Shown here: positions 1 through 64,000 of the stretch, in pieces
Numbering within the stretch: the stretch's first letter is position 1
Layout of the letters: every line of letters begins with the position of its first letter
From: Myxococcaceae bacterium JPH2
Lineage (GTDB): Bacteria; Myxococcota; Myxococcia; Myxococcales; Myxococcaceae
Direction: 5' to 3'
DNA length: 64,000 nucleotides
Assembly (NCBI GenBank): GCA_016458225.1
Contig: JAEMGR010000003.1
Location: 620,001 to 684,000 of the forward strand
The notes under the pieces: generated by a model
The model's database searches: none
What the model was told of the DNA's origin: nothing
What the model saw: only the letters and a program-made list of their open reading frames with translations
Program-made: the position numbers and the translations under genes

Positions 1-333
1 CGCACCATCGTCGGGTTCTTCATCACCAGCCCGGAGGTGGTCGAGATGGCGGTGGGCCTGCTGCACATCGTCCTGTGGAGCTCCGTCATCTTCGGACTGG
101 CCGGCGTGTTCTCCGGCATGATGCGCGCCAGCGGCACGGTGATGGTCCCCACCCTCATCTCCGTGTTCGCCATCCTCGCCGTCGAGGTCCCCGTCGCCTA
201 CGTGCTCAGCGGGCGCATGGGCCTCAACGGCATCTGGACGGCGTACCCGGTCGCGTTCGCCACCATGCTCATCCTGCAGGCCACGTACTACCGGATGGTG
301 TGGAGCCGGCGCGCCATCACGCGGCTCGTCTAG
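1..333 (+). CDS. MATE-family efflux transporter, C-terminal fragment
   Basis: The frame is open from base 1 to the TAG at 331-333, so this is the last 110 residues of a gene that begins before the window. The fragment is hydrophobic, with about three membrane segments, one of them the LHIVLWSSVIFGLAGVFSG stretch. It also has the pattern 'ASGTVMVPTLIS' followed by 'GLNGIWTAYPVAF', which is typical of the last helices of Na+/H+-coupled multidrug and toxin extrusion proteins. MATE proteins have 12 helices and about 450 residues, so roughly three quarters is missing. The substrate cannot be told from this part. Confidence 0.75.
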   Translation, partial: RTIVGFFITSPEVVEMAVGLLHIVLWSSVIFGLAGVFSGMMRASGTVMVPTLISVFAILAVEVPVAYVLSGRMGLNGIWTAYPVAFATMLILQATYYRMVWSRRAITRLV

Positions 334-343
334 CGGGACGCGC

Positions 344-733
344 TCAACCGAGCAGCGCGGCGATGATGGCGATGAGGGGCGGCCCCGCCTGCATCATCGC
401 CGCGCGCAGGAACCGGCGGTCGCTGCTCAACAGCACCGCCCCCGCGCCCACCATGACGGCCATGGTGAAGAGCACCAGCGTGCGCCCCGGCACCACCGCG
501 CCGGCCAGCACCAGGCCCACGCCCACCAGCGCGCCCACCGCGAGGAAGAGATTGTAGAAGCCCTGGTTGTAGGCCATCCGGCTCAACGTGTCGGCATCCG
601 CCTGCGAGGCAATGCCGAAGCGCTTCCACGTCGCGGGCTTGCGCCACAGCACGCTCTCGAACGCGAAGAAGAGGATGTGGAGCAGGGCGGCAAGCCCCGT
701 CGCGACCAGGGACACGGCGAGAAGGACGGACAC
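344..733 (-). CDS. DUF1304 family small membrane protein
   Basis: A 129-residue protein with four predicted membrane helices. It contains 'ILFFAFESVLWRKP' near the N-terminus and 'NQGFYNLFLAVGALVG' in the middle, which match DUF1304 proteins (about 120 residues, function unknown). I chose the GTG at 733, which places the first helix at the N-terminus and gives the usual family length. An in-frame ATG at 820 would add 29 polar residues and run into the divergent promoter region. The gene points away from the TetR gene 98 bp upstream, so control by that TetR protein is a reasonable inference. It ends 10 bp from the end of the MATE gene on the other strand. Confidence 0.72.
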   Translation of the reverse strand: MSVLLAVSLVATGLAALLHILFFAFESVLWRKPATWKRFGIASQADADTLSRMAYNQGFYNLFLAVGALVGVGLVLAGAVVPGRTLVLFTMAVMVGAGAVLLSSDRRFLRAAMMQAGPPLIAIIAALLG

Positions 734-831
734 GGCGGAATCTCCAGGGTGGCGGAAGTGTATGTGTACCGGTCGATACAGTTTACCGGGACCATGGTTC
801 ATCCGGTACGGTCCCGTCAACAGGAGCGAGA
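734..831. promoter_or_regulatory. Divergent promoter region with candidate TetR operator
   Basis: This 98-bp gap separates the divergent DUF1304 and tetR genes. It holds an inverted repeat CGGGACC (787-793) / GGTCCCG (810-816) with a 16-bp spacer, and nested in it TACCGG (784-789) / CCGGTA (803-808). Long-armed inverted repeats between a tetR gene and a divergent target are the usual place for autoregulation. Operator function is inferred. Confidence 0.45.
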
Positions 832-1425
832 ATGGCGCGCACGCGCACCTTCAACACGGATGAGGCCGTTCGCGCGGCGCGGGACCTCTTCTGGGAGCGC
901 GGCTACGAGGCGACGTCGCTGGCGGACCTCGAGGACGCCACGGGCCTGGGGCGCTCCAGCCTCTATCAAGCGTTCGGCAGCAAGCGCGGCCTCTACGATG
1001 CCGCCGTCGAGCACTACCTCCGGCACGTCATCGCGCCGCTGATTGCTCCGCTCGAGGCGCCGGGCGCCACGCGCCAGGACGTCGCGGAATACTTCCGGAC
1101 CCTCTCCGAACGACTGTCGCGTCAGCTCGGCCTGGGCGTCGGGCGCGGCTGCCTCATCCTGCAGACGACCAGCGAGCTGGCGGTTCGGGACGCCGCGGCC
1201 CGTGAGGTCGGGCGCACGTACCGTGAGCGCCTGCTGGCGGCGTTCATCCATGCCCTCACCCCGCCGCGCGGCGCGGGAACGGACGCGGCGAGGGCCACGC
1301 GGGAGCGGCGCGGTCAGCTCCTGGTGGGCGCCGTGACGGCCATCCTGGTCACCACGCGCATCGACCTGAAGGCGGCGCTCGCGCTGTGCCAGGCCACGCT
1401 CGCGGAGGTCGACGCCTGGGCCTGA
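832..1425 (+). CDS. TetR/AcrR family transcriptional regulator
   Basis: A 197-residue protein of normal TetR length. The N-terminal helix-turn-helix spans about residues 8-55: 'AARDLFWERGYEATSLADL' followed by 'GLGRSSLYQAFGSKRGLY'. The C-terminal half has the 'GRGCLILQTTSELA' pattern of the AcrR/TetR_C ligand-binding group. These proteins are mostly repressors released by small hydrophobic ligands. The nearest likely target is the divergent DUF1304 gene, and possibly the MATE gene beyond it. The ATG at 832 directly precedes the HTH and has a purine-rich 'aggagcg' upstream. Confidence 0.88.
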   Translation: MARTRTFNTDEAVRAARDLFWERGYEATSLADLEDATGLGRSSLYQAFGSKRGLYDAAVEHYLRHVIAPLIAPLEAPGATRQDVAEYFRTLSERLSRQLGLGVGRGCLILQTTSELAVRDAAAREVGRTYRERLLAAFIHALTPPRGAGTDAARATRERRGQLLVGAVTAILVTTRIDLKAALALCQATLAEVDAWA

Positions 1426-1530
1426 ACGGCCGCCGCCCGGACGGGTGAACGAGAGAGCCAGACCTTGCGGCCCTCGCACGCCGAGCCGACCTCAAGGGGA
1501 GAACCCCTGCATCTCCCACGAGGGACCGCC

Positions 1531-1998
1531 ATGGCCACCATCGACAACGCCGCCATCCTCCGAGACATCTACCAGGCCTTCAACGACAAGAACGTCCAGC
1601 GCGTGGGCGAGCTGTCCCTCCCCGACGCGCGCATCATCCGAGTCCCCTCGGGCGAGTCGCTGAGCGTCTTCGACGACTTCCAGGGCTGGGCCACCGCCTT
1701 CCCGGACGGCCAGGTCGAGGTCACCCAGATGGTGGCCCAGGGCGACTGCGTGATGGCGGAGATCATCGGGCGGGGCACGCACCTGGGCCCGCTCAGCAGT
1801 CCGCAGGGCCCCATCGCCCCCACCCAGCGCCGCGTGGAGCTGCGATTGGTGGACGTCTACCTCTTCCGAGACGGCAAGGTCACCGGCGGGCGCACGTACT
1901 TCGACGCGATGAGCCTGATGCGGCAGCTCGGCCTGCTGCGCGCGCCCGAGGCCCCGGCCCGCGCAACCTCCGAATCGCGCCCCGAGGCCCGACACTGA
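1531..1998 (+). CDS. SnoaL/NTF2-like fold protein (ester cyclase type)
   Basis: A 155-residue protein. It starts with 'ILRDIYQAFNDKNVQRVGEL', the first helix of SnoaL-like domains, and contains 'VYLFRDGKVTGGRTYFDA', the usual last two strands. The family includes polyketide cyclases, but most bacterial members bind unknown small molecules. The ATG at 1531 is preferred because the family domain begins immediately after it; an upstream in-frame start (1465) would add low-complexity residues. It lies 105 bp after tetR on the same strand and could be co-transcribed. The last 20 residues are Ala/Arg/Glu-rich and probably disordered. The substrate is unknown. Confidence 0.7.
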   Translation: MATIDNAAILRDIYQAFNDKNVQRVGELSLPDARIIRVPSGESLSVFDDFQGWATAFPDGQVEVTQMVAQGDCVMAEIIGRGTHLGPLSSPQGPIAPTQRRVELRLVDVYLFRDGKVTGGRTYFDAMSLMRQLGLLRAPEAPARATSESRPEARH

Positions 1999-2037
1999 GC
2001 CGCGCCGCGGGAGGGCGTCTCGGTTAGAAACGGATCC

Positions 2038-2670
2038 ATGACCTCCCCTGCAGTCGGCCCGACGCCCTACCAGCTCCGCACCCCTCGTCTGCTCCTGCGC
2101 TGCCTGTCCCCTTCGGACGCGGAGGCGCGCAAGGACGCCTTCGACTCCAGCGGCACGCACCTGGATGACCTGTTCCCGCCTCCCCCCGAGGGGCGCATGA
2201 CGCTGGACGCGCACGCCGCCCTGCTGCGGCGATTCCGCGGGAGCTTCGACCTGGACCAGGACCGCTTCTACGGCGCCTTCGAGCCGACCACGGGCAAGCT
2301 CCTGGGCGAGACGGGCGTGCTGCGCCGCGCGGGCATCCGCGCGCTGGAGCTGTCCTACTGGCTGCGCCGCGACGCGGTGGGACAGGGCTACGCCGTGGAG
2401 ATGGCGCGGGCGATGATGAAGGTCGCCTTCGTGTTCGACCAGGTGAGCCGCATGGACCTCACCTGCGACGTGGCGAACACGCAGAGCGCCGGGGTGGCCC
2501 AGCGCCTGGGCTTCACCCTGGAGGGCCGCCTGCGCGACCGGCAGCTCGCGCCCCACCACAAGCGGGGCGACATCCTGTGCTTCACGCTGCTCGCCACCGA
2601 GTACGCGAATCAGCCCGCGCACCACCTGCCCATCGAGGCCTTCGACCTCCTGGGCCGCAAGCTCGGCTGA
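2038..2670 (+). CDS. GNAT family N-acetyltransferase, RimJ/RimL-like
   Basis: A 210-residue protein. It opens with 'YQLRTPRLLLRCLSPSDAEA', the standard start of RimJ/RimL-type acetyltransferases. It has the acetyl-CoA-binding region 'LRRDAVGQGYAVEMARAMM' and the closing 'VANTQSAGVAQRLGFTLEGRLRD'. The reaction would be acetyl-CoA-dependent acetylation of a protein N-terminus or a small amine; the acceptor cannot be predicted. The C-terminus has about 30 extra residues after the fold. It converges with the PRMT-like gene with a single base between the two stop codons. Confidence 0.85.
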   Translation: MTSPAVGPTPYQLRTPRLLLRCLSPSDAEARKDAFDSSGTHLDDLFPPPPEGRMTLDAHAALLRRFRGSFDLDQDRFYGAFEPTTGKLLGETGVLRRAGIRALELSYWLRRDAVGQGYAVEMARAMMKVAFVFDQVSRMDLTCDVANTQSAGVAQRLGFTLEGRLRDRQLAPHHKRGDILCFTLLATEYANQPAHHLPIEAFDLLGRKLG

Positions 2671-2671
2671 G

Positions 2672-3670
2672 TCAGGTCGCGGCCACCCGCCAGCGCCAGC
2701 CGTTCACATCCTCCAGCCGCGGCACGGAGAGCTGAAGGGTGAGCAGGTCGCCCGCGCGCACCGTCTGCGGCTCCACGCGCAGCAGCATCATTCCCCAGTG
2801 CGTGCGCGGCGAGCCGGGCCCGGTGTCGAACGCGTTGTGCTCATCGAACGCGACGCGGAAGTACACGACGAACCCGTCCAGCATCCCGCCCAGCCGGACC
2901 TCGCGTCGGTAGGAGAGCGAGGTCGGAAGCTGCTCGGCGTCCAAGGTGTCCAGGTCCACCGACAGCACGGGCGCGGGGGTGCACAGGAGCGCCTCCACCT
3001 CGTTCTGCCGGATGAGCTTGCGGAAGTACGAAGGCGGCAGCGACGTGTACCGCGTGCGCAGGCTGGAGAAGTCCACCGGCCCCACCTTCTGCGTCCAGAG
3101 GAAGGGCGTGCGGAACTCGGGCCGCAGACAGACGGGCTCGACGAAGAGCTGGAAGCGCGCGGGCAGGATGCGCCCCTTGGGCTTGAGCAGCCGTGTCCGC
3201 GCGTCCACCAGGTTCTCCACCAACCGCTCGTTGAAGAGCGCGTCCCCCAGCTGCTCGTGGATGATGACGTCCACCTTCCGGGGCAGCGCCAACCGCTGGC
3301 TGTGCATGCGGTGGAAGTGGATGCGGCGCGCCAGGCCATTCGCCTCCGCCACGGCCTGCGCCGCGGCGATGATGGGCGAGTGGTCCACCGCGTGGACCTC
3401 GGCGCCTTGGGCGGCGCACAACAGGGCGAGCACCCCGTTGCCCGTTCCCAGGTCCAGCACCGTCTGCCCTGGCGTGACGTGCTCGGTGATGGCCTTTTGG
3501 TAGGCCGTCATCCGCACCCGGTCCGCCAGCATCCGGTCGTGCTCGTAATAGTCGGCGAACTCGCGGGCATTGAGCGCCTTGTCATAGGCGTTCCGAACCC
3601 CGGGCATCCGCACGAGGCGATCCTTGAGCTCCACCAACACCTTCATCGGGACATCCACCAGGTCGAACAT
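2672..3670 (-). CDS. Protein arginine methyltransferase (PRMT)-like SAM enzyme
   Basis: A 332-residue Rossmann methyltransferase. The SAM-binding motif I is 'VLDLGTGNGVLALLCAAQG' (residues 71-89). Three features point to the PRMT family rather than a generic methyltransferase. The N-terminal 'YYEHDRMLADRVRMTAY' matches the PRMT YFxxY-type region. 'HEQLGDALFNE' puts E139 and E148 nine residues apart, exactly the double-E loop spacing that binds the guanidinium group. 'RTHWGMMLLRVE' carries a THW loop (290-292) before the beta-barrel end. Eukaryotic PRMTs methylate protein arginines; the bacterial substrate is unknown. The ATG at 3670 is used because longer forms add basic, low-complexity residues. 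It is divergent from the lrp-type gene. Confidence 0.75.
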   Translation of the reverse strand: MFDLVDVPMKVLVELKDRLVRMPGVRNAYDKALNAREFADYYEHDRMLADRVRMTAYQKAITEHVTPGQTVLDLGTGNGVLALLCAAQGAEVHAVDHSPIIAAAQAVAEANGLARRIHFHRMHSQRLALPRKVDVIIHEQLGDALFNERLVENLVDARTRLLKPKGRILPARFQLFVEPVCLRPEFRTPFLWTQKVGPVDFSSLRTRYTSLPPSYFRKLIRQNEVEALLCTPAPVLSVDLDTLDAEQLPTSLSYRREVRLGGMLDGFVVYFRVAFDEHNAFDTGPGSPRTHWGMMLLRVEPQTVRAGDLLTLQLSVPRLEDVNGWRWRVAAT

Positions 3671-3828
3671 GGTCGCGACTGGTAGGGCCGACGACCGCCG
3701 GGCGGAAGGGCTCGCGAGGGCGGCTGCCCATCCGTGAACAAGCCATGTGTCGCCTGACCGCCGTGGCCCCAACGCCCGCCCTCGCCCCCCATCCCCACGC
3801 GCGTCCGCCCCGCAGCTGTGGCACTATT

Positions 3829-3863
3829 CGTTTGAATGCAAACGGGCTTGCCTTTCAGGCAAG
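3829..3863. promoter_or_regulatory. Two adjacent inverted repeats upstream of the Lrp/AsnC gene
   Basis: CGTTTG (3829-3834) / CAAACG (3839-3844) is a perfect 6-bp inverted repeat with a 4-bp spacer. Three bases on, CTTGCCT (3847-3853) / AGGCAAG (3857-3863) is a perfect 7-bp repeat with a 3-bp spacer. The next 57 bp before the ATG are unusually AT-rich for this genome (ATATAAATT, TATAAAAATAA) and probably contain the promoter. The position suggests an autoregulatory Lrp operator; this is inference. Confidence 0.45.
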
Positions 3864-3920
3864 GGGCATATAAATTCACTGTCCATCGAGAGAAGCGCCT
3901 ATAAAAATAAGGTTCATCTC

Positions 3921-4391
3921 ATGGACGAACTCGACTATCGCATCGTGGAACAACTCCAGCGTGACGGCCGCGCCACGCAGCTGGAGCTGTCTCGCGGCGT
4001 CGGGTTGTCGCAGCCTGCGGTGGCGGAGCGGATCCGCAAGCTGGAGGAGCGCGGGGTCATCACCGGCTACACGGCGCGGGTGGACGCGACGAAGCTGGGC
4101 AAGGACATCACCGCGTTCATCGGGGTGAGCATCGAGCACCCGAAGCACTTCGAGGGCTTCGCGAAGAAGGTGCTCGCGCTGCCCGACGTGCTCGAGGCGC
4201 ATCGGGTGGCGGGGCAGGACTCGTACATCCTCAAGGTGAAGACGGCGAACACGCGGACGCTGGACACGCTCCTCGTGGAGACCCTCCGCACCATCCCCGG
4301 CGTCACCCGAACGAACACCACCATCGTCTTGTCGACCCTCAAAGAGGACACGCATGTGCGCGTCCTTCCCGAGCAGCTGAAAGGAGCCTGA
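3921..4391 (+). CDS. Lrp/AsnC family transcriptional regulator
   Basis: A 156-residue protein of standard Lrp length. The N-terminal winged HTH is 'LDYRIVEQLQRDGRATQLEL' and 'VGLSQPAVAERIRKLEERG'. The C-terminal RAM domain includes 'HRVAGQDSYILKVKTANTR', where amino-acid ligands bind, and 'IPGVTRTNTTIVLSTLKED'. The ATG at 3921 is at the family start; upstream in-frame sequence is AT-rich promoter. The aminotransferase gene begins 3 bases after the stop, so the pair is an operon. The regulator probably senses an amino acid that the enzyme consumes. Confidence 0.9.
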   Translation: MDELDYRIVEQLQRDGRATQLELSRGVGLSQPAVAERIRKLEERGVITGYTARVDATKLGKDITAFIGVSIEHPKHFEGFAKKVLALPDVLEAHRVAGQDSYILKVKTANTRTLDTLLVETLRTIPGVTRTNTTIVLSTLKEDTHVRVLPEQLKGA

Positions 4392-4394
4392 AAC

Positions 4395-5612
4395 ATGAGT
4401 GCGGACGGTATGAGCGCATCCCTCCCCCCTGTGCCGGGCATCCGGCTGGCCCAGCGCATGTCGCGGATGAAGACGTCTGCGGTGCGCGAGATCCTCAAGG
4501 TCGCCGAGCGCCCGGACATCCTGTCGTTCGCGGGCGGGCTGCCCGCGCCCGAGCTCTTCCCGCTGGAGGCCATCGCCGAGGCGCACGCGGAGACGTTCGC
4601 CACGGAGGGCCGCGCCGCGCTCCAGTACAGCACCACCGAGGGCTTCCTGCCCCTGCGTGAGTGGATCGCCGCCGACCTCGGCCGGCGGGGTCGCTCGCCG
4701 CATCCGGATCAGGTGCTGATGACGAGCGGCTCGCAGCAGGGCATCGACCTGGTCGCCAAGGTGCTGCTGGACCCCGGCGACGTGGTGATGGTGGAGAACC
4801 CCAGCTACCTGGCCGCGCTGCAGACCTTCGGCGGCTACGAGGTGGAGTTCGCCACCGTGAACAGCGATGAGCACGGCATGCGCACGGACGACCTGGAGCG
4901 CATGGTGCGCGAGCGGCGCCCGAAGCTCGTCTACCTCATCCCCAACTTCCAGAACCCCTCCGGCACCACGCTGTCGCTGGAGCGCCGCAAGGCGCTGGTG
5001 CGGCTGGCCCAGGAGCACCGCTTCACGATCCTCGAGGACGACCCGTACGGCGAGCTGCGCTTCCGCGGGGAGCACCTGCCGTCGCTCTTCTCGCTGGATG
5101 ACCAGGGCGTGGTCGTCTCGCTCGGCACCTTCTCCAAGACGCTGGCCCCGGGCCTGCGGCTGGGCTGGGTGACGGGCCCGCGCGACATCCTCAAGGGGCT
5201 CACCATCGCCAAGCAGGCCACGGACCTGCACACGGCCACGCTCGCGCAGCGCGCCACCGCGCGGCTCCTGGCCCGCTTTGACTACGCCGGGCACCTGAGC
5301 GCCCTACGCCCCGTCTACGGCGAGCGCGCCACCGCGATGATGACCGCGCTGGAGCGCCACATGCCGGCGGGCACGCGCTGGACGCGCCCCGAGGGCGGCA
5401 TGTTCCTGTGGGTGGAGCTGCCGCGCGGGCTGGACGCCGCCGCGCTGCTGCCCAAGGCCCTGGACCAGAAGGTCGCCTTCGTCCCCGGCGCGCCCTTCTT
5501 CGCCACGCAGCCGCGCACGGAGTTCATGCGCCTCAACTACTCCAACCGCTCGCCCGAGTTCATCGCCGAGGGCATGCGCCGCCTGGGCGCCGTCATCGCC
5601 GAGGCGCGCTAG
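4395..5612 (+). CDS. PLP-dependent class I/II aminotransferase (LysN/2-aminoadipate type)
   Basis: A 405-residue fold-type I aminotransferase. It has 'SFAGGLPAPELFP' at the N-terminus, 'TSGSQQGIDLVAKVLLDPGD' for cofactor binding, 'PNFQNPSGTT', the Asp/Tyr of 'EDDPYGELRF', and the Schiff-base lysine K248 in 'TFSKTLAPGLRLGW'. The domain set matches the 2-aminoadipate / aromatic / valine-pyruvate group related to MocR C-termini, but without a DNA-binding domain. It would move an amino group to 2-oxoglutarate or pyruvate in the cytoplasm; the amino-acid substrate is not certain. It forms an operon with the Lrp-type regulator. Confidence 0.87.
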   Translation: MSADGMSASLPPVPGIRLAQRMSRMKTSAVREILKVAERPDILSFAGGLPAPELFPLEAIAEAHAETFATEGRAALQYSTTEGFLPLREWIAADLGRRGRSPHPDQVLMTSGSQQGIDLVAKVLLDPGDVVMVENPSYLAALQTFGGYEVEFATVNSDEHGMRTDDLERMVRERRPKLVYLIPNFQNPSGTTLSLERRKALVRLAQEHRFTILEDDPYGELRFRGEHLPSLFSLDDQGVVVSLGTFSKTLAPGLRLGWVTGPRDILKGLTIAKQATDLHTATLAQRATARLLARFDYAGHLSALRPVYGERATAMMTALERHMPAGTRWTRPEGGMFLWVELPRGLDAAALLPKALDQKVAFVPGAPFFATQPRTEFMRLNYSNRSPEFIAEGMRRLGAVIAEAR

Positions 5613-5627
5613 TCCCCTCGGGGCTCA

Positions 5628-5682
5628 CCCCGGCCCCACAACGCGCCGCGTCGTCATTCGCGGCGCGCGGGAGGGGCCGGGG
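5628..5682 (+). terminator. Long nested hairpin after the aminotransferase operon
   Basis: The outer arms CCCCGGCCCC (5628-5637) and GGGGCCGGGG (5673-5682) pair perfectly. Inside them CGCGCCGCG (5642-5650) pairs with CGCGGCGCG (5659-5667). The hairpin starts 15 bp after the stop codon. It is followed by 'aagttgaagcttgattc', not a strict T-run. I read it as a transcription terminator. Confidence 0.6.
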
Positions 5683-5819
5683 AAGTTGAAGCTTGATTCA
5701 GGTTTCAGGTGTCTCCGCGCTGGTCAGCGCGTCGGGGGTTGCGTAGCCTGCGCGCAACTTTTCCGGCGGCGGGCGGGCGCAATGCCTCCGCGTGTCGCCC
5801 CACTCGTGGAGAGGCACCG

Positions 5820-6566
5820 ATGCAGCTGAAGGACCTGAAGATCATCGTGACGGGCGGCGCGCAGGGCATGGGCGCGCACTTCGCGGCGCGCATCGCGGAA
5901 GCGGGCGGCCAGGTGGCCGTGGGTGACGTGAACGAGGAGCGCCTCGCCGCGCTGCCCGCGGGCATCCACCGCCGCAAGCTGGACGTGTCCAGCGAGGAGG
6001 ACATCACGTCCTTCGTGCAGTGGGCGCACGGCGCCATGGGCGGCCTCAACGGCCTCATCAACAACGCGGGCATCCTGCGCGACGCGCTGCTCGTGAAGAA
6101 GGACCGGACCACCGGCCAGGTGAAGAAGCTCTCCACCGCGGACTGGAACGCCGTCATCGGCGTCAACCTCACCGGCGCCACGCTGATGGTGCGCGAGGTG
6201 GTGGCGAAGATGGCCGAGACGGACCAGGGCCCCGGCGTCATCGTCAACATGTCGTCCATCGCGCGGCACGGCAACCGCGGGCAGTCCAACTACGTGTCCG
6301 CCAAGGCCGCGCTCGCCGCCAACACCGTCACGTGGTCGCGCGAGTTCGCCCCGTTCCGCATCCGCGTGGGCGCCGTGGCCCCGGGCATGATTGAGACGCC
6401 CATGACCCAGGGCATGAACCAGAAGGCCCGCGACGCGCTGGTGGCCAGCATCCCCGTGGGCCGCATCGGCGTGCCCGAGGACATCTGGGTCGCCGTGAAG
6501 TTCATCATCGAGTGCGACTACTTCAACGGCCGCACCATCGACGTGGACGGCGGCCTCAACTTCTAG
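5820..6566 (+). CDS. Short-chain dehydrogenase/reductase (FabG-like)
   Basis: A 248-residue classical SDR. It has the cofactor loop 'IIVTGGAQGMGAHFA' (TGxxxGxG), 'LINNAGI', the active-site serine in 'NMSSIA' (145/146) and YxxxK with Y158 and K162. 'VAPGMIETPM' and the C-terminal 'FNGRTIDVDGGLNF' are typical of 3-oxoacyl-ACP reductases and 3-hydroxyacyl-CoA dehydrogenases. An aspartate (GD) after strand 2 suggests a preference for NAD(H). The ATG at 5820 follows a 'ggagagg' ribosome binding site; longer in-frame starts add Arg-rich sequence. It appears monocistronic. The substrate is undefined. Confidence 0.87.
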   Translation: MQLKDLKIIVTGGAQGMGAHFAARIAEAGGQVAVGDVNEERLAALPAGIHRRKLDVSSEEDITSFVQWAHGAMGGLNGLINNAGILRDALLVKKDRTTGQVKKLSTADWNAVIGVNLTGATLMVREVVAKMAETDQGPGVIVNMSSIARHGNRGQSNYVSAKAALAANTVTWSREFAPFRIRVGAVAPGMIETPMTQGMNQKARDALVASIPVGRIGVPEDIWVAVKFIIECDYFNGRTIDVDGGLNF

Positions 6567-6846
6567 CCGCGCGCGCCATGGACTGGGGCTGTCGGCCACT
6601 CGACACAGTCGTGCGACCGACGGCCCAATGGCCAGATGGCGAAGCAATCCCGAACTTCTAGGTTAATCGGGAAGAAGCAGCCCTTCCGTCTGTTCCAAAC
6701 TGGCGAGAACGACGGGCCTGGCCACTTCCCAAGCAGGGCGGCCACGACACCGCCCACGCGGGTGGTGCGAAGACGCCACCTGGGGTCGCCTTCCGTGACA
6801 CGGGAAGCGGGGCCCAGACGAGGGGCGCGCGGCGAGGGGCGCCCAA
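6567..6846. other. Intergenic region, 280 bp
   Basis: Lies between the SDR stop and the end of the minus-strand gene that ends at 6847. It contains only short arginine-rich open frames without codon bias or a ribosome binding site. I see no RNA gene or mobile element. Confidence 0.5.
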
Positions 6847-7356
6847 CTAGGAGTTGCGATCGAGCGGCATCATCGTGCCGGCTTCGAACTCCGGCGTCCG
6901 GCGAAGTTGGTCCAACACGCGCGGAGAACAGCGGAGGTGGAGCATGGGCAAGGAACCGCCCGGCTCGCTGACAGCGCGTACCGCGCCAATGAGCTGATGC
7001 GCTTCCAGCCAGCGCATGAAGCTCTCGCGGAAGCGTGCGTGCTCGGCGAGGCCGGCTTGATAGACCTCTGCCCTGGAGCGCGCGGGCACGGGTGAAGACA
7101 CACGTCCGCGCGGAGCCGGATGCTCCCGGGGCATGACGGTGACGTCTATCCAGTCGGCGGAGACCTCCATGCCCGACGCGCCAGGCAACGGGCGCACTCC
7201 TCCCGACATCCCTCCCGGCAAAGGACGGACCGTCGAGGTCGTCCGGGGCGGCATCTCACCAGGCTCGCCCGGCACGCCAGCTTTCCTGCTCATGGCCACA
7301 TCCTTCCCAGGTCCGGTGCTCCACACGGCACCGGCCCCGGCAGCTACCGCCGTCAC
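6847..7356 (-). CDS. Small protein coupled to a subtilase; possible separate propeptide/inhibitor
   Basis: Unrecognised protein of up to 169 residues. A GTG start (7356-7354) overlaps the TGA of the upstream protease gene as GTGA, so the two are probably translationally coupled; an ATG at 7293 is the alternative. The first 90 residues are Pro/Gly-rich. The last 80 form a compact domain: a strand 'DWIDVTVMP', a helix around 'FRESFMRWLEAHQL', a strand 'LPMLHLRCS', a helix 'PRVLDQLRRTPEFEAG' and a final strand. This alpha/beta order is that of inhibitor-I9/subtilisin propeptides, which chaperone and inhibit the protease. The role is inferred from layout and context, with no strong motif. There is no signal peptide. 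Confidence 0.55.
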   Translation of the reverse strand: MTAVAAGAGAVWSTGPGKDVAMSRKAGVPGEPGEMPPRTTSTVRPLPGGMSGGVRPLPGASGMEVSADWIDVTVMPREHPAPRGRVSSPVPARSRAEVYQAGLAEHARFRESFMRWLEAHQLIGAVRAVSEPGGSLPMLHLRCSPRVLDQLRRTPEFEAGTMMPLDRNS

Positions 7357-8777
7357 CTGAACACAGCCAGGCCCCTCCCCGTTCGGTGGTTCCCCGAGCG
7401 AGGGAGCTTGAGCGCATTGGCCAAGATCAAATCCCGCACCTCGAGCGCCGTCAAGTCAGGAGCACGGCACCGGTACAGTGCTGCAATGCCGGCTACATAA
7501 GGCGCCGCCATGCTCGTGCCACTCATTCGCTCGTAGAACGCTTGATTGTTGCAGCGGCGCTCGGTGCTGGAATACACGTTCACTCCGTAACCCATGACGT
7601 CGGGCACACTTCGCCTACCCACGACGCCGCTGGCCGAGAAAGTGGCCACGTTGCGCTCGAAGTCGACTGCACCGATGGCCAGTGCCTCAGGAAAGGCCGC
7701 TGGGTAACCAACCGTGTCGGGTCCACTGTTGCCCGCCGCGACAACGGCCAGGACGTTGCTGTCCTGCAGGCGACGAATCATGGTCTGGAGCGCGCGCAGG
7801 TTGAGCTGGTAGTCCGCGTCGCTGATGCCTGGCGGCGGCTGCAGCGGGAAGCCGAGCGACAGGTTGACGACAGCCGGACGCGTGGCGTTCTCCGGACGGC
7901 TGAACTGATGCAGCAGCCACTCCATGCCAGCGGCCACGCGGCCAAGGCTGGTGCGGATGGTCTCCGACTCAATGACAGACGCGACGTAGAGGTCCACCTC
8001 CGGCGCGACGCCGTGGTGGACACCCGCCGCGATGCCGCACACGTGGGTGCCGTGGCCATCCGGGTCGAAGCCGCGCACGTCCCGCGCGGGGTTGTGAGGT
8101 GAGTTGGGGAACAGCGACACGTAGCGGAACTGGATGACCTTGCTGGCGTGCTCGGGGTGGTCCGCGTCCACGCCCGTGTCGAGGATGCCGAGCATCACGC
8201 CGGCGCCCCGGATGCCCTGGGCATGAGCCAGGGGAACACCGCACTCCTCGGGCCACTCGCGCTCGGCCAGCGAGCTCATGCCGCGGTTGCGCGGCCCCGT
8301 CTGTCCCGCGGACACCGGTCCGGGGAACGACAGGGGAACCACGTCCGGGATGAACTCGAAGTCCTCCGCCAACTCCCCGCGCGCGGCCTTCTCGGCCTCG
8401 GGCGAGTAGAAGTGGGCCATGGTGGCGCCGATGAGCGGCATGTACCGGAAGCTGCCCTCCTCCGCGCCCGTCTGCTCCGTCACGGGTGCGCCGGGCAGCG
8501 GCACGGTGGTGGCGTCCGCGCCGCGGGTGAGGCGCTTGGGCGCGCCGGCCTTCTTCGACGTCTTGCGCTCATTCTGCCCGCTCACCTGCGGCCGGGGCCC
8601 AGGCAGCGAGGCCGAGCGCAGGCCGAGCGCCATCAGCGCGTCCGGCGCCTTCTGCGCCACAGGGAATCGCAGCGCCGTGTTGCGCTGGAGCACCCGTTCG
8701 CCCTGCTCCGTGCCCCGTACACCGGGCCGGGCCTGCGACTCGATGGACTCCTTTGGAACCAAGAGAAACGACTTCAT
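7353..8777 (-). CDS. S8 family serine peptidase (subtilase), no signal peptide
   Basis: A 474-residue subtilisin-like protease. The catalytic triad is D200 in 'GILDTGVD', H242 in 'GHGTHVCGIAAG' and S422 in 'MSGTSMAAPYVAG', with oxyanion N350 in 'AAGNSGPD'. Residues 1-160 are an N-terminal extension rich in Pro, Arg and Gln. Its end, around 110-150, looks like the last part of an I9-type prodomain. No secretion signal is present, so the enzyme is cytoplasmic or exported by another route. The ATG at 8777 follows an 'aaggagcag' ribosome binding site. The downstream partner gene overlaps by four bases. Confidence 0.9.
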   Translation of the reverse strand: MKSFLLVPKESIESQARPGVRGTEQGERVLQRNTALRFPVAQKAPDALMALGLRSASLPGPRPQVSGQNERKTSKKAGAPKRLTRGADATTVPLPGAPVTEQTGAEEGSFRYMPLIGATMAHFYSPEAEKAARGELAEDFEFIPDVVPLSFPGPVSAGQTGPRNRGMSSLAEREWPEECGVPLAHAQGIRGAGVMLGILDTGVDADHPEHASKVIQFRYVSLFPNSPHNPARDVRGFDPDGHGTHVCGIAAGVHHGVAPEVDLYVASVIESETIRTSLGRVAAGMEWLLHQFSRPENATRPAVVNLSLGFPLQPPPGISDADYQLNLRALQTMIRRLQDSNVLAVVAAGNSGPDTVGYPAAFPEALAIGAVDFERNVATFSASGVVGRRSVPDVMGYGVNVYSSTERRCNNQAFYERMSGTSMAAPYVAGIAALYRCRAPDLTALEVRDLILANALKLPRSGNHRTGRGLAVFR

Positions 8778-9634
8778 GGGTTGTCTGCTCCTTGGACTAC
8801 CAATCCACGGCGGGAGCGTGGTGTTGAGGGCTCCCGAATGACGACCGCGTCCGCCGGGCATCCGGAGCCTCTCGGCCCCAGCGGTGATGTCGCGGCGGCA
8901 GGCACCGCCCTGGCCTCCGCGACCTGGGCCCCGCGGCGACTGTCCTCGCGCCGCGCGCCCTCGTGACCGAGGCCCGGGGACTTCCCGCCCGGCGCCTCAC
9001 CTGCGCATCCGGCCCTCCTTCCCGCATGACGCGGGCACGACATGTGTTGCGGTCCCCGCCCGGAGCGCTCTCCTGGCGGGGAGGGGCCGGCCCGCGGCGC
9101 GGGGGATGGGCCAGAGGCGGCGGACGAGCCTCCGTCGCGGGTTGCGTCCCGCCGCGCGCGCAAGGGCAGTCCCGCATCGGCCGGGGCGAACCGGGCCGAG
9201 CTTCCCTCACGCTGTCTCCCGCGCCGTGCGCGCCGGGAGGTGTCTGCTTGCCCATCAGGTCTTCCCCGTCCCGAGCGAGGCCTCCCTCGCATGGTGCGAT
9301 TGGAACGCAGCCCCCTGACAAAAACTCACGGAATTCCAGCAGTAGACGCCCCTGACCGGGGGTAACGGTCCTATCGGACCTTGCCAGAACGTCCGGAAGT
9401 ATGAGCGATTCTCCGGGGGAACGAGCAAAGTGCCGGTATCCGCACAGGGGCGGTGTCCTCCAGCGGACCTGGAGGGGCGGGTGGGAAGAAGGCGAACGGG
9501 CGCGCTGGGGCCCGAGGAACCGGCCTGGGGACCAAGCTCAAGAAAGAAATGGGGGAAGGGCGAGCCCCGCCAAGTGTTCCCCTAGACCCCAAGGCGGACT
9601 AAGGGAGAGGCCTCCGCCTCATTGGAGCACCGAC
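8778..9634. other. Long intergenic region between subtilase and Lgt-like gene
   Basis: 857 bp without a convincing gene. All open frames here are Arg/Pro/Gly-rich, overlap each other on both strands, and lack the third-position G/C pattern of their neighbours. Around 9310-9340 the sequence is relatively AT-rich (ctgacaaaaactcacgg) and could be a promoter for either flank. CCCC/GGGG around 9349-9361 is a short hairpin. Confidence 0.45.
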
Positions 9635-10438
9635 TTGATTCCTTACTGGCATGCCCCGTCGCTCAAGCTGGGGCCCCTCGAGCTGAACCCGTTCAACATC
9701 CTCGTGGCCGCGGGCATCCTTCTGGCGGCCCGGCTGCTCGGCAAACAAGCGGAGCGGGAGGGGTTGGATCCCGACCCGCTGGCCGACTTCGCCATGTGGG
9801 GCGTGGCCGCGGGCATGCTCTTCGGGCACTGGGTGCACCTGTTCTTCTACCACCCGGAGGAGCTGGCCAAGAGCCCGTTCCAAATCGTGAAGTTCTGGGA
9901 TGGGTTGTCCTCGTTCGGCGGTCTGCTGGGCGGCATCCTGGCGGCGGTGGTCTTCTTCCGGATCCGCAAGCTGCGCTTCGCGGACTACGCGGACTCGTTC
10001 GCGCTCGGCGTGGCACCGGGCTGGGCCGTGGCCCGCCTGGGATGCTTCGCGGTGCATGACCACCCGGGCGTGCTGACGGACTTCTTCCTCGCGGTGCAGT
10101 TCCCCTCGGGCAACCGGCACGACCTGGGCCTGTACGACGCCATCGTGCTCTTCTCCATCACCGGCGTGCTCTATGCGCTGCGCAACGCGGGGAAGCTGAA
10201 GGGTCGGCTGTTGCCGCTGCTCGCGCTGATGTACGCGGTGTGCCGCTTCGGCTTGGACTTCCTGCGCGCGAGCGACCTGTCGTACGTGGACGGGCGCTAC
10301 TTCGGGCTGACGCCCGCGCAGTATGGCTCCATCCTGCTGGTCCTCTACGGAGTCTGGGGGCTCGTGCGCAAGCTGGCCCCGAGGGCCGCGCCCACCGCGC
10401 CGCCGTCCTCGCCCCGGTCCGTGCAGACCGCGCGCTGA
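9635..10438 (+). CDS. Prolipoprotein diacylglyceryl transferase (Lgt)-like membrane protein
   Basis: A 267-residue protein with about seven membrane helices, the size and topology of Lgt. Lgt transfers diacylglyceryl from phosphatidylglycerol to the lipobox cysteine of prolipoproteins at the inner membrane. The first residues 'PYWHAP' and 'LGPLELNPFNILVAAGI' match Lgt starts. 'WAVARLGCFAVHDHPG' sits where canonical Lgt has the GRxGNFxNxExxG signature and is divergent, with Phe for the usual Asn. 'HDLGLYDAI' replaces the usual 'HPSQLYE'. I chose TTG at 9635 (upstream 'ggag') because earlier in-frame sequence is Arg-rich and non-membrane. It could be a paralogue rather than the main Lgt. Confidence 0.75.
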   Translation: MIPYWHAPSLKLGPLELNPFNILVAAGILLAARLLGKQAEREGLDPDPLADFAMWGVAAGMLFGHWVHLFFYHPEELAKSPFQIVKFWDGLSSFGGLLGGILAAVVFFRIRKLRFADYADSFALGVAPGWAVARLGCFAVHDHPGVLTDFFLAVQFPSGNRHDLGLYDAIVLFSITGVLYALRNAGKLKGRLLPLLALMYAVCRFGLDFLRASDLSYVDGRYFGLTPAQYGSILLVLYGVWGLVRKLAPRAAPTAPPSSPRSVQTAR

Positions 10439-10450
10439 CGTTCGCTTCTC

Positions 10451-10479
10451 CCCGCCGCGCGCCATGAGCCCGCGGCGGG
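10451..10479 (+). terminator. Hairpin after the Lgt-like gene
   Basis: CCCGCCGCG (10451-10459) pairs perfectly with CGCGGCGGG (10471-10479) across an 11-nt loop, 12 bp past the stop codon. No T-run follows. Confidence 0.5.
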
Positions 10480-10593
10480 TGCCGCTCCCTTCGTGCCGCG
10501 TGGCTCTGCGCGGCGCGCCTCGCTGGATGGACCGGTCTGTCGACGACTGAGTCCCGCGCGGCGCCCCACGACACCTCCGCGTGCGCTGCGACC

Positions 10594-10611
10594 GAGCACC
10601 TCGCGGTGCTC
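10594..10611. repeat. Perfect short hairpin in intergenic DNA
   Basis: GAGCACC (10594-10600) and GGTGCTC (10605-10611) pair around a TCGC tetraloop. It lies in the 420-bp gap 10439-10858, which otherwise shows only Arg/Pro-rich spurious frames. Its function is unknown; it could be a terminator-like element or part of an untranslated leader. Confidence 0.4.
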
Positions 10612-10858
10612 CTCAAGGCCAGCACGTGCGCCGCAACCAAGCACCTCTCGGGGGGCTCGCATGCCTCCGCGCGCATCGCTGCGCCCCTCCTCGTTGCGTC
10701 GTTTTCCGAGCCGCGCGCAAAGGGTCTTCGGAGCCCCATGTGCCGAGTGACGTCTCACCCACCGCGTCAGGCGCCCCCGGGCAATGTCAGAGGTAGTCGT
10801 AAGATTGCCGCTGTGCCACGGCGGACTTTCCCGCCCCCACGCACGAGGCAATGCACGA

Positions 10859-11860
10859 ATGACCCGACTGCTCACCGCCCTCCTCACCGTCTCGATGCTC
10901 GCCGCTTGCGGCCCTGGCTCGGAGGCGCCGTCGCCCGCGCCCGCCGAGGCGGCCCGCGCCACGGACGCGGAGGGCCTCGCGAACCAGGCCGAGGCGTTCG
11001 CCCTCGACGCGGCGGATGACGACACGGACGCCACCGCGCAGGCTCGCGGGAGCGATGACTCGCGCCGCGAGGGTTCTGTCCGCCTGAGCACGGGCGTGAC
11101 GCTGCGCTATGTGGAGCAGGGTGACCGCCATGGGCCTGTGGTCGTGTTTCTCCACGGCTACACGGACTCGCATCACACGTGGGACCTGGACCTGCCGCGC
11201 TTCCCTCGCGACTTCCACATCTACGCGCTGGACCAGCGCGGTCACGGCGACTCCGAGCGGCCCACCTGCTGCTATGCCCAGCATGACTTCGCCGCGGACG
11301 CAGCGGCGTTCCTCGACGCGATGGGTGTGCGGCGTGCCGTCTTCGTGGGCCACTCGATGGGCAGCTTCATCGCGCAGCAGGTGGCGCTCGACTTCCCCTC
11401 GCGCGTGAAGGCCCTGGTGCTGGTGGGCTCGGCGCCCACGGTGGCGGGCAACGAGGTGGCGCTGGGGCTGGAGTCCATCGTGGACGCGCAGACGGATCCG
11501 GTGGATCCGCAGTTCATCCACGACTTCCAGGCCAGCACCTTCTACCAGCCCGTGCCCGCGTCGTATCTCGCCACGCTCGTGGCCGAGAGCTCCAAGCTGC
11601 CCGCGCGCGTGTGGCAGGCGACGCTGGATGGACTGCTCGCCGAGGACCACACCGCGCGGCTGGGAACCATTCGCGTGCCCACGCTCATCATCGGGGGTGA
11701 TCAGGACGGCTTCTTCGCGGTCGCGCAGCAGCAGGCGCTCGCGCGCGCGCTTCCGAACGCCACCGCCCTGCTCTACCGCGACACCGGCCACGCGCCCCAC
11801 GCCGAGCGCCCGCGCCAGTTCGTCCACGACGTGCGGCACTTCCTCCAGCGCGTGCGCTAA
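10859..11860 (+). CDS. Lipoprotein alpha/beta hydrolase
   Basis: A 333-residue protein with a type II signal peptide, 'LLTALLTVSMLAACG', so it is probably an envelope lipoprotein. About 60 Ala/Asp/Glu-rich linker residues precede the hydrolase fold. The fold has the oxyanion strand 'VVFLHGYTDSHHTW', the nucleophile elbow 'GHSMGSF', the acid in 'IIGGDQDGF' and the histidine in 'DTGHAPHAE'. It belongs to the haloperoxidase / epoxide-hydrolase / esterase group; the substrate is unknown. The ATG at 10859 places the lipobox at the right distance. Confidence 0.85.
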   Translation: MTRLLTALLTVSMLAACGPGSEAPSPAPAEAARATDAEGLANQAEAFALDAADDDTDATAQARGSDDSRREGSVRLSTGVTLRYVEQGDRHGPVVVFLHGYTDSHHTWDLDLPRFPRDFHIYALDQRGHGDSERPTCCYAQHDFAADAAAFLDAMGVRRAVFVGHSMGSFIAQQVALDFPSRVKALVLVGSAPTVAGNEVALGLESIVDAQTDPVDPQFIHDFQASTFYQPVPASYLATLVAESSKLPARVWQATLDGLLAEDHTARLGTIRVPTLIIGGDQDGFFAVAQQQALARALPNATALLYRDTGHAPHAERPRQFVHDVRHFLQRVR

Positions 11861-11867
11861 CCCGCGC

Positions 11868-12779
11868 TCACACCACGCCGTCACCCGGAGCGGGGGGCTC
11901 CGGGCGGCGGCCTCCGTCCGAGCGCGCCAGCAACACCACGGCGGTCAGGATGAGCACGCCGCCCAGGCCCTGCCGGATGTCCAGCCGCTCCCCGAGGAAC
12001 AGCGCGCCCAGCAGCACCGCCATCACGGGTTCGAGCGTGGACAGCAGCGAGGTGGGCACCGGCCCGATGCGCTCCAGTCCCGCGAAGAAGGTGAGCACCG
12101 CCACCACCGTGGACAGCAGGGAGAGGCCCGCCACCGCCAGCCACCCTCGGAGCGTGCCCGGCGGAACGGCCCCGTGCACCAGCACCCAGAGCCCGAAGGC
12201 GACTCCCGCCGAGAGCAGCACCACGGTGCTCGCCGCCAGCGGCCCCGCGGGGCCCACCACGCGTGAGCTGGTGATGATGTACGCGGTGTAGATGAACGCG
12301 GCCAGCACGCCCAAGGCGATGCCGAGCGGTCGCGCGTCCGTGCCGGGGTTCACGGTCAGCGCCGTGCCGCCCAGCGCCAACCCCACGGCGATCCACTTCA
12401 GGCGACTCAGCCGCTCGCGCCCGAGCGCGACCTGCGTGAGGGCCACCAGCGCCGGGAAGAGATACAGGAGGAGCGCCACCAGCCCGGCGGACGCGTATTG
12501 CAGGGCGGTGAAGTACACCGCCGCCTCGCTCCCGTAGCCCACGGCGCCCAGCAGCATGAGCCCCCCGAGCACCCGGCCGCGCGGCCACGTCCCTCGCCGC
12601 GCGAGCATCACCGCGCTCAGCACCAGGCCCGCGGAGGTGAAGCGGAGGAACAACAGCGTGGGCATGTCCGCACCCGCCGCGTAGGCGAGCCGGCCAAAGA
12701 GGCCAATCGCGCCAAAGCAGGCCCCAGACAGGGCCACCAGGAGATAGCCAGCGGTGCGTTTCCCAGCGGTGCGTTCCAT
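11868..12779 (-). CDS. EamA (DMT superfamily) transporter
   Basis: A 303-residue protein with ten predicted helices arranged as two EamA repeats. Repeat one runs from 'LLVALSGACFGAIGLFGRLA' to 'GGTALTVNP'; repeat two ends in 'PVMAVLLGALFLGERL' and 'LGGVLILTAVVLLARSD', the standard last helices. Members export amino acids or metabolites, or take up solutes; the specificity is unclear. It converges with the hydrolase gene with only 7 bp between stops. A rhodanese gene lies upstream on the same strand, separated by 60 bp. Confidence 0.88.
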   Translation of the reverse strand: MERTAGKRTAGYLLVALSGACFGAIGLFGRLAYAAGADMPTLLFLRFTSAGLVLSAVMLARRGTWPRGRVLGGLMLLGAVGYGSEAAVYFTALQYASAGLVALLLYLFPALVALTQVALGRERLSRLKWIAVGLALGGTALTVNPGTDARPLGIALGVLAAFIYTAYIITSSRVVGPAGPLAASTVVLLSAGVAFGLWVLVHGAVPPGTLRGWLAVAGLSLLSTVVAVLTFFAGLERIGPVPTSLLSTLEPVMAVLLGALFLGERLDIRQGLGGVLILTAVVLLARSDGGRRPEPPAPGDGVV

Positions 12780-12839
12780 GGAAGCGCGCGCACGCTGCTC
12801 CAGGCGTGCGCCCGTGTCACGCGTCTCGCCGTGCGGGTG

Positions 12840-13130
12840 CTACCAGTTCCGCACGGACTGAAGGTCGAACACGTCCGGATAACCGGTGCGGCGCAACAGG
12901 TCCGCGGCGACCGCGCTGCGTCCACCCGCGGCGCAGTACACCACCACGCGCGTGCCGGGAGGACCTACCTCGGAGAGCCGCTGCGCCAGCTCCTGCACGG
13001 GGATGTTCCGCGCGGGCTCGGGGTGCCCCTGGCGAAATTCGTCGGGAGTGCGCACATCCAACAGCACCGCGCCTTCGGCGACGAGCTGCCGGGCCTTCTG
13101 AGAAAGCTCCTGGGGCGTCATGTCATCCAT
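12840..13130 (-). CDS. Single-domain rhodanese-like protein
   Basis: A 96-residue rhodanese domain. It has 'LLDVRTPDEFRQGHPEPARN' and the active loop 'YCAAGGRSAVAADLL', with the persulfide-carrying cysteine and the GRS end. Such proteins move sulfane sulfur from thiosulfate or persulfides to cyanide, thiols or partner proteins in the cytoplasm. It is the last gene before the divergent GreA/GreB-like gene, 85 bp away. Single-domain rhodaneses are often near sulfide genes; here the SQR/persulfide dioxygenase pair is 22 kb off. Confidence 0.87.
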   Translation of the reverse strand: MDDMTPQELSQKARQLVAEGAVLLDVRTPDEFRQGHPEPARNIPVQELAQRLSEVGPPGTRVVVYCAAGGRSAVAADLLRRTGYPDVFDLQSVRNW

Positions 13131-13215
13131 CGTACCCCCGGCCGGGTCCGGGTGGAGGGAGGCCGTGCGGAAAACTGGAGCTGTCGAACACGGGCGCTAC
13201 AGTTCTGTATCCCTC

Positions 13216-13731
13216 ATGAAACTCGACAAGCACACCCTGCTCGCACAGCTGGCCGAGCGCCTCCAGCAGAGCGACCGGCTCGCCCACCGCGCGGAGGCGG
13301 ACGCGCGTGAGGCGGCACGCAGCCTGGCCACCGAATCCGAGAAGAAGGAGGACGGTCGCGCGGCCATCGAGTACGGCAGCCTCGCCAGCGGACAGGCGGC
13401 CCGGGCGCGTCGCCTTCAAGAGGAGCTGCAAGCGCTGACGGCGTTCGGCGAGGGCTCGATTCCGCGCTTCACGCGCCAGGGGCCGGTGGCACTGGGCGCC
13501 ATCGTGGACGTGAGCACCGAGGACGACGACGGCTTCGCGGAGCGCACCTTCTTCGTGCTTCCCGCGGGGGCGGGAACGGAGCTGACGGGTCCTGGTGGCG
13601 ACGGCTTCCTGTCCGTCATCACGCCCGCATCTCCCGTGGGGCGCGCGCTCATGGGGCGGCGCGCGGGAGACACCGTGGAAGTGACGCTGGCCGGCGAGGT
13701 GCGTGAATGGACGGTGCTCGAGGTGGCCTGA
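13216..13731 (+). CDS. GreA/GreB-like protein
   Basis: A 171-residue protein. Residues 1-80 are a helical, charged region resembling a coiled coil. The C-terminal part, 'GAIVDVSTEDDDGFAERTFFVLP' in two pieces, then 'VITPASPVGRALMGRRAGD' and 'VEVTLAGEVREWTVLEV', is the FKBP-like C-terminal domain of GreA/GreB, which docks on RNA polymerase near the secondary channel. The typical acidic coiled-coil tip of true Gre factors is not clear. It may be a Gre-like polymerase modulator rather than a cleavage factor. The ATG at 13216 is the family start. Confidence 0.75.
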   Translation: MKLDKHTLLAQLAERLQQSDRLAHRAEADAREAARSLATESEKKEDGRAAIEYGSLASGQAARARRLQEELQALTAFGEGSIPRFTRQGPVALGAIVDVSTEDDDGFAERTFFVLPAGAGTELTGPGGDGFLSVITPASPVGRALMGRRAGDTVEVTLAGEVREWTVLEVA

Positions 13732-13738
13732 TGTGGAG

Positions 13739-16345
13739 ATGACCTCGCGGAGCGCGCGGCGTGTCGGGAGCCCGACGGATGGCTCCGGGGCAGTGGAACC
13801 CCCGAGAGCCGTGGGGCGTGATGCGGCGTGGATGTCCCCCGCCTCCGCACCGAGGTCGCCTGAGTCACACACGCCGCACCGCCCCCTTCCGCTCACCTGG
13901 GCGGTGGCCGGCATCGGGCTCTTGTTCGGCGTGCTGATGACGTACGTGCCCTACGAGTTCCGCATCGTCTCGTTCCGGCCGCTGTACCCGTACGTGCGCG
14001 TGCTCGGGCTCGTCTACCTCACGGGCAGCATCGCGCTCCTGGGCGTCCTCTTCTATCCGCGGGCCCCGCGCTGGCTGGACTGGAGCGCGCGCGCCGCGCT
14101 GGGCGCGGCCATGTCGCTGTACTGGTGGGTCCTCAACGTCCGGACCCACACCTTCACCGGCATCATCCTCTACCCGCTCGCGGTGGTGGGCCTGGGGCTG
14201 GAGTCGCTCCCCAGCTTCCAACGGCGCCCGGTGTTCCGAGGCTTCGCGGCCCTCACGGGCGCGGGCTTCGGCGTGGCCATGCTCGCCGCGCCCGAGCACT
14301 TCCCGCTCACCGTGTACGCGCACCTCGCGCCGGTGATGTCGCTGGCGGGCGCGCTGTTCGCGCTCGCGGGCCTGGGGCTGCTGCTCCCCTTGGGGCGCGT
14401 GCATCCGCGACTGCCTCGCGTGCTCCTGGCCGTGATGGCGGTGCCCTTCTGCCTCCTCGCTTACGCGCTGGGCCGAGGCGAGTCGTGGCTGGGGACGGGC
14501 GTGTACACGGTGCTGATGCTCGCGTGCGTGGCGGAGTCGCTCGAGTGGCGCCCGCGCGCGCCGCGCACGGTGGGGTGGAAGCTGCTGCGGGGATTGGCCT
14601 TCGCGGGGCTGGTGCCGCTCCTGGCCTTGGGAGGCCTGGCCGCCTACCTCGCCCAGCGCGCCATCGAGCAGCAGGTGCGCGACGACACGCAGCACGCCGC
14701 GGCGGGCGAGGCGGACTTCCTCAAGCGCTACCTGGACGACGCGAGAGAGTCGCTCCTGCTGCTGCTCGAGTCCCCGGGCTTCCGCGCCGCGTTCGTCACG
14801 CATGAGCGCGCGCGGCTGGAGCCCTACCTGCGCAACCTCCCCGAGCAGGCGCGCGCCTTCGATGCGGCGCTCGCGGTGGGCGCGGATGGTCGCGTGCTGG
14901 CGGCATCCGGCACAGGCGCGCCGGACAGCACCCCGCCCTCGCTCTTTCCCCAACTGCCCACGCGTGGGCACCTGCTGTCCTCGCCCTTCTTCGGACGTGG
15001 GGGCAAGCCGCTGGTGGCGGTGGCACTGCCCTTTGAGGAAGGCAACCAGGTGCAGGGCCTGCTCGTGGGGTTGTTGTCCCTGGAGCGACTGAGCGAGGCC
15101 ACCACGCCGGCCTCGCGGCGCTTCCGCGTGCAGGTGCTGGACCGGCGCGGCTTCAAGGTGCTGCGCGACACGGCGCCCGGCGCGGCGCTGCTGGGCGAGG
15201 CGCACCTGCCGGACGCGCTGCGCGGCGAGTTGACGCTGAACGGCGGCGGCGTGCTGGAGGCGTTCGACGCGAGCGACCGGCGCATCCTCACCGCCGAGGC
15301 GCCCGTGGAGGGCTCTGACTGGAACGTGGTGGTGACGCAGGAGCTGGGCGTGGCCTACGGCGCCGTCACCCACATGAGCGCGGCGGTGGTGGGGCTGGTG
15401 CTGCTGGGCGTGCTGCTGACGCTGCTGCTGTCGCAGGTCGTCGCGCGCGACGTCATCCGGCGCCTGTCCACATTGCGCGACGCCACCTCCGCGCTGGCCG
15501 CGGGCGACCTGCAGCGGCGCGTGGAGGTGGGCGAGGACGACGAGTTGGGCGAGCTGGCGCGCAGCTTCAACGAGATGGCGGCCCGCACGGGCGCGGCGCA
15601 GGAGGACCTGAAGGCGGCGGTGCGGGCGCGAGAGGAGTTCCTCAGCGTGGCCAGCCACGAGCTGCGCACGCCCCTCACGCCGCTCAAGGGCTTCGCGGCC
15701 CTCACGCTCCAGCGCCTGGAGAAGTCCGGCGAGTTCCCCGAGCGGGAGCGGCTGCTCAAGGCCCTGCGCTCCATGGCGCGGCAGACCGAGCGGCTGGCGC
15801 GGCTGGTGGATGACCTGCTCGACACGGCGCGCATCCAGGGCGGTCGCTTCGACTTGGAGCGACAGCCCATGGACCTGGTGCCGCTGGTGCGCGAGGTGCT
15901 GGAGCGCTTCGAGCTGCGCACCGAGAACCACCTGGCCTTCGCGCTGGCGCTCCCGTCCGACGCACTGGAGGGAGAGTGGGACGCGCCGCGGTTGGATCAG
16001 GTGCTCACCAACCTGCTCAGCAACGCCGTGCGCTACTCACCGCAAGGCGGCACCGTGCGCGTGTCGCTCGAGGCGGACGCGACGCACGTGGTGATGTGCG
16101 TGGAGGACCAGGGCATCGGCATTCCGCCGGAGAGCCTGGCCGGCCTCTTCCGCCCGTTCGCGCGCGCCTCCAACGCCACGGCGCGCCACTACGGCGGATT
16201 GGGCCTGGGCCTGTTCATCTGCCACGAAATCGTGGAGCGCCACGGCGGCACCATCTGGGCCGAGAGCCCGGGACCGCAGCAGGGCAGCAGCTTCCGCGTG
16301 AGGTTGCCGCGAAGGCCGCCGCCCTCGTCCGCGAAGGCCGCCTGA
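13739..16345 (+). CDS. Membrane sensor histidine kinase with HAMP domain
   Basis: About 868 residues from the ATG at 13739; an ATG at 13832 is also possible. A multi-helix N-terminal membrane part (about seven helices, residues 55-300) is followed by an extracytoplasmic sensor of roughly 240 residues, then a helix 'AAVVGLVLLGVLLTLLLSQ'. HAMP comes next ('ALAAGDLQRRVEVGEDDELG'), then HisKA with phospho-His in 'ASHELRTPLTPLKGF', then HATPase with 'NLLSNAVRYSP', 'DQGIGIPP' and 'GGLGLGLFI'. It should autophosphorylate in response to an unknown envelope or membrane signal. No cognate response regulator is adjacent. Its stop is one base from the convergent kinase gene. Confidence 0.88.
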   Translation: MTSRSARRVGSPTDGSGAVEPPRAVGRDAAWMSPASAPRSPESHTPHRPLPLTWAVAGIGLLFGVLMTYVPYEFRIVSFRPLYPYVRVLGLVYLTGSIALLGVLFYPRAPRWLDWSARAALGAAMSLYWWVLNVRTHTFTGIILYPLAVVGLGLESLPSFQRRPVFRGFAALTGAGFGVAMLAAPEHFPLTVYAHLAPVMSLAGALFALAGLGLLLPLGRVHPRLPRVLLAVMAVPFCLLAYALGRGESWLGTGVYTVLMLACVAESLEWRPRAPRTVGWKLLRGLAFAGLVPLLALGGLAAYLAQRAIEQQVRDDTQHAAAGEADFLKRYLDDARESLLLLLESPGFRAAFVTHERARLEPYLRNLPEQARAFDAALAVGADGRVLAASGTGAPDSTPPSLFPQLPTRGHLLSSPFFGRGGKPLVAVALPFEEGNQVQGLLVGLLSLERLSEATTPASRRFRVQVLDRRGFKVLRDTAPGAALLGEAHLPDALRGELTLNGGGVLEAFDASDRRILTAEAPVEGSDWNVVVTQELGVAYGAVTHMSAAVVGLVLLGVLLTLLLSQVVARDVIRRLSTLRDATSALAAGDLQRRVEVGEDDELGELARSFNEMAARTGAAQEDLKAAVRAREEFLSVASHELRTPLTPLKGFAALTLQRLEKSGEFPERERLLKALRSMARQTERLARLVDDLLDTARIQGGRFDLERQPMDLVPLVREVLERFELRTENHLAFALALPSDALEGEWDAPRLDQVLTNLLSNAVRYSPQGGTVRVSLEADATHVVMCVEDQGIGIPPESLAGLFRPFARASNATARHYGGLGLGLFICHEIVERHGGTIWAESPGPQQGSSFRVRLPRRPPPSSAKAA

Positions 16346-16346
16346 G

Positions 16347-18086
16347 TCACTCGCCCTGGGTGGGGCCGGGCGCGGCGTGCGCGGTCAGCCACTCGTCGGG
16401 GATGTCCTCACCGCGAGGCAGCTCCAGGATGAACGTGGAGCCCTCGCCCAGCACGCTGGTGGCGCGCACGTTTCCGCCGAAGGCCTCGACAATCTGCCGG
16501 GTGATGTAGAGCCCCAGGCCCAGTCCCCCGTAGTGCCGATCCGACACGGCGCGCTCGAAGCGCTCGAAAATTCGCGCCAGGTCCTCGCGCGAGATGCCGA
16601 TGCCACCGTCGCGCACCGTGAGCCGCGCGAGGCGCCCATCGGACTCCACGCTGAGGGAGATGGGGTTGCCCGCGCCGTACTTCAGCGCGTTGGACAGCAG
16701 GTTCGTCACCACCTGCTCCAATCGCAGCCGGTCCCACCGCCCCACCACCGGCACCGGCGCGTGCAGCTCCAGCGTCGTCTCGTGCTGCGCGGCGGAGGGC
16801 GCGAAGCGATAGAGAATCTCGGCGGCCACGCTGGCCAGGTCCATCTCCTCCAGCTCCAGCCGCAGCCGGCCCGCGGTGATGCGCGACACGTCGAGCAGGT
16901 TGTCCACCAGGCTCGTGAGCCGGCGCACCTGACGCTGCACCACCTCCAGCGTCTCCGCGACGCGCTCGACGGGCAGCGTCTTGCCCTGCGTCGTCAGCAC
17001 CTCGAGCTGCTTCTGCAGCATCTGCACCTTGAGGCTCAACGGCGTCAGCGGCGTCTTCAGCTCATGACTGGCGATGCCAAGGAACTCGTCGCGCAGGCGC
17101 ACGGCCTCGCGGGACTCGCGCAGCAGCCTCGCGTTGTCCACGCACAAGGCCGTGCGGTCCGCCAGCTCCTCGGTGAGCTGCTCCTCCTCGGCGCTGAACG
17201 CGCGCGCTACGTCCGAGCGCAGCAGCGCGAGCACCCCGATGACACGGCCCCGTGCCACCAGCGGCACGGCCAGGAAACAGTGGGGCCGCAGCGCGGAGAG
17301 CATCCGCGCGTGCTCGGCGTCCCGGGCGCCCAGGGTCAGCGCCTCGTCCGACGCGAGCACCGTCCGCTCCGTCGCGATCGCCATCAGCGCGCCCGGCAGG
17401 CCGCGGCCGGATGACGCAGGCTCCGGTGGGTAGCGCCGGAGCATCTCGGTCAGCAGGACCTGCTTCGTGGGGTCTACATGCACCGCCGCCGCGACCCGCG
17501 CGGTCTCCCCCGGCAGGCCCAGGCACAGCACCGCGGCTTCCGCGAGCGCGGGCACCAGCAGCCGCAGCAAGGGCTCCAAGCGCTCGTCGGTCTCCAGCGT
17601 GGCGCCCAGCAGCGCGCCGGCCTCCGCCAGCAGGCGCGAGGTCTCCAGCGGCAGCGGTGACTCCTCATGCGTGCGGAGCAGCACCGCCGCGGTGCGCCCA
17701 CGCTCGCCCATCACCGGCAGCGCCGAGCCGCGCAGCACCACCCGCCGCCCGTCGGGCCGGCGCAGCTCCCAGCGCCCCTCGGAGACGCGCTCGCCTCGGA
17801 GCGCCCGCGCCAGCGGCGAGGCCTCCTCGGCCAAGGGGCCTCCATCCGCGCGCACCCACTCACAGCCCGGGAGCTGACCGCGCTCCAGGCTGGCGGGCGG
17901 AGGAATGCCGAAGTGCCGCGAGGCCACCGTGTTGAAGGCCAGCACGCGCCCCGACACCTGCACGAGCACCACGCCCTCCGAGGACTCCTCCACCAGCAGG
18001 TGGAGCAGCTCCCCTCGCAGCAAGTCCTCCGCCCCATCGCTCAAGGGGTCGGCGCTCGGGCGATGTTGGGCTGCGACGGAAGACAT
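16347..18086 (-). CDS. Cytoplasmic PAS-GAF sensor histidine kinase
   Basis: A 579-residue kinase without membrane helices. A PAS domain (about 20-130) has 'VVLVQVSGRVLAFNTVASRH'. A GAF domain (about 150-330) has 'HCFLAVPLVARGRVIGVLAL'. HisKA has the phospho-His in 'ASHELKTPLTPLSLK'. HATPase has 'NLLSNALKYG', 'DGGIGISRED' and 'GGLGLGLYI'. The ATG at 18086 precedes the PAS domain at a normal distance; longer starts are Arg/Pro-rich. It is divergent from the next kinase (225 bp apart) and has no response regulator beside it. Redox, ligand or light sensing through PAS/GAF is possible but unproven. Confidence 0.88.
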   Translation of the reverse strand: MSSVAAQHRPSADPLSDGAEDLLRGELLHLLVEESSEGVVLVQVSGRVLAFNTVASRHFGIPPPASLERGQLPGCEWVRADGGPLAEEASPLARALRGERVSEGRWELRRPDGRRVVLRGSALPVMGERGRTAAVLLRTHEESPLPLETSRLLAEAGALLGATLETDERLEPLLRLLVPALAEAAVLCLGLPGETARVAAAVHVDPTKQVLLTEMLRRYPPEPASSGRGLPGALMAIATERTVLASDEALTLGARDAEHARMLSALRPHCFLAVPLVARGRVIGVLALLRSDVARAFSAEEEQLTEELADRTALCVDNARLLRESREAVRLRDEFLGIASHELKTPLTPLSLKVQMLQKQLEVLTTQGKTLPVERVAETLEVVQRQVRRLTSLVDNLLDVSRITAGRLRLELEEMDLASVAAEILYRFAPSAAQHETTLELHAPVPVVGRWDRLRLEQVVTNLLSNALKYGAGNPISLSVESDGRLARLTVRDGGIGISREDLARIFERFERAVSDRHYGGLGLGLYITRQIVEAFGGNVRATSVLGEGSTFILELPRGEDIPDEWLTAHAAPGPTQGE

Positions 18087-18310
18087 GAAGGGTTTCCCGC
18101 GTGCATCATGGTGGCATCCCCGCCTTGGCGGAAGGAAGACGGCCACCCCGCGGTCCAGCATGCGGGCGCATACTTCCCTCCGCTCGCCCGTTGGGGTGTC
18201 AGGCGAGCCCCCTTGCCTGCATGGCGGGGATACAGAATTGTTGTCTGAGCGAAAAACCACATCGGACGCCCCGGTGTCCGGACGGCCCGGCCCCTTCTTC
18301 GAGCCACTTC

Positions 18311-21163
<2,853 letters not shown>

Positions 21164-21168
21164 AGTCC

Positions 21169-21207
21169 CATCCGTCATCGGGAGGACCCTCCCCCCGCTG
21201 ACGGATG
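21169..21207 (+). terminator. Hairpin between hybrid kinase and VWA gene
   Basis: CATCCGTCA (21169-21177) pairs perfectly with TGACGGATG (21199-21207), and a GGGAGG/CCTCCC stem lies inside. It starts 5 bp after the kinase stop. It probably separates kinase and VWA transcription. No T-run. Confidence 0.55.
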
Positions 21208-21268
21208 CGAGCGCACGCGGAAACAGGAGAGCGTCCCGGCCGAACGCAGGAACTGCCGAGGCCCCTTC

Positions 21269-22747
21269 ATGAATCGCACGCTGCTGTTGCTGTCCGCCGC
21301 GGGACTGCTGACCATCGCCGCGCTGCTCTTGGGTCGAGGTGGACCTGCTGGCACCCCGACGCCGTTGAACCCCATCACCACCGCGCCCGCCGTCGCGCCG
21401 GCCACCGGGCCCGACACGACCCACACCGTGGTCCAGCCGGGCGAGGCGCCCACGCAGACGGTGCTGCCGCTGCTCACGGGTGCGCCCGAGGGCGGCGCGC
21501 TCACGCTGACGGGCAAGCTGTCCGGCTCCTACGTGAAGGCGGGGGCGAGCGAGGCCTTCGCGTGGTTCGAGCTGACGGCGCGCCAACCGGAGAAGATGAA
21601 GCGCGTGCCGGTGAACCTGGCCCTGGTGGTGGACCGCTCGGGCTCCATGTCGGGTCAGAAGCTGGCGGACGCGAAGCGCGCGGCGGCGGAGCTGGTGCGG
21701 CAGCTCCAGCCCGGAGACCGCCTGGCCCTGGTGCACTACGGCACGGACGTGAAGGCGCTGCCCAGCAAGGTCATCTCGGAGGCGACGCGCGCGGATCTGC
21801 TGTCGGAGATCGCCGCCATCAGGGACGAGGGCTCCACCAACATCAGCGGCGCGCTGACCCTGGCGGCCGCGGCGGTGAAGCCCTTCGCGGAGACCTATCC
21901 CGTCAGCCGCGTCATCCTCGTCAGCGACGGCCAGCCCACCGAGGGATTGCTGACCACGCCCCAGCTCCTGGCCGTGGTGCGCCACATGCGCGAGGAGGGC
22001 ATCACCGTCAGCGCGCTCGGCGTGGGCCGGGACTTCAACGAGGTGCTGATGCGGGGCATGGCCGAGCAGGGCGGCGGCTTCACGGGCTTCATCGACGACT
22101 CGGCGCGGCTGGCGGAGATCTTCACGCATGAGCTGGAGCAGGCCACCGGAACGGTGGCGCGGGGCGTGGAGCTGGCGCTGACCCTGCCGCCCTCGGTGCG
22201 CGACGTGGAGGTGATGGGGCTGACCGCCACGCGCACCGGCGACCAGGTGCGGGTGCCGCTGTACGACCTGGCCGGCGCGCAGTCCGTGCGCGTGGTGGTG
22301 AAGCTCACCCTCGCCACGCAGGTGGCGGAGGGCGCGCCCGCGGTGCCCGTGCTGTCCGCCTCGGCGAACTACGTGGACGTGGCGCGCGACACGAAGGCCA
22401 GCTCGGCCCTGACGCTCACGGCGCAGGTGACGACGGATGAGGCCCAGGTCCGCGCCCACCTGGACCGGGATGTGCGCGTGCACGCCATCCGCGCCATGGG
22501 TGCCAAGCAGATGCTCCTGGCGGCGGATGAGATGCGCAAGGGCAACCAGCAGCAGGCCATGGGGATGCTGGACAACGTGCGCAAACTATTTGGCAGCTCG
22601 TCGGCCGCGCTCGCTGGAGAGCTTGCGGAACTGGACGAGACGCAGGCAGCCTATGGCCAGGCCCAGGATGAAGGGACCCAGCGTCGCGAGCTGCTGAAAC
22701 TGCAGAAGAAGACGATGAAGAACTTCGGCCAGAGCAACAGCTACTAG
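21269..22747 (+). CDS. VWA domain protein with N-terminal signal/anchor
   Basis: A 492-residue protein. The N-terminal 'LLLLSAAGLLTIAALLLG' is a signal peptide or anchor. A Thr/Pro-rich stretch precedes a von Willebrand factor A domain (about 115-290) with the complete MIDAS 'VVDRSGSMSGQKL' (DxSxS), a Thr in 'EGSTNISGAL' and 'VILVSDGQPTEGLL'. This resembles inter-alpha-trypsin-inhibitor and YfbK-type surface VWA proteins, which bind ligands through a metal ion. The C-terminus has predicted strands, then helices. A gene for a membrane/coiled-coil protein follows 12 bp downstream and is probably co-transcribed. Confidence 0.85.
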   Translation: MNRTLLLLSAAGLLTIAALLLGRGGPAGTPTPLNPITTAPAVAPATGPDTTHTVVQPGEAPTQTVLPLLTGAPEGGALTLTGKLSGSYVKAGASEAFAWFELTARQPEKMKRVPVNLALVVDRSGSMSGQKLADAKRAAAELVRQLQPGDRLALVHYGTDVKALPSKVISEATRADLLSEIAAIRDEGSTNISGALTLAAAAVKPFAETYPVSRVILVSDGQPTEGLLTTPQLLAVVRHMREEGITVSALGVGRDFNEVLMRGMAEQGGGFTGFIDDSARLAEIFTHELEQATGTVARGVELALTLPPSVRDVEVMGLTATRTGDQVRVPLYDLAGAQSVRVVVKLTLATQVAEGAPAVPVLSASANYVDVARDTKASSALTLTAQVTTDEAQVRAHLDRDVRVHAIRAMGAKQMLLAADEMRKGNQQQAMGMLDNVRKLFGSSSAALAGELAELDETQAAYGQAQDEGTQRRELLKLQKKTMKNFGQSNSY

Positions 22748-22759
22748 GGACAGGTCGCC

Positions 22760-23863
22760 ATGTCGCTCACCCTGCAGGTGCTCCACCGCGAGGAATTCGA
22801 GTCGCGGACCTTCCGTGCGCTGGCGGGTGCTGGCGCCATGGGAGTCCTCGCGGCGATCGCCCTCCGGGTGCGCGTGCATGTGGAGCCGGGGTTCTTCGCC
22901 GTGGCGGCGGCGGCGCTGGCCGGCGCGCGTCCGAGCGCGGGCTATGCGCTGGCGCTGCGCTCGGCGTTGTTGGTGCTGCCCATCGTCCCGCTGCTGCTGG
23001 AGCTTCCCGAGCCGCTGCCGCTGGGACTGGCCGCGGCCATCACCTCCGCGCTGGTGGCGTGGCTGGGCCATGGCCGCGAGGGCGTGGGCACGCCCCTCCA
23101 AGTGGGCGCGAGCGCGCTGGCCGCGCTGGTGACGGCGCCGCTGGGGCTGTACGTGCGGCAGGTGCTGGAGGCGCGCTTCCTCTCCGGCACGGGCGTGCTG
23201 TCCACGCTGGTGGGCTTCTCGGTGATGGGCCTGTTCTGGTCGGTGGGCACGCTGCCGGCGAACCTGGCCCTGCACGTGGATCCGGTGGCGGCGCGGGGCA
23301 GCACGCTGGTGGGCACGCTCGAAGGCGAGGTGCGCGAGCTGGTGGAACGTGCGTTGGGGCTCTATCGCCAGTGCCTGCAGGTCGTGAAGAAGTTGCCCGC
23401 GAGCGCCGGGCGCGGAGAACTCCAGAAGGTGCTGGGCGCGCTGGCGCAGGAGGCCTTCTCGCTCGCGGAGTCCCACGCCGCGCTGGAGGCTCAGCTCAAC
23501 GCCATCTCCCAGGGCGACGTGGACACGCAGGTGCGGGAGCTGCGCGAGCGCGCATCGCAGACGCAGGACGGCCTGGCGCGGCGGCAGCTCGAGCTGGCCG
23601 CCTCGTCGTTGGGCGAGGAACTCAACCGACTGGACACCCTGACGCGCCGCCGCGAGCGCATGCTGGCGCAGCTCCACGCCCAGGTGGCGCAGCTGGAGCG
23701 CGCCCGCGTCTCCTTCATCGGGGTGCAGGGCAGCGAGCTGGGCGCCAAGGGGGAACAGGCGGCGCAGCTCGCCCGCAAGCTGTCCGCGATGGGCCAGGAG
23801 GCCGCCCCGGAGGAGTCGACCCCGGTGCATCAGCCCCCGCAGGGCACGCGCAACGTCTCCTGA
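22760..23863 (+). CDS. Membrane protein with long cytoplasmic or periplasmic coiled coil
   Basis: An unrecognised 367-residue protein. Residues 20-165 hold about five hydrophobic helices rich in Ala, Leu and Pro ('VLPIVPLLLELPEPLPLGLA'). Residues 180-345 are predicted long helices with heptad-like Leu/Ala and charged residues ('RERASQTQDGLARRQLELAA'). The arrangement recalls FUSC/aromatic-acid-exporter-like proteins, with a membrane half and a helical soluble half, but no signature is decisive. It follows the VWA gene by 12 bp and was probably produced from the same transcript. Confidence 0.6.
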   Translation: MSLTLQVLHREEFESRTFRALAGAGAMGVLAAIALRVRVHVEPGFFAVAAAALAGARPSAGYALALRSALLVLPIVPLLLELPEPLPLGLAAAITSALVAWLGHGREGVGTPLQVGASALAALVTAPLGLYVRQVLEARFLSGTGVLSTLVGFSVMGLFWSVGTLPANLALHVDPVAARGSTLVGTLEGEVRELVERALGLYRQCLQVVKKLPASAGRGELQKVLGALAQEAFSLAESHAALEAQLNAISQGDVDTQVRELRERASQTQDGLARRQLELAASSLGEELNRLDTLTRRRERMLAQLHAQVAQLERARVSFIGVQGSELGAKGEQAAQLARKLSAMGQEAAPEESTPVHQPPQGTRNVS

Positions 23864-23890
23864 ACCCCACCCGCGCGGTGGGAAGGCGGA

Positions 23891-24202
23891 CTACCGCACA
23901 CGCGCGCGCCCACGCTTGCGCGCCGGGGGCTTCCTCGCTCGCCGAGGCGTGTGCAACTCACTGGCGATGCGCTGTTCGATTTCCTCGCGGGTGCGCCGGC
24001 TGACCTCCAGCGCCGCCTCGATTTCCTGGCGAACCCGCCCCGCCTGCGCCTCGGCCGCCGCGCGGTACTCCGCGATGTCCCTTCGCACCGCCAGCCGCCC
24101 CTGCTCGCGCCCCGCCGGCTCCGCCTCTGCCATCCCGGTCCCCTTGCGAGACCGGGACGCGCTCACCTTCCTTGGCCGCTGGACCTTCGCCTTCGCCCCC
24201 AT
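23891..24202 (-). CDS. Small basic coiled-coil protein
   Basis: An unrecognised 103-residue protein. It has a Lys/Arg-rich N-terminus, a central helix (about 35-85; 'RQEIEAALEVSRRTREEIEQ') with heptad character, and a very basic C-terminus ('RKPPARKRGRARVR'). A clear 'ggggaggt' ribosome binding site precedes the ATG at 24202, and the codon bias matches the genome, so I accept it. Basic ends plus a coiled coil suggest nucleic-acid or envelope binding, but that is speculation. Confidence 0.6.
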   Translation of the reverse strand: MGAKAKVQRPRKVSASRSRKGTGMAEAEPAGREQGRLAVRRDIAEYRAAAEAQAGRVRQEIEAALEVSRRTREEIEQRIASELHTPRRARKPPARKRGRARVR

Positions 24203-24505
24203 CGCCTACCTCCCCAGGTGTCTGCGTGCCCCTCGAAGGTGGTGGGTGCATGGGCGACACGGAAGCCCACCCGTGGGACGCACTCCCAGCGCGAGGCGCG
24301 ACACTCCGGCCCGGCGAAAGCAGTGCGGCTTCTCACTGATCCAAGAAAAACGGTATGAAGGCCGTGGACGTCCCAGAGCCAGGGGCGTTCCAGCCTGCTA
24401 CTTCAGGGCGCCGCCGTCTGCCAACGAAGGGCCGGGGCAGGACGGGTCAGCCCATTCCTGCACCCCTCGCTCCCTGGGGCGCAGCGGCTTCAAGAGAGGA
24501 CTCCC
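24203..24505. other. Intergenic region, 303 bp
   Basis: A divergent promoter region between the small coiled-coil gene and the fatty-acid-hydroxylase-family gene. A short AT-rich patch (24340-24356, 'atccaagaaaaacggta') may be part of a promoter. Nothing else recognised. Confidence 0.4.
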
Positions 24506-25288
24506 GTGGCCTTCCTGAACCGGAAGCACAACCTGGACCGGATGACGCTCGGCGATCTGGTCTTCAGCTTCTTCACCTACTACGCCGTCGTCGCCTACAT
24601 CGCGATCGGCATCACCTGTCTCGTGTTGTCGGTGAAGTGGTTCGAGAACCCGCTGCGCATGCTGGCCGCCGTGGGCGTGGCGAGCGTGGCGTTCCCGTTC
24701 GGCTGGTACCTGTCGCACCGGTACATCCTGCACTCGCGCTTCCTCTACAAGACGCCCTTCACGGCGGTGACCTGGAAGCGCATCCACTTCGATCACCACC
24801 AGGACCCGAACGACCTGCGCATCCTGTTCGGCGCACTGCACACCACGCTGCCCACCATCGCCGGCGTCATCACGCCGCTCGGCTACCTCATTGGCGGGCG
24901 CTCGGGCGCCGTGGCCGCGCTGGGCTGGGCCATGGTCATCACGTGCTTCTACGAGTTCTGCCACTGCGTGCAGCACCTGAACTACACGCCGTCGCTGAAG
25001 TTCCTGAAGGACATCAAGAAGCTGCACCTGTCTCACCACTTCCACAACGAGCAGGGCAACTACGGCATCACCAACTACTTCTGGGACCGCCTCTTCGGCA
25101 CGTACTACGCGAAGGCCTCGGACCTGCCCAAGAGCCCCACCGTCTTCAACCTGGGCTACACGGCCGAGGAGGCCGCCAAGTACCCCTGGGTGGACAAGCT
25201 CTCCGGTGGCACCCGCGGTGATGGCCACCCGCGTCGCTTCTGGCAGAACGAGGCCCAGGAGACGTCCGCCGTCACCGGCGAGAACTGA
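24506..25288 (+). CDS. Fatty acid hydroxylase superfamily membrane di-iron enzyme
   Basis: A 260-residue membrane protein with about four helices. It carries the histidine clusters of the di-iron hydroxylase/desaturase superfamily: 'HRYILH', 'HFDHH', 'HCVQH' and 'HLSHHFHNEQG'. Relatives hydroxylate sterols, sphingolipid fatty acids or carotenoid rings using O2. The order HxxxxH, HxxHH, HxxHH is complete, so it should be active. The substrate is unknown; lipid or carotenoid modification is likely in a myxobacterium. The GTG at 24506 has 'gagagga' just upstream. The gene appears to be alone and ends before two hairpins. Confidence 0.82.
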   Translation: MAFLNRKHNLDRMTLGDLVFSFFTYYAVVAYIAIGITCLVLSVKWFENPLRMLAAVGVASVAFPFGWYLSHRYILHSRFLYKTPFTAVTWKRIHFDHHQDPNDLRILFGALHTTLPTIAGVITPLGYLIGGRSGAVAALGWAMVITCFYEFCHCVQHLNYTPSLKFLKDIKKLHLSHHFHNEQGNYGITNYFWDRLFGTYYAKASDLPKSPTVFNLGYTAEEAAKYPWVDKLSGGTRGDGHPRRFWQNEAQETSAVTGEN

Positions 25289-25297
25289 AGTCGCCTC

Positions 25298-25358
25298 GGT
25301 GCCCTGAACCCCAGGGCACCTCCCTGTCGCGAGCGGCCCCGTCCTGCCCGCTCGCGAC
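25298..25358 (+). terminator. Two tandem hairpins after the hydroxylase gene
   Basis: First, GGTGCCCTG (25298-25306) with CAGGGCACC (25312-25320). Second, GTCGCGAGCGG (25326-25336) with CCGCTCGCGAC (25348-25358), 11 bp perfect. They lie 10-70 bp past the stop codon. Neither has a good T-run. Confidence 0.6.
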
Positions 25359-25441
25359 CCGCCGCACCGGCAGCGCTCCGCCCCCCGCGTCGACGCGCGC
25401 CGCCCGCCTCCCCGCTTCCACTCGCCCGGATGTGCCTTGTC

Positions 25442-25483
25442 TACGAAGCCCTTCGTTGACATCTACGAAGGGGTTCGTATGAT
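25442..25483 (+). promoter_or_regulatory. Sigma-70-type promoter with two BlaI-like operators
   Basis: -35 TTGACA (25456-25461) and -10 TATGAT (25478-25483) are 16 bp apart. Operator 1 is TACGAAGCCCTTCGTT (25442-25457), covering the -35 edge. Operator 2 is TACGAAGGGGTTCGTA (25464-25479), filling the spacer and touching the -10. Both have TACGAA-N4-TTCGT arms, and their centres are 22 bp apart, two helical turns. This is the layout expected for cooperative repression by a dimeric BlaI/MecI repressor encoded directly downstream. Confidence 0.85.
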
Positions 25484-25519
25484 GCGACGTCGAAGCTGAG
25501 GGAAGGAGGAACCCAACCG

Positions 25520-25912
25520 ATGAGCGAGACGAAGCTGCCCCGCCCCACGGACGCCGAGTTGAGCATCCTGCGGGTGCTGTGGGAGCGTGGCGACAGCACG
25601 GTGCGGGAGGTACACGAGGTGCTCAACCGCCACGCGGACGGCACCGGGTACACCACGGTGCTGAAGATGCTGCAGATCATGACGGACAAGGGACTGGTGG
25701 AGCGCGACGAGTCCCAGCGCGCGCACGTGTACCGGGCGCACGCCACCGAGCAGCGGACGCAGCGGCAGTTGGTCGCGGACCTCGTGGAGCGCGCGTTCGG
25801 CGGCTCGACGGCGAAGCTGGCCATGCAGGCGCTCTCCTCTCGGAAGACATCCCCCGAGGAACTCGCGGAGCTGCGGCGGATGCTGGACGCCATGGAAGGA
25901 ACCGACGAATGA
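25520..25912 (+). CDS. BlaI/MecI/CopY family repressor
   Basis: A 130-residue winged-helix protein. It has 'PTDAELSILRVLWERGDSTV', 'TGYTTVLKMLQIMTDKGLV' (recognition helix) and 'SQRAHVYRAHATEQRTQRQL', all standard BlaI/MecI features. In beta-lactam systems the repressor is cleaved or released when BlaR1 senses the drug. The start follows 'ggaaggagg', and the stop overlaps the next ATG as ATGA, so repressor and M56 protease are coupled. The two operators upstream show autoregulation. No beta-lactamase gene is nearby, so the inducing signal is probably different. Confidence 0.9.
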   Translation: MSETKLPRPTDAELSILRVLWERGDSTVREVHEVLNRHADGTGYTTVLKMLQIMTDKGLVERDESQRAHVYRAHATEQRTQRQLVADLVERAFGGSTAKLAMQALSSRKTSPEELAELRRMLDAMEGTDE

Positions 25913-28038
25913 GTGGCCACGTGTGGGAGTCGCTGGGCTGGGCGTTGCTGCACTCGCTCTGGCAGGGCGCGGTGGTGGCGGTGCTCCTCGCCATGGCGCT
26001 CGCGGCGGTGGGCAAGAACGCGGCGCGGGCGCGCTATGGGTTCGCCTGTGCCGCGATGCTGACGATGCTCGCGCTGCCGGCAGTCACCGCGTGGCATCAC
26101 GCCGCGACGTCGCAGGGGCCCGTGGCGGAGTCACACGTGGCGCCTCGCGCGCGGCACGCCGTCGCCCAGGCTCGGCCGGTGGTGCGCGCAGAGTCCCCCG
26201 CGGTGGTGGAAGACGGCGCATGGATGGAGCAGGCGCGCACGCGGGTGGCGGAGAACCTCCCCTGGCTGGTGCTCGCGTGGGTGCTGGGCGTGGCGGTGGG
26301 CTCGGCGCGGCTCGCGACGGGCTGGCTCCGCGTGCAGCGGCTGGCGCGCCAGGCGGTGCCGGCGCCCGAGGAGTGGCAGGCGCGGCTCGATGCGCTCTCG
26401 CGTCGGATGGGCCTGCGCCGCGCGGTTCGGCTGCTGCAGTCCGCCTCGCTCGACGTGCCCGCCGCGGTGGGCTGGCTGTCCCCGGTGGTGCTGCTGCCCG
26501 TGACCACGCTGACGGGGTTGCCCGCGAAGCAGTTGGAGATGGTGCTGGCGCACGAGCTGGCCCACATCCGTCGCCACGACTTCGCGGTGAACCTGGCCCA
26601 GGTGCTGGTGGAGACGCTGCTCTTCTACCACCCGGCCATCTGGTGGATGACCCGCGTGGTCCGCGTGGAGCGCGAGAACTGCTGCGATGACATCGCGGTG
26701 GCCTCCGGCGGGAACTCCGTCTCCTATGCCCGCGCGCTCACGGCGCTCGAGTCCCTGCGCGTGCTGCCCATGTCGGAGCCGACGCCCGCGCTCTCCGCAC
26801 TGGGTGGGTCCCTGCCGCAGCGCGTGCGTCGCCTCATCGCCTCGCCCAAGGCGCGCTGCTCGTCGCGCTGGGTGGCCGGTGCGTCCGTCCTCACGCTGGT
26901 CAGCAGCCTCGCCGTGGCGGCGCCCCTGACCTCGCTGGTGCTGGGCCAGGCCCCTGTCCCGCCCACGCCGCCGAGCAGCACCCCGCTCCCGTCGGCCACG
27001 CGCGCCAACCCCGAGACCGCCGACGCCGCGCGCGGCTTCAGCGTGGCTCCGCCGCCCACGCCGCTCGCGCAGGGCCTCGGTTCGCGCCCCACGCCGCCGC
27101 GCGCCCCTCGGCGCCCGGTGGCCGCGGTGACCGCCCCGCCCGCGGCTCCGCTGCCCACCCCGCCGGTGCCGCCGCTGCCCGCGCTGCCAGCCTTCGCCGC
27201 CCAGGGGAACCCGCTGCCCACGCCGCAGCCCATGGTCCAAGCCAGCCCGCACCCCACCCCGCATCCCCAGCCGCACCCGGGGCGGGACTCGGATGACGAT
27301 GGCGACGAGGACAGCGACGAGGACGACCGCACCGAGGTGGGCAAGTCCGAGCTGACGGTCGATCAGCTCATCGAGCTCAAGATCGCGGGCGTCACGCCCG
27401 AGCGCGTGAACGAGATGAAGTCCATGGGCTACACCCCCACCGTGAGCGCCCTGGTGGACATGGGCCACGCGGGCATCACCGCCGAGTACGCCCGGGACAT
27501 GAACACGCGGTTCGGTCGCAAGCTGGACACGGATGACCTGGTCGCGATGCACCACCTCGGCGTCACGCCGGAGTTCATCGCCGCGCTGAAATCCCAGGGC
27601 TTCTCGGTGAGTGACCCGGATGAAGTGCAGCAGGCGCGCGCGGTCGGCGTGGACGAAGCCTATATCCGCGGCCTCAAGTCCGCGGGCTACTCGGGCCTGT
27701 CGCTCGAGGACCTCGTGCAGCTCCGCGCCGTGGGCGTGGACCCGGCGTACATCGGGGACATGAGCAAGCTGGGCCTGTCCCAGATGGACGCGGACACGCT
27801 CGTGCAGATGCGCTCGGTGGGCATCACCCCCGCGTGGCTCACGGCGATGCGCAAGGCGGGCTTCCAGACGAAGGACACGGATGAGCTGGTCCAGCTTCGG
27901 GTGCTCAACATCACCCCGGAGTTCGTGCGCGAGCTGAAGGACGCCGGCATGAAGGACCTGTCCGTGGATGAGCTGGTGCAGCTGCGCAACGGCGGCGTGG
28001 ACGCGGAGTTCATCCGCAAGCTCCGCGGCCCGAAGTAA
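25909..28038 (+). CDS. BlaR1-like M56 metallopeptidase with C-terminal 29-residue repeats
   Basis: A 709-residue membrane protease. Helices lie around residues 10-30, 42-62 and 118-136, followed by the zinc site 'HELAHIRRHD' (HExxH, 215-219) with the downstream acid in 'RVERENCCDD', and another helix near 290-310. This is the BlaR1/MecR1 M56 layout. Instead of the penicillin-binding sensor domain it has a long Pro-rich linker (about 345-460), an Asp/Glu-rich patch, and about eight copies of a 29-residue repeat of the type 'DELVQLRxxGVTPEFIxxLK'. It would cleave the BlaI-type repressor on sensing an unknown signal, perhaps through the repeats. It overlaps blaI by four bases. Confidence 0.88.
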   Translation: MSGHVWESLGWALLHSLWQGAVVAVLLAMALAAVGKNAARARYGFACAAMLTMLALPAVTAWHHAATSQGPVAESHVAPRARHAVAQARPVVRAESPAVVEDGAWMEQARTRVAENLPWLVLAWVLGVAVGSARLATGWLRVQRLARQAVPAPEEWQARLDALSRRMGLRRAVRLLQSASLDVPAAVGWLSPVVLLPVTTLTGLPAKQLEMVLAHELAHIRRHDFAVNLAQVLVETLLFYHPAIWWMTRVVRVERENCCDDIAVASGGNSVSYARALTALESLRVLPMSEPTPALSALGGSLPQRVRRLIASPKARCSSRWVAGASVLTLVSSLAVAAPLTSLVLGQAPVPPTPPSSTPLPSATRANPETADAARGFSVAPPPTPLAQGLGSRPTPPRAPRRPVAAVTAPPAAPLPTPPVPPLPALPAFAAQGNPLPTPQPMVQASPHPTPHPQPHPGRDSDDDGDEDSDEDDRTEVGKSELTVDQLIELKIAGVTPERVNEMKSMGYTPTVSALVDMGHAGITAEYARDMNTRFGRKLDTDDLVAMHHLGVTPEFIAALKSQGFSVSDPDEVQQARAVGVDEAYIRGLKSAGYSGLSLEDLVQLRAVGVDPAYIGDMSKLGLSQMDADTLVQMRSVGITPAWLTAMRKAGFQTKDTDELVQLRVLNITPEFVRELKDAGMKDLSVDELVQLRNGGVDAEFIRKLRGPK
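27361..28029 (+). repeat. 29-residue coding repeats in the M56 protein
   Basis: About eight units with period near 29 residues. Each has a small helix 'DxLVQLR', a turn 'xxGVTPE' and a second helix 'FIxxLKxxGF'. The same unit fills the next gene. They were seen by reading the translation; no database match could be checked. Confidence 0.75.
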
Positions 28039-28134
28039 CCCCCCTCCCTCTTCCCTCCTCCCGGTCCGAACGGCCGCGCCTCTCCGGCGCGCGCCGAACG
28101 GCCGGGGTCTGCCCGAAACACCGAGGTAAACGCC

Positions 28135-29103
28135 ATGACTCGCCTCTTGTCCCTCTGTCTGCTCGCGGCCACGTGGCTGCTGGCCTCGCCCGCGCTCGCC
28201 GAGACGCCGTGGAAAGGCACGTGGAGCGCCACCACCGAACACGCGGGCTCGCTCCACCTGAACCTGCGCCTGTCCGACCACGAGAACTGGGGCAATGACT
28301 TCGCCCTCGCGGAGTTCCAGGGCCTGAACACCGCCAACAGCCCCTCCGCCGCGTTCTCCCTGACGCGCGAGGCGGGCACCTTCCGCTTCGACGGGCGCTT
28401 CCTCGACGGCACCGGCACGGGCTTCGTCCGCTTCGAGCCGAACGCCGACTACGTCAAGGCCATGAGCGCCCTGGGTTTCTCCAAGCTGACCACCGAGGAC
28501 CTCGGGCTGTTCGCGCTGACGAACGTCTCCACGCAGCGGGTGAAGGACCTGATGGCGCTCGGCTACAAGGACATGTCACGCGATGACCTGACCCAGGTGG
28601 GCATCTTCGAAGTGACGGCCGACTACGCGCGCGCCATCAACAAGGCGGGCTACGAGCACCGGACGCTGTCGCAGCTGGTGCAGAGCCGCATCCACGGCGT
28701 CACGCCCGAGCGCATCGCCGAGCTGGCCGCTCTCGGCTTCGTGAAGGTGCCGTGGGACGACCTGCTGGCCATGTCCATCCACGGCGTCACGCCCGAGTTC
28801 ATCCGCGAGATGCGCGCGATGGGCTTCAAGGAGGCCTCGCACGATGACCTCGTGGCCTTCCGCATCCACGGCGTCACGCCGGCCTTCGTGAAGGAAGTGC
28901 GCGCCGAGGGCTTCCCCAACATCGCCGCCGATGACCTGGTGGCCTTCCGCATCCACGGCGTCACCACCGAGTTCATCCAGCAGATGCGCGGCAGCTTCCC
29001 CAACATCACGCCCGACCAACTGGTGCAGCTGCGCATCCATGGCGTGGATGAGAACTTCGTGCGCTCGGTGAAGGCAGGCGACAAGGCGAAGAAGAAGCAG
29101 TGA
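28135..29103 (+). CDS. Secreted 29-residue-repeat protein
   Basis: A 322-residue protein with a Sec signal peptide ending 'LLASPALAE'. Residues 22-105 form a beta-rich domain ('WKGTWSATTEHAGSLHLNLR'). Residues 105-315 are about eight repeats of 29 residues, such as 'DDLVAFRIHGVTPEFIREMR'. These match the repeats at the C-terminus of the M56 protease encoded 97 bp upstream. The repeats may form an alpha-solenoid; the shared unit suggests that the two proteins interact or descend from a duplication. It is probably in the same operon. The Lys-rich tail 'DKAKKKQ' is a common myxobacterial end. Confidence 0.78.
   Translation: MTRLLSLCLLAATWLLASPALAETPWKGTWSATTEHAGSLHLNLRLSDHENWGNDFALAEFQGLNTANSPSAAFSLTREAGTFRFDGRFLDGTGTGFVRFEPNADYVKAMSALGFSKLTTEDLGLFALTNVSTQRVKDLMALGYKDMSRDDLTQVGIFEVTADYARAINKAGYEHRTLSQLVQSRIHGVTPERIAELAALGFVKVPWDDLLAMSIHGVTPEFIREMRAMGFKEASHDDLVAFRIHGVTPAFVKEVRAEGFPNIAADDLVAFRIHGVTTEFIQQMRGSFPNITPDQLVQLRIHGVDENFVRSVKAGDKAKKKQ
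28450..29075 (+). repeat. 29-residue coding repeats in the secreted protein
   Basis: About eight units of the same repeat as the M56 protein. The later units keep 'RIHGVTPEFI' almost unchanged, and the DNA 'cgcatccacggcgtcac' recurs. The later copies are more alike than the earlier ones, which suggests recent unit duplication. Confidence 0.75.
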
Positions 29104-29141
29104 CGCGCGGCGCTCCGCTCGCCACTCGACACGGGCAGCGT

Positions 29142-29174
29142 CACCCTCGCGACGACGGAAGCACCGCGAGGGTG
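29142..29174 (+). terminator. Hairpin after the repeat-protein gene
   Basis: CACCCTCGCG (29142-29151) pairs perfectly with CGCGAGGGTG (29165-29174), 39 bp past the stop. It probably ends the BlaI/M56/repeat operon. No T-run. Confidence 0.5.
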
Positions 29175-29217
29175 CGCGCCCCTCCTCCGGGCCGCCTCCG
29201 AGGAACAGCTTGAGACC

Positions 29218-29649
29218 GTGCCTCCTGGAGGGCCCGTGTCTCCGCATCGCATCACCTGCCTTGCCCTGCTCCTGCTGGGAGCCTGTGCCTCCGCGCCGCC
29301 CCCGCGTGCGCCCGTGCGGGATGTCCCGTTCACCTATGGGCGCCAGCCCGAGGACCCCGTGCACGTCGGTCATGGCAGCGCGGGGGTGATGGCGTACTTC
29401 GAGCAACTGCGAGGCCCTCGCGGACAACGCGTGGCCTGGCGGCGCGTGGGCTCCTGCTGCGCGTTCCGGCTCACGGGCAAGCTCGCGCCTCGGCATGGCC
29501 GATTGGTCGTCTTCGAGGTGACGTACGAGGGACTCGACGAGCCCGTGCTGCTCTACGTGGATCCGTTCCAGGCCCGTGCGACCCAAGCCCCCCGAGGCTT
29601 CCAGTTCGCCCCCCAGGCCCCGCCCCGCCCCGCCGGCATCTCGCTGTAG
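29218..29649 (+). CDS. Small lipoprotein of unknown function
   Basis: A 143-residue protein from the GTG at 29218; a GTG at 29236 would remove six residues and still keep the signal. The signal 'ITCLALLLLGACAS' ends in a lipobox, so it is predicted to be lipid-anchored. The mature part has predicted strands with 'GRLVVFEVTYEGLDEPVLLY' and two adjacent Cys ('VGSCCAF'). No family recognised. Confidence 0.6.
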   Translation: MPPGGPVSPHRITCLALLLLGACASAPPPRAPVRDVPFTYGRQPEDPVHVGHGSAGVMAYFEQLRGPRGQRVAWRRVGSCCAFRLTGKLAPRHGRLVVFEVTYEGLDEPVLLYVDPFQARATQAPRGFQFAPQAPPRPAGISL

Positions 29650-29856
29650 GCCCCGCCGCGTCGCCCCGGGCGCTCCCCGGGCGAACGGGCGAGCGGGAGC
29701 ACTCGAGCTTGTTTCCTCCGCGCCCGAGTCCCAGCCGACGGGCCCCGCATGACAGGATTCCCCTCCGCTTCGGTCACATCCGTGCAAGGGAGAGGTGCGG
29801 CCTCCGCGCCACTGCGGTAAGCGTTTCGCCGCGTCCCGAGTTGAGGAGGAGTCATC

Positions 29857-32547
29857 GTGTCCGCTGTGAAGAAGAAGCGCTGGCCCTATGTCCTTGGAGG
29901 CATCTTCGTCCTCCTCATCGCCGGGGTGGCCATCGTCCTCTGGCGGCTCGATGCCATCCTGCTGAAGACGGCGCGTGACCAGGCGGCCACGTACTCCCAG
30001 AAGCTGGGACGGCCCATCGAGATTGGCGACATCTCCACCAAGTTGTTCCCCCACGTGGGCGCGGAGGTGGAGAACGTCACCGTGGGTCCCGCCGAGGGCG
30101 AGGACCTGCCGCTCGCGCAGCTCAAGTCCATTGACGTGAGCGTGGCCGTGAGCCCCCTGCTGTCCTCGCGCGGCAAGGACATCCAGGTGCAGAACGCCGA
30201 GGTCTCCGGCCTCACCATCAACGTCATCCGGTTGGCGGACGGCACCACCAACGTGCAGCGCCTCCAGCAGCGGCTCGCGGAGCAGCAGCCCAAGGAGGAG
30301 CCGAAGCCCGAGGAGCCCTCGCAGCCCACGGACCTGTCCGGCGTGCGCGTGGATCGCGCGGCGCTCACCGACGGCACCATCCGCTTCGTGGACCGCGCAG
30401 GCGGCGCGCAGGCGCGCGAGCTGGCCATCCGGGACCTGGACATCGAGGTGAAGGACCTCCGCGTGGGCAAGCCGCTGGAGGTGACGCTGGCCGCCGCGGT
30501 GCTCGCCGAGAAGCAGAACCTGCAGATGGTGCTGAAGGCCGCGCCGCTGCCCGCCACGCTGGTGCCCACGCCCGAGCGCGTGACGCTGAAGGCCGAGCAC
30601 ATCGACCTGTCCCCGCTGGGGCCGTTCCTCCCTCCGGACGTGGGCCTCCAGGCCGGCACGCTGGACGCGGACTGGAAGGCGGACCTGGGCGGCGCGGTGC
30701 CCGGCGGCTCGGGCCCCACGAAGCTCGTGGGCGTCATCAAGGCGCTCGGGCTTCGCTTCGCGGGCTCGCAGGGCGGCAAGGCGCTGGACGTGGTGCTCGA
30801 CACGGACGTGACGGGCGACATGACCGCGGGCGACCTCGCGCTCGACAAGCTGAACCTGAACCTGGGCCCCGCGAGCATCTCCGGCAAGGGCCGCGTGAAG
30901 GGGATGCTCACGCAGGCGCCGTCGGTGGAGGGCTTCGAGCTGACGGGTCGCAACCTCGACCCCGCCGTGCTCGCCGAGTACTACCCGCCGCTGCGCAAGC
31001 AGCTCCAGGGGATGATTGCCGGCCCCATTGGCCTGTCCGTGCGCGGCAGCGGCACGCAGGCCGAGCAGGCCCTGAACGTGGACGTGGACCTGACGCCGGT
31101 GCGGCTGCGCGTGCCGGCGCAGCTCACGAAGGAGCCGGGCGGAGCCATGAAGCTGAGCGCGCGGGTGAGCGGCGCGGCGGCCTCGGGCGGAGCGCTGCGC
31201 TTCGACGCGAAGGCGGACCTGGGCGGCGTGGACCTGCGGCCGGGCCTGCTGGTGAACAAGGCTCCCGGTCAGCGCATGGAGGTGGCCGCCGCGGGCACGT
31301 ACCAGCCCACGCGCGACGGGATGAAGGTGGACGTGCCGAAGCTGACGCTCGGCGCGCTCGACGACACGATGACGGGCAGCGCGTCGTTCGCGCTCGCGGG
31401 TCAGGGCAAGAAGAAGACGACCACGTTCTCCATGGACCTCAAGAGCCCGCGGCTGGACGCGGACAAGCTCATGATGGGCGAGGAGGCCGTGAGCGCGGCC
31501 ACGGGTGGCAAGGGTGCGCCGCCTCCGCCTGTCGAGGACCCCGCGCGCTTCAATGGCTACCGCGGTGACATCCGCTTCGCGGTGGGCGCGCTGCGCTACA
31601 CCAACATGGACATGAGCAACGTGACGGGCGTCGTGAAGATGGTGGACGACCTCATCACGGTGGAGAAGTTCTCCACGGGCATCTACAGCGGCTCGGTGGT
31701 GGCGGACGGGACGACGATTCGCCTGGGCCCTCCGGCCGAGCAGCGGCCCTTCGACGCGAAGGTGAAGATGCAGGGCATCGAGGTCGCGCAGGCGCTGGCC
31801 GCGCACACGCCCAAGAAGGTCCTCGCGGGCACGTTCAACGGCAACGTGGACCTCAAGGGCACGGGCTACACGCCGAACCAGCTCCAGCAGACGCTGCTGG
31901 GCGGCATCAACGGCAACCTCCTGGGCGGCACGTTCATGGGCAAGGACGTGGTGGCCTCCATCTCCGAGCCGCTCGCCAAGGCGCTGCCCTTCGCGGGCAA
32001 GGCGCTCAAGAGCAACGACGTCACCTCGCTGGGTGGCGACCTGCCCTTCGGCGTGGAGATCAAGAACGGCGTCGCGCAGCTCAAGAAGCCCATCACCTGG
32101 ACGCGGCCGGAAGCGGCGATGAGCTTCGACGGCGGCATCCGCCTGGATGGCTCGCTGGACCTGACGGGCGGCGTGACGCTCACGCCCGACACCGTGAAGC
32201 AAATCACCCTCGGAAAGGTGACGCCCAGCGCGGGCATCCCCGTGAACCTCAAGCTGACGGGCAAGGCCTGGAGCCCCGAGGTGACCGGCCTGGACGTGAA
32301 GCCGGCGGTGGCCATCATCGCGAAGCAGGCGGCCTCCTCGCTGGCGGGCAAGCTGCTGGGCGACAAGGGCAAGCCCGTGCAGGAGGCCATCGACGGCGGC
32401 CAGGAGAAGCTCAAGGCGGAGGCCGAGGCCAAGCGCAAGGAGATGGAAGCAAAGGCCGCCGAGGCCGTGCGCCAGGAGCAGGAGAAGGCCAAGCAGCGCG
32501 CTGCTGACGAGGCCAAGAAGCGCCTCAAGGGACTCTTCGGCCAGTAG
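29857..32547 (+). CDS. AsmA family envelope protein
   Basis: An 896-residue protein. One N-terminal membrane helix (about 9-30, 'YVLGGIFVLLIAGVAIVLW') is followed by the AsmA N-terminal domain ('KLGRPIEIGDISTKLFPHVG'). A long beta-strand-rich repeat region comes next, and an AsmA C-terminal part with 'LNVDVDLTPVRLRVPAQL' and 'GVTLTPDTVKQI'. The last 70 residues are Lys/Glu/Ala-rich helices. AsmA-like proteins bridge inner and outer membranes and are proposed to move phospholipids. The GTG at 29857 has 'ttgaggagga' seven bases upstream, a strong ribosome binding site. Confidence 0.85.
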   Translation: MSAVKKKRWPYVLGGIFVLLIAGVAIVLWRLDAILLKTARDQAATYSQKLGRPIEIGDISTKLFPHVGAEVENVTVGPAEGEDLPLAQLKSIDVSVAVSPLLSSRGKDIQVQNAEVSGLTINVIRLADGTTNVQRLQQRLAEQQPKEEPKPEEPSQPTDLSGVRVDRAALTDGTIRFVDRAGGAQARELAIRDLDIEVKDLRVGKPLEVTLAAAVLAEKQNLQMVLKAAPLPATLVPTPERVTLKAEHIDLSPLGPFLPPDVGLQAGTLDADWKADLGGAVPGGSGPTKLVGVIKALGLRFAGSQGGKALDVVLDTDVTGDMTAGDLALDKLNLNLGPASISGKGRVKGMLTQAPSVEGFELTGRNLDPAVLAEYYPPLRKQLQGMIAGPIGLSVRGSGTQAEQALNVDVDLTPVRLRVPAQLTKEPGGAMKLSARVSGAAASGGALRFDAKADLGGVDLRPGLLVNKAPGQRMEVAAAGTYQPTRDGMKVDVPKLTLGALDDTMTGSASFALAGQGKKKTTTFSMDLKSPRLDADKLMMGEEAVSAATGGKGAPPPPVEDPARFNGYRGDIRFAVGALRYTNMDMSNVTGVVKMVDDLITVEKFSTGIYSGSVVADGTTIRLGPPAEQRPFDAKVKMQGIEVAQALAAHTPKKVLAGTFNGNVDLKGTGYTPNQLQQTLLGGINGNLLGGTFMGKDVVASISEPLAKALPFAGKALKSNDVTSLGGDLPFGVEIKNGVAQLKKPITWTRPEAAMSFDGGIRLDGSLDLTGGVTLTPDTVKQITLGKVTPSAGIPVNLKLTGKAWSPEVTGLDVKPAVAIIAKQAASSLAGKLLGDKGKPVQEAIDGGQEKLKAEAEAKRKEMEAKAAEAVRQEQEKAKQRAADEAKKRLKGLFGQ

Positions 32548-32570
32548 CCCTCGCCGAAAGGGTCGACAAA

Positions 32571-32600
32571 ATATGATGACCGGCATATTCATCCGGTCAT
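32571..32600. promoter_or_regulatory. Candidate TetR operator overlapping the tetR start
   Basis: ATATG (32571-32575) / CATAT (32584-32588) flanks GACCGG. ATGACCGG (32576-32583) is also repeated inverted as CCGGTCAT (32593-32600), which covers the start codon. The ATATG...CATAT plus GACCGG layout returns upstream of the reductase gene at 33216-33237. Confidence 0.6.
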
Positions 32601-33174
32601 GAGCAAGGGCGAGGAGACGCGGCGGCGGATGATTGCCGCCGCCGCGGAGATGCTGGAGCGAGCGGGCTACGCCGGAGCGGGCATCCAGGAGTTGCTCGCC
32701 GCGGGCCAGGCTCCTCGCGGCTCGCTCTACTTCCACTTCCCGGGCGGCAAGGAAGAGCTGGCGGTGGCCGCGCTGGAGGCCTCGGCGGCGGAGATGACCG
32801 CGCTCCTGCGTGAGCACCTCCGCACGGAGCGAGCCTTGGTGCCCGCGCTGCGCCGGGTGCTGACGTTGCTCGCGGACCGCTCGGAGGCCGCGGGCTTCGA
32901 GAAGGGCTGCCCCGTCTCCGCGGTGGTGCTGTCCTCCGGAGCCACCCCCGAGTCCGTGCGGCAGGCCGCGTCCGATGCGCTGCGAGGCTGGCAGGACCTG
33001 CTGATAGAGCGCCTGCGCGCCGAGGGCCTGAGCCTCTCCGATGCGCGCCGACGCTCGGGCCTGCTGTTGTCCACGCTGGAGGGCGCCCTGCTGCTCGCGC
33101 GGGCGCACCGCTCCCGCGCGCCCCTGGAGGAGTTGTCCAAGGACCTGGAGCGGCTGCTCGCGCTCCCGGACTGA
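32599..33174 (+). CDS. TetR family regulator
   Basis: A 191-residue regulator. The HTH region is 'MIAAAAEMLERAGYAGAGIQ' and 'GQAPRGSLYFHFPGGKEEL', the latter typical of the group related to YxaF/LmrA-type repressors. The C-terminal half has 'GFEKGCPVSAVVLSSGATP', a shared feature of that group. Its start codon lies inside an inverted repeat, pointing to autorepression. The probable target is the NAD(P)-dependent reductase gene 76 bp downstream, which has a related palindrome at its promoter. Confidence 0.88.
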   Translation: MSKGEETRRRMIAAAAEMLERAGYAGAGIQELLAAGQAPRGSLYFHFPGGKEELAVAALEASAAEMTALLREHLRTERALVPALRRVLTLLADRSEAAGFEKGCPVSAVVLSSGATPESVRQAASDALRGWQDLLIERLRAEGLSLSDARRRSGLLLSTLEGALLLARAHRSRAPLEELSKDLERLLALPD

Positions 33175-33215
33175 GTCCCACCCGAGGCAAAGCCCGGTTG
33201 AGGCTCGCCTCTAAA

Positions 33216-33237
33216 ATATGCAGACCGGTCTACATAT
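33216..33237. promoter_or_regulatory. Palindromic TetR operator upstream of the reductase gene
   Basis: The 20-bp palindrome TATGCAGACCGGTCTACATA (33217-33236) matches in 9 of 10 base pairs around an AGACCGGTCT core, framed by ATATG and CATAT. It ends 14 bp before the reductase start. Operators of this form are typical for TetR proteins of the adjacent type. Confidence 0.75.
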
Positions 33238-33250
33238 GAAAGGAAGCATC

Positions 33251-34363
33251 ATGTCGAACGAGGCAGGAGAAGTCATGGTCGTGGGCGCCACGGGCTTGCT
33301 CGGGCGCTGGCTGGTCCCGGAGCTCACGCGGCGCGGGCGCGTCGTCATCGCGGTGATGCGACAGGCGGCGGCGCGCGAGGCGGACTATCGCGCGTGGGTG
33401 ACGGCGCTCGGAGGGGATGCGACGCGGATCCGCGTGGTGGAGGGGGACCTGGACGCGCCCCGCTTCGGGTGGGACGAGCAGATGGAGCACGCCTGCGCGC
33501 GGGTGCGGGACGTGTACCACCTGGGAGCGCGCTTCGCGTGGCACCTGTCTGCCGACGACGCGCGGCGGACGAATGTGGAGGGCACACGCATGGTGGTGGA
33601 GCTGGCCTCGCGGCTGCCCGCGCTGCGACGGCTGGTGCTCGTGGGCGGCTATCGCATCGGGCCTCGCCTCAATGAGGAGGGAGCAGTGGTCCCCGCGCCC
33701 GAGTCCTCATTCGACCGCCAGGGCGCGTATGAGGCCTCGAAGCACCTCGCGCATCGCGTGGGCTGGGAGACAGCGCAGCGGCTGGGCGTACCCGTCACTG
33801 GCGTGCATCCCTCGTCGGTGATTGGCGACAGCCGCACGGGCGTGACGGTCCAACGCCTGGGCCTGGGCGAGACGCTGCATCGCGTCCACGCGGGGCAGAT
33901 GCCCGTGCTGCTGGGCTCACCGGAGACCTTCGTGCCCGTCATCCCCGTCGACTTCATGGCGAGCTTCCTCGCGGGGACTCCCGAGCACGCGGACACGGCG
34001 GGACAGGAGTACACGGTGCTCGACCCGGCGACGCCACCGATGCATGAGCTGGTTCGCTGGGCGGCGGAGCGCTCGGGCCGGCGGGCTCCTCGGCTGAGGC
34101 TCCCCGTGGCGTGGGTGCGTTGGCTTCCAGAGCGACTGCTCGGCACCTCCGCGGAGGCGCTCGACTTCATCGACACCGCGCGCTACCCGACGGAGCCCAT
34201 GCTCGCCCTGGCGGCGCGCATGGGACTCGCGCTGCCTCCGCTGCGTGACGCCCTGAACCGCTGGTTCGATCACCTCCGGAGCGTGGCCTTCCAGCCCGAG
34301 GTCGAGACCGCGCTTGCGGCACTGCGCGCCACGGCGGCTGAGCCTCACGCCTCCGCTGCGTGA
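33251..34363 (+). CDS. NAD(P)-dependent epimerase/reductase (extended SDR)
   Basis: A 370-residue extended SDR. It has the cofactor loop 'VVGATGLLGRWLVPEL' (GxxGxxG), 'VYHLGARFAWH', 'RTNVEGTRMVVELA', and YxxxK in 'GAYEASKHLAHRV'. The C-terminal region binds the substrate and is not diagnostic; relatives include dihydroflavonol-4-reductase-like and 3-beta-hydroxysteroid dehydrogenase-like enzymes. The ATG at 33251 has 'aaaggaag' upstream. It is controlled in all likelihood by the tetR gene just upstream, through the palindrome at 33216-33237. Confidence 0.83.
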   Translation: MSNEAGEVMVVGATGLLGRWLVPELTRRGRVVIAVMRQAAAREADYRAWVTALGGDATRIRVVEGDLDAPRFGWDEQMEHACARVRDVYHLGARFAWHLSADDARRTNVEGTRMVVELASRLPALRRLVLVGGYRIGPRLNEEGAVVPAPESSFDRQGAYEASKHLAHRVGWETAQRLGVPVTGVHPSSVIGDSRTGVTVQRLGLGETLHRVHAGQMPVLLGSPETFVPVIPVDFMASFLAGTPEHADTAGQEYTVLDPATPPMHELVRWAAERSGRRAPRLRLPVAWVRWLPERLLGTSAEALDFIDTARYPTEPMLALAARMGLALPPLRDALNRWFDHLRSVAFQPEVETALAALRATAAEPHASAA

Positions 34364-34390
34364 GGTCTCCATCGCTCGACGCCGAGGGGA

Positions 34391-35167
34391 CTACGGCTCG
34401 CCCGCTCCCGCGGCCGCTGGAGGAGGACGCTGTCCGCCGCGGGGACGCATGTCCTGCCACTCGTCGCGGCGCATCTCGGTGTACTTCTGCTGCTGCTCCG
34501 AGTTGAGCACGCCGTTGACCTCCGTGTCCGTCTGCTGGCGCAGGTCGCGCAGGCCCTGGCGCAGGTCGCGCGGAGACTTGGTGCCCGCGTTCATCTCGGC
34601 CAACAGCGCCTGACGCTTGGTCTCCTCCGCCTGGAGGGTTCGCGTCACTTCGCGCTCCTGGTTGTAGTCGAGCTTCGCGTCAGTGATGAAGGCGCGCACG
34701 CGCTGGTCGCGGTCGGACTGCGCCTGCGCGCGCACCTGCTGCATCTGCTGCTGCCACACCTGCCGCTGCTCGGAGCGCGCCTCCTCCTGGACCGAGCGCA
34801 CCATGTCCTTGAGGTACTGGCGACCGCCTTCCGAGTTCAGCGCCTCGCCCGCGACCATGCCGCGCATCTCCTCGCGCAGCTTCGCCACCTCGTCCACGAG
34901 CGCGGCGGGAGCGCCCATCACCACCGCGCCACCGTCGGAGGCGACGACCGGCCGGCGCTCCACTTCCATCAGGCGCCGCGACAACAACTGCACCGTCTCC
35001 TCCAGCACCTGCACCCGTTGCTCCAGCGCCTGGACCTGCGGGGGCGGGCGCGTGTCGGCCTGCTGCTCGTGGGGCGCGGGGGCGGGCGCGTCGTGCGAGC
35101 CGAAGAGGGAGACGCCGAGCGCCACGGTCGCGATGCCGACGGAAGCGAAGCCAAGGAATCGGTTCAT
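34391..35167 (-). CDS. Anchored coiled-coil protein with Spy/CpxP-like region
   Basis: A 258-residue protein. The N-terminal 'FLGFASVGIATVALGVSLFG' is a signal or anchor, then Pro/Ala-rich linker. Residues 45-75 ('VQALEQRVQVLEETVQLLSR') are a coiled coil. The last 120 residues are charged helices with 'EREVTRTLQAEETKRQALLA' and 'LNSEQQQKYTEMRRDEW', a pattern like the periplasmic chaperone/sensor Spy/CpxP or related proteins ending in an 'L-[ST]-xEQ' motif. It follows 'aggaggcaac' at the ATG 35167. The function is unproven; an envelope-stress role is possible. Confidence 0.62.
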   Translation of the reverse strand: MNRFLGFASVGIATVALGVSLFGSHDAPAPAPHEQQADTRPPPQVQALEQRVQVLEETVQLLSRRLMEVERRPVVASDGGAVVMGAPAALVDEVAKLREEMRGMVAGEALNSEGGRQYLKDMVRSVQEEARSEQRQVWQQQMQQVRAQAQSDRDQRVRAFITDAKLDYNQEREVTRTLQAEETKRQALLAEMNAGTKSPRDLRQGLRDLRQQTDTEVNGVLNSEQQQKYTEMRRDEWQDMRPRGGQRPPPAAAGAGEP

Positions 35168-35390
35168 GTTGCCTCCTGACGGGCGACACCGACCGCGTAT
35201 TTCAAGGCCACCCGAGGAGCCCGGTGTCGCACAGCGCTCGCGCCCATCCAAGCGACGGGCCGGCTGAGAACCGCGGGCCGGCCCCCGCAACACCACTGTG
35301 CGCTACCACACGGACGGAGGCCCGGGGACGCCGACGCGCTCGCCCGCCCTGCTAAGCGCCCCAAGAGTCCCCCAACACAGGAGGTCCCCC

Positions 35391-36665
35391 ATGCGCCCCG
35401 AGACCGAGCACGTAGCGCCGCAGTCTCCCGCCCCTGACGCGAGCCCGCGGGTGCGCAGCGGCGCCGACCAGCACCGCGTCCTCGTCATCGGCGGCGGCAC
35501 GGCGGGCATCGCGGTGGCCGCTCGGCTGGCCCTCGCCGGGCAGAAGCGGGTGGCCATCCTGGAGCCCTCCGACCGGCACTACTACCAGCCCCTGTGGACG
35601 CTGGTGGGCGCGGGCGAGGCGCGCATCGAGGACTCCGTGCGCGAGGAGCGCTCCCTCATCCCGCGCGGCGTCACGTGGATCCAAGACGCCGCCGAGGAAG
35701 TGGACCCCGTGCGCAGGCGAGTCCAGACGCGGGGAGGCAGACAGCTCGGCTACGACTTCCTCGTCGTCGCGCCAGGAATCCAGCTCGACTGGGACCGCGT
35801 GGCCGGCCTCCGCGAAGCCCTGCGCACCGACTTCGTGACCAGCAATTACGACCCGGAGCTGGCGCCCAAGACGTGGCACTTGCTCCAGCGCTTCGAGGGC
35901 GGCACCGCCTTGTTCACCCATCCCGCCACGCCGGTGAAGTGCGCGGGCGCGCCGCAGAAGGTCATGTATCTGGCCGCTGACCTCTTCCAGCGAAAGGGCC
36001 TGCGCGAGCGCACGCGGATCATCTTCGGCTCGGGGGCCAAGGCCATCTTCGGCGTGAAGGCCTATGCCCAGATTCTCGAGGGCGTGGTGAAGCGCTACGA
36101 CATCGACACGCGCTTCGAGCACAACCTGGTGGCGGTGGATGGCGAGCGACGCGAGGCCACCTTCGAGGTCACCCGCGACGGGAAGACCGAGCGCGCCACG
36201 GTGCCCTACGACTTCCTCCACGCCACCCCGCCACAGAGCGCTCCGGCGTTCATCCAGCGAGGACCGCTCGCCTGGCAGGACGGCCCGAACCGAGGCTGGG
36301 TGAAGGCAGACAAGTACACGCTCCAACACCCCGACCACCCCGAGGTCTTCGCCCTGGGAGATGCCTCGGACCTCCCCACCAGCCGGACAGGCGCGGCCAT
36401 TCGCAGACAAGCCCCCGTGCTCGTGGAGAACCTGCGCGCCGTCATGGCGGGCCGTCCACCCCCGGCCCGGTATGACGGCTATGCCTCGTGCCCGCTCACC
36501 ACGGGCTATGGCCGGCTGCTGCTCGCCGAGTTCGACTATGAGGGCAAGCCCACCCCCAGCCTCCCCTTCATCAACACGCTCCAGGAGCGGCGGGACATGT
36601 GGTTCCTGAAGAAATACGGGCTGCCGCGCCTCTACTGGAACTTCATGATGCGCGGGCGAGCCTAG
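35391..36665 (+). CDS. Sulfide:quinone oxidoreductase-like flavoprotein
   Basis: A 424-residue FAD protein. The dinucleotide loop is 'RVLVIGGGTAGIAVAARLAL', followed by 'YYQPLWTLVGAG', 'DFLVVAPGIQLDW', the Cys in 'TPVKCAGAPQKVMYL' and 'VFALGDASDLPTSRTGAAI'. This is the SQR pattern (type II/SQRDL-like), which oxidises sulfide to sulfane sulfur and passes electrons to quinone. The next gene, 42 bp on, is a persulfide dioxygenase, the usual partner. The ATG at 35391 follows 'aggaggtcccc'. Confidence 0.87.
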   Translation: MRPETEHVAPQSPAPDASPRVRSGADQHRVLVIGGGTAGIAVAARLALAGQKRVAILEPSDRHYYQPLWTLVGAGEARIEDSVREERSLIPRGVTWIQDAAEEVDPVRRRVQTRGGRQLGYDFLVVAPGIQLDWDRVAGLREALRTDFVTSNYDPELAPKTWHLLQRFEGGTALFTHPATPVKCAGAPQKVMYLAADLFQRKGLRERTRIIFGSGAKAIFGVKAYAQILEGVVKRYDIDTRFEHNLVAVDGERREATFEVTRDGKTERATVPYDFLHATPPQSAPAFIQRGPLAWQDGPNRGWVKADKYTLQHPDHPEVFALGDASDLPTSRTGAAIRRQAPVLVENLRAVMAGRPPPARYDGYASCPLTTGYGRLLLAEFDYEGKPTPSLPFINTLQERRDMWFLKKYGLPRLYWNFMMRGRA

Positions 36666-36707
36666 CGAGCGCTCGAAGTTCGAGACTGGCCGTCGTCCCG
36701 CCGTGGA

Positions 36708-37436
36708 ATGATGTTCTCCCCGGAGGCCGGCATGCTCTTGCGACAGCTCTTCGATTCGGAGTCCTCGACTTTCACCTACCTGCTCGCCGACGAGACGACT
36801 CGGCGGGCCGCGCTCATCGACCCGGTCCTCGAACACGTCGAGCGAGACCTCGCGTTGCTCGCGGAGCTGGGCCTCCAGCTCACGCTCGTGCTGGACACCC
36901 ACGTGCACGCGGACCACATCACCAGCGCGGGCATGCTGCGCCAACGCACGGGCGCGCGGGTGGTGGCCTCGCGGCGAGGCGCTCCGTGCGCGGACCTGCA
37001 CGTGGGCCAGGGAGACGTGGTGCACGTGGGCTCACTCGCGGTGCACGTGCTGGAGACGCCGGGCCACACGGATGACAGCCTCAGCTACCTGTGCGGCGAC
37101 GCGCTGTTCACCGGCGACGCGTTGCTCATCCGCGGCACGGGGCGCACCGACTTCCAGAACGGCGACCCGGGGCAGCTCTACGACAGCATCACGCGGCGCC
37201 TCTTCTCACTCCCGGACGACACGCGCGTGTACCCGTGCCACGACTACGCGGGCCACGCGATGAGCACGGTGGGCGAGGAGAAGCGTCACAACCCCCGGCT
37301 GGCCGGAAAGTCTCGTGACGAGTTCATCACGTTCATGAACAACCGCCGCATTGCGCCACCCCGCAAGCTGGACATCGCGGTGCCGGCCAACCGCGCCTGC
37401 GGACTTCCGCCCGAGTCCCCACACGTCGCGGGTTGA
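36708..37436 (+). CDS. MBL-fold persulfide dioxygenase (ETHE1/Blh-like)
   Basis: A 242-residue metallo-beta-lactamase-fold protein. The metal site 'THVHADHITS' has H65, H67, D69 and H70; further ligands are in 'VLETPGHTDDSLSYL' and 'DALFTGDALLI', and 'YPCHDYAGH' is the ETHE1 motif. 'GRTDFQNGD' is also specific for this family. It oxidises glutathione persulfide to sulfite with one mononuclear iron. Next to SQR it completes a sulfide detoxification pair. The start is ATG 36708, but ATG 36732 is also possible. Confidence 0.88.
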   Translation: MMFSPEAGMLLRQLFDSESSTFTYLLADETTRRAALIDPVLEHVERDLALLAELGLQLTLVLDTHVHADHITSAGMLRQRTGARVVASRRGAPCADLHVGQGDVVHVGSLAVHVLETPGHTDDSLSYLCGDALFTGDALLIRGTGRTDFQNGDPGQLYDSITRRLFSLPDDTRVYPCHDYAGHAMSTVGEEKRHNPRLAGKSRDEFITFMNNRRIAPPRKLDIAVPANRACGLPPESPHVAG

Positions 37437-37487
37437 GCACCACCTCGGTCGTTGCATTCAACGGCGAGCGAGCCGAGATTCGGCGGC

Positions 37488-39140
37488 ATGAAGCTCCGCC
37501 CCATCACCGAGGTCGCTGCCGAGCTGGGTCTGTCCCCCGAGGACGTGCTTCCGTGGGGACGTGACCGCGCCAAGGTCTCGCTGGACGCGCTCGCGCGCCA
37601 GCCTCCGCGAGGTCGGCTCGTCCTCGTGTCCGCCATCAACCCCACGCCTCCGGGCGAGGGCAAGACGACCATGTCCGTGGCGCTGGCCATGGGCCTGCGT
37701 CAGCGCGGACGGCGCGCGGTGGCGGCGCTGCGTGAGCCCTCGCTCGGGCCTGTCTTTGGCGTGAAGGGTGGCGGCACGGGCGGCGGCGAGGCCAGCCTGG
37801 AGCCCGCGGCGGACATCAACCTGCACTTCACCGGCGACCTGCACGCCATCACCAGCGCGCACAACCTGCTGTCCGCGTTGGTGGACAACTCGGTCTACTA
37901 CGGCCACCCGGTCGCGATGGAGGGCACCCGCGTGCGCTGGCGCCGCGCGCTGGACATGAACGACCGCTTCCTGCGCAACGTCATCGTGGGGCTCGGCGGC
38001 AAGGCGAACGGCGTGCCTCGCGAGACGTCCTTCGACATCACCGCCGCCAGCGAGGTGATGGCCATCCTCGCGCTGTCCGAGGGCCTCAAGGACCTGGAGG
38101 CGCGGCTGGGCAACATCGTGGTGGGGCAGCTCGCGGACGGCTCGGCGGTGCGCGCGCGGGACGTGAACGCGGCGGCGGCCATGGTGGCCCTGCTCAAGGA
38201 CGCGCTCATGCCCAACCTGGTGCAGACGCGCGAGGGTGGGCCCGCGATTGTCCACGCGGGCCCCTTCGGCAACATCGCGCACGGATGCAGCTCCGTGCTG
38301 GGCACGCGCCTGGCGCTGGCCTATGCGGACGAGGTGGTGACCGAGGCCGGCTTCGGCTTCGACCTGGGCGCGGAGAAGTTCCTCGACATCAAGTGCCGAG
38401 GCGCGGGCGTCTGGCCACGAGGCGTGATGCTGGTGGTGACGCTGCGCGCGCTCAAGCACCACGGCGGCGCGCTCCCGGCGCAGGTGGCCGAGCCAAATCG
38501 AGAGGCCCTGCTGCGCGGCTTCGACCACCTGGAGAAGCACCTGGAATCAGTGGCCGCGTTCGGCCTGCCCGCGGTGCTGTGCGTGAACCACTTCCCGCAG
38601 GACACCGAGGCGGAGCTGGACGAACTGCGCGCGTTCGCCAAGGCGCGCGGCGTGGGCATCGCGGTGTGCAAGGGCTACGCGCAGGGCGGCGCGGGCTCGG
38701 TCGAGCTGGCGGACGCGGTGCTGGCCATGCTCGACGCGACGGACGCGGCGCCGCCCAAGCCTCGCTTCCTGTACTCACTGGAGCAGTCGCCGGAGGAGAA
38801 GATTCGCGCCATCGCGCGCAGGGTGTACGGCGCGGACGACGTGGCCTTCACCGCGAGCGCCCGCAAGGACCTGGACGCCGCGCGGGCACTGGGTGGCGCG
38901 GGACTCCCGGTGTGCATGGCGAAGACGCACCTGTCGCTGTCGGATGACCCGACGAAGACGGGCCGGCCTCGGGGCTTCACGTTGACGGTGCGCGAGGTGC
39001 GGCTGTCCGCGGGCGCGGGCTTCCTGGTGGCACTGACCGGAGACCTCCTCACCATGCCCGGACTGCCGCGCGAGCCCGCGGCGCGGCGCATCATCGTCCA
39101 CGATGACGGACGCATCACCGGACTGATGCAGGGAGAGTAG
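37488..39140 (+). CDS. fhs: Formate--tetrahydrofolate ligase
   Basis: A 550-residue protein, matching the usual 550-560. The ATP loop is 'TPPGEGKTTMSVALAM', and the family-specific 'REPSLGPVFGVKGGGTGGG' and 'DINLHFTGDLHAITSAHN' are intact. The enzyme makes 10-formyl-THF from formate, THF and ATP. The last residues 'MPGLPREPAARRIIVHDDG' are the normal end ('MPGLP'). It starts 51 bp after the persulfide dioxygenase on the same strand and may be in the same transcript, although a functional link is not obvious. The ATG at 37488 is used; an in-frame TTG at 37452 is less likely. Confidence 0.93.
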   Translation: MKLRPITEVAAELGLSPEDVLPWGRDRAKVSLDALARQPPRGRLVLVSAINPTPPGEGKTTMSVALAMGLRQRGRRAVAALREPSLGPVFGVKGGGTGGGEASLEPAADINLHFTGDLHAITSAHNLLSALVDNSVYYGHPVAMEGTRVRWRRALDMNDRFLRNVIVGLGGKANGVPRETSFDITAASEVMAILALSEGLKDLEARLGNIVVGQLADGSAVRARDVNAAAAMVALLKDALMPNLVQTREGGPAIVHAGPFGNIAHGCSSVLGTRLALAYADEVVTEAGFGFDLGAEKFLDIKCRGAGVWPRGVMLVVTLRALKHHGGALPAQVAEPNREALLRGFDHLEKHLESVAAFGLPAVLCVNHFPQDTEAELDELRAFAKARGVGIAVCKGYAQGGAGSVELADAVLAMLDATDAAPPKPRFLYSLEQSPEEKIRAIARRVYGADDVAFTASARKDLDAARALGGAGLPVCMAKTHLSLSDDPTKTGRPRGFTLTVREVRLSAGAGFLVALTGDLLTMPGLPREPAARRIIVHDDGRITGLMQGE

Positions 39141-39194
39141 TCTCGGCCGCCTCGGGCGCCGGACCGCATGTGTCGGGCGGCCCATGGAGGAGCC

Positions 39195-40181
39195 ATGCAT
39201 CGGAAGTTCGCGGGAGTCATCGTCACGGCCTCGCTGGGGGCCATGGGTTGCAGTGCACCGGGCGCTACCGCCCACGCGGGCGACACGGGCGCGCTCGAAC
39301 AGTCAGCGCGCCTGTCGCCCACCGAGGCGCGCGAGCGTCTGCACGCGGCGGACGTGGCCATGTCCGAGGCCAGCGCGAAGTCCGGCTCGGCGCAGGGCTT
39401 CGCCTCGTTCCTCGGAGACGAGTCCGTGCTGCTCGTGGAGGGCCAGTACGCACTGAAGGGACGCGAGGCCATCCGCGCGCACCTCACCGCGCACCCGCTG
39501 GAGCACGGCGGAACGATTCGATGGACGCCCATGCGCTGGGACGTGAGCGCCGACGGCCAGATTGGCTACTCCGTGGGACAGGCCACGGTGGACCTCAAGG
39601 GCGCGGACGGCGCCGCCAAGCAGGAGCACGCGCGCTACATCTCCGCGTGGAAGCAGCAGGCGGATGGCTCGTGGCGGGTCATCGCCACCGTGCGCAATCC
39701 CGCCAAGGTCGCGCTCACGCCGCCCGAGGGCTTCGCGTCGTCGCACACCACGGCGTCAGCCGCGCCGCGCACGCTCACCTCGGCCGCCGTGCTCGCCGAG
39801 GCCTTCGCGGCGGACTCCGCCTTCTCCACCCTCTCCACCACCGAGGGCATGGGGCACGCCTTCTCCACCTACGCCGCGGAGGACGCGCTGCTCATCGCCG
39901 GCGCCACGGGCCTGTTCGGACGCGAGGCCATCACGAAGGCCTACGGCCCTCTCACCAAGGACAAGCTGGACCTGCGCTGGGAGCCCGTGCTCGGCGACGC
40001 CGCGACCTCGGGCGACCTCGCCTTCACGGTGGGCCGCGCCAAGGTCGTGGAACCCGGCGCGGACGGCAAGCCGGAGACCGATTTCGTGAAGTACCTCACC
40101 ATCTGGCGTCGACAGCCGGACGGCACCTGGCGCTACGTCACCGACGGCGGCAACTCGAGCCCGGGCCCCAACGGCCCCTGA
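39195..40181 (+). CDS. Lipoprotein with two SnoaL/DUF4440-like domains
   Basis: A 328-residue protein. The signal 'FAGVIVTASLGAMGCS' ends in a lipobox-like cysteine. It is followed by two NTF2-like domains of about 130 residues each. Domain one has 'SFLGDESVLLVEGQYALKG' and 'YISAWKQQADGSWRVIATV'; domain two repeats this as 'TYAAEDALLIAGATGLFG' and 'YLTIWRRQPDGTWRYVTDG'. The tandem arrangement suggests an internal duplication. DUF4440 members bind small ligands; the function is unknown. The ATG at 39195 has 'ggaggagcc' upstream. Confidence 0.75.
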   Translation: MHRKFAGVIVTASLGAMGCSAPGATAHAGDTGALEQSARLSPTEARERLHAADVAMSEASAKSGSAQGFASFLGDESVLLVEGQYALKGREAIRAHLTAHPLEHGGTIRWTPMRWDVSADGQIGYSVGQATVDLKGADGAAKQEHARYISAWKQQADGSWRVIATVRNPAKVALTPPEGFASSHTTASAAPRTLTSAAVLAEAFAADSAFSTLSTTEGMGHAFSTYAAEDALLIAGATGLFGREAITKAYGPLTKDKLDLRWEPVLGDAATSGDLAFTVGRAKVVEPGADGKPETDFVKYLTIWRRQPDGTWRYVTDGGNSSPGPNGP

Positions 40182-40198
40182 GCCTCACGCGTCTCGAA

Positions 40199-40234
40199 TG
40201 AAAACGGGCCGCCCCTCCTCGCGAGGGACGGCCC
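40199..40234 (-). terminator. Rho-independent terminator of the chemoreceptor gene
   Basis: Read on the minus strand, GGGCCGTCCCTC pairs with GAGGGGCGGCCC (40206-40217 with 40223-40234) around a 5-nt loop and is followed by GTTTTC, a T-run at 40199-40205. It lies 29 bp past the MCP stop. Confidence 0.85.
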
Positions 40235-40262
40235 GGGGTGTCTCAGCAGCCCGAGCGCGCCG

Positions 40263-41858
40263 CTAGACGCGGAACGCCGTGGAGAGCTGCTGGAGCTTGC
40301 CGAGGCTGGAGTTGATCTGCGTCACCGCCTCCTCCGCGTTGCTGGTGGCCGCGACCACGTCGCTCATCATCTCGGAGAGCTGCGTGACCACCTCGGTCAT
40401 CTGCGCGATGCCCGCGTTCTGCTGGGTGACGGAGGCCACGATTTGCCGCGCGGCCTGGCTGCTCTCCTGCACCACCGTGGTGATGTCCTTGAGCGTGTTC
40501 GCCGAGGACAGCACCTGCTCGATGCCCTCCTCCATCTTCTGGCTGTCCCCTTCCGCGATGGACACCGTCTGACGGATGGCCTGGTTGATCTCCAGGAGGA
40601 TCTTGCCGATGCGCTGGGTGCTCTGGAGCGACTGACCGCTGAGCGCGCGCATCTCCTTGGCCACCACCGCGAAGCCGCGGCCCTCTTCCCCCGCGCGCGC
40701 CGCCTCGATGGCCGCGTTGAGCGCCAGCACGTTGGACTGGTCCGCCAGGTCCTTCACGCTGCTGATGATTTCGCCGGCGTGCACGGCCTGCTCGGACAGG
40801 TGCCCGATGCTGCCCACCAGCGCGCCCACCCGCTGGCGGATCTGCTGGAGCCCCTCGGCGCTCTTCTCGATGGAGACCTGACCGGACGCGCTGAACGCAT
40901 CCGCCTGCGCCGCCACCTTGAGCACCATCTCCGCGCGGCTCGCCGCCATGTTGGACGTCTGGGCGATCTCCGCGATGGTGGAGCTGGCCTCGGTGAGGCT
41001 GCGCGACTGGTTGGTGAGGAAGTTGAGCTGCTCGTGGCTGGCCGAGTTCAACCGGCCCGCCGCGTTCGTCAGCTCCGAGACCACCGCGTGCAACGTCTGC
41101 GGCACCTTGGCCAGTCGGTCCATCAGCGTCTGGATGCTGCGGGCCAGGTCGCCCACCTCATCCTGCGAGCGCGCGTCGATGGGCAGGCTCAGGTCACCCT
41201 CGCTGGCGATGCGCGTGGCCGTGGCGGTCAGCCGGGCCAGGGGCAGCGTCACCTCGCGCATCATCCAGAAGGTCAGCCCCGCCAGGGACGCGATGCACAG
41301 GAGCGACAGCAAGAGCACCCAGCCCTGCGCCGTCGCGTGCGAGGAAGACATCTCCGTGAAGGAGTCGCGGAGCGCGGCGTCGTCGTGCGCCAGCGACTTC
41401 TCCAGCAGATCGCGCACCGCCTTGGTCGGCTCCTCCAGCCGCACCAGCATGGCGTCCGCCCCGGCGTCACCGCGCGAGGCCAGCGTCACGGCGTTGGAGG
41501 CCACCTCCCAGTACGCGCGGAAGGTCGCCACCTGTTCATTCACCCGCGCGGGGTTCATGCCCGGCAGCGCGCGCGCCGCCTCCAGGTCCTTCTCCAGGAG
41601 CTGCGCCTCGTCCCGCAGGGCCTGCACGTGGGCGGCGCTCTTGTCCGCCACGGCGTCCACCACGTCCTGGTGCAACACGGCGAACGCGGATTGGACGCGC
41701 TGGCCCTGAGACACCGCGGGTGAGAGCTCCTGCCCGATGCGCTCGTTGAGCCGCCGCGCCGTGGCGCCCTGAACCATCGAGACCACCAGGATGGCCACCA
41801 GGAACAGCGTGGCCACCACGGGCAGCACCATCATCTTCTGCTTGAGCATCAGCCGCAT
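40263..41858 (-). CDS. Methyl-accepting chemotaxis protein
   Basis: A 531-residue chemoreceptor. TM1 is around residues 8-30 ('MVLPVVATLFLVAILVVSMV'); a periplasmic four-helix-type sensor of about 150 residues follows; TM2 is 'WVLLLSLLCIASLAGLTFWM'. HAMP ('LTATATRIASEGDLSLPID') and the signalling hairpin with 'VLALNAAIEAARAGEEGRGF' come next. The hairpin tip is intact, so it should bind CheA/CheW. No chemotaxis operon is adjacent, so it is an orphan receptor. The ATG at 41858 precedes TM1; longer starts (up to 41921) are not membrane-like. A strong terminator follows. Confidence 0.92.
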   Translation of the reverse strand: MRLMLKQKMMVLPVVATLFLVAILVVSMVQGATARRLNERIGQELSPAVSQGQRVQSAFAVLHQDVVDAVADKSAAHVQALRDEAQLLEKDLEAARALPGMNPARVNEQVATFRAYWEVASNAVTLASRGDAGADAMLVRLEEPTKAVRDLLEKSLAHDDAALRDSFTEMSSSHATAQGWVLLLSLLCIASLAGLTFWMMREVTLPLARLTATATRIASEGDLSLPIDARSQDEVGDLARSIQTLMDRLAKVPQTLHAVVSELTNAAGRLNSASHEQLNFLTNQSRSLTEASSTIAEIAQTSNMAASRAEMVLKVAAQADAFSASGQVSIEKSAEGLQQIRQRVGALVGSIGHLSEQAVHAGEIISSVKDLADQSNVLALNAAIEAARAGEEGRGFAVVAKEMRALSGQSLQSTQRIGKILLEINQAIRQTVSIAEGDSQKMEEGIEQVLSSANTLKDITTVVQESSQAARQIVASVTQQNAGIAQMTEVVTQLSEMMSDVVAATSNAEEAVTQINSSLGKLQQLSTAFRV

Positions 41859-42192
41859 CGGGCGTTGTCTCCCCCACACGAGGATTGCCGGGTCCTCCCC
41901 GTCCACCGCCCGTCGCGCCAAAGCATGTCGCCTGTCCTTTGAAGCGGGGGCAGATCCGCCGCGCTCGTCAGGATAGCCGGGTCTTCCCCCTGTCGCTCAA
42001 GCCCGACACCCACGATTTCAACTGAAACACGAGTCTGTTTCCGCCCAGTGGGGTGAACGCGACCCAATGCCTCGTCAGGTCGGACCTCGGAGGCGGGATG
42101 CCAGACGTCTCCCGCTCAACGAATGGGTTGCCATCGCCGTGGATCATTCCAGCGGCGCCTCCGGAGTGGGGGGCCGGAGGCGCGAAGACAGC
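41859..42192. promoter_or_regulatory. Upstream region of the chemoreceptor gene with inverted repeats
   Basis: 334 bp between the MCP start and the lysozyme stop, both minus strand. It contains TTTCA (42016-42020) / TGAAA (42023-42027) and GAAACA (42024-42029) / TGTTTC (42036-42041), in an AT-rich patch. These may be regulatory sites for the chemoreceptor gene. No gene seen. Confidence 0.4.
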
Positions 42193-43854
42193 TCAGTTGC
42201 GCTGGATGGCGCTCTTGGGGACGAGGATGACCACGTCCTTGCAGTCCGAATAGATGATGGAGCTCATGTCCTGGTAGTTGTGCGTGGTGCGCCCGTTGTT
42301 GCGCACGATGCCCATGTCATTGCCCTTGGACCCGCCGCTGTAATCCCAGCCATGGCGCGTCTGGAAGATGATGGCGCCATCCGGGACCTTCCCCTCGGCG
42401 ACCAGCTTCTTGTACTGCGCGGCCGAGACGACGTTGGCCTTCGCGTCGCCGTAGTTGCTGTGGATGGTCTGCTGACGCGCGCCCGGGAAGGGAATGGACT
42501 CCCAGCCATGGCGCAGCATCTGCGCCATGCCGCCGCGCGGGTTGTTCGGATCATTCCCCGTGGCCGCGGGCGTGTTGGGGATGCCCAGGCGGTGCATGTT
42601 GTCGAGCGTCGTCTTCACGCAGTAGCCCGTCTCGCCGTTGCGGAGCGCGGCGGTGGCCAGCTTCTTCAGCGTGGGGTCGTTCGTGTTGATGCGCACGCCG
42701 TTGCCCAGCACGGCGCCGGAGTCCTTCGTCTCCTGCGTGGTGGTGCTCTGCGGGGTGACGGTGCCCGGCTTGCTGTGCGTGCCGTGCGCGGCCTTCTTCT
42801 CCAGCGCGGCGAGCGTGGCCTTGCCCACGTAGCCCTCGGCGCCCGCGCCCGGCTTGAGGCCCGCGGCCTTCTGGAAGTCCGCCACTGCCTTCTTGGTCAC
42901 CGGGCCGAACTTGCCGTCCGCCGGGACGCCGAGCATCTGCTGGAGGTGCTTCACGGCCGGGCCCTGCATGCCCTCGTGCAGCGTCTTCTTGCCCTCCTTC
43001 ACGTCGTGCAGCGAGGGCGCCGGAGTCCACTTGTGCGCCCCCGAGGTCTCGAAGCCGTCCCCCACATGCGCGGGCTTGTTGGGGACGATGCCCGTGTTCG
43101 TCCCCGGCCTGGGGGGAACGATGCCCGTGTTCGTCCCCGGGCCCGGCTTGGGAGGGACGATGCCCGTGTTCGTACCCGGCTTGTTCGGGACGATGCCCGT
43201 GTTGGTGCCCTGCGTCGCCGCGCCGCCGAAGTGCGGGGCCAGCGCCTGCGCGCGCGCCCACACGTCGTTGGAGTAGTCGTTGCCCGTGGTGCCGACATCC
43301 ATGTTCTTGATGGTGCGAACGTTGCCGGTGCCCGAGTTGTACGCCGCCACCGCGCCGCGAAGCTGCTGCACCGGGGGCCAGTCCGGGTGCTTCTTCTTCA
43401 CCTCGTTGAGCATCCCCTTCAGGATTCCGGCCGCCTGCTCGATGTGCTCGGTGCTGTACGGGCCGCCCTGGGGCTTGTGATAGCGCTGATCCACCTGCAT
43501 CAGCCCAAAGCCATTGCCGTTGTCCCCGCGGCCGGAGCGGTCCAACGCCGCGCCCGCGCGCGACTCGCGGCTGGCAATGGCAGCCAACAGCGCGGGGGGC
43601 AGGTCATACTTCTTCGCCGCCGCCTCGATGCCCGCCGTGTACTTCTTCAGTCGGGCCAAATCCGTCTGCGCCATCTTGTGGGACGCGTCCACGCCCGCGC
43701 GCAGCCCGTCCTGGCTGGCGGTGCGCTGCGAGGCGCCCGTCGGCTGGTACTGCGAAAGAATGGCATTCGGGTCACGGCCGGTCGCCCGCGCGGCGGTGAG
43801 TTGCGTTGCGGTTGTACGCGTCGGCTGAGAATGGACAGACGTGGTGCCACTCAT
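42193..43854 (-). CDS. Modular peptidoglycan hydrolase: goose-type lysozyme + PG-binding + C-terminal Cys domain
   Basis: About 553 residues from the ATG at 43854 (ATG 43911 possible). A G-type lysozyme domain (about 60-210) has the catalytic Glu in 'AIASRESRAGAAL' and 'GDNGNGFGLMQVDQ'. A linker of four GTNTGIVP units with PxP spacers follows. A PG_binding_1 domain has 'GMQGPAVKHLQQMLGVPADG'. The last 160 residues contain 'GYCVKTTLDNM' and 'RHGWDYSGGSKGNDMGIV', a Cys...His layout like NlpC/P60 or CHAP amidases, though without a certain match. It would cut glycan and perhaps peptide bonds. There is no signal peptide in either start. It could be a predation, lysis or kin-competition effector. 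Confidence 0.8.
   Translation of the reverse strand: MSGTTSVHSQPTRTTATQLTAARATGRDPNAILSQYQPTGASQRTASQDGLRAGVDASHKMAQTDLARLKKYTAGIEAAAKKYDLPPALLAAIASRESRAGAALDRSGRGDNGNGFGLMQVDQRYHKPQGGPYSTEHIEQAAGILKGMLNEVKKKHPDWPPVQQLRGAVAAYNSGTGNVRTIKNMDVGTTGNDYSNDVWARAQALAPHFGGAATQGTNTGIVPNKPGTNTGIVPPKPGPGTNTGIVPPRPGTNTGIVPNKPAHVGDGFETSGAHKWTPAPSLHDVKEGKKTLHEGMQGPAVKHLQQMLGVPADGKFGPVTKKAVADFQKAAGLKPGAGAEGYVGKATLAALEKKAAHGTHSKPGTVTPQSTTTQETKDSGAVLGNGVRINTNDPTLKKLATAALRNGETGYCVKTTLDNMHRLGIPNTPAATGNDPNNPRGGMAQMLRHGWESIPFPGARQQTIHSNYGDAKANVVSAAQYKKLVAEGKVPDGAIIFQTRHGWDYSGGSKGNDMGIVRNNGRTTHNYQDMSSIIYSDCKDVVILVPKSAIQRN
43072..43212 (-). repeat. Tandem coding repeat (GTNTGIVP) in the lysozyme gene
   Basis: Four near-identical copies of the DNA unit encoding GTNTGIVP, separated by short NKP, PKPGP and PRP linkers. 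It is a flexible Pro/Gly hinge between the lysozyme and the peptidoglycan-binding domain. Unit number may vary between strains. Confidence 0.8.
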
Positions 43855-44215
43855 GGAACGCCCCAGGAGCACCCGTCCGCCGGAAACGCGGGCGCCAGTG
43901 ATTGACATTGCTCCGGCCTCGTCGGGGTTTTCCCTCGGGGGCGATTTAAAGTTGCGAAACCATCTTGTCACGAAAGTCACGAACTCCAGGTCGGACTTCA
44001 CCCAGCGGCGTCTGCCTTTCCAGTGGCGCTGCGGCTTTTGCGACATGGACAAACAAAGACACCCATTCGTGACTCACGCGGCGCGTCAGGACGGCTCAAA
44101 AGCATTGGCACACGGCCGTGACCGCCCTGAAGGCTTGTCCTCTGTCCGATGACAGACACATCAATCGCGACACCCGGAACACCTGTCACGCGGGGTCCCG
44201 TGGTATGGGCTGGCG
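43855..44215. other. Divergent promoter region, 361 bp
   Basis: Lies between the lysozyme gene (minus) and the SAM-methyltransferase gene (plus). The part around 43930-43985 is AT-rich (tttaaagttgcgaaacc), with TGACAA and TTTAAA in minus orientation, which may be a promoter for the lysozyme. Nothing else recognised. Confidence 0.4.
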
Positions 44216-44977
44216 ATGACGCGCACCTTCGAGGCGTACGTGGCAGAGGCCGAGGCCGCCTCCGTGGACGGCTGGGACTTCTCCTGGCTGGACGGCCGCG
44301 CCACGGAGCAGCGCCCGTCCTGGGGCTACCATCGCCTCCTGGCTGAGCGCCTGCCGCGAGCCTCGGCCGCGCTCGACCTCCAGACGGGGGGCGGCGAAAT
44401 CCTCGCCCAGGTGCCCACGCTGGCCCGGCTCACGGTGGCCACCGAGTCCTGGCCTCCCAACGTGGCGAAGGCCACGCGCCTCCTGCATCCACGCGGCGTG
44501 GCCGTGGTGGTGGACGAGGACAAGCCGCCCCTGCCCTTCGGCGACGCGGCGTTCGACCTCGTCGTCAGCCGCCATCCCGTGAAGACCTGGTGGCACGAGA
44601 TTGCCCGCGTGCTGCGGCCCGGCGGCACGTACTTGTCCCAGCAAGTGGGGCCCGCCAGCGTCTTCGAGCTGGTCGAATACTTCCTCGGCCCTCAGCCGCC
44701 CGAGGTGCGTCGCCGGAGGCATCCCGACGACGCACGCGCGGAGGCGGAGGCCGCGGGGCTGGAGATCATCGACCTCCGCCTGGAGACACTGCGCACCGAG
44801 TTCTTCGACATCGGCGCGGTCATCTACTTCCTGCGCAAGGTCATCTGGATGGTGCCGGGATTCACCGTCGCCGCGTACCTGCCTCGGCTGCGGGAGCTGC
44901 ATGAGCACATCCAGGCCCAGGGCCCCTTCCTCGCGCACACCACGCGCTTCCTGGTGGAGGCGCGCAAGCCCGCGTGA
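44216..44977 (+). CDS. Class I SAM-dependent methyltransferase
   Basis: A 253-residue protein. The SAM loop is a degenerate 'ALDLQTGGGEIL' (Gln after Leu, then GGGE). Motif II-like 'PFGDAAFDLVVSRHPV' and 'IARVLRPGGTYLSQQVGP' (post-motif II) are typical of UbiE/methyltransf_11 proteins. The substrate is unknown. The N-terminal 40 residues are Trp-rich ('WDFSWLDGRA'). It converges with a small gene (stop-to-stop 9 bp). Confidence 0.8.
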   Translation: MTRTFEAYVAEAEAASVDGWDFSWLDGRATEQRPSWGYHRLLAERLPRASAALDLQTGGGEILAQVPTLARLTVATESWPPNVAKATRLLHPRGVAVVVDEDKPPLPFGDAAFDLVVSRHPVKTWWHEIARVLRPGGTYLSQQVGPASVFELVEYFLGPQPPEVRRRRHPDDARAEAEAAGLEIIDLRLETLRTEFFDIGAVIYFLRKVIWMVPGFTVAAYLPRLRELHEHIQAQGPFLAHTTRFLVEARKPA

Positions 44978-44986
44978 GGCGAGGCG

Positions 44987-45328
44987 TCACACGGGCGCGA
45001 CGATGCGCTCGCGCCCCGCGAGCACGATGCACGCGGCCAGCACCTTCGGGCTGAAGCGGTCGCGCTCGCCATCGTCGAAGGCCTGGGCCAGCACCTCCGG
45101 ATCATCATCCAGGAACAGCGTGGAGCCGACCCGGTCGTACAGGTGGTCCAGCAGGCTCCGGCAGCAGGCGCACTGCCGCGCGCCCTCGAGGGCATGGGAG
45201 GCGCGGCGGCGCGCGGTGGACAGCTCTTGCGCGCCCAACAGGCGAACGGCCTTCAGGGCGCACGGGGACTGAGCAGCAGGGACAGCGACGGCGGCGAGCA
45301 GGCTCCTCAGGAATGACGGCAGCTCCAT
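44987..45328 (-). CDS. Small Cys-rich helical protein
   Basis: An unrecognised 113-residue protein. It starts with a short hydrophobic region 'FLRSLLAAVAVPAA', then helices with 'RQCACCRSLLDHLYDRVG', where CxCC might bind a metal. The remaining 40 residues are acidic and then hydrophobic ('VLAACIVLAGRERIV'). The ATG at 45328 was chosen since earlier codons are Arg/Pro-rich. Codon use resembles the neighbours. Confidence 0.5.
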   Translation of the reverse strand: MELPSFLRSLLAAVAVPAAQSPCALKAVRLLGAQELSTARRRASHALEGARQCACCRSLLDHLYDRVGSTLFLDDDPEVLAQAFDDGERDRFSPKVLAACIVLAGRERIVAPV

Positions 45329-45504
45329 GGTGTGACTCCTCCGAGCCGGGCCGTGTGGGCCCCGGGCACCTGCTCTCAAAGGCATCGGACGTGCCATGTC
45401 GCCGGGGGGCCAAGGCCGCGATTTCCGGCCCCGTTTCGCCCGGGGTGCCGCGGCCCCCTTTCATCCTGCAAGCCCGCGGGTTGCAGGGCGCAACCTCGGG
45501 GCGC

Positions 45505-45897
45505 TCAGCGCAGCGGGCCGGGATAGTAGGGGGAGATTTCCTGACGGCAGGCGGTGTCGCACTCGGGGAAGCGCGCCAGGAAGGTGGCCTGCTGACGGCA
45601 GCGAGGGATGAAGTCCTTGCCCGCATCGGACAGGCACATCAGGCGGAACCCCTGCTGCGTCTCGTGGAAGAGCGCCTTGCGCTGCGCCGGAGCCATGGCC
45701 AGGAGCGCGCGGTCCTCACTGCTGTGAAGCCATAGCCACACGCCCACCAGCATCAGCGTCACCACGCCCAGCAGGATGACGCGCGGGCGCCACTTGCTGG
45801 GCGGTGGGTCTACGTCTCGTGAGAAGAGGCGGCGCTCTCCAGGGTCATCTCCGTCATCTCCAGGGGGGGTCGAGGTCGTCATCCCAAGCACGCGCAT
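45505..45897 (-). CDS. Single-pass membrane protein with four cysteines
   Basis: A 130-residue protein. It has a cytoplasmic polar N-terminus, one helix ('VILLGVVTLMLVGVWLWL', about 40-57) and a C-terminal 70-residue domain with four cysteines ('CLSDAGKDFIPRC', then 'PECDTAC'), which could form disulfides or a small metal site outside the membrane. The ATG at 45897 has a nearby 'aaaggag', although the gap is short; ATG at 45882 is an alternative. No family recognised. Confidence 0.55.
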   Translation of the reverse strand: MRVLGMTTSTPPGDDGDDPGERRLFSRDVDPPPSKWRPRVILLGVVTLMLVGVWLWLHSSEDRALLAMAPAQRKALFHETQQGFRLMCLSDAGKDFIPRCRQQATFLARFPECDTACRQEISPYYPGPLR

Positions 45898-46108
45898 GAC
45901 TCCTTTCCATCGCAAGGGGAATGCCAGCGCCAGCGCACCGCCCGCGAGGTGTGCAGGACCCATCACGCCGTCACCGCGTTGCAGGTTGCAAGCTCGACGT
46001 GCGCGCGCGCGTGCGGCTTGCAGTGCGCTCCGAGGGGAAGCGCCGGGAATCACGCGCGCACGTCGTGACGGCGAGCCGTGGGCGCGGCCTGCCCTTAGGA
46101 TTGGCCCC

Positions 46109-47539
<1,431 letters not shown>

Positions 47540-47604
47540 TTGCGGCGGCGCGCGGCCGTGCGGACCGTGAAGGCTGGACCTCGCGAGTCACGAGAGGCGG
47601 CCCC

Positions 47605-48069
47605 ATGGACATCCTCGAGCTGATGATTCAGCAGCACCACGAGGCGGTCGCGCTGTTCGAGGCCTTCGCCGAAGCCCCGGACGACGAGCGCCCGGAATTG
47701 GCCATCCAGCTCGCCGAGGCGCTCACGCTGCACCTCACCATCGAGGAGCGGTGGATCTACCCCATCGCCCGCCGCACCGTGGGCGAGGAGGCGCTCGCCT
47801 ACGCCGAGGAGGAGCACGACGCGCTCAAGCGCCTCATCCTCGCGATGCTGCGCGCGCGCAATGACCTCCCAGCGCTGGGAGACGCGGTGCGCGAGCTGGA
47901 GCAAGCGGTGCGCGAGCACGCGCAACAAGAGGAGCGCGCGGTGCTGCCTCGGCTGGGTGCGCGGGCGACGGAGCAGGGGTTGGGGCTGTCGTGCGCGGAC
48001 ATCGTCAAGCGCGCGGCGGAGTTCCGGCGCGAGGCGTTGAGTGAGCAAGGAGGCGAGCCCTGGGCTTGA
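47605..48069 (+). CDS. Hemerythrin HHE domain protein
   Basis: A 154-residue four-helix protein. Iron ligands are in 'MIQQHHEAVALFEAF', 'HLTIEERWIYP', 'EEEHDALKRLILAM' and 'HAQQEERAVLPRL', the HHE cation-binding repeats. Such proteins bind O2 or NO through a di-iron site, or protect from oxidative or nitrosative stress. It begins 65 bp after the sigma-54 regulator and may be its target or be co-transcribed. The ATG at 47605 is at the domain start. Confidence 0.85.
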   Translation: MDILELMIQQHHEAVALFEAFAEAPDDERPELAIQLAEALTLHLTIEERWIYPIARRTVGEEALAYAEEEHDALKRLILAMLRARNDLPALGDAVRELEQAVREHAQQEERAVLPRLGARATEQGLGLSCADIVKRAAEFRREALSEQGGEPWA

Positions 48070-48436
48070 GGGCGTGGGGCTCGGCGGGTTGCAATCCTGG
48101 CTCGCGCGACTAGATTGGCTGGGCCTCGCGAGAGAATCGCGGGCATGACTCCCGGGTTCCAAGACAGATGACGGTTTCGCTCACAGCCCTGATGAGGCAC
48201 GCGCCGCGCCGGTACTCCGTGCGCCGGACGCTGCCTGCTCACGGCCGAGCCACCGCCTGGCTTGTCGCCCACGCCCCTCGCCACGCGTAGTTCCTCGGCG
48301 GGCGGCGTCCCTCTCACCCTCGTAGCAGCCTGGATTGCGTCCGCAGGGGCGCGTCCGGGCATCGCGCCTTGAGGCCTCCCCGCGTCGGGAGGACTCGGGG
48401 CGCGTGGCCACCTTCCCTCACCGGAGACGTACCGAC
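48070..48436. other. Intergenic region, 367 bp
   Basis: Lies between the hemerythrin and Rnk-like genes. It contains only short spurious frames and no clear hairpin or promoter that I can support. Confidence 0.4.
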
Positions 48437-48853
48437 ATGACCCGAGACCATCGCCTCATCGTGACCGACATCGACATGGAGCGCCTGGAGCGCGTCGTCG
48501 AGCAACATGGCGGCACGCGCAACGCCGCGCCGGTGGAGCAACTGGAAGCGGAGCTGGCCCGCGCCGAGGTGACGCCCTCGGCCAGCATTGCGCCGGACGT
48601 GGTGACGATGAACAGCAGCGTCGTCTTCGAGGACGAAGAGACGGGCGAGCAGCGCACGGTGACGCTCGTGTATCCGCAGGACGCGCGCAACGGAGACGGG
48701 CGAGTCTCGGTGCTCGCGCCCATCGGGAGCGCGCTGCTGGGCCTGTCGGTGGGGCAGACCATCGAGTGGCCCCTTCCGGGAGACCGAACCAAGCGCCTGC
48801 GCATCGTGGCCGTGCCGTATCAGCCCGAGGCCGCGGGCCACTTCCACCTGTAG
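48437..48853 (+). CDS. Rnk/GreA-GreB C-terminal domain protein
   Basis: A 138-residue protein. The N-terminal helix region 'IVTDIDMERLERVVEQHGG' resembles the short coiled coil of Rnk. The C-terminal domain 'TVTLVYPQDARNGDGRVSVL' and 'PIGSALLGLSVGQTIEWPLP' is the GreA/GreB/Rnk C-domain. Rnk is the 'regulator of nucleoside diphosphate kinase', which binds RNA polymerase and competes with Gre factors. This is the second GreA/B-type protein in the window (see 13216). It appears monocistronic. Confidence 0.83.
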   Translation: MTRDHRLIVTDIDMERLERVVEQHGGTRNAAPVEQLEAELARAEVTPSASIAPDVVTMNSSVVFEDEETGEQRTVTLVYPQDARNGDGRVSVLAPIGSALLGLSVGQTIEWPLPGDRTKRLRIVAVPYQPEAAGHFHL

Positions 48854-48983
48854 GTTCGTGGGAACGATGCTGTGACTCCGCCGGACGTGAGCCGGCGGAG
48901 GGAGTGTCTCTCTCGTTGTTCGCTCGCCAGCGCCTTGCGAGACTCCGGCGCGTCTCACCGCCGAGCCACCCAGGAGCCAGCCC

Positions 48984-49823
48984 ATGAAGACGGTCATATT
49001 CGCCTGCGTGCACAACGCCGGGCGCTCACAGATGGCCGCGGCATTCTTCAACCTCCTGGCCGACCCCGCGAAGGCTCGCGCGGTCTCCGCGGGGACACAG
49101 CCCGCGGAGAAGGTCCATCCGGAAGTGCAGGCCGTCATGGCCGAAGCCGGGGTGGATCTCTCGCAGGCCAGGCCGCAGCGATTGACGGATGAGCTGGCGC
49201 GAGGAGCAGCAAGGCTCATCACCATGGGCTGCGGCGAGGCCTGCCCGTTCGTCCCCGGACTCCAGCGTGAAGACTGGGGACTGGAAGACCCGAAGGGAAA
49301 ACCACGGGAGCGAGTGCGAGTGATTCGCGACGACATCCGCGCACGAGTCGCGGCCCTGGTCCTGCGCGAGGACTGGAGCAAAACGGGGCACGTGTTCCGC
49401 CCCGCACGTCAGGAAGACCGTGCAGGCATTGAAACAATGCTGCGCACAGCGGGGCTCCCCACCGCAGGGGTAGCGGATCACCTGCCGAACTTCCTCGTGG
49501 CGGAGCACGCCGGAGAATTGGTCGCGGCAGCAGGCCTGGAGCATCACGGAACAAGCGCCCTGCTTCGCTCCGTCGTCGTCCGAGCCGACCACCAGGGAAC
49601 CGGGCTCGGCGCGGCACTGGCCCGAGCCCAACTCGACCTCGCCACGAAGCGAGGCTGCGACGCCGTCTTCCTCCTGACCACCACAGCCGCCAACTACTTC
49701 GAGCGTTTCGGCTTCATCCGAACCGACCGAGCCAGCATGCCGGAGGAACTGCACGCCTCAGAAGAACTGCGAGGTGCATGTCCCGCCAGCGCCACCGTCA
49801 TGAGGCACACGCACTCTGCATGA
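48984..49823 (+). CDS. Fusion: ArsC (LMW-phosphatase type) + ArsN2-like GNAT
   Basis: A 279-residue two-domain protein. Residues 1-130 are an arsenate reductase of the low-molecular-weight phosphatase type: the CX5R loop 'CVHNAGRSQ' (C8, R14) and the second redox pair in 'MGCGEACPFVPG'. Residues 135-260 are a GNAT acetyltransferase ('VVVRADHQGTGLGAALARAQ', 'TAANYFERFGFIRTDRASMP'), the pattern of ArsN2. ArsC makes arsenite; ArsN may acetylate an organoarsenical such as arsinothricin, or another product. The fused form could channel the product. No arsR or arsenite pump is adjacent in the window. Confidence 0.88.
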   Translation: MKTVIFACVHNAGRSQMAAAFFNLLADPAKARAVSAGTQPAEKVHPEVQAVMAEAGVDLSQARPQRLTDELARGAARLITMGCGEACPFVPGLQREDWGLEDPKGKPRERVRVIRDDIRARVAALVLREDWSKTGHVFRPARQEDRAGIETMLRTAGLPTAGVADHLPNFLVAEHAGELVAAAGLEHHGTSALLRSVVVRADHQGTGLGAALARAQLDLATKRGCDAVFLLTTTAANYFERFGFIRTDRASMPEELHASEELRGACPASATVMRHTHSA

Positions 49824-49916
49824 CACACAGGCGGTTGGGATTGCCGTGAGACCTCTCTGGAAGCCTCTCCGAAGCGGGCTCCTTCCATTTGGATCGCAGC
49901 CGGCGCCTGCAGCTCA

Positions 49917-50396
49917 TCAACGATTGAGCCAGAACCACGTCCCCCGGGAAGCCAGTGCGCCACGCAGGAACTCGGAGAATGAGTCCGCGATCCGCCGGCA
50001 GTAATCGGGGTGCGGGAACGCCTCGTTGTAGCCATCCCGGATGGGGTAGCGACCAGCAGGCTGCTCACTCACATCCAGCAGGATGAAGTTGCTGTCTTGT
50101 ACTTCCCCCAGTGCGTACCAAGAAGCAGGCCCGGCCCGGTCACTGTCGTCCTGGCGCATGGTGACGCGAGCGCGACGAAGCTCAGCCAAGGGAAAGAAGT
50201 AGAAGGCGGGGTCGATGCGGTCGAACAGCCGCGCGCCATCGCAGTGCAGATAGAAGGCACGAAGGTCTGGGTCCAGGCGCCAACCAACCCGAACCTCGAA
50301 CTCGGCAATCTGCGCCACTGTCGCCGGAGGATTGGGGAAGTGGCTCCGAGAAACCTCCGCCAGCAACTCGGCCATCGGCATGAGTTGGCTCTCCAT
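49917..50396 (-). CDS. SMI1/KNR4 (SUKH) family immunity-type protein
   Basis: A 159-residue protein with a SUKH fold signature: 'PATVAQIAEFEVRVGWRLDP' then 'FYLHCDGARLF', and a later 'FYFFPLAELRRARV'. SUKH proteins are known mainly as immunity proteins in polymorphic toxin systems. It lies 60 bp after the SitI-like gene on the same strand and is the last gene of the toxin cassette. It may be a second immunity gene for the same toxin or an orphan for another. The ATG at 50396 is chosen; a GTG at 50414 is also in frame. Confidence 0.82.
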   Translation of the reverse strand: MESQLMPMAELLAEVSRSHFPNPPATVAQIAEFEVRVGWRLDPDLRAFYLHCDGARLFDRIDPAFYFFPLAELRRARVTMRQDDSDRAGPASWYALGEVQDSNFILLDVSEQPAGRYPIRDGYNEAFPHPDYCRRIADSFSEFLRGALASRGTWFWLNR

Positions 50397-50456
50397 CAGG
50401 ACGATGTGCGGCACAGCTCGACGCCGCCGATATCGGGGCAGCCGACTTCTCCAATT

Positions 50457-50912
50457 TCAGAGCAGTGGTGACGGAAGCGATCGGATCTCATGGGGCGAGT
50501 GAACCTCCCGTTCAAGACAGAGCCCATCCTTCCAGTTTCCTCGGTCGGCATTGAGCACCAGTGCTCCGCCAATGCGCTGCAAGACGATGTGCTCCCCATT
50601 GAAGAGCAGGACGCCATCGCCCCCATGCTCCAGCAAGAACAAGGCGGCGCGAACCACGACACGATAGCCCTCCTCATACTCGGGGCTATTCGAACTGAGC
50701 CGGAAGCCGACTATCATGTCGGGCTTGAAATGGAAGTCCTGCTCAAACAACGAGCGACTCTCCTCATCGAGCGCAACCGCCCAAATGCCCAGAGCGGGGC
50801 CGACCAGGCGCACATTGTCTCCCCACGCCAAGCCGAAATGGTCAGCCAGAAGGCGGAGAGCCTGCATCGGTGCCAACTCGGTGCTCCACTTCAGGCCGAT
50901 GTCCAATCCCAT
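50457..50912 (-). CDS. SitI3-like immunity protein
   Basis: A 151-residue protein. The start 'MGLDIGLKWSTELAPMQALR' and the central 'RAALFLLEHGGDGVLLFNGE' followed by 'HIVLQRIGGALVLNAD' fit what I recall of the SitI3 family in myxobacteria. SitI proteins neutralise SitA toxins inside the cell after outer-membrane exchange. The gene is 64 bp after the toxin gene, as expected for an immunity gene. An ATG at 50972 would add 20 residues, but the ATG at 50912 has 'ggggag'-like sequence seven bases upstream and the family start. Confidence 0.75.
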   Translation of the reverse strand: MGLDIGLKWSTELAPMQALRLLADHFGLAWGDNVRLVGPALGIWAVALDEESRSLFEQDFHFKPDMIVGFRLSSNSPEYEEGYRVVVRAALFLLEHGGDGVLLFNGEHIVLQRIGGALVLNADRGNWKDGLCLEREVHSPHEIRSLPSPLL

Positions 50913-50976
50913 GGCAAGGCTCCCGTTCTTCGTTCCGCGTCGGAATCTACCTGCTTTCAGGTATAGCCCCAACAGC

Positions 50977-52608
50977 TCAAGGGTAGATGACTGAGAGCCT
51001 GCCGTCCTTGATGCCCCAGACCTTCTTCAATCCGTCAATCACATGCTCGGAGAACTGAACCCTGGCCTCCTCGACCGTCACGGGAGTGTCTTCCAAGTTC
51101 AAGACGATCCTGTCCGCTTGCCCCGAGTTCACCTTTGAGTCCTTGACGGAATCCCAAATATTCCGAATCCGCCGCCCGCTGGGAGCGTAGCAGTCTGCAT
51201 ATTCGCCATTGATCTTATAGTCGGGCGACTTCCCATTGGGTTTGAGCGACGGGTTCTGCTCCACGTCATATCCATTCTCCGCGAGAATCTCCGCAGACTC
51301 ATTCTCACGCTGAATGGCCCTGATATTGGCCGGGTCCTTGTCATTTGGCCCTGGAGCGCTCTTCGAGCCTGAGAGTCGGCCTCTCGACTTCACGAGGCCA
51401 GATTCGTCACCCCCCACGTGATTGAGCACCACCATCGCTCCGGCGCCAGCTTCCCCTATGACGGTGGCCAACTGCCCAGTCGGAATCATGAGCCGCTCAA
51501 TCACCATGGCCCCCTCCACAGAAAGGGAGAGAACCGGGACCATCGACTCCGCGCCGCCCACTCCTGAAGCGACCACGGTCGTCGTGCCCTTGGCGACACC
51601 GCCACAGGCTGAGAGAGCAGCCACAAGCTTCGCAACGGCTTGAATCTGCTCGCCTCGCGTCATCTCCTGGAAGCGCTCCAGATACTCGGGCGACGAGGCA
51701 ACCAGAGCCGCTACCCCGGCAGGCAGTTGTTTCAACTCCAGGAAGCTATCTACGGGGTAGGTGAGGAACTTCCCAATCGCCATGGTCAACTCGAAAAAGG
51801 CCTCTCCCGCGCCATCCAGTGAACGGCTGATGACGTCCGCGTCGTCGTAGATCTCAGCCAGTGGCCATGTATCGGTGACACGCAGTTGTTCATCCACAGG
51901 CAAGAACAAATCACCGTCCACGACATAGAAGCGTCCCAACTCGAAGCGCATGGCGCGGAATGCCCCGTCCCGCCATTCGATTGGTGCAGCACGCTGTTGT
52001 GTGCGTCCTGTGTAAACCCACGCGAGGTACCCATCTGGACGAAGTACCACCACTCGCTTCGACTTGAGGCGCTCAACACGCTGATTCAACTCGGCACGTG
52101 ACACCGCTCCATGTGCCAGGACTTCGCGCAGCAGGAGAATTGCGCCCATCCGAGGAGGGAAATTCCCCATCGTCAGCCGCTTGTTCATGAAAGCCATCAC
52201 CAGCCGCGCCGACTGATTCGGAGTGAGGGGTCCTTCACCCAAAGGCACCTCGTCCCGAGGCTCCAATCCAGCAAGCAACAGCAATCGCTCGAAGGCGTCA
52301 CTCTGAGCATCCCGGGTGACACCCGCCCGCGGTGACGAGGCCAAGTCTACTTGCGCGACCTCCGTAAGGATGGAGCGCGAGACCTGATGATGACGCAACC
52401 GAGCTGGCTCGCGCGGCATCGACGATGAGGGCACTGAAGGCGATGAGGCGACGCGTGGCGAGTCTTCCTCTCCGCCTGTTCGCAGGGCAAGCACGAAGGC
52501 AGGAGGCGAACCGTAGCTCAGTGAGTGACCAGTCCCGGACCGGGGAGCAACAGAAGCACATCCGGTCACGAGCAGGGCCCAGCACAAAACGAGTGGTTCA
52601 ACGCGCAT
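50977..52608 (-). CDS. SitA-type lipoprotein toxin with CdiA-type nuclease C-terminus
   Basis: A 543-residue protein. The type II signal peptide has a lipobox 'LLVTGC' (C17). It is followed by a 400-residue non-catalytic region typical of SitA carriers, with a hydrophobic Gly/Ala stretch (about 325-400). The C-terminus (about 435-543) begins with 'IRAIQRENESAEILAENGYD', then 'SPDYKINGEYADCYAPS' and 'SGQADRIVLNLED', which match the CdiA C-terminal tRNase group (PD-(D/E)XK-like acidic residues in 'PDYKINGEYAD'). SitA toxins pass between myxobacterial kin by TraA/TraB outer-membrane exchange and kill recipients lacking SitI. Composition is lower in GC at the C-terminus. It overlaps the upstream gene by 11 bp. 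Confidence 0.82.
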   Translation of the reverse strand: MRVEPLVLCWALLVTGCASVAPRSGTGHSLSYGSPPAFVLALRTGGEEDSPRVASSPSVPSSSMPREPARLRHHQVSRSILTEVAQVDLASSPRAGVTRDAQSDAFERLLLLAGLEPRDEVPLGEGPLTPNQSARLVMAFMNKRLTMGNFPPRMGAILLLREVLAHGAVSRAELNQRVERLKSKRVVVLRPDGYLAWVYTGRTQQRAAPIEWRDGAFRAMRFELGRFYVVDGDLFLPVDEQLRVTDTWPLAEIYDDADVISRSLDGAGEAFFELTMAIGKFLTYPVDSFLELKQLPAGVAALVASSPEYLERFQEMTRGEQIQAVAKLVAALSACGGVAKGTTTVVASGVGGAESMVPVLSLSVEGAMVIERLMIPTGQLATVIGEAGAGAMVVLNHVGGDESGLVKSRGRLSGSKSAPGPNDKDPANIRAIQRENESAEILAENGYDVEQNPSLKPNGKSPDYKINGEYADCYAPSGRRIRNIWDSVKDSKVNSGQADRIVLNLEDTPVTVEEARVQFSEHVIDGLKKVWGIKDGRLSVIYP

Positions 52609-54045
52609 TGTCCACCCCCACGCCCACCGAAACAAATCTGCCAGGAGTCAAGGGGCCGTCTGCCTTCCGGAAAAGCAACGTACCGCCCTGTCCCTGAACA
52701 TAGAGTTTCCCAGCGAGTCGCCAGCGAAGTTCCCCCGAGAGCAAGGAGCGACTCTCCGGCTGGCCGAGTCCTGCCGCCAGCGTGGCAATGGCCACCTCGA
52801 GACGCCTATCAGCAAGCTGCAGCGAGAGGCGTCCATCTGCGTCCACGCGTCCCCAGGAGAAGATTTCCACCGCAAACGAGAAGCCCAGGTGGCGCTGCAG
52901 CAATCCGCCGAGTCGCACGGCATCCCAATCGACATTGGACTCCACGTATGCGGAGTATCCAGCGCGGAACGGCGCTTCCACCAATGACAACCCGGAAGGC
53001 CCTGCCGCGACAAAGCGCGCCAACTCGTAGTCTGGACCGAAGAATCCCTGGTGGAAGCCTCCGTGCTGCCTGCGAACTTCGAGACGCAGGCGAGCGTTCA
53101 GCGTCGCCGTCTCCACGTCCGCGCCAATACCAGCCACAGCCCCCCATGCGCCACCGTGCCCGGGCCGACCACCCCACCCAGCACATGCAATTCGAAGCCC
53201 TGACGCACCAGCAGCACGGCCGCCCCATCCACATGGGCCAGCGACACCTTGGGGGAAGCATCCTCGACGGTCCCCCAGTCATGAACCGCGGACAAGGACA
53301 GGGTGTACCTCGACGGCTGTCTCGGCGGACCGAGAAGCACATGCTCGACATCCAGTTCGAACTCGGCCCCGACAAGCCGAGCCCCCAGAACATCCGATGA
53401 GAAGGCCTCGACATAGAGAGGCCCGACTGTTCCCGTCAGAAAGCCTCCTGCGGGGTGGTAATCTGGATTGATTCGATTGGAGTAGCGACGCACGAGATGT
53501 CCGGACAACAAGCTGTAGCCATCCAACGCACCCAGCCAGAGCCCAAGCGGCGCGGAGTCCGAGCCGATCTTGAGAGCACGCACCCACTGGCCCCAATCAG
53601 AGAGGCTGTCCCAGTCCTCCCTCCTGAAGATCCCTGCATGGGGCTCGTCTCCCCACAATCGAAGTCTCACGGGAGCCCCCAGGTTGACCCCGACCCCTGG
53701 CCCACCATCAATCACGAGCGTCGGCTCAACCTCAACGAATCCATCGCCCTGAGCAACACGGCTACGCGGCACGAGAACTCGCATCCGTGTGTCCATTCGG
53801 ACCAGCGCATGCCACCGATCCGTCGAGGAACTGGCTGGCCCCATTGCCAATCCGGGCTGGAGTGGGGATTCGGCCTCGGGAGGTGCGTCTCACAGCACAG
53901 GCAGTGGGCCCACCATCTCCGTCGAAGCGCCGACATCCGGCAATCCCTGCCCAGTGGGTGTAGATTCCCCGGCGTCCTCCGCCCAGCCCATTCGCGCAAA
54001 CAGCAGCAGCCATAGCCCGACAACCTGACTTCGACGAATGAACAT
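52598..54045 (-). pseudogene. sitB-position gene, interrupted by a stop and a frameshift
   Basis: A signal peptide ('VVGLWLLLFARMGWA', start ATG 54045, with 'gaggg' upstream) opens a frame that meets TGA at 53892-53890. The same frame then continues as a strand-rich protein (53850-53098). At the G6 tract (C53140-C53145 on plus) reading shifts: the downstream frame 53137-52598 carries on with 'GADVETATLNARLRLEVRR' and ends inside the start of the toxin gene. Adding one G would join the parts. The product would be about 480 residues, secreted, beta-rich. The position immediately before sitA suggests SitB, but I cannot confirm the family. Alternative: sequencing errors in a functional gene. Confidence 0.6.
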
Positions 54046-54275
54046 ATATGCCCTCAGTGACCGGATTGGACACCTCAGCACCGAGAGCCAGCCCTACCAG
54101 GACGGTCTGACATGGCTGCGATTTCGTCAGCGAGTAAACACAAACGGGACTGCTCGCCCGAACAATTTCGAGCAAGGTGGAACGCGACCTGGTTCTCGTC
54201 CCAGATGAAGTCCGCCGAACTTGCATGATGGCCCCGACAGAAGGGCTCCCATTGGAAATGCGGGACTTGCTGATG
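54046..54275. promoter_or_regulatory. Shared region between toxin operon and CRISPR array
   Basis: 230 bp separates the start of the sitB-like gene (leftward) and the first CRISPR repeat. It probably contains the toxin-operon promoter and, if the array is read rightward, its leader. It is AT-richer than the genome (gtaaacacaaacggg, cgaacaatttcgagc) but shows no unambiguous promoter. Confidence 0.45.
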
Positions 54276-54954
54276 GTGCTCAACGCCTTTCGACATCACG
54301 GCTACTGCGACCGTCTCTATCACCGCGCAGATCCGCACCGCTGGGTGCTCAACGCCTTTCGGCATCACGGCAACTGCGACGACTGAGCAACGGGCGCGGT
54401 CGCACGGCCGTGCGTCTGTGCTCAACGCCTTTCGGCATCACGGCTACTGCGACCAGCCGCGCGGACGGTGAGCGAGACCGACCTCCACTCGTGCTCAACG
54501 CCTTTCGGCATCAGGGCCACTGCGACCTGAACTATCGCGCGGGCCTCATTGGACAGAAGACGGGTGCTCAACGCCTTTCGGCATCACAGCTACTGCGACG
54601 CTCAACCATCTGTGCGAGAAGGGTAAGAAGCTCTTGTGCTCAACGCCTTTCGGCATCACGGTTACTGCGACTCGGTGCCCATGTGCTCTTCCACGCGCTG
54701 GGTAGGTGCTCAACGCCTTTCGGCATCACGGCTACTGCGACCGGACTCGACACACAAGCCCTGCTCGCGCACCTGCTGTGCTCAACGCCTTTCGGCATCA
54801 CGGCTACTGTGACCCATTCAGCTTGGCATTGGACTCATTGATTATTTGTGCTCAACGCCTTTCGGCATCACGACTACTGCGACAGCTCCAGGAAATGAAG
54901 GGTGGGGCGGTAAACTTAGTGCTCAACGCCTTTCGCCATCACGGTGGCGCAGCC
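54276..54954 (+). CRISPR. Orphan CRISPR array, ten 36-bp repeats, nine spacers
   Basis: Repeats start at 54276, 54345, 54418, 54491, 54564, 54636, 54706, 54778, 54848 and 54919; each begins GTGCTCAACGCCTTTCG and ends near ACTGCGAC. Spacers are 33, 37, 37, 37, 36, 34, 36, 34 and 35 bp. The first 17 bases are invariant, and the 3' half differs by single bases in most copies. The tenth repeat is broken after about 26 bases, so the right side is the old end and the leader is probably on the left. GCC-TTTC-GGC can form a small stem. No cas gene lies in the window. The reverse strand of such repeats is often wrongly annotated as proteins with 'VAVMPKGVEH'. Confidence 0.95.
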
Positions 54955-55015
54955 ATCGCGACGCTGCGCATTGTCACCGTTTCGCGTTCACACTCAGCAA
55001 CGTGACCGCAGCGGG

Positions 55016-55627
55016 CTATGGCTGACCCGCGTTCGTTAGCGCTGGGGTTGTTGGGGGTACTGCGGGTTGGGCTATCGCCTTGAGCTTCCCGACGGTGGGT
55101 GGATCCACGAGCACGATTCCCGGCAGAGAAGCTACGTCCGGGACATGCTCGGGCGGGTCGTCCTTCTCGCAGTCGAGGAATCGCCGGATGATGTAGGCCT
55201 GAAGCTCGGCCTTCGTCGCGCGGTCCGATACGAACCCCAGTTGCCAGTAGATCTTCAGGGCCGCATGGGCGTGCGCCGATGCATTTCGGTGGACCTGCTT
55301 GATGTCGTCCGGCTGATCCATCGCCTTGGGCGCCACCGAGAGCACCGCCCCAATCGCTCCAATGACCGCCGTTGCTTTTCGCAGCGACTCCTTGGAGAGA
55401 AACCCCGCGAGCGCGCTTCCCAACGCGGCCAGGGTCGCACCGGTGAGGAGCAGGATGTTCGCGTGCCGCTGGGCCTTCTCGGCTCGCCGTGCGTGGGCTT
55501 CGATTCGGGCGGTGCAGCGCGCCATCGAGCCCTCCACGACGGCTGCGCGATCCATCGGACCCGCAACCGCGGAAGTCCCTAGCACGACACACACCAGCAG
55601 CATCCACGGCCAACCTGCTCGCAACAT
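55016..55627 (-). CDS. Secreted or membrane protein of unknown function
   Basis: A 203-residue protein. A signal peptide ('WMLLVCVVLGTSAVAG') precedes helices with 'RRAEKAQRHANILLLTGATLA' and a hydrophobic hairpin ('LGSALAGFLSK', 'AVIGAIGAVLSVAPK'). The C-terminus is Pro/Thr-rich. It is next to the CRISPR array and shares the lower GC of the island. No family recognised. Confidence 0.55.
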   Translation of the reverse strand: MLRAGWPWMLLVCVVLGTSAVAGPMDRAAVVEGSMARCTARIEAHARRAEKAQRHANILLLTGATLAALGSALAGFLSKESLRKATAVIGAIGAVLSVAPKAMDQPDDIKQVHRNASAHAHAALKIYWQLGFVSDRATKAELQAYIIRRFLDCEKDDPPEHVPDVASLPGIVLVDPPTVGKLKAIAQPAVPPTTPALTNAGQP

Positions 55628-55724
55628 TGCGCCCCCCTACGTGACTCGCACCAGCCTATGTGACGAGCCACGAGAAGCGCAAAGACGCGCGAGACATCTT
55701 CCTCGAGGACTTCGCCCACCTGCG

Positions 55725-57551
55725 TCAGGACGGCTTCGGGATGGTGAACCAGAAGGTGCTCCCCTGGCCTGGTTCACTCACGACCCCGATGTCTCCTCCG
55801 TGGGCCTGCACAATCTCCTTCGCGATGGAGAGCCCCAGGCCCGCACCTCCCGCCGGTGCCCCGGGGGCTCGGTAGAACTTCTCGAAGATTTTCGCCTGCT
55901 GCTCCGCCGGGATTCCTTCTCCTGTGTCGCGGACCTCGAAGCGCATGTGCGTTTCCTCGGGCGTCACTCGCACGAGCACTTCGCCTCCGGCCTGCGTGTG
56001 CTTCACCGCGTTGCCCACCAGGTTGCCCAACACGAGTTGCATCCGGTCCGCGTCCACGGACACCGTCTCCGCGTCCAGTGACACGTCTCGGAGGAGGTGC
56101 ACGCCGCGCTCCTCCGCGGTGACTCGCTGCGTGTCCAGGGCCAACTCGACGAGTTCCTCCGTCCGCACCGGCTTCACATCCAACTGGAGCTGGCCACCCT
56201 GGATGCGCGAGAGATCCAACAAGTCATCCACAATTCCCTGGAGCCGCTCGCAGTCCTCTCGCGCCGCGAACATCAGGTCCGCCTGCTTCTCCGTCACCGG
56301 CCCCACCACTCCCTCCGCCACGAGGTGAATGGCCATCCGCAACGACGTCAGCGGCGTCCGGAACTCGTGCGCCACCGTCGCCACCAGGTCGTTCTTCAGC
56401 TCGTCGAAGCGACGCAGCCTCGTCACGTCCTGGAGCAACAACGTCGCGCCCACCACGTCCCCGGTCTCGCCGTAGACGGGGTTGCCTCGCGGCAACAGCC
56501 ATCGCACCCCGTCCGCGGCCTCCACCCGCACCGCGTCCTCGTAGCCCCGCGGCTGATAGGCCCCGTGCCCACCCACCACGTGCGCCCGGACCCGCTCCAG
56601 GATTTCACGCACCTCGGGCACCACTCGGCCCAGCACGTCCCCTCCCCCTTCCAATCGCAGACGCAGGACGTCCTCACCGGCTCGGTTGACGTTCAGCACG
56701 TCCCCCTCCGCCCCGAGCACCACCACCGGATCCGGCAGACTGTCGATGGCTGCCTGAGACACCGCCTGCGCCTGCAACAGCTCCCCCAGGCTGCTCTGTC
56801 GATATTGGTCCAACCGCTCGGCCAGGGTGTTGATGTCTCGCCCGAGCTGCGCCATCTCGTCGCGCCCGTCCACCACCGCTCGCGCGGCGTAGTCCCCCTG
56901 CCCCAGCCGCCGCACCGCTTGCGACAACACCATCACCGGCCGCACCGCCCGGTGCACCAAGGACGTGGAGAAGAAGAGACCGATTCCCAGCGCCCCCACC
57001 ACCGCGAGCACCATCAGCGTGTTCACCCGCTGGCTCTGCCGACTCAGCAGCTCGCTCTTGCGCACCATCGCGTCCTGGTTCAGGTCCAGGATGGCCGCCG
57101 CCGTGCGCTTCGCTTCCTGAAACGCGGGAGACAACGCCTTGAAATACAGGTCATGCGTCCTCGCCGAGTCTGGTGCCTGCAAGAACGCATCGAACTCTGT
57201 CCGATAGCGCTCCCACGCCACTCGCATCCGGCGCGTGGCCTCCGCTTCACCGGGCTCGGTGATGTTGCCTTCCTGGACTCGCAGCTCGGACTCCAGGCGC
57301 GGACGTTGCTCGGCCTGCTGTGCCACGCCTCGCTCTCGGTCTCCCGCGACGATGAACAGCGCGGCGCTGTCCATCCGCTCCAACTGCTCCGTCATCCGCT
57401 GCGTCGCCAGCACGCTGCGGTAGTTGTCCTCCAGGATCTGCTGCCCCGAGCGCCCCACTCGGCCCAGGGTGACGACGGCCATGACCCCGAGCAGCACCAG
57501 CGCCAGCGCCAGCGGCGCCTGGGCCAACAACAAGCGGCCTCGCAGCGTCAT
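55725..57551 (-). CDS. HAMP-PAS sensor histidine kinase paired with stand-alone KdpD
   Basis: A 608-residue membrane kinase. TM1 ('LALVLLGVMAVVTLG') is followed by a four-helix-like extracytoplasmic sensor (about 35-185), TM2 ('LMVLAVVGALGIGLFFSTSL'), HAMP ('VRRLGQGDYAARAVVDG'), PAS ('SLPDPVVVLGAEGDVLNVNR'), HisKA with the His in 'TVAHEFRTPLTSLRM', and HATPase ('GNAVKHTQAGG', 'DTGEGIPAEQ', 'GAGLGLSI'). It overlaps the KdpD N-terminal gene by four bases (ATGA). In E. coli these parts are one KdpD. It probably reports potassium or turgor status, but its partner response regulator (KdpE) is absent here. Confidence 0.87.
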   Translation of the reverse strand: MTLRGRLLLAQAPLALALVLLGVMAVVTLGRVGRSGQQILEDNYRSVLATQRMTEQLERMDSAALFIVAGDRERGVAQQAEQRPRLESELRVQEGNITEPGEAEATRRMRVAWERYRTEFDAFLQAPDSARTHDLYFKALSPAFQEAKRTAAAILDLNQDAMVRKSELLSRQSQRVNTLMVLAVVGALGIGLFFSTSLVHRAVRPVMVLSQAVRRLGQGDYAARAVVDGRDEMAQLGRDINTLAERLDQYRQSSLGELLQAQAVSQAAIDSLPDPVVVLGAEGDVLNVNRAGEDVLRLRLEGGGDVLGRVVPEVREILERVRAHVVGGHGAYQPRGYEDAVRVEAADGVRWLLPRGNPVYGETGDVVGATLLLQDVTRLRRFDELKNDLVATVAHEFRTPLTSLRMAIHLVAEGVVGPVTEKQADLMFAAREDCERLQGIVDDLLDLSRIQGGQLQLDVKPVRTEELVELALDTQRVTAEERGVHLLRDVSLDAETVSVDADRMQLVLGNLVGNAVKHTQAGGEVLVRVTPEETHMRFEVRDTGEGIPAEQQAKIFEKFYRAPGAPAGGAGLGLSIAKEIVQAHGGDIGVVSEPGQGSTFWFTIPKPS

Positions 57552-58711
57552 GACCGGCGCTCCTCGTGCAGCGACTCGAAGGACACCACGTGGATGTCGA
57601 AGCCCTCTCCTTCACGCAGGAGCTGCGCGTCCACCGTCAGCCCCAGCATCTGCTTCCACTTCGGCTGGTTCGAGCGCCCGATGATGATGTGCCCCACGCC
57701 GTGCGAGCGCGCGAAGTCCAGCAACGCCTCCACGGGATGCTTCGAGCGCAGGCGGACCACCTCCGCGCCCAGCTCCTTCGCCTTATCGATGTTCGCCAGC
57801 AAGTGACGCTGAGCCTCCGCGTCGATGAGGTGCGGTGCCTCGCGCGGCGTCTCCACGTAGACGACGAACCAATCCGTGTTCAACCGCCCCGCCATGCGTG
57901 AACCGCGTCGCAGGAGCGTCGCCGCGCGCGGCGGGTAGCTCGACAGCGCCACTAGCACTCGGCCCCACGAGCCGCCCTTCTGCTGCGCCTCCTCGCCGTT
58001 CTTCGCGTGCTGCCCCGTGGCCCGGTCCAGACTCTCCGCCACCTCGCGCAGCGCCAGCTCGCGCAGCGTGGACAGGTTCTCTCCCTTGAAGAAGCTCTCC
58101 AGCGCGCGCGGCACCTTGTCCGCAGCGTAAATCTTTCCCGCCTTCAGGCGCTCGTGCAGGTCCTCCACCGCGAGGTCCAGGTTCACCACCTGGTCCGCGC
58201 TCTTCAGGAAGCTGTCGGGAATCGTCTCGCGCACGGTGACGCCCGTGGTGCGCTCGACGAGGTCATTCAAGCTCTCCAGGTGCTGCACGTTGAAGGCGCC
58301 AATGACATTGATGCCCGCGTCCAGCAGCTCCTGCACGTCTTGATAGCGTTTGCGATGGCGACACACCGGGAGGTTCGTGTGGGCCAGCTCGTCCACCACC
58401 GCGACCTGGGGCTTGCGCGCCAGCACCGCGTCCAGGTCCATCTCCTCCACGGTGACGTCTCGGTAGGTGTAGGGCTTGCGTGGCACCTGCTCCAGGTCTC
58501 GCACGAGCGCATCCGTCTCCGCGCGCCCATGCGTCTCCACGAAACCGAGCACCACGTCCACCCCGCGTTTGCGCAGGGCGTGCGCCTCCTCGAGCATCCG
58601 ATACGTCTTGCCCACGCCCGCCGCGAAGCCGATGTAGAGCTTCAGCCTGCCCCTCCGGCCGCGCTCCACCAGCTCCAAGAAGTCTTCCGCGCGCGTGCGC
58701 CGTGTCGTCAC
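57548..58711 (-). CDS. kdpD: KdpD N-terminal sensor protein (KdpD + Usp domains), stand-alone
   Basis: A 387-residue cytoplasmic protein. The KdpD N-domain has a P-loop 'GFAAGVGKTYRMLEEA', 'VVDELAHTN' (Walker B) and 'LLDAGINVIGAFNVQHLESL'. The rest (about 245-380) is a universal-stress-protein domain ('VLVALSSYPPRAATLLRRG', 'HIIIGRSNQPKWKQ'). The membrane and kinase halves of normal KdpD are missing; the next gene, overlapping by 4 bp, supplies a kinase with other sensors. Stand-alone KdpD sensor domains are known from other bacteria; this one completes the kdp cluster. It ends 79 bp before kdpC. Confidence 0.88.
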   Translation of the reverse strand: MTTRRTRAEDFLELVERGRRGRLKLYIGFAAGVGKTYRMLEEAHALRKRGVDVVLGFVETHGRAETDALVRDLEQVPRKPYTYRDVTVEEMDLDAVLARKPQVAVVDELAHTNLPVCRHRKRYQDVQELLDAGINVIGAFNVQHLESLNDLVERTTGVTVRETIPDSFLKSADQVVNLDLAVEDLHERLKAGKIYAADKVPRALESFFKGENLSTLRELALREVAESLDRATGQHAKNGEEAQQKGGSWGRVLVALSSYPPRAATLLRRGSRMAGRLNTDWFVVYVETPREAPHLIDAEAQRHLLANIDKAKELGAEVVRLRSKHPVEALLDFARSHGVGHIIIGRSNQPKWKQMLGLTVDAQLLREGEGFDIHVVSFESLHEERRS

Positions 58712-58790
58712 CCGAGTGTCCTTTGCGTGGCGCGAGGGCCGTGCCCGGCCCCCGCGCCTACCCTATTTGCCAGCACGCCGCCCGCTCGCG

Positions 58791-59447
58791 CTACGGCTGC
58801 TCCAGCCCCGCCGCGGACGACGCTCCCGCCGGTGCCGCCGCCGCACCCATGGGATGCGCCGGCTCCACGGCCCGGCCGAACTGCCGGTCCAACGCGAGGT
58901 TGAGCAGCAGCGCGTTCACCCGAGGCTCACCCAGCACGCCCAGGGTACGCCCCTCCACGTTCGCCTCCACCACCGCCAACACGCGCGCCGGGTCCACGCC
59001 TCGCGCGTGCGCCACGCGCGGCACCTGCCACCGCGCCGCCTCGGGCGACAGGTGCGGATCCAACCCCGAGCCCGACGCCGTCACCAACTCCGCCGGAACC
59101 GGACCCACCGCATCCGGGTTCTCCTTGCGCAGGCGCTCGGCCTCCGCCACGGCGCGGTCGCGCAGCTTCTGGGACGTGGGGCCCAGGTTGCTGCCCGAGG
59201 ACGCCGTGGCGTCATACCCGTTGCCCGCCGCCGAGGGACGCGGCTGGAAGTACGCCCCTCGCGTGAAGCCCTGCGCGATGAGCGCGCTGCCCACCTCGCG
59301 CCCGCGCTCGTCCACGACCAACGAGCCCTGGGCTTCATGAGGAAACAGCACCTGGGCCACCCCCGTGACAGCCAGGGGATACAGCACGCCCGTGAGCATC
59401 AGCGTGACGACGCACGCGCGCAGGGCAATCACCAAAGTGGAAACCAT
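58791..59447 (-). CDS. kdpC: Potassium-transporting ATPase subunit KdpC
   Basis: A 218-residue protein. One N-terminal helix ('[20 protein letters not shown]') is followed by the periplasmic KdpC domain: 'GSALIAQGF', '[20 protein letters not shown]', 'NLGPTSQKL', '[20 protein letters not shown]'. It stabilises the KdpFABC complex and affects ATP use. The C-terminal 25 residues (Ala/Pro-rich) are extra to the usual length of about 190. The ATG at 59447 is 15 bp after the kdpB stop; a TTG at 59456 is also possible. Confidence 0.92.
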
Positions 59448-59462
59448 GACGTTCAATTCCTT

Positions 59463-61523
<2,061 letters not shown>

Positions 61524-61525
61524 GG

Positions 61526-63244
61526 TCAGAAAGCCTTTCCAGCCGCGCCGAGGAAGTGCTCGACGATGGGGCCGAGGGAGAGAGCAGGGAAGAACGTCAG
61601 CGCGCCCACGATGAGGACGACGCTCACGAGCAACCCCGTGAACAAGGTGCCGTTGGTGGGGAAGGTGCCGGGGCCCGCGGCCACGACCTTCTTGCCCACC
61701 ATGGAGCCCGCGATGGCCAGCGCCGGAACCATCATCAGGAAGCGACCCGCGAGCATCGCCACCCCCAACGAGATGTTCCAGAAGGGCGTGTTGGCGTTGA
61801 GACCCGCGAAGGCACTGCCGTTGTTGGCCGTGCCGCTCGTGAAGGCATACAGGATTTCAGACAGGCCATGCGGGCCCGCGTTGTTGAGCGAGGACAGGCC
61901 CTGCGGAATCACCGCCGCCACCGCGCTCAGCCCCAGGATGACCAGCGGGAAGATGAGCACGTACAGCATGGCGAGCTTCATCTCCTTCGCCTCAATCTTC
62001 TTCCCCAGGTACTCGGGCGTGCGTCCCACCATGAGCCCCGCGATGAAGACCGCGAGCACCACCATGATGAGGATGCCGTAGAGGCCCGCGCCCACGCCGC
62101 CGAAGATGACCTCACCCAGCTGCATGTTCACCAGGGGCACCAGGCCGCCCAGCGCCGTGAAGCTGTCGTGCATCGAGTTCACCGCGCCGCACGAGGCGTC
62201 CGTGGTGACGGTGGCGAAGAGGGCCGAGCCGCACACGCCGAAGCGCAGCTCCTTGCCCTCCATGTTGCCGTCCTGCGCGACGCCCGAGGCCACCAGCGCG
62301 GGGTTGGCCTGGGACTCGGCGGCGTACGCGGCCGTCACGCCCGCGAAGAAGAGGATGGACATGGCCGCGAACAGGGCCCAGCCCTGCCGCGTGTCTCCCG
62401 CCATCTTCCCGTACGTGTACGTGAGCGCCGCGGGGATGGCGAAGATGGAGAGCATCTCCACCAGGTTGGTGAGCGGCGTGGGGTTCTCGAACGGGTGCGC
62501 GCTGTTGGCGTTGAAGAAGCCGCCGCCGTTGGTGCCCAGCATCTTGATGGCTTCCTGAGACGCCACCGGGCCCATGGCGAGCGTCTGCTTCACGCCCTCC
62601 ATGGTCATCAACTCCCGATAGGGCGCGAAGTTCTGGAGCACGCCCTGCGACACCAGGAACAGCGCGTAGACGAAGCAGATGGGCAAGAGCACGTAGAGCG
62701 TGGCGCGGATGAGGTCCACCCAGAAGTTGCCCAGCGTCTTCTGTCCCGCGGGGCCGGGCCGGCGGGTGAAGCCTCGCGCCAGGGCCAGCGCCACGCCCGC
62801 GCCCACCGCCGCGGAGACGAAGTTGTGCCACGCCAGTCCCATCATCTGGGACAGGTAGCTCATCGTCGACTCGCCCGCGTAGGACTGCCAATTGGTGTTG
62901 GCCGTGAAGCTGGCGGCCGTGTTGAAGGCCAGCTCGGGCCCCACCGCCGGCAAGCCCTGCGGGTTGAGCGGCAACACGTGCTGGAGCCGCTGAATGGCAT
63001 ACGTCCCGAGCATGCTGAGCAGGCTGAACGCCAGCATCGCCACGGTGTATTGCGTCCAGGTCTGCTCCTGCCGAGCGTCCGCGCCGCACAGCCGCAGGAG
63101 CACGCGCTCCACCGGCCCCAGCACGCGCGGCAGGGGCTGGTGCTCTCCCTCGAACACACGGAAGAGATAGCCGCCCAGCGGCTTCGTCAGCGCCAGCACG
63201 AGCGCGAAGAACAACAGAATCTGCAACCAACCCATCAAAGTCAT
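61526..63244 (-). CDS. kdpA: Potassium-transporting ATPase channel-like subunit KdpA
   Basis: A 572-residue membrane protein with ten or more helices. It has the four selectivity-filter-like loops of the SKT superfamily, including '[19 protein letters not shown]', '[20 protein letters not shown]' and '[19 protein letters not shown]'. It holds the high-affinity K+ site. It lies between kdpF (9 bp upstream) and kdpB. Confidence 0.96.
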
Positions 63245-63253
63245 AGCAGGCGC

Positions 63254-63343
63254 CTAGAAGTGCTCGGGACGGAGCAGGGCGAAGACGAGATAGCCAGCCA
63301 ACAGCACCGCGAGCGCCGCGCCCGCGACATATTCAAACATCAT
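63254..63343 (-). CDS. kdpF: KdpF small subunit
   Basis: A 29-residue single-helix protein, MMFEYVAGAALAVLLAGYLV... ending in LLRPEHF, exactly the E. coli KdpF length. The second ATG (63340) gives 28 residues. The 'LLRPEHF' end is a typical KdpF feature. It stabilises the KdpABC complex in the membrane. It lies directly before kdpA. Confidence 0.9.
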   Translation of the reverse strand: MMFEYVAGAALAVLLAGYLVFALLRPEHF

Positions 63344-63353
63344 GACTGTTGCC

Positions 63354-63434
63354 TCACAGACGCTCGCAGCCGTGGGTATAGGCCCACGTGAGCGCGAAGA
63401 AACCGACGGTGACGAGCACCAACACCAGGTCCAT
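63354..63434 (-). CDS. 26-residue membrane peptide at the head of the kdp genes
   Basis: Sequence MDLVLVLVTVGFFALTWAYT..., ending HGCERL: one hydrophobic helix and a short polar end with a Cys. Similar tiny proteins ending in 'C[DE]RL' are found before kdpF in other kdp operons. The function is unknown; it may be an accessory helix of the transporter. The start ATG 63434 follows porin stop 63455 by 20 bp. A purine-rich 'ggaac' is a weak ribosome binding site. Confidence 0.65.
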   Translation of the reverse strand: MDLVLVLVTVGFFALTWAYTHGCERL

Positions 63435-63454
63435 GTTCCGTGACTCCGTTTGTT

Positions 63455-64000
63455 TCAGAAGTAGGCGACGGCGCCCGCCACCACGAGCGTCTCGTGGGGC
63501 TTCAAGATGGGCGCGCCGTCGACAGTGGTCTCTCGCCCCGCGAAGACATCCTCCGTCGAGCGGTCGTGCCGCGCCTCCAGCTTGAGGGTGAGGTGTTCGG
63601 CGGGCTTCACCTCCAGCGTGAGCGTGCCCTCGGCCAGCGTCTGCGCCGTGCCGCTGAGCAGGCCGTCGCGGTCCCGGTACACCTCGGCGCGCGCGGCCAG
63701 CGCCACGGCCTCGGCCAGCTTCACCCGCGCGTTGACGCCCGCCGCGTACCACAGCGCCGCGTCCTGCTCGGGCCGTGCCTGCCGCCCCACGTCCACCGAG
63801 GCGGCCACGCTGAGCGCGTCCGTCACCTTGTACGTGGCCACCAGGTCACCGAAGAGGCGCAGCCCTTGCGCGTCGCCGGAGCCCTCGTTGCCGATGAACG
63901 TGTTGAACGACGCGGAGAGCCGCTCGCCCGAGTACGCCACCTGCGTGCCCACGGCCTTGCCGTGGTTGTTCTCGCCGATGGTCTGCCAGCCATTGATGAG
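63455..64000 (-). CDS. Outer-membrane beta-barrel porin, C-terminal part
   Basis: The frame is open to the window edge and gives the last 181 residues. Alternating hydrophobic strands ('LSVAASVDVGR', 'LAARAEVYRDRDG', 'LTLKLEARHDRSTED') end in 'VVAGAVAYF', with the C-terminal Phe that the BAM machinery recognises. It resembles the BBP2/OmpL-type beta-barrel porin family. Coordinates place it directly upstream of the kdp genes on the same strand, so it may supply potassium across the outer membrane. The missing N-terminus prevents firmer assignment. Confidence 0.78.
   Translation of the reverse strand, partial: LINGWQTIGENNHGKAVGTQVAYSGERLSASFNTFIGNEGSGDAQGLRLFGDLVATYKVTDALSVAASVDVGRQARPEQDAALWYAAGVNARVKLAEAVALAARAEVYRDRDGLLSGTAQTLAEGTLTLEVKPAEHLTLKLEARHDRSTEDVFAGRETTVDGAPILKPHETLVVAGAVAYF

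Follow-up and report, generated by a model that had tools for sequence, protein, structure and literature searches.

The gene P0002, carried by the 9.0-Mb genome of Myxococcaceae bacterium JPH2, encodes a protein with the predicted fold of the PRMT family of arginine methyltransferases and with both glutamates and the THW loop of their active site. It runs from position 3670 (ATG) to position 2672 (stop included) on the minus strand of the 64,000-nucleotide stretch of DNA analyzed here (the window), and its 332-amino-acid product was assigned by profile, PDB match, and structural model. Judging from sequence and model together, P0002 probably methylates an arginine-type group, and its working form would most likely be a ring-shaped dimer. 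The full reading, held with modest confidence, is that P0002 is a dimeric, SAM-dependent guanidino-N-methyltransferase of the PRMT superfamily that would act on arginine in a protein or peptide. Its activity is predicted, and the regulatory layer first suggested for it is hypothetical.

The start codon is backed by an N-terminus, MFDLVDVPMKVL, that resembles the start of the paralog family, MPNLLDLPRQAL. GC content of the gene is 0.686 overall and 0.937 at third positions, inside the range of its seven neighbors. P0002 is under purifying selection: dN/dS between the genus's two genomes is 0.13, and the 11 residues at which their copies differ all lie outside the catalytic motifs.

P0002 matches PRMTs in profile, sequence, and predicted fold

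Profile searches with P0002 returned the generic model Methyltransf_25 as the best Pfam match (41.1 bits), yet PRMT_C (PF22528) scored 38.8 bits, above its cut-off of 27. Generic methyltransferase Pfams, which cover the N-terminal half, scored equal to PRMT_C. The preliminary description, which proposed a PRMT-like enzyme, had named placement in a non-PRMT family as a result that would speak against it, and the search did not give such a placement in the sense intended. The top PDB sequence match was PRMT6 (E value of 1.9e-32, residues 34-304 of 332), and the best 60 of 110 PDB matches at E≤1 consisted of 59 named arginine methyltransferases and 8rbk, entered as "MGC151858 protein". When P0002 and 31 bacterial relatives were combined into a profile, it reached PRMT6 at 4.4e-77, and PRMT_C was matched at E≤1e-3 by all 32 of these proteins.

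A confident AlphaFold2 model of P0002 built from 32 sequences had a pLDDT of 93.4 and a pTM of 0.88, and the best 50 of its 1946 Foldseek matches were all PRMTs. Comparison with PRMT2 gave a whole-fold match of Z 30.9 at 26% identity (303-307 residues aligned, rmsd 2.6-2.9), and alignment to PRMT chains extended across residues 21-332, the C-terminal barrel included. The structural result that the preliminary description had named as speaking against it, a model whose double-E loop does not face the SAM pocket, was addressed through this whole-fold match. Gaps in the PRMT6 alignment at the dimerization arm amounted to one or two residues, and the model places helices there within residues 201-216. 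By sequence and prediction, P0002 is thus composed of a Rossmann SAM domain, a double-E loop, a barrel, a dimerization-arm region, and a THW loop, and the PRMT-like character first proposed for it is supported by all three lines of comparison.

Other methyltransferase families gave partial matches. CpaM, a corrinoid-associated methyltransferase and the best NCBIfam match (NF043040), was rejected at 60.8 bits against a threshold of 180 and covered residues 50-169 only. The ribosomal protein L11 methyltransferase PrmA was likewise rejected (TIGR00406, 29.9 bits against 183.15); the Pfam PrmA model scored 36.8 bits (cut-off 22) over residues 60-168 only. A match to the MADS defense protein mad2 (mads_2, 46.4 bits) was confined to the Rossmann part (275-393 of 492).

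Set A3 comprised P0002 and 31 of 44 extracted loci, with L094-L096, L098, L106-L111, L113, and L114 left out. Four of its 32 members, identified by eye as L084, L086, L088, and L093, have a C-terminal SEC-C motif.

Active-site motifs are conserved in a small, scattered clade

Motifs were compared with the PRMT consensus as given in an excerpt of PMC12925635, and conservation was assessed in a census of 11 sequences: P0002, L062, L071 (Planctomycetota), L072 (Aquibaculum), L075 (Litoribacter), and L076-L081, six sequences of Acidimicrobiia-type Actinomycetota. L083, whose frame ends early (281 amino acids), was excluded from the site census and from the trees. This clade is small and scattered, with at least 11 sequences in five phyla, the list being a lower bound from contigs scanned with one short peptide pattern.

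P0002 agrees with the consensus at motif I, post-I (VHAVD), motif III, both glutamates, and THW. Motif I (VLDLGTGNG, residues 71-79; 3434 to 3460, minus strand), a predicted SAM-binding site, retains G75, G77, and G79 in 11/11 clade sequences. At the start of helix Y/Z (HDRMLADRVR, residues 44-53; 3512 to 3541, minus strand), H44, M47, D50, and R53 are invariant. M47 and R53 are taken, by analogy and identical spacing, as counterparts of M127 and R133, which contact SAM in PRMT2 according to the portion of PMC8623767 available. A proline, P170, stands at the presumed cis-Pro place.

The double-E loop (HEQLGDALFNE, residues 138-148; 3227 to 3259, minus strand) and the THW loop (residues 290-292; 2795 to 2803, minus strand) are located as first described, with E139 and E148 nine residues apart. 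That spacing is uninformative by itself, because P0002 contains 18 glutamates and an E-x8-E pair arose in 60.6% of 20,000 composition shuffles; THW arose in 0.64% of them. The glutamate pair and THW nevertheless go beyond chance, since an alignment to PRMT6 over nearly the whole protein puts them at matching positions and since both glutamates, T290, and W292 are kept in all 11 clade sequences. The middle residue of THW, H291, is histidine in 4/11 and serine in 7/11, and the P0002 context is THWGM as against the consensus THWxQ. Compared with the double-E consensus SExMGxxLxxExM, HEQLGDALFNERL has both glutamates, the glycine, and the leucine, but histidine replaces serine and leucine replaces both methionines.

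The type I motif YFxxY of helix X was not found in P0002; the aligned residues 34-38 read NAREF, in which the last aromatic, F38, is the sole match. Neither was the type II (PRMT5) motif PLxxN found at this place. Available text of PMC8623767 describes the double-E glutamates of PRMTs as binding the guanidinium and the tyrosines of YFxxY as touching the second glutamate in PRMT2. As YFxxY is missing, a product type is not assignable to P0002. N34 and F38 are invariant in 11/11, and together with the loop census they give the clade its own signature, an N-x-x-x-F helix X and an HEQxG loop.

The dimerization-arm region (residues 183-220; 3011 to 3124, minus strand), with borders that we set by reference to the model and to the alignment with PRMT6, contains W192 and predicted helices at 201-210 and 213-216.

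PRMT-fold genes are patchily distributed in bacteria

PRMTs had been called rare in bacteria, a statement that stands for the P0002 clade and not for the fold as a whole. Matches to P0002 above 45% identity were present in 2 of 96 family genomes, both of its genus, the other copy (L062, genome G001) being 97% identical. PRMT_C was found at E≤1e-3 in 52/189 Myxococcota genomes, 32 of them above the curated cut-off, and in none of 14 control genomes at the same threshold. Distant P0002 matches (E≤1e-15) occurred in 24/289 genomes of the class of L072 (Alphaproteobacteria) and in 5/295 of the class of L075, and in each class only the center genome had a match below 1e-50. The class of L076 had matches at E≤1e-10 in 8/198 genomes, four of them below 1e-50, one being the center itself. 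PRMT-fold genes in bacteria are therefore patchy rather than very rare.

A mobile or phage origin of P0002 was rejected: no match was found in phage records (E≤1e-5), the 151 pattern matches in viral contigs included no gene for a relative, and the two plasmid matches were weak (27% and 40% identity). No paper on a myxobacterial PRMT was found by title among the open-access literature matches listed.

In the class of L072, L172-L176 have PRMT-like matches within long open frames of 459-628 amino acids, which may represent extra domains. Within the Myxococcaceae, L053, L056, L057, and L059 represent another PRMT-like type that has TETxDCGLxGE loops, with SHW replacing THW.

Genomic neighborhood of P0002

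As first described, P0002 is divergent from an Lrp/AsnC regulator gene (3921 to 4391, plus strand) followed by a class I/II aminotransferase gene (4395 to 5612, plus strand); on its other side lies a convergent GNAT acetyltransferase gene (2038 to 2670, plus strand), all three assigned by Pfam. The Lrp and aminotransferase pair was kept in all eight family relatives sampled, and the stretches taken at those eight loci contained no P0002 match at E≤1e-15. Because the pair persists in relatives without a P0002 match, this context says little about P0002, and the Lrp neighbor is probably incidental and functionally unlinked. By eye, a TATAA...AAGG stretch precedes the Lrp start in 8/8 relatives and a CATATAA stretch does so in some. 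A link between Lrp and P0002 was rejected on the presence of this conserved block at loci without a P0002 match, and the block probably belongs to Lrp. An AT-rich block with small inverted repeats at 3829-3917, before Lrp and partly conserved by eye in L163-L170, is a possible site of Lrp self-regulation.

Seven neighbors (344 to 6566) were scanned with Pfam. None of them is a polyketide, NRPS, or RiPP core gene, and neighbors of metabolic kinds were a SnoaL-like protein, the GNAT, the aminotransferase, and an SDR. Twelve clade loci (the window, L062, and 10 outside the genus) were then compared using ORFs of at least 100 amino acids at E≤1e-8. SDR genes lie near the gene in five of the 12, adjacent in L072 and L077 and at a greater distance in the window, L062, and L083; with the P0002 family and overlapping ORFs set aside, two other families recur, each in 2/12. 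SDR genes are very common, and for this reason their recurrence is given little weight, although it leans slightly toward a role in metabolism. In two Actinomycetota loci an enoyl-CoA hydratase gene is directly upstream of the clade member (L081:5077-5775 and L083:4996-5847).

Elsewhere in the window, a 552-amino-acid ORF at 50977-52635 (minus strand) has a lipoprotein-like start by eye and a C-terminal CdiA_C toxin domain (57.8 bits), and sits where GC is lower, at 0.59-0.64 (50-55 kb). An ORF at 48984-49823 (plus strand) fuses a low-molecular-weight phosphatase-type domain to a GNAT acetyltransferase.

A degenerate paralog is conserved in the Myxococcaceae

The genome of P0002 also encodes, on another contig, a PRMT-like paralog of 39% identity (L064:5998-6996; G000:C5:446944-447933), with orthologs such as L066, L067, L068, and L061. 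By similarity, an ortholog is present in 61 of 96 family genomes, 59 of them outside the genus. Among 31 copies read, 29 from those 59 genomes, E148 is replaced by alanine or threonine and both W292 and F38 are lost in every one, and 10 retain the first glycine of motif I. D50, R53, G77, G79, and H138 are kept in 31/31 and E139 in 29/31. The paralog is constrained (dN/dS of 0.054 between two genomes) and its predicted fold is PRMT-like (pLDDT 88.5, Z 28.6). PRMT_C scores 22.9 bits on this genome's copy, under the cut-off, and lies above it on several orthologs. A wax-ester synthase/DGAT gene adjoins the paralog (Pfam on L002 and L066; a recurring ORF in 5/7 loci). Between the two, several loci have an ORF of about 270 amino acids, which in L066 had no Pfam match.

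In a tree of 43 rows, P0002 was placed next to the degenerate clade (95/85), a placement that was no longer resolved once the arm and N-terminus were removed. On these sequences, the degenerate clade is a possible sister of the P0002 clade and likely descends from an intact ancestor. P0002 itself may be an old family paralog lost elsewhere, or else an import.

T. brucei PRMT1 requires a catalytically dead paralog, according to excerpts of PMC10908127 and PMC12925635, and P0002's genome similarly has a motif-intact copy together with a paralog lacking the second glutamate and the tryptophan of THW. By this analogy, the genus's intact copy would pair through its arm with the degenerate one, the latter having a separate, non-catalytic role in other Myxococcaceae; we consider this improbable. 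In its arm (183-220), P0002 shares 42% identity with degenerate copies versus 20% with other intact ones. The helices that would receive the arm show 30% identity to degenerate copies versus 38% to intact ones, the arm is 37% identical to that of its own genome's paralog, close to the 34% for L072, and the sister placement is unsettled, all of which keep the probability low. Moreover, unlike the trypanosome pair, the degenerate ortholog occurs without an intact copy in 59 other family genomes, so such pairing is not general.

Proposed function and alternatives

By analogy with PRMT2, SAM would be held in the Rossmann pocket by motif I, M47, and R53, while E139 and E148 would pin and activate the guanidinium and the THW loop would complete the pocket. 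Transfer of the methyl group to an omega nitrogen would yield monomethyl-arginine at the least. The dimer would form through residues 183-220; in the portion of PMC10908127 available, dimerization is apparently needed by type I PRMTs for normal activity. The substrate would be an arginine of a protein or peptide encoded elsewhere, which is preferred because the gene lacks a consistently conserved neighbor. Counting against this reading are NAREF in place of YFxxY, histidine in place of serine in the double-E loop, and the change of the THW histidine to serine in most of the clade.

The main rival keeps the chemistry and changes the substrate: P0002 would methylate free arginine or another guanidine and feed a metabolite rather than mark proteins, which we regard as possible though on the unlikely side. 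SznE is a PRMT-like enzyme that methylates free arginine, and this capacity, like the SDR genes in 5/12 clade loci, also weighs against a protein-arginine substrate. The metabolic kinds of window neighbors agree with such a role, as does the account in accessible text of PMC12637814 that SznE and a putative homolog of 31% identity in the saskemycin cluster, both bacterial arginine methyltransferases, serve antibiotic pathways. It is disfavored by the lack of polyketide, NRPS, or RiPP core genes among the seven neighbors at 344-6566 and by the lack of any neighbor other than SDR in more than two clade loci. The arm region and barrel are also kept, although a small-molecule enzyme could retain both.

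More doubtful is a reuse of the fold on a non-guanidine target, such as an N- or O-methylation reaction of lipid metabolism or of another pathway. That the fold drifts is shown by the related Myxococcaceae clade, which has lost E148, W292, and F38 and is still constrained; its wax-ester synthase/DGAT neighbor, the lipid-type neighbors of the P0002 clade (SDR in L072 and L077, enoyl-CoA hydratase in L081 and L083), and the serine-to-histidine and THW-to-TSW changes within that clade point the same way. Yet both glutamates are present in 11/11 sequences of the clade, and it is difficult to account for this unless the ligand resembles guanidinium. It is extremely improbable that P0002 is a generic class I methyltransferase, and not a PRMT, carrying E-x8-E and THW by chance. 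The frequency of E-x8-E in shuffles (61%), the slightly higher score of Methyltransf_25 than of PRMT_C, and CpaM as best NCBIfam match would fit it, but CpaM falls far below threshold over a partial span, and a chance motif in a non-PRMT protein was ruled out by PRMT_C, the PRMT6 alignment, and the whole-fold match at Z 30.9. The PRMT-superfamily enzyme acting on protein or peptide arginine is the reading that we favor.

Relation to known PRMTs and implications

P0002 resembles the type I enzymes PRMT6 and PRMT2 in its Rossmann-barrel-arm order, motif I, double-E, and THW, with 26-29% identity over ~300 residues; it differs from them in being bacterial, in lacking YFxxY, and in having histidine for serine in SExMG. 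Likened by description and not by sequence, it shares with the SznE-type enzymes of streptozotocin and saskemycin that these are bacterial arginine methyltransferases (PMC12637814, in part); theirs lie in biosynthetic clusters, whereas the P0002 gene does not visibly do so. Among earlier bacterial PRMTs, an excerpt of the review PMC10117894 mentions Rv1988 from M. tuberculosis as well as two predicted ones from L. pneumophila. Compared by description, they too have arginine methylation ascribed to a bacterial enzyme; unlike P0002, they are described in that excerpt as host-directed or of unknown function. Other myxobacterial PRMT-fold proteins, with SEWxGH, HELLN, or TETxD loops, have PRMT-like motifs and belong to the same phylum, at 27-35% identity to P0002. 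One of them, the SEWLGH protein L035, differs from P0002 in keeping YFxxY and is closer to PRMT6 (8.7e-51).

The PRMT fold in bacteria is already known; what is added here is the P0002 clade and its decayed relative. The distribution corrects a view of the fold as almost absent from bacteria. If active, P0002 would offer a compact enzyme of the PRMT fold from a genus that can be cultured, and the related clade that lacks the second glutamate and the THW tryptophan would serve as its natural control. The interest lies mainly in this natural pairing of an intact with a decayed active site, which allows two questions to be tested: whether PRMT-type methylation of protein arginines is used by bacteria, and what role the fold has after loss of the arginine pocket.
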